A stretch of 20,572 nucleotides of DNA. Source: a virus. The translations under genes were made by a program, and so were the position numbers. Of the stretch, positions 1 through 20,572 are shown in pieces. Below the pieces are notes generated by a model that saw only the letters and a list, made by a program, of their open reading frames with translations, was not told the origin of the DNA and did not search any database. How positions within the stretch are numbered: the stretch's first letter is position 1; every line of letters begins with the position of its first letter. Where the stretch lies: IMG/VR virus record IMGVR_UViG_3300024346_000651, positions 1-20,572 of that record; one strand, given 5' to 3'.

Positions 1-1225
1 TTTTGATGTTAATACCTGTGGAAAAAGTTCCATAAGAAGCAACGATAATTGCGTTAGACTCTCTTTCCGTAATTTCTCTAACTAATTCTCTTTGTTCAGT
101 GTCAACACCACCATGAATAAAAAATACTTTACGATCATCTCGCTTATTGCTATTTATCTTTTCGTAGAGTATTGCTCCATGTGATTCAACACGACTAAAA
201 AGGACAAGAGTATTTCCTTTTAAATCTAAAGAGAGATTGGTTATAAACTTATTTCTCTGCTCGTGAGAGATTAAATACTGTATCTCATCTTCATAAGTTT
301 CAAACTTCTGTGGTTGATGTTTAAGAACAAGACAACGAATATCCAACTGAGAAAGATGACCTTGCTTCATCAACTCATCAGTTCTCGTTACTTTATATGA
401 TGGACCAAATAAACCTTCCAGGACCCACTTATGAGTTTGTGTTCCATCAAGAGTTCCAGTAAAACCAAATCTATACTTAGCGTGATGAAGTTTCGTCATA
501 ATCTCAATCAGAGATTTACTCTTGAATAAATGTGCTTCATCTCCTATAATGACGTTATAATCTTCAAAGAATGAACGTTCTAATTTATATACAGACTGCC
601 AAGTAGTGATTGTAACTGGATATTCATTAGTCTTCTCCCTACCCGAATAGATACGGTGACAATATGAATCAGCATCCCAACCATAGTCTAAAAAATCCTT
701 GTACATCTGCTCTACAAGAGATGTCGTCGGAACAACTAAGAGAATTTTTTGCCCTTTATCTACGTAATACCGTACAAGGGAATAAATCATCAAGGATTTT
801 CCTGAGGCTGTGGGTGATATCAGCAATTTTCGGTTATGTCTCAGAGCATCGTATACTCCCTCTACTTGATACTCTCGCGGAGAATGAGAACAAATAGAGT
901 TCATATAACTCTTTACACCTTCATATGAGATTTCTTCATTAATCTCAAATGGTTGCCCATAGAATTTATTTTCTTTAAATTGATACTTGTAGTTATGATT
1001 TTCTAACTTATCAATTACCTTAGGAAGAAGACCTGCGTATATCTCTCCAGTATGAGTGCTTAGTAGGCGAATCTTTCCATCCCAGTGTCTGCTTCTATAC
1101 TGAGACATAAATTTTGCAGACTCTACTTCAAAAGTGAAGTATGGTTGAAGTTCATACAAAATATGAGGTTCACAATCTAACTTTAAGTAAACCTCATTTT
1201 TCTTTTCAATAATTACGTCACTCAT
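1..1225 (-). CDS. uvsW: UvsW-like DNA/RNA helicase, 3' end cut by window edge
   Basis: ATP-dependent superfamily 2 helicase. In T4, UvsW unwinds R-loops and branched intermediates, acting in recombination-dependent replication and in the switch away from origin replication. 408 codons are read without a stop from ATG 1225 to the left edge; T4 UvsW is about 500-590 residues, so the C-terminal part is missing. Visible parts are an N-terminal substrate-binding domain (about residues 1-110), a Q-motif-like SPREYQ near 115-120, Walker A SPTASGKS at 137-144, motif Ia VVPTTSL near 164-170, Walker B DEAH at 229-232, motif III GFTGTL at 254-259, and the start of the second RecA lobe with YGTFSTGINIK at the edge. 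uvsY lies immediately upstream, a pairing I recall from T4-like cyanophages. A late-promoter-like AATAAATA sits 21 bases before the start. Identification is firm; the exact length is unknown. Confidence 0.93.
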   Translation of the reverse strand, partial: MSDVIIEKKNEVYLKLDCEPHILYELQPYFTFEVESAKFMSQYRSRHWDGKIRLLSTHTGEIYAGLLPKVIDKLENHNYKYQFKENKFYGQPFEINEEISYEGVKSYMNSICSHSPREYQVEGVYDALRHNRKLLISPTASGKSLMIYSLVRYYVDKGQKILLVVPTTSLVEQMYKDFLDYGWDADSYCHRIYSGREKTNEYPVTITTWQSVYKLERSFFEDYNVIIGDEAHLFKSKSLIEIMTKLHHAKYRFGFTGTLDGTQTHKWVLEGLFGPSYKVTRTDELMKQGHLSQLDIRCLVLKHQPQKFETYEDEIQYLISHEQRNKFITNLSLDLKGNTLVLFSRVESHGAILYEKINSNKRDDRKVFFIHGGVDTEQRELVREITERESNAIIVASYGTFSTGINIK

Positions 1226-1245
1226 AACAATGTTATTGCTATGAG

Positions 1246-1253
1246 TATTTATT
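1246..1253 (-). promoter_or_regulatory. Late-promoter-like AATAAATA before uvsW
   Basis: The minus strand reads AATAAATA, matching the T4-type late promoter consensus TATAAATA except at its first base. It lies 21 bases before the uvsW ATG, and its first base is the last base of the uvsY TAA stop. Late transcription of uvsW from here is inferred. The uvsY-uvsW junction is AT-rich, so a chance match is possible. Confidence 0.45.
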
Positions 1254-1690
1254 TACCCTAGACCAGACTGAAAACGAATAAATTCTATAGCATTTTTAAT
1301 TTGGTAAGTCCTGTTTTGAATCATCTTTAGAATACTTTCAATATAACTCAATAGAGTTTCGTAGTATTCAATTTTTAGTGATACTTGGGAAAGTTTTTCA
1401 TCCGAGTCCAAGTATCCTTGTAGAGTTTCTTTATCCCTTATTTTTTTAGGAAATGGATTCTCCACATAAACATCAGGATCTGCTTTTCCGGTAAAATATT
1501 CGTATTTTTCGTGCCTCAATTTTTTCTTTTGCTGTTCCGATTTCTTTTTTAGCAAATTGATTGTATTGTATAAATCAAAATATTTTGCATGGAGTATGGG
1601 AATATTTAAAGATTCTGTATGAAGATTATCAATATCCATCTTGGAATCTTTTTCCCACATAGACTGAATTGTATCTAAATCAATATTCAT
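1253..1690 (-). CDS. uvsY: UvsY-like recombination mediator
   Basis: 145 residues; T4 UvsY is 137. UvsY loads the UvsX recombinase onto gp32-coated single-stranded DNA and acts in recombination-dependent replication and repair. The protein is helical and basic. The block KLRHEKYEYFTGKADPDVY (about residues 57-75) corresponds to the T4 segment with YYSGRGDGDEF. The C-terminal IQNRTYQIKNAIEFIRFQSG corresponds to T4 IKSRGFAIKHIQDMRAFEAG. These comparisons are from memory, but the pattern and the place next to uvsW agree. The start ATG at 1690 lies 15 bases after the gp3-like stop. I see no good ribosome binding site, so translation may depend on read-on from gp3. UvsX itself is not in this window. 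Confidence 0.85.
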   Translation of the reverse strand: MNIDLDTIQSMWEKDSKMDIDNLHTESLNIPILHAKYFDLYNTINLLKKKSEQQKKKLRHEKYEYFTGKADPDVYVENPFPKKIRDKETLQGYLDSDEKLSQVSLKIEYYETLLSYIESILKMIQNRTYQIKNAIEFIRFQSGLG

Positions 1691-1705
1691 AATTAAGTGA
1701 AGAAA

Positions 1706-2269
1706 TTATTGTGAAGTTAGAGGATTTCCGTTTTTATCTAAAATATTATACACCAAATACTTAAATGTTACATCAGCAGTAAAATATTCAGTGTCTGTAC
1801 TTGTAGCATCAAATTCTAATGGAGACAAATAAACTGGGAACATAGACCTAAATTTAACCTGGAAGTTAAATCTAAGACTACTATTTAATCCTATTAAAGT
1901 ACCATCAGAATATAAGTTTAAATCTGACTTATATGGTTGTTCAAATGCTTCGTTTGAATTTTGAAAGTCGTATATTTCTTGCAAACTCTCTGGAAATCCA
2001 AGACCCCTCATCCAGTTTTGAATTTCCATATAATTCTCTAAATTCTCATCAACCAAAAATTTGATGGTAAAATCATCAAATACCATTTTATCACCGGGAA
2101 CTGGTATGTCGTTCAGATAATTTGGTTGTACTGCTACTCCTAAGGTTAATGAGGGTATTGAAACTTGATTTGAAAAGAAGGCAACCTTAGGTGCCCTATT
2201 CAATGAAAATTTAAAATTAACTGACGAAAGAAAATTTCTATTTTCAATCTGATTGGAAAATCCAGCCAT
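1706..2269 (-). CDS. 3: gp3-like tail completion protein
   Basis: 187 residues from ATG 2269. An in-frame Met 14 codons upstream (2311) is rejected because it lies inside the terminator hairpin and its extra residues look non-native. T4 gp3 (176 aa) caps the end of the tail tube and stabilises the tail before head joining. The sequence is beta-rich with NFLSSVNFKFSLNRAPKVAF near the N-terminus, a PGDKM.FDDFTIKFLVDENLENY block around 58-80, and NWMRGLGFPESL following. As I recall, cyanophage genomes carry this family between gp23 and uvsY, annotated as tail completion and sheath stabiliser protein gp3. Tube terminators share a fold with gp19, so a tube-like relative is an alternative. It sits just after the terminator that ends the gp23 transcript, so it needs its own promoter or read-through. 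A weak TCTAAATA lies at 2283-2290. Confidence 0.65.
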   Translation of the reverse strand: MAGFSNQIENRNFLSSVNFKFSLNRAPKVAFFSNQVSIPSLTLGVAVQPNYLNDIPVPGDKMVFDDFTIKFLVDENLENYMEIQNWMRGLGFPESLQEIYDFQNSNEAFEQPYKSDLNLYSDGTLIGLNSSLRFNFQVKFRSMFPVYLSPLEFDATSTDTEYFTADVTFKYLVYNILDKNGNPLTSQ

Positions 2270-2290
2270 TGTGTTTTTTAAATATTTAGA

Positions 2291-2321
2291 TAAAAAAAAG
2301 AGGGTCCACAAGGACCCTCTT
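2291..2321 (-). terminator. Intrinsic terminator after gp23
   Basis: On the minus strand a 10-bp perfect stem (AAGAGGGTCC with GGACCCTCTT, plus-strand arms 2298-2307 and 2312-2321) encloses a 4-base loop. It is followed directly by eight T residues (A-run 2292-2299 on the plus strand). It starts 20 bases beyond the gp23 stop. This is the textbook shape of a factor-independent terminator and the strongest hairpin seen in the window. Confidence 0.93.
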
Positions 2322-2341
2322 GAATCTTTATGTAAAGTAAA

Positions 2342-3772
2342 TTACATGAGATTTTTGACCGCGACTCTTCTGTAGTAGCGGTTAGCGTTAACGCGGAGTC
2401 TTCCGAGACCCTGATCAGTGCCTTCAGCGAATGGGTTAGCAACAAGACCATAACGGGTCTTAAAGCCAATCTTGGGCTGGAAGCTGTTCTCACCAACGGC
2501 ACGAACCATTTGGAGGGGAACATATGGGCAATAGAAGAGACCAGCGTCATAAGGTGAAGAACCCTTATAACCTACAACGTAGTACTGGTTGCCAGGAGTT
2601 GCGTTACCTGAGGTCAGGTTAGCAGCATATGGGTCGATGTATACGCGGAACTTGCCCATGAGGGTACCAGCAAAGGTGTTGCCAGTATCATCAACGTTCA
2701 GGTTAGCGTTGAGTGCGGGGGTGTAGTCAAGAACACCAGCCATGGTCAGTGCTGAAGCAACGTCAGCAGAGCACATGATGATGTTGCCCTTTCCGCGACG
2801 AGTTCTTTGTGCGATTGCGTTAGCATCACGCTCGATTTGGAAGAGTAGACCCTTGAACTTCTCAACAGACCAACGACCGTTTGAGTCGATGTCGAGGTCA
2901 AATACGCCAGGAGTTGCTACGTTCTGTACAGCACCTTGCTCAGCAACCTTATAGATGGTTCTGATGACTTCACGGTTGATTTCAGCAAGAATTTCGCTAG
3001 ACAGAATGTTAGCGAGTTCTGCTTCAGCATTCAGACCGTGGATTGCCTTGAGGTCCTGAGCGAGTTCTAGTGAATACTCAGCCTTCAGAGCACGTGACTT
3101 AGCGGTAACGGTGACTTTCTCGATTGAGAAAGCCATCTGGTTGAACGCATTACCGTCAGTTCCATCAAGTGCCTCAGAATCTCCAGTAGGCATACCCTGA
3201 CCGACGTTATATGCGGTTGAGGTAGCGGTTCCTACGGGGTTGAGAAGTGATGGGTTTGAACCAGCCTGAATGGTGGTACCAATACCAGCATTAACATCAG
3301 CAAAGTCGCGGGTAAGAGTAGTATCGAAACCTGCGTCGGTGCCGGAGAATGTGGTATCTGCTTCGTTATAGAATGCCTCAGTTCCACTCTGATTGGTGTA
3401 ACGTGAGCGCATTGCGAAGATGAGTCCAGTAGGACCACTCATTGGTTGAACGCCAGCCAGGTCATAAGCGACCAGGTTGGGCATTGAACGACGGATGAGT
3501 GAAATCAGGACTGGATCGAAACCTGCAGTAGGACCACCTGCGAGTGAACCACCACCGAATCCACCCTGGGCACCAGCAGCATTACCGCTGTTGGTGGGGG
3601 CTTCCATGAGCATATTCATGGAACCATTGTCGAAAGCTGATTGCTCTCTTAAAAATCTTTCTTGGTTTTCGAGCAGGACAGCGGTTACAGCTCTACGATG
3701 AGAATCTTTGATTCCACCCTCGTGGTCGAGGAGAGGTGCCCACTTTTCCTGCAGATGCTCGGATTGGAACAT
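2342..3772 (-). CDS. 23: gp23 major capsid protein
   Basis: 476 residues; T4 gp23 is 521. It forms the hexameric shell of the prohead and is trimmed by gp21 during maturation. The N-terminal 57 residues are the removable delta piece: MLME/A at 54-58 fits the gp21 rule (L or I)-X-E, at the position of the T4 cut after residue 65. Family blocks are RRSMPNLVAYDLAGVQPMSG near 93-112, SRALKAEYSLELAQDLKAIH near 227-246, EILAEINREV near 260, and FQPKIGFKTRYGLVANPFAE near the end. The start at 3772 follows AAGGTAAAAGCAA, a usable ribosome binding site. Codon choice is more GC-rich than in neighbouring genes, as expected for the most abundant virion protein. No NATAAATA lies directly upstream, so it may be read from the gp22 promoter. 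Confidence 0.97.
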   Translation of the reverse strand: MFQSEHLQEKWAPLLDHEGGIKDSHRRAVTAVLLENQERFLREQSAFDNGSMNMLMEAPTNSGNAAGAQGGFGGGSLAGGPTAGFDPVLISLIRRSMPNLVAYDLAGVQPMSGPTGLIFAMRSRYTNQSGTEAFYNEADTTFSGTDAGFDTTLTRDFADVNAGIGTTIQAGSNPSLLNPVGTATSTAYNVGQGMPTGDSEALDGTDGNAFNQMAFSIEKVTVTAKSRALKAEYSLELAQDLKAIHGLNAEAELANILSSEILAEINREVIRTIYKVAEQGAVQNVATPGVFDLDIDSNGRWSVEKFKGLLFQIERDANAIAQRTRRGKGNIIMCSADVASALTMAGVLDYTPALNANLNVDDTGNTFAGTLMGKFRVYIDPYAANLTSGNATPGNQYYVVGYKGSSPYDAGLFYCPYVPLQMVRAVGENSFQPKIGFKTRYGLVANPFAEGTDQGLGRLRVNANRYYRRVAVKNLM

Positions 3773-3809
3773 TTGCTTTTACCTTTTTACTAAAGTGCGT
3801 TTTTTGGGT

Positions 3810-3829
3810 TTGAATTATATTAAATTCAA
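3810..3829 (-). repeat. Inverted repeat in the gp22-gp23 junction
   Basis: TTGAATT (3810-3816) and AATTCAA (3823-3829) form a 7-bp stem with a 6-base loop right after the gp22 stop. It is AT-only apart from one G:C pair and is not followed by a T-run on the minus strand, so it is a poor terminator. It could be an RNA stability or processing element, or chance. Confidence 0.3.
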
Positions 3830-4996
3830 TTATTTGCCGAATGCTGATAAAGTCTTCAGGTAGGCAGACATTGGGCCAGAAATTGATTCTGGTGCATTGT
3901 CTACACCTTCGGATAGACTTTCAGTTCTTGCAGAAGGAGAAACTGCTCTTGATGGGAAATATGATTCCTTCAAGGTCTCCAGTTTTTCACGATATTCTTC
4001 TTCACTTTCAAACTCAACACTTTCGGCAAGTGAAGCGAGCTTGTCTTTCTGAGTGTCTGCTAGACCTTCAGAGACCTGTTCAAAGATTCCATCAGCAACC
4101 GACTCTGCGAGACGCTTGTTGAGTGAAACGTTCTTCTCAATTTGCTCGTTGAGTTTTGTCTCCATTTCATCAAGTTTTTCTACCATGCTCTCAAGCACAT
4201 CATATTTATCTTCAGGGATTGATACATAATGATCTTCAAAAAGACCTCTCATTCCTTGGAGGAATGATTCGGTCATTTCGGTCTTAAGACCTTTTTCAAT
4301 AGCAAGTGCGTTCTCAGCGAACCACTCATCAGCAACATACTCTAGATAAGAATCTACTCTTTCTGAAAGAGCAGTCTTAATTTCTTCTACTTCTTCGAGA
4401 AGAGCAGTAGCATACTTCTCTTCAAGAGTCTCTTGAATTTGAGAAACTCTTGAATTGATAGCAGCTTCAAAGATGGTGCGTGCTTTTTCTTGGAACTCTT
4501 CGGAGAGCTCTTCACCTGATAAGAGAGCATTAACATCTTCGTCGATGTTAAACTCTTCCTTCATTTTCTTCTCCTCATCCTCTTCTTCCTCTTCACCCTC
4601 TTCTTCGTCCTCTTCCTCTTCTTCCTTTTCGCCCTTCTTCTCAGAAGCTTCCGATACAGTATCAGTATCCTCTACTTCAGATTCTTCGATATACTCTTCA
4701 TCTTCAAGATCTTCTTCTTCTTTAACTGCCTTCATTGCTTCAGCAGCTGCAGCACCTTTATTAACAACATCTCTTACTTGCTTAAGAGTTGTGCCAGGTG
4801 TCTTTAGTTTTGCTGAATCATCATCTACTTTGTAGTTTTCTGGTGTTGGACCACCAAGATCTTCCCAACTACCGGTTTGACCTGGTGTTGAGCCTGAAAG
4901 ATGCTGCATTGGATCCGCTGCTTTAGCACCAGCATTAACAGCGGTTCGGGATTGCTTAGTGCCTACTTCCATTTCTTGTAAATCTCCACGAGACAT
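3830..4996 (-). CDS. 22: gp22 prohead core scaffold protein
   Basis: 388 residues; T4 gp22 is 269. It is the main internal scaffold on which gp23 assembles and is destroyed by gp21 before DNA entry. The C-terminal two thirds is a long charged helix resembling T4 gp22, including YVADEWFAENALAIEKGLK (about 220-240) against T4 LAKEWLAENKLAVDKGIK, and ESFLQGMRGLFEDHYVSIPE against the T4 LGGLKELFVEHNVVVPE region. The C-terminal SAYLKTLSAFGK matches the T4 tail SVYAKVASRF in type. Possible gp21 sites are ELSE/E near 163-166 and SLSE/G near 361-363, the latter freeing a 25-residue peptide. The extra N-terminal 150 residues hold a near-duplicate 18-residue motif (13-30 and 71-88) and a Glu/Asp-rich stretch at about 93-148. 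A TATAAATA late promoter lies 39 bases before the start. Confidence 0.93.
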   Translation of the reverse strand: MSRGDLQEMEVGTKQSRTAVNAGAKAADPMQHLSGSTPGQTGSWEDLGGPTPENYKVDDDSAKLKTPGTTLKQVRDVVNKGAAAAEAMKAVKEEEDLEDEEYIEESEVEDTDTVSEASEKKGEKEEEEEDEEEGEEEEEDEEKKMKEEFNIDEDVNALLSGEELSEEFQEKARTIFEAAINSRVSQIQETLEEKYATALLEEVEEIKTALSERVDSYLEYVADEWFAENALAIEKGLKTEMTESFLQGMRGLFEDHYVSIPEDKYDVLESMVEKLDEMETKLNEQIEKNVSLNKRLAESVADGIFEQVSEGLADTQKDKLASLAESVEFESEEEYREKLETLKESYFPSRAVSPSARTESLSEGVDNAPESISGPMSAYLKTLSAFGK

Positions 4997-5034
4997 TTGA
5001 ACTCTCCGTTTAACCTTTAGTTATAAACTATATT

Positions 5035-5042
5035 TATTTATA
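5035..5042 (-). promoter_or_regulatory. Late promoter TATAAATA before gp22
   Basis: Exact match on the minus strand to the T4 late promoter -10 consensus TATAAATA, 39 bases before the gp22 ATG in the gp21-gp22 gap. It is directly followed by a second overlapping AATAAATA. A start site a few bases downstream would give a leader of about 30 bases. It likely drives gp22 and gp23 up to the terminator at 2291-2321. Confidence 0.75.
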
Positions 5043-5052
5043 ATTTAATAAA

Positions 5053-5700
5053 TTACAATGAGTTTAAAAACTCATTGAATAGACTCAATTTGTAGTCTTC
5101 GAGTATACCTTGATCCACATATGTATTAATTTTTTTCTCAAAATTTTCAACTTTTTGTTCAAGGATTCCATTATTCCATACCCACTCAACACCTTCCATA
5201 ATTCCCTGAACGAAAGCATCAGGTGCTGAAGGATCTGCTACAATATCAGCAGCAGTTGCAAGCATAAAATCTTCACCAACTTCTTTATACCCTTTGCTAT
5301 TCTCTCTCAGTGATCCAATTCCACGAGAAGAAACTCCTAAGCAAACACCTTCCTTAAGTAAAGATTCTGCAATCTTACCCATAGGGGTTGAAAGAATTTG
5401 TGCCTTACCAATCCAATTGTTTCCTTCGCAAGTAAGTGAAACAATCTTGTGAGAAACTCTATCAAGATTTACAGTTGGACCATCAGGATGACCTAACTCG
5501 CCAAGAGCACGACCTTTTTCTACATACTGTTCAGTATAACGATTTACTTCCCTTTCCATAATGGAACGAGGATACATACGACCATTACGGTTTACGCATT
5601 CTGCTTGAAGGAAAGGTCCTTGAATGTATAGTTTCTGATTCTTTCCAGAACCTTCAGTTAAAACTTCTACCTTTTCAATCTCTTCTCTGATTAGTTTCAT
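5053..5700 (-). CDS. 21: gp21 prohead maturation protease
   Basis: 215 residues from ATG 5700; T4 gp21 is 212. An upstream in-frame start (5826) is rejected because it would run through the preceding gene, while AGGAGA lies 9 bases before ATG 5700. This serine protease of the herpes-protease-like fold cleaves gp22, the gp23 N-terminus and internal proteins after (L or I)-X-E, then itself. The catalytic His is expected at H71 in ELGHPDGP and the catalytic Ser at S124/S125 in GVSSRGIGSL; the spacing of about 54 matches H85/S140 of T4. Another conserved-looking block is RNGRMYPRSI (38-47). Near the C-terminus GILE/Q (178-182) and GILE/D (198-202) are possible self-cleavage sites. The TAA stop of the preceding gene is one base before this ATG, so translation is probably coupled. 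Confidence 0.94.
   Translation of the reverse strand: MKLIREEIEKVEVLTEGSGKNQKLYIQGPFLQAECVNRNGRMYPRSIMEREVNRYTEQYVEKGRALGELGHPDGPTVNLDRVSHKIVSLTCEGNNWIGKAQILSTPMGKIAESLLKEGVCLGVSSRGIGSLRENSKGYKEVGEDFMLATAADIVADPSAPDAFVQGIMEGVEWVWNNGILEQKVENFEKKINTYVDQGILEDYKLSLFNEFLNSL
5056..5077 (-). other. Perfect hairpin over the last codons of gp21
   Basis: CAATGAGTTT (5056-5065) and AAACTCATTG (5068-5077) are exact reverse complements with two bases between, so the gp21 message ends in a 10-bp stem (effective loop larger) ending one base before the TAA stop. It is followed on the minus strand by an AT-rich run and then by the gp22 late promoter. It could be a weak terminator insulating gp22 or a 3'-end stabiliser. 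The stem has only three G:C pairs and there is no clean T-tract. Confidence 0.4.
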
Positions 5701-5701
5701 T

Positions 5702-6253
5702 TTAGGCGTCTCCTGAGATTTGTACTTGTTGATAATACAATGTTCCAGATCCTGCACCATATGCAGAAACTTTATTTGAGTTTGATATGGTTGCGTCGGG
5801 TGATGAGAATGCCGTAACAATACCACTCGAATTGTAATTAACAGTCATTCTAGTTTGGAAATATCCATCAACACCAGCAGAAGTATCTACTGATAAGACC
5901 TCTTGATGAGTGAAATCATAATAAGATTGTCCAGAAGCAGTTAATGAAACATAATCACCAACTGCAAATGGAACTTGAGTTCCTTCGGGTACAGTTACCA
6001 CTGTTGTTGCTCCAGTGGTAACACCAACAACTCTATTTGATGCTTTGGTTAATGCAAGTGTCGCTGTTCCACCTGCTGGTACATAATAGTCTGATACTGT
6101 TGCTGAAGGATTACCTCCAACCAAAACGTGTGCAGCACTATTAACAGCAACTACTCTTAGAACACTAGATTGAACTGAAAATGATGATGATGTGGTAGCA
6201 GTTCCTGCGCTAAATGTAAACGAGGCGCCAGCTCCAACTGGTCTATGAGACAT
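5702..6253 (-). CDS. Probable virion protein of unknown role, upstream of gp21
   Basis: 183 residues, rich in Ser, Thr, Ala, Gly and Val, no Cys and no predicted membrane segment, with alternating hydrophobic/polar runs such as SSVLRVVAVNSAAHVLVGG and ATTVVTVPEGTQVPFAVGDY. This suggests a beta-sandwich or fibre-like protein. I do not recognise a named family. The gene lies in the head cluster, is preceded 24 bases upstream by an exact TATAAATA late promoter, and is tightly joined to the protease gene. A capsid decoration or accessory structural protein is therefore plausible, but that is inferred from position and composition. The GDYVSLTASG...SVDTSAGVDGYF stretch (about 98-133) resembles the short beta modules that recur in phage tail and head proteins. 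Confidence 0.7.
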   Translation of the reverse strand: MSHRPVGAGASFTFSAGTATTSSSFSVQSSVLRVVAVNSAAHVLVGGNPSATVSDYYVPAGGTATLALTKASNRVVGVTTGATTVVTVPEGTQVPFAVGDYVSLTASGQSYYDFTHQEVLSVDTSAGVDGYFQTRMTVNYNSSGIVTAFSSPDATISNSNKVSAYGAGSGTLYYQQVQISGDA

Positions 6254-6276
6254 TATTCTAACAATACACTTTTAGT

Positions 6277-6284
6277 TATTTATA
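6277..6284 (-). promoter_or_regulatory. Late promoter TATAAATA before the 183-aa virion gene
   Basis: Exact TATAAATA on the minus strand, 24 bases before ATG 6253, in the 41-base gap after the 437-aa virion gene. Position and sequence fit a T4-type late promoter that would serve this gene and gp21. Confidence 0.7.
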
Positions 6285-6294
6285 AAATACTCAA

Positions 6295-7608
6295 TTACCT
6301 ACTGATTTCTTCCCAATCTAATGAAGCAAAAACATCAGCACCAGCAGTATCAGACGCAACTACCAGTGTTAATTCATAAGGAGTTCCAGTCAGTCCATTT
6401 CTTTCCAACTGAAACTTAAATAGTGCTTCTTTCAGAATATCTACTGATGCAGCAGATTGATTTGATGATGAGAAGAAACCAGATGCTAATATTCTTCCAC
6501 CACTCACAGTTCCTCCATCAATCTTATATTCCACAGCACTATCAACACCAGCACTCGTCCAAGTGCCACCAGTAGTAGTTGCTGATGCTCTCACTTGCCA
6601 GTTGTATTGTGGTCCATTTCCAGTTCCCATCAGTGAAAGTGCGGTCAAAATTACAATCGCATCTAATCTATCTGGAGAAGTTTTGAGACGAATAGAAAGA
6701 ACTGGATAATAAGTTCCTGCAGGAGAAGGTAAATCTACTGGTGCTGTAATTGGAGTATCTACTGCTTGTTGCAATCCACGCAATTCATAACCACCTTCTG
6801 AAATTACAGTGGAGCAGACCTGCTTTATAGTGCTGCTACTTGTAGTAATTCCAGTGTTGGCAATCTCATATCTTAAAGGAAGAGATGCTGTTGTGATATA
6901 AGTTGATTGAATTAAGTTTGCGTGATGGAATGAGTGACAATGAACAAACTTTCCGTCAATCACAAATCCCATTCGGACTGTACCAAGACCTAACCACTCA
7001 ATATCCATCCAAAGAATTTGTGCTTTGGTAATATCTAATGTAATACCAGAAACACCAGTTCCATCTAATTTATCAATATTCCAATCAGATTGTGCAACTG
7101 AAGTTGAAGTCCCAGTAGATAAACTTCTCTCTACAAAGTAAGGAGTTGTGCCATTAATCTCAAAATACATTCCATTATCAGCACCAAAATATCCAACTCT
7201 TTGTCTAAGATTTTCTTTTGGTGTTGCGGGAACAAAGGTATTTAAAACAAGTAAAGATTTTCCTGGTTGATATGAGAATACTTTTGTAGTCTCTCTAATT
7301 ACAGAACAACCAGCAGTAGTTCCAATACCAATATTGATTAAACCTTGAGTAGTTGCAAATCCAACTGTAGAACCAGTCCCTACAATCAAACTATCCCAAA
7401 GATTATTGTCTCTATATCTGTGAGAACTATCAAAAAGTGTAAGTGGTTGAGATATTCTAGTTCTTCCGAAAGCATCTGGATTTACACTTACTGGAAATCT
7501 ATTGAGATTATCAACAATTTTTCCATCTCTGGTCGCAGCACCAAAAATCTCAAAAAGACTTCTCTCTTGGTTTAAATAATCTTGAGTTGTTATATTCCAC
7601 TGAGCCAT
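6295..7608 (-). CDS. Conserved phage virion protein, role unknown
   Basis: 437 residues. I recognise the family but not a function: proteins with DAFGRTRISQPLTLFDSSHR (45-64) at the front and a middle domain containing YFGADNGMYFEINGTTPYFV, AQSDWNIDKLDGTG and WMDIEWLGLGTVRMGFVIDG occur widely in marine T4-like and other tailed phages and have been labelled structural proteins. The middle domain looks like a beta-sandwich, possibly carbohydrate-binding or fibre-associated. The start ATG 7608 shares its A with the TAA stop of the preceding gene (TAATG), indicating translational coupling. Its place inside the head cluster between the gp67-like gene and gp21 is not part of the T4 set. It could be a head fibre or vertex decoration, which is inference. 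Confidence 0.8.
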   Translation of the reverse strand: MAQWNITTQDYLNQERSLFEIFGAATRDGKIVDNLNRFPVSVNPDAFGRTRISQPLTLFDSSHRYRDNNLWDSLIVGTGSTVGFATTQGLINIGIGTTAGCSVIRETTKVFSYQPGKSLLVLNTFVPATPKENLRQRVGYFGADNGMYFEINGTTPYFVERSLSTGTSTSVAQSDWNIDKLDGTGVSGITLDITKAQILWMDIEWLGLGTVRMGFVIDGKFVHCHSFHHANLIQSTYITTASLPLRYEIANTGITTSSSTIKQVCSTVISEGGYELRGLQQAVDTPITAPVDLPSPAGTYYPVLSIRLKTSPDRLDAIVILTALSLMGTGNGPQYNWQVRASATTTGGTWTSAGVDSAVEYKIDGGTVSGGRILASGFFSSSNQSAASVDILKEALFKFQLERNGLTGTPYELTLVVASDTAGADVFASLDWEEISR

Positions 7609-7928
7609 TAATCAATCCATTCCAACTTTGATGGGTGGTATCTTTTTGCGTTTTTAATATTTAAATTCTTTTCAACTACAGGATAAATTTGATGAACAAC
7701 TGCTCCAGGATACTCGGTTTGAAGTTGCTCACCAAGTTCTCTAGTTGAAGGAATTCCATTTTTAGTAACTAATTCCATTCTATACAAACTCCCATTCCAC
7801 ATAATATCGGCAACATATTCTTCACCGACTTGTTGTGGTTGTTCTTGCTGAGAGTTTATATAGAGATTTCCTGTAAAATCTCCAGCAATATTAACCGATT
7901 CTGAGATAAATTGCTTGAAAGATTTCAT
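7608..7928 (-). CDS. Putative internal head protein with capsid-targeting-like N-terminus
   Basis: 106 residues from ATG 7928; an in-frame upstream start (7958) would overlap the preceding gene and is not preferred. AGAGGA precedes the start. The N-terminus MKSFKQFISE/S resembles the capsid-targeting peptide of T4 internal proteins (MKTYQEFIAE as I recall), and I-S-E fits the gp21 cleavage rule. Packaging inside the prohead, with removal of the first ten residues, is therefore inferred. The remainder is a small domain with W44-N-G-x-x-Y, P60-S-x-x-E-L, LQ and YP (42-83), which recurs in the 572-aa protein at 15205-16923 (its residues 410-443). It occupies the T4 gp68 position, but I cannot claim homology to gp68. 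It is one base from the gp67-like stop and overlaps the next start by one base. Confidence 0.75.
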   Translation of the reverse strand: MKSFKQFISESVNIAGDFTGNLYINSQQEQPQQVGEEYVADIMWNGSLYRMELVTKNGIPSTRELGEQLQTEYPGAVVHQIYPVVEKNLNIKNAKRYHPSKLEWID

Positions 7929-7929
7929 T

Positions 7930-8091
7930 TCATTCCTCTTCTTGTGATCCTTGATCAAACATACTTACTGCAACTTCAGGTCTAAACTCATCAACCTTTT
8001 CCGCTGCTTTTGTAAATAGTAAATCTTTAATCTTATCACTAATCTCAGATGGAGGTGAATCAGATACAATCATGTCCATTAAATCATCCAT
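7930..8091 (-). CDS. 67: gp67-like prohead core protein
   Basis: 53 residues; T4 gp67 is 80. gp67 is a small acidic component of the prohead core, needed for correct head shape and later degraded by gp21. The sequence begins MDDLMDMIVSD and continues with an amphipathic helix (KIKDLLFTKAAEKVDEFRPEV) and an acidic end GSQEEE. This follows the T4 pattern MEGLIEAI..., then LIKEEKIAIARNFL, then a much longer acidic tail. The gene sits directly after gp20, exactly where gene 67 lies in T4, with an exact late promoter 30 bases upstream. The acidic tail is far shorter than in T4. The stop at 7930 leaves one base before the next ATG. Confidence 0.65.
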   Translation of the reverse strand: MDDLMDMIVSDSPPSEISDKIKDLLFTKAAEKVDEFRPEVAVSMFDQGSQEEE

Positions 8092-8120
8092 TGTTATAAT
8101 CCAAAATTAATAATCGTTTT

Positions 8121-8128
8121 TATTTATA
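8121..8128 (-). promoter_or_regulatory. Late promoter TATAAATA overlapping the gp20 stop
   Basis: Exact TATAAATA on the minus strand. Its third to fifth bases are the TAA stop codon of gp20 (8124-8126). It lies 29 bases before the gp67-like ATG and would drive the small core genes and probably the 437-aa virion gene. Confidence 0.72.
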
Positions 8129-9812
8129 TCTCACCACCCTTGGGTAGTTCCACTGATTTTGTATCAACTTGAGTTGCTTTATTATCAGTTCTAAGATCTG
8201 GTTCCATTACTGGTTGTCCAAGATCCATTTGGGATGTTTGGTCTAAAGGCATTCCAGTTGCTGGATCAATTGCTTGACTTGGATCTGGAATAACTCCATC
8301 TTCAATTTCTTTTTTGATAAGAGCATCTTGTTCGATAATTTCAGTATCAGTCTGTCTAAGAATCTTACGTCTTACATAATCTTGTGAAAAATACTTTCCA
8401 ACATAAGGTTCTGCAACTTGAACCATTCCCAGTCTTTCATTCAATAGTTCTGCATCCTTAAGTTCTGCAAAATGGTTATCATATAGGAAGTCGTACTGGA
8501 TATGCTCATTCATAATATCCCAATCTGCTGGGGTTATAATATTCTTAAGAATGAGTTGAGTTCTGAGCATATCGCTAAACATATAAGAAAATCTCTTTCT
8601 TAATCTTGATACGAATTTGCTAAACTTAACTTCATCTCTGAGAATTTCTGATGATCTTCCTAAGTTAAATCCTCCATCTCCACCAATTCTTGATGTTGGA
8701 ACGTTTAGAGATCTATATAGTTTTTCTTGGAAATAATTAATATCAGTAATTTCTCCAAGATTTTGTCCTCCGGGAAGAGTTGAGATTTCAGTTCCTCTTC
8801 CACCTTCGCGCCGAGGTAACCAGAAATCTTCAAGCATCGCCATGAACTTCTTATCGTCACGAATTTCGCCGGTGTTTGCATCATAGACTAGTTTATTTCT
8901 ATAACGCATCATAACATCGCGAAGATATTGTTCTGCTTTTACCTTCGGAAGATTGCCAACATCAATATAGAAAATTCTACGCTCGGGAGCACGAGATAAT
9001 CTGTAGATAACAAGGGAGTCCTCAATCATACGAAGTTGATTAAGTGACTTGATTGCCTTGTGAAGATAAGAAAGTGTTGATCCCTTATTTCTATCTACTA
9101 ATCCTGAGGTGCAATAAGTGATAGAATCCTTAGTCATTTTAACACCAGCATTCGATCCTCCAAGATTTCCAGGTGCTGGAGTTCCTGTTGGATAAGTCAT
9201 TTTTGGTTGATAAATGAAGTATTCTTCAATCTCGGGGAACTCATAATCCATTGGATTATCAATGTTCCGGTTAGATACTCTATACTTATCACTTTCTTTA
9301 TTCTTTGCTTGTCTTACATAACGCATTTTCATTGCGTCAATGTATCTCAGTTCCTGTATTCCTGCCTCAGGATTCTTGAGATCGATGACTTTGTGATAAT
9401 AAAGTCTTCCGTCAATATACCAGTTTCTATAAATTTCGTGAGATTTCTTATCAAAATCTAAAAGTTCTAAAATATACTTAAACTCTTGACGTATTTTCTT
9501 TTTAATGCCGTCACTAGCATTCAAATTGTCCAAGTCAATTTGAACTGGACTATCATTAGTGTCACTTACAATTGCTTCGTTTACAATATCTTCGATGGCG
9601 CTGTCACACTCTGGATGTAACGCCATCTCCCGATATCTTTTAATTAAATCAAACTCTGTTCTATAAACTCCTTCGATATCGACATACGAACCAAAAAATC
9701 CACTACTTAAATAGTGGTCAACCCCGTCCTCATTGTTAGGAGGAACGGGGGAAATTGTAGTATCTGATAATGGTTCGTTATCTTCAATCGAAAAACCAAA
9801 TAGTTTCGCCAT
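8124..9812 (-). CDS. 20: gp20 portal protein
   Basis: 562 residues; T4 gp20 is 524. Twelve copies form the portal ring at the unique vertex, which starts prohead assembly, docks the gp17 motor and later joins the neck. Recognisable blocks include YREMALHPECDSAIEDIVNE (about 61-80), GRLYYHKVIDLKNP, LRYIDAMKMRYVR, a long stem helix region with DSLVIYRLSRAPERRIFYID, and LYRSLNVPTSRIGGDGGFNLGRSSEI. These match T4-type portal proteins closely. The C-terminus is polar, with many Asp, Gln and Pro. No good ribosome binding site precedes ATG 9812. A GATAAATA late-promoter-like site overlaps the gp19 stop just upstream, and a GC-rich hairpin lies near the start of the coding region (9722-9750). Confidence 0.96.
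   Translation of the reverse strand: MAKLFGFSIEDNEPLSDTTISPVPPNNEDGVDHYLSSGFFGSYVDIEGVYRTEFDLIKRYREMALHPECDSAIEDIVNEAIVSDTNDSPVQIDLDNLNASDGIKKKIRQEFKYILELLDFDKKSHEIYRNWYIDGRLYYHKVIDLKNPEAGIQELRYIDAMKMRYVRQAKNKESDKYRVSNRNIDNPMDYEFPEIEEYFIYQPKMTYPTGTPAPGNLGGSNAGVKMTKDSITYCTSGLVDRNKGSTLSYLHKAIKSLNQLRMIEDSLVIYRLSRAPERRIFYIDVGNLPKVKAEQYLRDVMMRYRNKLVYDANTGEIRDDKKFMAMLEDFWLPRREGGRGTEISTLPGGQNLGEITDINYFQEKLYRSLNVPTSRIGGDGGFNLGRSSEILRDEVKFSKFVSRLRKRFSYMFSDMLRTQLILKNIITPADWDIMNEHIQYDFLYDNHFAELKDAELLNERLGMVQVAEPYVGKYFSQDYVRRKILRQTDTEIIEQDALIKKEIEDGVIPDPSQAIDPATGMPLDQTSQMDLGQPVMEPDLRTDNKATQVDTKSVELPKGGEI
9722..9750 (-). other. Strong GC hairpin inside the 5' part of gp20
   Basis: CCCCGT (9722-9727) pairs with ACGGGG (9745-9750), and CCTC (9728-9731) pairs with GAGG (9740-9743). 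One base is bulged and the loop is 8 bases. It falls 63-91 bases into the portal reading frame, at about codons 21-31, in an otherwise AT-rich gene. It may be an RNA structure affecting expression or only a by-product of coding for PVPPNNEDGV. Confidence 0.35.
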
Positions 9813-9843
9813 AATTTAAATAAAAGATCTATACTGCTCTTTC

Positions 9844-9851
9844 TATTTATC
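9844..9851 (-). promoter_or_regulatory. Late-promoter-like GATAAATA before gp20
   Basis: The minus strand reads GATAAATA, one base from TATAAATA, 31 bases before the gp20 ATG. The TAA within it is the gp19 stop codon. A likely late promoter for gp20, by position. Confidence 0.55.
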
Positions 9852-10512
9852 CTTCTGCAGTATTGCTACCTGGACGCTCAGGATACCAGTATTGAACTTG
9901 GAATTCTACTGTGAATTCTTCAATAGTATCTGTAGTGTCATATGATAAATCAATAGCAGAGATACTAGTTGGGAAAATATCCTTGAACTTATACTGTGCT
10001 AGAACAGAGGCATTTCCACCTGTACCAGTACCAGTTTCTCTTCCTGGAGTTCTTCCACTAGTGAAATCTGAATTTCCTCCATTCTGAGTTCCTCTACCCA
10101 GTTGTAATACAGTAGCATCGGCCATGTAATCTACAGGTGAAGTCAAACCACTGTGATCAGAATACTGACCAATGTTTTGCATCCACGCTTCAAATGCTCT
10201 TCTATACTGGAAGTCTTCGTCGTTGATAACGGTGATAGTCCAGGTATCGAAGGTTCTGTCGCCAGCAACCTTCATTGTTCTACCACGGAAAGGAACTTCA
10301 ATGGGTGAAATGTTTGATGCTGGTAAAGCAGCTGCCTTACATAAGAAAGTGAATTTTTCAGCATCAAACTGACCATCACCATCACCTTGCAGACCCAGAT
10401 TTACTCCAGCTGCAGCGCCTGGTACATTCAAAGAAACTTCAAAAAGGTTGGGGCGGGCACCGCCGCCAATTAGTTTTGATTTGAATTGTGAGAGACTTTT
10501 GAGAGTAGCCAT
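9847..10512 (-). CDS. 19: gp19 tail tube protein
   Basis: 221 residues; T4 gp19 is 163. It polymerises into the inner tail tube through which DNA passes. The N-terminus MATLKSLSQFKSKLIGGGAR and the blocks RPNLFEVSLNVP, FLCKAAALPASNISPIEVPFRGRTMKVAGDRTF and FDTWTITVINDEDFQYRRAFE are typical of T4-like tube proteins. KFKDIFPTSISAIDLSYDTT and EFTVEFQVQYW mark the end. The extra length is mostly a Gly/Thr/Asn-rich stretch at about 136-166 (RGTQNGG to TGTGGNAS), likely a surface loop, plus a loop near 35-48. AGGAGG at 10521-10526, 8 bases before ATG 10512, is the best ribosome binding site seen in the window, fitting an abundant product. Confidence 0.95.
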   Translation of the reverse strand: MATLKSLSQFKSKLIGGGARPNLFEVSLNVPGAAAGVNLGLQGDGDGQFDAEKFTFLCKAAALPASNISPIEVPFRGRTMKVAGDRTFDTWTITVINDEDFQYRRAFEAWMQNIGQYSDHSGLTSPVDYMADATVLQLGRGTQNGGNSDFTSGRTPGRETGTGTGGNASVLAQYKFKDIFPTSISAIDLSYDTTDTIEEFTVEFQVQYWYPERPGSNTAEG

Positions 10513-10520
10513 TTTTTAAT

Positions 10521-10526
10521 CCTCCT
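10521..10526 (-). promoter_or_regulatory. Consensus ribosome binding site of gp19
   Basis: Minus-strand AGGAGG, 8 bases before the gp19 start codon, a full consensus site in a window where most starts have weak or no site. A degenerate late-promoter-like AATAAATT lies just upstream at 10535-10542. Confidence 0.75.
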
Positions 10527-10549
10527 GTTTAATTAATTTATTGAGATGA

Positions 10550-12748
10550 TCAAACAGATCCAGCAACTTCTTCAAAGCTTACGCCAGTTCTGGTTGCAAC
10601 GAAGGTTAGAGTTACATAGTTAATTGATTTAGCTGGTTTCAGGAAGATGTCAGCTCTAAACTCATTATTATCAATCACATCTGGAGTGTTATTTGTTGCA
10701 TCACAACGAACGAAGAATCCATATAGACCTCTCTTCGCTTGAACATCACGTAGGTATGGTTCAACAATGTTGATAAAGTTTGCTCTGGTAATCTCATCGT
10801 TCAGTTCGAAGAGTTGTGCCTCAGCACTTCTTTCTAGTGCCTGCTCTACAGTTAGGAATAGACGGCGAACGTTAATTCTATCAAATGCGGATGCATATCC
10901 AAGAGCAGTCTTGTCTCCGAACAGGAGAATACCAATACCTGGTTTGTTGATGATTGCGTTGATTCTCTGAGGATAGAGTTGGTCTCTCTGTGCTTTATTT
11001 GGATTATACGCTAATTTAATAGCATTATTCAGGATGCCTCTTTGCTGTCCTGCAGGTGAGAACCAAGGATAAGCAAAGATAGAAGTTCTTACACATAGAC
11101 CGGCAACGTCAGCATTACATGGAATGTAACGGAACTTGTTGTTGAAACGGTCATAGGTGTACTTATATCCCGCATCAAAAATTGCATATGATGAAGAGGC
11201 AAGTGGTGAGAAGAACTCTAAGACGTTATCAGTTTGAGTGTCCGTATTTGTAAGATCAACAACATCTGCACGATGTGGTGAAATTACAGCAACGCAGTCT
11301 TTTCTATTATTAGCAATAGAAATAAGTTGATTTGCCTTTGCTTGTGATTCGAACTTGTTCCCTAAACCAGGACCCATAATTAAGTAATCAACTGCAATCT
11401 CATCTCTGTTGGAGAAGAGATTGTATGAAGTAAATAAATCACCTAAAGTTGCGGTCATTCCACCAGAAGCAGAATAATCTTGACCACCACTAAGGTTATA
11501 AGTTACGTTTCCAAGAGCACTGTATGTTCTATCTTGAGAATCTAAATTCCACAGACCTTCCGCTGTAGTATTTGCAGTAAATCCAGAACTAAATCCAGTT
11601 GGAACCACATCCTCATTTACATTTAGATCATCTGATGGATTGTCTCCAACATAAAGATATTTTGAAAATACTGCAAGATAATTCTTCCACCAAATCTTCT
11701 GTGGAGAATTGACTGCAGAGATAGCATCGGTTGCCTTAGATAGTCCGATGAATTTTTCAAGTAAGTTTCCTTGAATACCAGTTACAGAACCAGTATCATC
11801 TACAACTACAACGTGAATTTCATCACTCTTACCGTTTCTATCAACTGCATACTGGGAAGTACCTGGTTTGGGAGCAATTGATCTCCAGAAGATACTTGTA
11901 TTTGTGAGAGTTAAGGTTTGCTGATCGTACCAATCACGGATTGGATTGGCGCCAGTGTTAACTGTTACGCTTGTAGTAGCAACACCCGCATTAGTTATCA
12001 CATTAACTGTTATAGAACCACCTGAAGTGGATGGTTTGAATGATCTTAACTGCGAAAGTTGGGCATACTCAACCTTAGTTTCAGTTCCTACAGTATCTAC
12101 TACAGATACAACTTTAACATCTAAAGTGCTTGCTCCGATTCCGGTAACAATACCCTTAAGATATCCATTGAAAAGGGAAGTAGTTCCTACGCCAGCAGAA
12201 GGTACATTGGTTAAGGTTGTAGTTACTGCATAACCAACCTGAACGAATGTTGTAGCAGCAGCACCAACAGTAATAATTTGGTCTGCTTTGTCGTCAATTA
12301 CACATACCTTAAGATCGTTTGCCCAGGAACCAGGACTCTTAGCTGCGAAAATGTAGTTTGCAATATCGTCAGCATAATTTGCTTCATAATCGTCAAAATT
12401 CTTGATTTTGAGATTTGGTTCGCCAGCGGTTGAAATTCCAGAGGAGTTTCTGATTGCGTTAGCGTTTACTAGGTTAGCACCATCAGTTCTTGCTACCTTA
12501 AGTACGCCACCATATGAAAGGAAAGAAGATGCACTCATCCAGTACTCATACTGAGCATCTGTGGAAAGTGGCTTTCCAAAAACATCTATTAGTTCGTTTT
12601 CTGTAGTGATATCAATTGGGTCATCTACGGGGCCAATTGCAAAGGGTCCAGCAATTGCACCGATATTATCTAATACATTATCAGCTCTTCCTACTGTTAA
12701 ATCAACCTCCCTGACTAATACTCCAGGAGATAATTGAGGAGTCGCCAT
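10550..12748 (-). CDS. 18: gp18 contractile tail sheath protein
   Basis: 732 residues; T4 gp18 is 659. It forms the contractile sheath around the gp19 tube. The N-terminus LSPGVLVREVDLTVGRADNV and the C-terminal core (PWFSPAGQQRGILNNAIKLA, AIINKPGIGILLFGDKTAL, DRINVRRLFLTVEQALERSA, EFRADIFLKPAKSINYVTLTFVATRTGVSFEEV) are sheath signatures. The middle (about 170-300) is a Thr/Val-rich beta insertion, presumably one of the protruding domains on the sheath surface. GGAG lies 8 bases before ATG 12748. A late-promoter-like AATAAATA lies 33 bases upstream inside a hairpin. The gene is followed by gp19 after a 37-base gap, so sheath and tube are probably cotranscribed. Confidence 0.97.
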   Translation of the reverse strand: MATPQLSPGVLVREVDLTVGRADNVLDNIGAIAGPFAIGPVDDPIDITTENELIDVFGKPLSTDAQYEYWMSASSFLSYGGVLKVARTDGANLVNANAIRNSSGISTAGEPNLKIKNFDDYEANYADDIANYIFAAKSPGSWANDLKVCVIDDKADQIITVGAAATTFVQVGYAVTTTLTNVPSAGVGTTSLFNGYLKGIVTGIGASTLDVKVVSVVDTVGTETKVEYAQLSQLRSFKPSTSGGSITVNVITNAGVATTSVTVNTGANPIRDWYDQQTLTLTNTSIFWRSIAPKPGTSQYAVDRNGKSDEIHVVVVDDTGSVTGIQGNLLEKFIGLSKATDAISAVNSPQKIWWKNYLAVFSKYLYVGDNPSDDLNVNEDVVPTGFSSGFTANTTAEGLWNLDSQDRTYSALGNVTYNLSGGQDYSASGGMTATLGDLFTSYNLFSNRDEIAVDYLIMGPGLGNKFESQAKANQLISIANNRKDCVAVISPHRADVVDLTNTDTQTDNVLEFFSPLASSSYAIFDAGYKYTYDRFNNKFRYIPCNADVAGLCVRTSIFAYPWFSPAGQQRGILNNAIKLAYNPNKAQRDQLYPQRINAIINKPGIGILLFGDKTALGYASAFDRINVRRLFLTVEQALERSAEAQLFELNDEITRANFINIVEPYLRDVQAKRGLYGFFVRCDATNNTPDVIDNNEFRADIFLKPAKSINYVTLTFVATRTGVSFEEVAGSV

Positions 12749-12772
12749 GTTTTTCTCCGTAATCTCAGATTA

Positions 12773-12806
12773 ACTGGAAATATTTATTAAAAAGAGTATT
12801 TCCAGT
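12773..12806 (-). repeat. Inverted repeat before gp18
   Basis: ACTGGAAATA (12773-12782) and TATTTCCAGT (12797-12806) are exact 10-base reverse complements with a 14-base spacer. The element fills the gap between the zinc-ribbon gene and gp18. No T-run follows on the minus strand, so it is not a standard terminator. The late-promoter-like AATAAATA (12781-12788) begins in the spacer and runs into one arm. Confidence 0.6.
12781..12788 (-). promoter_or_regulatory. Late-promoter-like AATAAATA before gp18
   Basis: Minus-strand AATAAATA, one base from TATAAATA, 33 bases upstream of the gp18 start. Spacing is like that of the other late sites here. It lies within the inverted repeat 12773-12806. Confidence 0.55.
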
Positions 12807-12827
12807 GGGGAAATGAGACGTGAATAT

Positions 12828-13061
12828 TTACCAATCAGGATAACCCCAATCAATTCGTGATGATGGATACTTTTTCTTAATAGTGTTAACTCTGCTTATA
12901 GTGCATTCCTTACACTCGTATGCATATGAAGAAGCAACTGCTCCACGATCTTTACGTGTTCTATAGAATCCATCGATTAAATTTTTTGTTTCTCCACAGA
13001 TTCTACATTTTCTATCAGTAAGGAATAAGTGTCCTAACTTTATTTGTTTATCTAAATCCAT
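12828..13061 (-). CDS. Small zinc-ribbon protein coupled to gp17
   Basis: 77 residues from ATG 13061; a slightly longer in-frame start inside gp17 (13076) is less likely because TAATG coupling at 13059-13063 lets the gp17 stop reinitiate directly. Two Cys pairs, C19-R-I-C22 and C50-K-E-C53, should form one zinc ribbon. Between them lies a basic stretch with FYRTRKDRG and YAYEC, and a C-terminal RIDWGYPDW follows. The Cys layout resembles the zinc-binding part of phage recombination endonuclease VII (gp49) and HNH-type proteins, but the His/Asn catalytic part is not visible. I therefore call it a nucleic-acid-binding protein of unknown role. I recall similar small proteins near gp17 or gp18 in marine T4-like phages. 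A packaging or late-transcription accessory is possible; that is inference. Confidence 0.82.
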   Translation of the reverse strand: MDLDKQIKLGHLFLTDRKCRICGETKNLIDGFYRTRKDRGAVASSYAYECKECTISRVNTIKKKYPSSRIDWGYPDW

Positions 13062-14707
13062 TACATATATTCCCACATGTATGAACGGTCTCCATATTCA
13101 TCAACATACCATCTGTCGCCATCATCATCAATAAAACTACTTTCATCCAATCCATCAGATATAAATCCAAATGGAGACATATCTTGTTCTATTTGATTTT
13201 TTTGCTCCTCATATAGACGTTTTCTTACATCTTGATCGGTAAGTTCTTTGAAGTAATCCTGAGCAACTAACCAAGCATATATCACTAAGCACATGGCCAA
13301 GTCATCATTACATCCCTCTTCCGCTTCAAATGAGTTATGCTTTTGAATAAAAGTAGTCAACTCAGAGATTATTTCATAATCATTTAAATATAACTTGTCC
13401 TCCTCAATCATGGTTTTTAGATTGAGGCATCCAACTTTTTTAACTGTTTTGGACATCTTAACACCAAGTTGCGTTTTCTTTCCAGAAAATCCTTGACCAA
13501 CTATCTGACCTGCTCTACCTCTCATAGAACACATAAGAAGATTATTATATTCCAGGTCATACTGAAGAATACTTGCTACTTGATCTCCAACATCATTTAC
13601 TTCACATAAAATATATGCACTGTTATATGCTGTTGCTGCTTCGTGAATTATGCTCGGAAAAAGCATTGGTTTTATTTCATTATTTCGATATTTTGCAACT
13701 ACCCTATGTGGAAATTGTGTGATATCAACAATAGCAAATGCAGAATAATCATTTCCAACACCTCTAGCAACATCTACTGTTATTAAGTAATCATGATCTT
13801 CTTCAGGATCAACATAAACATCTAAACCAGCACTACGTGTCTTTGGATGATCGTAGACAAGGTTTCTAAGTTTACTTGGTGCAATGAGAGTATCTACTGA
13901 ACCTAAAAATTCACATTCAAATTCTACCTTAAATTGTTGATCACTTGTATTAGCGATGGTTTGTTTTTTCCATTCCTCATCTCGGCCAGGAACTTCTGAC
14001 CAATGAACATCAGTAAAAATATATTCATTCTTACCCTTTTCGGCATCATGCCACATTCGGTAGAAGTGATTCATACCGTGTGGAGTTGAAACTATAATAA
14101 CCTTAGTTTGTTTACCGGAAGTAATTGTTGGATATACTGATGCGAAGAAAGAGTCTGCAATATGGTTTGGGACGAAAGCAAATTCGTCCAAGAATAGAAT
14201 GTTAAATGACATTCCTCGGACAGCAGATGCTGATGTGGATGCCGCTAAAATCTTAGAACCATTTTCTAATTCAAGAGATCCCTTATTCCAAGAAACAATC
14301 CCCTGTTGCATCCATTTAGGAAGATTTTCATAAGCAGTCTGCAATCTATCCAAAAGTTCTCTTGCCGTCGCTGCTTTGTTGGCAAGAATACCAATATTTA
14401 CATTATCATTAAAAACTGCATAATGAAGAAGGAAAGAAACTACCGTTGTTGACTTTCCAGTCTGACGAGGCATCTTACAGATATTAAATCTATGTTCATG
14501 AAACCTTCTTACTAACTTTTCTTGGAATGGATACATCTGGAAAGACTGCAATCCATGGTCTAGAGTTACAATCTTTACGTAATTTTTGGCAAAATAAACC
14601 GGGTCATCTTTACACTTAACAAACTCTAGAACTTGTTCTTGTGTAAATTCAATTGGCGTATTTGCCTTCTTGAGCAAAGGGTTGCCCAAATAAACATCAT
14701 TAGACAT
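13061..14707 (-). CDS. 17: gp17 large terminase (packaging ATPase and nuclease)
   Basis: 548 residues from ATG 14707; T4 gp17 is 610. It pumps DNA into the prohead through gp20 and cuts the concatemer. The ATPase has Walker A PRQTGKST (about 80-87), Walker B LFLDEF (171-176) and coupling motif STPHG (207-211). The RNase H-like nuclease has TVDVARG (D312), CEVNDVGD (E369) and CNDDLAM (D468/D469), so all catalytic acidic residues are present. Two in-frame ATGs exist, at 14713 and 14707. GAGGA lies 7 bases before 14707 but only one base before 14713, so the second is preferred. That site and the start lie inside the end of the HNH endonuclease gene (overlap 8 bases). The acidic Asp/Tyr/Trp C-terminus (about 518-548) runs up to a TAATG overlap with the zinc-ribbon gene. 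Confidence 0.97.
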   Translation of the reverse strand: MSNDVYLGNPLLKKANTPIEFTQEQVLEFVKCKDDPVYFAKNYVKIVTLDHGLQSFQMYPFQEKLVRRFHEHRFNICKMPRQTGKSTTVVSFLLHYAVFNDNVNIGILANKAATARELLDRLQTAYENLPKWMQQGIVSWNKGSLELENGSKILAASTSASAVRGMSFNILFLDEFAFVPNHIADSFFASVYPTITSGKQTKVIIVSTPHGMNHFYRMWHDAEKGKNEYIFTDVHWSEVPGRDEEWKKQTIANTSDQQFKVEFECEFLGSVDTLIAPSKLRNLVYDHPKTRSAGLDVYVDPEEDHDYLITVDVARGVGNDYSAFAIVDITQFPHRVVAKYRNNEIKPMLFPSIIHEAATAYNSAYILCEVNDVGDQVASILQYDLEYNNLLMCSMRGRAGQIVGQGFSGKKTQLGVKMSKTVKKVGCLNLKTMIEEDKLYLNDYEIISELTTFIQKHNSFEAEEGCNDDLAMCLVIYAWLVAQDYFKELTDQDVRKRLYEEQKNQIEQDMSPFGFISDGLDESSFIDDDGDRWYVDEYGDRSYMWEYM

Positions 14708-15185
14708 ACTCATATCCTCTATCTTTCCAATTTTTCATTCTATAGTGCAAACACTGTAATGATATATTTAATTGTTTTGATGCATCAGTTAAAGATTCAT
14801 AAACAATGTCTTTAATTTTTATTTTCTTATTAAAGTGACTATTATTACTTCCTGGAATGTTATTGCCAAATCTTCTACCTTTTAATTTTTCGCTTCTTTT
14901 TTTCTTTGTCTCTTCACTTTGTTTTTTTCCAGTATTATGTTCTACTGCTTTCATTAAATTTTTCATGTAGTATTCATCTCCGTGCCATACTTTTTTGTGA
15001 AATTCTGGACTGCAGACATACAAATGTTCAGGTATGTCTCTTCCACCCTCACTTCTTGGGGGAAAATGATGAACATGCATTCCTACCATTTGTTCTTTAG
15101 TTAGTCCCCAATGTTTCCTGGCAATATTTCTTACAACTACCGGGTTTAACCTTTCTTTCGGAACTTTTATTATTGCAAAACTCAT
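14700..15185 (-). CDS. HNH homing endonuclease with NUMOD repeats
   Basis: 161 residues. It is a free-standing homing endonuclease that would cut an empty allele in a co-infecting phage and be copied in by repair. The HNH core is at about 37-68: HVHHFPPRSEGGRDIPEHLY then EFHKKVWH. The usual Asn of PENL is His here (H54). Next come NUMOD3-type segments (GKKQSEETKKKRSEKLKGRR, then PGSNNSHF, about 86-118). A C-terminal NUMOD1/helix-turn-helix segment follows (IVYESLTDASKQLNISLQCLHYRM, 127-150), presumably contacting the target. Such enzymes are parasites rather than virion parts. It splits the packaging genes upstream of gp17, and its last codons encode the gp17 ribosome binding site. AAGG precedes its start. 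All domains look intact; activity is inferred. Confidence 0.9.
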   Translation of the reverse strand: MSFAIIKVPKERLNPVVVRNIARKHWGLTKEQMVGMHVHHFPPRSEGGRDIPEHLYVCSPEFHKKVWHGDEYYMKNLMKAVEHNTGKKQSEETKKKRSEKLKGRRFGNNIPGSNNSHFNKKIKIKDIVYESLTDASKQLNISLQCLHYRMKNWKDRGYEYV

Positions 15186-15204
15186 AATAAAAAAACCTTA
15201 ACTA

Positions 15205-16923
15205 TTAATTACAATTCCATCTACGGAGTGCTTTGTTGATATTGCTATCAGGGTCTCTTGCAGTTTTTGCACTTGTCAGTTTAGACTTCATGCCCCTCAT
15301 ACGGCGGCAAAATGACTTACGACGCTCTGCCCTTTTACCTGATGGATTTTTCTCAGTAACTGCAGTTTGTAACTTTGAACCTGGATTTTCTCTACGATAT
15401 GCTTTTACTGCAGCAGGACTTAATCCATCAGTCTTATCTTGCCTGTTTACCTTTTGCCAATCTTCACTCATAGGTTTTACATAATTTTTATTTGGACCAG
15501 ACTTTGCAAAACTACCTCCTTGAGGTCCAACTGCTTGAATTAGAGGAGCGCCGGGTTGAATTTCTGAGACATAGTGGTTAACTAATCTACAATCAGGATA
15601 GACTTTCTGTAGTTCAGCAGTCAGTTCAGATCTAGAAGGCATCTTAGTCTGAGGGAAAAACATCTTAACACCATAATACTTTCCTCTCCAAGAAAGAGTA
15701 ATTGCAATCACATTTCCAGTTTGTGCTTGAAGCCTAGATGCCTCATCAATTTGAGATTTAAAACCTTTAATTGGTTCTGGTTTAATCAGATCTACAACTT
15801 CTGCAAATGTATTCCCATCAGCATCTTCAATGGTAACATCTTCTGCTTTTACACATCTATTATATTTTTTTCCAAATAATGTCTGTGTTCCTTTCTTTTT
15901 ATATCCAGGCCAACATTTCATTTCTTCAAATGATGATTGTTCTTCCATTTCACCACTATCAATATAATCTGCGGCAGTATCAATATAATCTGCTGCTTTG
16001 GTTATTTTTGATTGAACCCATGCTTCAAGATCTCCTTCACCCATTTCAACTTTTGAACGAAGTCTTTTTACCGCATCTTCAATGGTCTTCAACTCAGATC
16101 TAGCCATTGAATATTCTTCATCCTTTACGGAAACCTTATCCCACACTTTACCACCATAGGTACATTCTGATCTAGTTTCCCTCTTTTTGCACATTGGGCA
16201 ATATCTTTCTTCTTCGTGCATATGGGTCTCCTCCGTTTTAGTTCCCCAGTTTGCAGCACCAACTTTACGACACTTCACTAATGCTCCTGAAGCATAAGCA
16301 CTAGGCCAAACCGAGTATCTTGACTTTACCTTATGATAGCAAGCATCCTTTTTACCACTACCCTTACCTGGTTTATCTTTGACTTCTTGTAGGTCCATTT
16401 CTTCAGTTCTTACGTTGGTTGGTTTTGCTCCACCAGTCTTTTCTGGTTGATTTGGATCTAATCTATTTTTTCTTTTTCTTGCGGATTCTTCCTCATCCTT
16501 AGAGAGTGCTCTTTTCATCTTAGAACTTCCACATTTTGGTGTAGAAGTTTGTCCTGGTTGCCGAGCACATGGTTTTCCCGCCCATTTTCCACCAAGTTGA
16601 ACCCACCCCTTCTTTCCATCAGAGGACTTAGATTTATTAAACCAGTCGCGGAGACCTTCATCTCCGGATTTAGTTTCTTCTTTTACATCTTTAAACTTTT
16701 TATGATGCTTTTTAGCATCTGCTTCCATCTTCTTCAAGCGAGTATAATAGTCTGGGATTTCATCAAGATGCTGAAGAGCAATATCTCTTGCTAAATCATG
16801 ATCCTTAGTGTGTTCATGTTCAATTGGTTCTCCCATATCAAGTTGCTTTTGTATGAAAGAAACATCAAGACGATGCTTCCTTGCAATTTGTTCAACTGTT
16901 TTGTGGGACTTAAGTTTGGGCAT
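15205..16923 (-). CDS. Mosaic protein of short Cys-pair modules, function unknown
   Basis: 572 residues from ATG 16923, which overlaps the stop of the preceding gene (TGATG); a GTG one codon earlier is possible. Modules in order are: helical N-terminus TVEQIARKHRLDVSFIQKQL to DYYTRLKK (9-65; resembles a phage domain of unknown function); GLRDWFNKSKSSDGKKGWV with C119/C131 (90-135); KKDACYHKVKSRYSVWPSAY with C195/C218 (191-226); CPMC plus C254 (242-254); a helical part with a duplicated AADYID (310-322); CWPGYKKKGT to C357 (337-358); a WxGxYY/PSRSEL/YP domain (410-450) also found in the 106-aa protein at 7608-7928; and a basic C-terminus AYRRENPGSKLQTAVTEK with KRAERRKSFCRRM and RRWNC (508-571). 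I recall these motifs as separate small proteins in marine phages. It is strongly basic overall, so nucleic-acid binding or an internal virion role is possible. No enzyme motif is seen. Confidence 0.85.
   Translation of the reverse strand: MPKLKSHKTVEQIARKHRLDVSFIQKQLDMGEPIEHEHTKDHDLARDIALQHLDEIPDYYTRLKKMEADAKKHHKKFKDVKEETKSGDEGLRDWFNKSKSSDGKKGWVQLGGKWAGKPCARQPGQTSTPKCGSSKMKRALSKDEEESARKRKNRLDPNQPEKTGGAKPTNVRTEEMDLQEVKDKPGKGSGKKDACYHKVKSRYSVWPSAYASGALVKCRKVGAANWGTKTEETHMHEEERYCPMCKKRETRSECTYGGKVWDKVSVKDEEYSMARSELKTIEDAVKRLRSKVEMGEGDLEAWVQSKITKAADYIDTAADYIDSGEMEEQSSFEEMKCWPGYKKKGTQTLFGKKYNRCVKAEDVTIEDADGNTFAEVVDLIKPEPIKGFKSQIDEASRLQAQTGNVIAITLSWRGKYYGVKMFFPQTKMPSRSELTAELQKVYPDCRLVNHYVSEIQPGAPLIQAVGPQGGSFAKSGPNKNYVKPMSEDWQKVNRQDKTDGLSPAAVKAYRRENPGSKLQTAVTEKNPSGKRAERRKSFCRRMRGMKSKLTSAKTARDPDSNINKALRRWNCN
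15957..15998 (-). repeat. 21-base tandem duplication in the mosaic gene
   Basis: Two adjacent 21-base units (15957-15977, 15978-15998) differ at only three positions, all near the end of the unit, and encode KAADYID TAADYID. The reading frame is kept, so it is a small in-frame expansion, probably by replication slippage. Confidence 0.7.
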
Positions 16924-17078
16924 CACTCAACTGGTTTTGATTTAGTTTCTTCACCTTTTGCTCTTTTGGATCTACCTGCACAGTGTGCTTTTTGTGAAAA
17001 TCCTTTTGGATTGGAGCAATCAATACTCTTTTTATATTTATTGCTCCAGTCTTCTTGAAACTGTTTAAACGTTTTCAT
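16923..17078 (-). CDS. 51-aa Cys-pair protein
   Basis: Too short for most gene finders, but well supported by context. ATG 17078 lies inside the end of gp16 (overlap 14 bases), and its TGA stop overlaps the ATG of the 572-aa gene (TGATG), so it is a coupled cistron. The sequence starts MKTFKQFQEDW, sharing the MK(S/T)FKQF start with the protein at 7608-7928. It then carries C21-SNPKGFSQKAH-C33 followed by a basic AGRSKRAKG. The C-x11-C spacing equals that of the first Cys pair (C119/C131) in the 572-aa neighbour. I recall the phrase NPKGFSQKAHC from other marine phage proteins but know no function. The I/L-X-E protease site seen in the 106-aa protein is not present; FQE/D is a looser possibility. 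Confidence 0.78.
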   Translation of the reverse strand: MKTFKQFQEDWSNKYKKSIDCSNPKGFSQKAHCAGRSKRAKGEETKSKPVE

Positions 17079-17526
17079 TTTCAGATTGTTGTTTTAAAAA
17101 TTTTGCTAGATCTGCAGTAGAACCAACGAACAGTGCATTATTAACTGTTGTTGGTCCTTTCGGTTTATCTTCCTCCACATCCTTTAAAATTTTGTGAACG
17201 AGTAAGATTTTATCTGCTATTTCGCCAGCATTCTTCATTAACTGTCCAGCAACCTCATATGCCCTAGGCATATCACTTTCTTGTGCAAGTTCAAGAATTC
17301 CGTTTAGTGCTTCCTGACTTTTTTCCATCAAAGAATATAAGTTACCTCTAGCATACTCATAATCTTTTTCAATATCACTTTTCTTATCTTTTGCATTATC
17401 TTCATCTAAAGACTCTTGTTTTTTTGCAAGAGTCTTTAGGTCTTTATCTATAGTATCAAGTTCCGTTGAAATAGATTCACTGGAAACATTGAACACTTCA
17501 TTTAACTTTTCAAATTTTTTACTCAT
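17065..17526 (-). CDS. 16: gp16 small terminase subunit
   Basis: 153 residues; T4 gp16 is 164. The small terminase forms a ring that recognises or holds DNA and regulates the gp17 ATPase and nuclease. The central helical pair DYEYARGNLYSLMEKSQEAL, ELAQESDMPRAYEVAGQLMK and ILLVHKILKDVEE matches T4 gp16 DYGVVRRNMHFQQQML, SPRHMEVFATLMGQM and ILKLHKDMKDI. The C-terminal NNALFVGSTADLAKFL matches T4 NATVFMGSPTELMDEI, a segment conserved across the family. The N-terminus is a predicted coiled coil (about 10-55). It begins 5 bases after the gp15 stop. In T4, genes 16 and 17 overlap; here three extra genes lie between them. Confidence 0.88.
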   Translation of the reverse strand: MSKKFEKLNEVFNVSSESISTELDTIDKDLKTLAKKQESLDEDNAKDKKSDIEKDYEYARGNLYSLMEKSQEALNGILELAQESDMPRAYEVAGQLMKNAGEIADKILLVHKILKDVEEDKPKGPTTVNNALFVGSTADLAKFLKQQSENENV

Positions 17527-17531
17527 AAGTT

Positions 17532-18530
17532 TTAACTAAAGGAAATACCAAATCCAAAATCATCTCCAAATTCAATTAAATCGTTATCCGCATCAGTAAT
17601 AAGTTTTACTTCTGTTCCAGAAACGTGAATTGAAATTGGAGTTCCATAAGACCCTCTTTCTACAGTTAGAATGTTTCCAGACTTTTTAGTAACCTGTAAG
17701 GTCTCAGCATCAATTGTAATGTAACTATTTAATGTTATTGATGAAGCATCTGAAACTGTAACTGTACCGCCGTCCAATTCAAGATCTTCTGAAATTGTTG
17801 TAACTGTATTATCAGTATAACTCTTCGATGCAATTGGTTCAGCACTATAAGTAAGATCTCTTGTTGTAGATCTGGTATCCCCAGATGTAAATCCAAGAGA
17901 AACCTTTTTGATGATATCGTCCGAAGCAGAAGAAATAGGTCCAAACAGGTAATTCTTTGCAGTAAACCTGAGCGTATAGATTAAAGCTCTTCTATTAGTA
18001 AAGTCACCTTCATAATCATCAGACATTGAAATACTATTCAAAGTCACTGGAACATCTCTCTTTTCACCAATTAAGTTCAGTAGATTAATACTTATGGTAT
18101 ATGATGGTCCAAAATAAGGCAATATTTGCTCTACAATCTGCAACATATCATCATCCAATTTAGTCATTATACTTAATTCAAAATCCATATTATAAGGAAC
18201 CGGCATATATGCCTTCCTGATATCTGTTTTGTCTGATGTAGTTGGACTTAAAAATGTTTGAGTTGAGGTAACCTTTCTACCTGGATCATAACTTAATCCT
18301 ACCAGTTCAAAAGACATTCTTGGTAGAGTAATTTGAACTGGTTTGTTTAAATTTGGTTGCTGTTCGACACGAGCAAGAAACTTTTGAGTTGGACCGTATG
18401 CTATAGGAACCTTAATTAGAGATATTACTTCCCCGCTATCCTTCTTATGTTTTACTGTTATACCATTAAAAAGAGTTCCAAAACCAATAATAGTTTTTCT
18501 CAGGATCTCGTGATAAAAATAGTCAAACAT
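17532..18530 (-). CDS. 15: gp15 tail sheath terminator, with inserted beta module
   Basis: 332 residues; T4 gp15 is 272. A gp15 hexamer caps the last sheath and tube ring and binds the neck. The N-terminal 200 residues look like the cyanophage type: MFDYFYHEILRKTIIGFGTLF, KVPIAYGPTQKFLARVEQQP, LPRMSFELVGLSYDPGRK, PVPYNMDFELSIMTK, QILPYFGPSYTISI and FTAKNYLFGPIS. The acidic end DDLIEFGDDFGFG resembles the tails of related gp15 proteins. Between about 253 and 311 is an apparent insertion, TVTVSDASSITLNSYITIDA followed by ILTVERGSYGT and HVSGTEVKLI. This resembles a short beta module that recurs in phage structural proteins. The start ATG 18530 follows an AT-rich 41-base gap after gp14 with no consensus late promoter. 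Confidence 0.9.
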   Translation of the reverse strand: MFDYFYHEILRKTIIGFGTLFNGITVKHKKDSGEVISLIKVPIAYGPTQKFLARVEQQPNLNKPVQITLPRMSFELVGLSYDPGRKVTSTQTFLSPTTSDKTDIRKAYMPVPYNMDFELSIMTKLDDDMLQIVEQILPYFGPSYTISINLLNLIGEKRDVPVTLNSISMSDDYEGDFTNRRALIYTLRFTAKNYLFGPISSASDDIIKKVSLGFTSGDTRSTTRDLTYSAEPIASKSYTDNTVTTISEDLELDGGTVTVSDASSITLNSYITIDAETLQVTKKSGNILTVERGSYGTPISIHVSGTEVKLITDADNDLIEFGDDFGFGISFS

Positions 18531-18571
18531 AGTTCTAGTTGATACATAGTACTATTTAACTATTTAATAAT

Positions 18572-19999
18572 TTAGGGAATTCCAAATGGGTTTTCTTCAC
18601 TAAAATCTAAAATAGCATCTGCTTCTATTTCAATCTGTCTGTTATCAGCAAAACGATCTTGAGTATCTCCACCAGAGTATGCATCATCAAGATTACCTTT
18701 TGGACCTAAGTTATCGGTATATGCTTTTCTTATCGAATATTGTGCAGATGATGTTTGTCCAATTAAAGTTTCTCCTGGACTGAATATACCACTGATATTC
18801 GATACCTCTAATACCTTAGTGATAGCATTCCAACTCTTAACTCTCGCCGTTGAACTGCTTGCACTTCCTACTACTATCTCATTGTATACATAAGTACCAA
18901 ATCCAACATAGATACTCGGTGCTCCAATTGTAATAGTTGGTGTGACAGTGTATCCAACACCAGAATTTGTAATTCTGATTTGAGTTACTTGTCCGGAATC
19001 ATTGATGATTGCAGTTGCCGCTGCAGATACTGTAGAAATACCAACGAAAGATACTGATGGTGCAATTACATATCCACTTCCACCGTCAGTAACTGTAATA
19101 ATACCAACTATACCATCTCCAATAGACGTTATTCCAGTAGCGCCTGAACCTCCACCACCAGTGAAAGAAATTTTTGGAGCAACTGTATATCCTGCACCGG
19201 GATTTATAAGTTCAACTCCCTGAACCCTAAGTCTAGTATCATCAGGTTCGCAGATATCTACAATTCCACCTAACATTGTAGCAATTCCAGTTGCGGTAAT
19301 GCCTCCAAAAGGAGCAGAAGAGAATGCAACTACCGGTGCTGAAGCGTAGTTATTTCCGCGATTTGTTATAGTTACAGACCTTACTCCACCATTTACAATA
19401 CCAGTTACTGCTGTTGCAGTGGTTCCAATTCCTACTAGTTGAAGAGTTTGAATAATCGCATCCTGTGCGGTATTATCATCAATTTCATCAACACCAGTAT
19501 CAATAACTTCATCTTCATATCTAAAGAGTTCACATCTTAGTTCGTAAGTATATAATCCTTGCAGTTGATAGAATGGTTTTTCGTGCTCTACATATTTTAT
19601 TTCAAATAAACGATCACCTAAAGGAAAATAAATTAAGTCTCCTTCTTTCGGTCTTTTGGATAGTTTTATATTTGATTGGTCTTTAATCAAAGGTTGAATA
19701 TAATTTTCCCATCTTTCTCTTGAGATGATTATTGTTAAATCATCAAGTTCTTGTATACCAAACTTTGATAATATTGTTCCTTGGCCACCATAACCCTCAT
19801 AGGTATCTACATATGCTTCTATCGGATAAGCATTGTTGAATTCTGATTCAATAACTTCCTTTATAATTGTCCTCTCGGTAACGTATTGGCGAGGAAGATA
19901 ATAAACTTCCACACCATACATTCTCAGTTGTTCATTTATTAGATCTTGTATAAGACCTTGTTCTCCTTTAGAACCTTGTAGAAAGAATGGATTAAGCAT
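18572..19999 (-). CDS. 14: gp14 neck protein, enlarged by internal repeats
   Basis: 475 residues; T4 gp14 is 256. With gp13 it forms the neck that seals the filled head and receives the tail. The N-terminal 190 residues carry the family core: MLNPFFLQGSKGEQGLIQDL, YYLPRQYVTERTI, FNNAYPIEAYVDTYEGYGGQ, ISRERWENYI, RPKEGDLIYFPLGDRLFEIK and FYQLQGLYTYELRCELF. The C-terminal end, DRFADNRQIEIEADAILDFS, is also conserved in type. Between them lie about 200 extra residues with four G-x-GY..AP repeats (205-359) and a second small beta segment (about 366-425). AAGGT precedes ATG 19999, 8 bases after the gp13 stop. Core assignment is firm; the role of the insert is unknown. Confidence 0.93.
   Translation of the reverse strand: MLNPFFLQGSKGEQGLIQDLINEQLRMYGVEVYYLPRQYVTERTIIKEVIESEFNNAYPIEAYVDTYEGYGGQGTILSKFGIQELDDLTIIISRERWENYIQPLIKDQSNIKLSKRPKEGDLIYFPLGDRLFEIKYVEHEKPFYQLQGLYTYELRCELFRYEDEVIDTGVDEIDDNTAQDAIIQTLQLVGIGTTATAVTGIVNGGVRSVTITNRGNNYASAPVVAFSSAPFGGITATGIATMLGGIVDICEPDDTRLRVQGVELINPGAGYTVAPKISFTGGGGSGATGITSIGDGIVGIITVTDGGSGYVIAPSVSFVGISTVSAAATAIINDSGQVTQIRITNSGVGYTVTPTITIGAPSIYVGFGTYVYNEIVVGSASSSTARVKSWNAITKVLEVSNISGIFSPGETLIGQTSSAQYSIRKAYTDNLGPKGNLDDAYSGGDTQDRFADNRQIEIEADAILDFSEENPFGIP
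18923..19387 (-). repeat. Four beta-repeat units inside gp14
   Basis: Residues 205-227, 259-280, 297-319 and 337-359 of gp14 share the pattern V-x-x-(V/I)-x-(I/L)-(T/N)-x-x-G-x-x-Y-x-x-(A/T)-P-x-(V/I)-x-(F/I): SVTITNRGNNYASAPVVAF, GVELINPGAGYTVAPKISF, IITVTDGGSGYVIAPSVSF and QIRITNSGVGYTVTPTITI. Spacing is irregular (54, 38, 40 residues). Confidence 0.85.
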
Positions 20000-20007
20000 A
20001 ATTTACC

Positions 20008-20572
20008 TTAGCCAATCATATCTAGGGGTGGAAGTTCATAAGTATTAGACATTTTCTCCATCAACATATCAATTTCTCTTTGAGCATCATCAAACATCTG
20101 TCTACCATTCAATTCCACACCACCCGGAAGTTTTACTCCAGTAAATTTCATCATATTCTGACCCCATTGCCTCTTAATAAGGGAAGTTAAGTAAGGTTTA
20201 ATGAATGAGTCATTCCACACCCTAGAGTAATCATTAGGATCAAGTGTTGAATAACAATCAATAACAATATATTGACCAGGAGAAACAGAACCCCAGTCGA
20301 TGTCCAAGTATAACCTATCCTGTCTCTTATTAAATCTTATTTGTTTTTGCGTATTTAATAAGAAATTTAAATCTTCCAAATATGTCTTTACCATTGCATA
20401 ACTTAAAAGTTCGGTTGTTCCCCAGTAATAAACATCATTCAGGAATAACTGATACTTCACACTAAACATATTATTTGTAATAGTATTAGCACCATCAAAG
20501 GTAAAAATCTTATTGATTCCTATAATATTCGGTGGAACCTGAAGATAATTACTATTTTCAGTGTATGTAAAT
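20008..20572 (-). CDS. 13: gp13 neck protein, 5' end cut by window edge
   Basis: The frame is open to the right edge, giving 187 residues of the C-terminal part; T4 gp13 is 309. The ATG at 20469 is internal, because the codons before it read on as NYLQVPPNIIGINKIFTFDG and join smoothly to NNMFSVKYQLFLNDVYYWGT. gp13 binds the portal and gp14 to close the packaged head. Other conserved-looking blocks are YAMVKTYLEDLNFLLNTQKQ, DIDWGSVSPGQYIVIDCYST, RVWNDSFIKPYLTSLIKRQW and MMKFTGVKLPGGVELNGRQM. gp14 follows 8 bases after the stop, as in T4. The start and promoter are outside the window. Confidence 0.92.
   Translation of the reverse strand, partial: FTYTENSNYLQVPPNIIGINKIFTFDGANTITNNMFSVKYQLFLNDVYYWGTTELLSYAMVKTYLEDLNFLLNTQKQIRFNKRQDRLYLDIDWGSVSPGQYIVIDCYSTLDPNDYSRVWNDSFIKPYLTSLIKRQWGQNMMKFTGVKLPGGVELNGRQMFDDAQREIDMLMEKMSNTYELPPLDMIG

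Follow-up and report, generated by a model that had tools for sequence, protein, structure and literature searches.

A predicted capsid-targeting sequence and prohead-protease site on a conserved small protein of T4-like cyanophages

A 106-amino-acid protein encoded among the late structural genes of an uncultured T4-like cyanophage begins with a predicted capsid-targeting sequence (CTS) that ends at a predicted cleavage site for the prohead protease gp21. The open reading frame (ORF; positions 7608..7928, minus strand) lies in a window of 20,572 nucleotides, the whole stretch of DNA that was analysed, from IMG/VR virus record IMGVR_UViG_3300024346_000651. Residues 1–10, MKSFKQFISE (7899..7928, minus strand), are assigned as a CTS from their match to T4 ipII and ipIII, a motif census and conservation. 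The cut is predicted between E10 and S11 (I-x-E/S; 7896..7901, minus strand) from a published motif rule (PMC9026906) and from the LxE/[AST] sites in gp23 of related phages, and would leave a mature protein of 96 amino acids (11.0 kDa, pI 5.07). We consider it probable that this protein is cargo of the prohead core: through the aromatic residues at positions 4 and 7 of a T4-type CTS it would dock onto the scaffold core (gp22), and gp21 would cut after I8-S9-E10, freeing the 96-residue protein in the maturing head. We infer that the protein docks, is cleaved, stays with the DNA and is ejected, and see in it one presumptive member of a modular, CTS-addressed and gp21-processed head cargo.

The ORF is a real and conserved gene, given its match to PHROG_1742 (4.4e-42), a family without assigned function, and the presence of a gene of this type in 137 cyanophage records and of the family in 334 IMG/VR loci. 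The frame is open, starts with MKSFKQFISES and has GAGGA 5′ of its ATG. A Pfam search with the protein gave no match, and a sequence search of the PDB returned nothing useful. AlphaFold2, run with sequences of the window and the IMG/VR loci only, predicts a disordered leader and tail around a folded core with a pLDDT of about 83–90 over most of its length (residues 35–85, beta-beta-alpha-beta; 7674..7826, minus strand).

Late structural genes are clustered on the minus strand of the window, in the order gp16, a 51-amino-acid ORF, a 573-amino-acid phrog_727 protein, an endonuclease-like ORF, gp17, gp18, gp19, gp20, a 53-amino-acid protein, the 106-amino-acid protein, a phrog_1645 protein, DUF7243, gp21, gp22 and gp23; the T4 names gp17–gp20 were assigned from gene order and sequence matches. 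The 53-amino-acid protein (phrog_14164/2088; 7930..8091, minus strand), gp67-like by position only, is separated by 1 nucleotide from the start of the 106-amino-acid gene, the stop of which overlaps the start of the phrog_1645 gene (TAATG). The latter encodes a 437-amino-acid virion structural protein (6295..7608, minus strand), a relative of which was detected in S-SZBM1 virions. The preliminary description had placed the gene between those for the core protein and the protease; it does lie between gp20 with the 53-amino-acid gene and gp21, but two genes intervene before gp21. The phage also encodes the proposed partners: gp21 (Peptidase_S77, 3.8e-37; 5053..5697, minus strand) as the expected processing enzyme, gp22 (T4_CASP domain match; 3830..4996, minus strand) as the expected docking partner of the CTS, and a cleavable gp23, the predicted gp21 site of which (LME57/A; 3602..3604, minus strand) serves as an internal reference for the cut-site rule. 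Placement in the core operon, beside the gp67-like gene and gp21, is found in 72 of 86 loci, namely in the window and those closely related to it. Most isolates instead have the family gene in the gp16–gp17 interval. Between the phrog_727 gene and gp17, a 161-amino-acid ORF (14700–15185, minus strand) matches the I-TevI DNA-binding domain and is probably a homing-endonuclease insertion.

T4 ipII and ipIII both begin with exactly the peptide, MKTYQEFIAE, that had been given as a parallel in the preliminary description, and the I-x-E cleavage site proposed there is present as I8-S9-E10. Among 104 unique family members, position 4 is F or Y and position 7 is F in every case (104/104 each), while I, L or M at position 8 and E at position 10 each occur in 103; the M8 of some members departs from the strict L/I of the gp21 rule. 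M1, F7 and E10 are the same throughout a set of 17 diverse members, in which positions 5 and 6 vary. Because the whole family is conserved, this conservation is weak evidence by itself. The conserved positions are those that mutations in the CTS of IPIII link to targeting (residues 4 and 7) and processing (residues 8 and 10); the first ten residues of T4 IPIII suffice for packaging, and T4 gp21 cuts after L/I-x-E (PMC9026906). The propeptide site of gp23 in related phages reads LxE/[AST], which places the E/S of the 106-amino-acid protein within the expected specificity of gp21.

Controls for chance were made with the tag written as a DNA pattern, ATGAARWSNTWYNNNNNNTWYNTNNNNGAR, roughly MK[ST][FY]xx[FY][FILMV]xE. 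Across 21 complete phage records, together about 3.3 Mb, the pattern occurs at 38 places, versus 1 for the reversed pattern. In 2.4 Mb, all 112 unique protein occurrences fall within 50 codons of the start of an open frame, none is internal, and permuted motifs occur 0–1 times. A chance N-terminus is rejected by these reversed, permuted and internal-position controls. T4, as a positive control, gave three matches: ipII, ipIII and the uncharacterised 54-amino-acid gp61.1. No match was found in S-PM2, lambda or T7, and Pelagibacter phage HTVC008M gave a single weak one (MKHYPLYLIE).

Crude grouping of these tag-led proteins yields 28 clusters, some of them mutually related; by a conservative count, at least about 20 are unrelated. 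In S-SCSM1 the tag occurs on two proteins only, the orthologue of the 106-amino-acid protein (SSCSM1_30) and the NMNAT SSCSM1_91. The latter belongs to a group of NMNAT/cytidylyltransferases with a conserved CTS-like N-terminus (L084, 38819–40048, and loci L088–L135), with starts such as MKSFLQFLKE/A in S-SCSM1 and MRFRQFIIE/A in S-SZBM1. Nearly all of the 41 listed NMNAT N-termini fit the CTS pattern, and the exceptions replace F4 by L or have K or N at residue 3. NMNAT was found in S-SCSM1 virions (PMC9602691) and a homologue in those of S-SZBM1 (PMC9146016); NMNAT-like enzymes turn up repeatedly among the virion proteins of cyanophages, and those who reported them were unable to separate packaging from contamination (PMC9602691, PMC10665884). 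The conserved CTS-like N-terminus could explain this repeated detection. Two other proteins labelled as virion proteins in S-SCSM1 were noted: SSCSM1_97 (L084, 43121–43306; 61 amino acids) resembles the N-arm of gp23 (GPTAGFDP), and SSCSM1_93 (L084, 41626–41835; 69 amino acids) has a CTS-like C-terminal end, KRTFKEFLEYIE.

Further carriers include DUF6321 proteins and SSZBM1_192, encoded directly upstream of SSZBM1_191, the S-SZBM1 counterpart of the 106-amino-acid protein. Four consecutive CTS-led genes, mostly for basic proteins, lie within about 2 kb (L177 and G005, 79.7–81.6 kb), reminiscent of the ipII/ipIII pair of T4. A 412-amino-acid CTS-led basic protein of phage DSL-LC03 (L154, 1501), with a hydrophobic segment rich in glycine and alanine, is possibly a membrane-active ejection protein. 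In a 220-amino-acid protein (L294, 56) the tag runs into a PTN sequence (MKTFKNFILE/TPTNHGN) like that after the cut in gp23. T4 gp61.1 (AF158101, 18966–19130; L160), with the full CTS pattern (MKTFKEFIKE/D), adjoins 61.2 (adfA), which is reported to counter DarTG (PMC9391042), and is a candidate for an unrecognised internal protein of T4. In the vibriophage KVP40, a 215-amino-acid protein (39187; L351) that begins MKQFCNFLAE/V and resembles a SAM-dependent methyltransferase may be a CTS-led enzyme.

The core of the 106-amino-acid protein is itself a module that occurs elsewhere. By hhalign (98.4%, E 6e-15) it shares homology with a module inside the phrog_727 proteins, and a fold search of BFVD finds those of S-SCSM1 and S-CAM9; independent support comes from phrog_1742, which also matches, over the core, a CTS-led protein of 82 amino acids in Sf-FS3. 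In the window the module (15529..15744, minus strand) lies behind IDE395/A inside the 573-amino-acid phrog_727/DUF6321 protein (15205..16926, minus strand), a basic multi-module protein (pI 9.4) related to the S-SCSM1 virion protein SSCSM1_29. Directly before the core module of the multi-module proteins, [ILVMF]-x-E is present in 32 of 32 non-redundant, unrelated contexts (34 listed rows minus two misregistered matches to the 106-amino-acid family itself) and is mostly followed by A or S, and the sequence farther upstream is random. The DUF6321 module has the same tendency: in 43 of 67 contexts, its most frequent register has E. Examples are FAEFIYE/GAAW inside a protein and MKTYNDFITE/VAAW on a free one. 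In one locus (L229) the phrog_727 protein comes in two pieces, of 578 and 240 amino acids, the second of which begins MKTFSQFITE/A, and in its sister (L231) the protein is continuous and has no such CTS; in both, a gene for a 151-amino-acid CTS-led protein comes next, then the 106-amino-acid family gene. These comparisons suggest a modular system in which small domains would be either separate and CTS-led or strung together with [ILVM]-x-E before the modules and cut apart by gp21. The window also encodes a basic 51-amino-acid protein, MKTFKQFQE/DWSNKYKK (16923..17078, minus strand), the N-terminus of which leads a WSxKYKKSIDC module; we rejected this N-terminus as a full CTS and class it as CTS-like only, as its I/L-x-E register (FQE/D) lacks one residue.

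Motif statistics, the T4 controls, the occurrence of NMNAT in virions, the gp21-like sites and the fission of a gene with gain of a CTS together make a CTS and gp21 site on the 106-amino-acid protein a strongly supported reading by comparison. Of the earlier proposal that the protein is packaged in the prohead and trimmed to 96 residues, it is this part that is supported, whereas presence in the mature virion finds no report so far in two published cyanophage proteomes. In the S-SCSM1 record SSCSM1_30 is ‘hypothetical’ without a virion label, and its neighbours 29 and 31 are labelled ‘virion protein’; the record carries 48 such labels against 45 proteins identified by mass spectrometry (MS) (PMC9602691), so that a label stands for MS evidence only by inference. 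SSZBM1_191 is not among the 30 proteins detected in S-SZBM1 virions, whereas SSZBM1_190 is (PMC9146016); usable tryptic peptides of SSZBM1_191 exist, and the protein is short. Two further proteins, SSZBM1_192 (CTS-led) and SSZBM1_194 (multi-module), are missing as well, so the depth of that proteome is limited. Packaging and retention are plausible, set against these two negative proteomes. Absence from both would be explained by a protein that acts only in the core, entering by its CTS and being cut by gp21, then, as happens to most of the scaffold in T4, digested or lost no later than the packaging of the DNA, and never injected. Such an assembly factor is possible but clearly less likely than cargo: its acidity and its position in the core operon beside the gp67-like gene and gp21 would suit it, but the module recurs in SSCSM1_29, which is virion-labelled in S-SCSM1, and a compact folded core is unlike a scaffold that is cleaved to fragments. 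The common pairing with phrog_1645, adjacent in 82 of 86 loci and with overlapping stop and start in the window, leaves room for an assembly role, and the protein might be a partner or chaperone of its neighbour with an N-terminus that merely resembles a CTS. We regard this as unlikely: S-SCSM1 and S-SKS1 keep the 106-amino-acid gene with a different downstream protein of about 250 amino acids, relatives of phrog_1645 occur in phages not listed with the gene (for example, S-WAM2 and Puniceispirillum phage HMO-2011), and the same N-terminus on unrelated proteins is left unexplained.

If injected, the protein might act in host takeover or anti-defence, as the preliminary description suggested. 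A Foldseek search of the PDB gave T7 Gp2 as the best match (4lk0_M; probability 0.98, TM 0.70 by target, E 0.24) and the RNA-polymerase-interacting RNAP-epsilon YkzG at ranks 6 and 23, with E-values (0.24–0.48) that are not significant; YkzG ranked 2 with an independent model of the phrog_727 module, but Gp2 was outside its top 50. These matches are a weak lead to a Gp2/RNAP-epsilon-like fold. A protein that, once injected, inhibits or modulates the RNA polymerase of the host as infection begins, much as T4 Alt does, would refine the cargo reading rather than exclude it, and we think it improbable: there is no sequence homology to Gp2 (hhalign probability 0.07%), and beta-beta-alpha-beta is a small, common fold that ribosomal protein LX also matches. 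Equally doubtful is the full combination in which a large modular CTS-addressed cargo has its effector domains freed by gp21 and the injected 106-amino-acid domain uses a Gp2-like fold to bind the RNA polymerase of the host. Separately, sequence comparison with a 46-amino-acid protein of S-SCSM1 that bears the annotation ‘RNA polymerase inhibitor’ revealed no homology.

Because many unrelated cyanophage proteins are tagged, including an enzyme found in virions, these phages probably carry a larger ready-made protein cargo than has been recognised. In the open-access literature, to which our search was confined (subscription journals lay outside it), we found no description of cyanophage CTSs. 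A CTS and gp21 site on NMNAT-like enzymes would provide a specific and simply testable loading mechanism, and the motif lists, from sequence alone, proteins that T4-like phages, cyanophages included, might inject, T4 gp61.1 among them. The modular arrangement further suggests that internal proteins could be made by prohead-protease processing of polyproteins.

Among known systems, T7 Gp2 and YkzG share with the 106-amino-acid protein the predicted beta-beta-alpha-beta fold, at a fold-match E-value that is not significant, but not the sequence. The phrog_727/DUF6321 proteins such as SSCSM1_29 hold a module homologous to its core behind [ILVM]xE and are encoded by the adjacent gene in isolates, but are multi-module, basic and mostly without an N-terminal CTS. 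The virion NMNAT/cytidylyltransferase (phrog_395) has the same CTS-like leader in the same phages, but is an MS-detected enzyme of about 400 amino acids with an unrelated domain. T4 IPII and IPIII have no homology to the protein beyond the N-terminus, nor is it homologous to IPI, and a tblastn search to E ≤ 10 gives cyanophage records only. Whereas internal proteins of T4 are basic, the mature product is acidic; its family is conserved in many cyanophages, has no virion report so far, and its domain is also a polyprotein module. What the protein shares with IPII and IPIII is a motif of ten residues at the N-terminus, alike in its key positions and in ending with I-x-E, in a phage that has gp21, gp22 and gp23 and the relatives of which also carry CTS-led genes in tandem.
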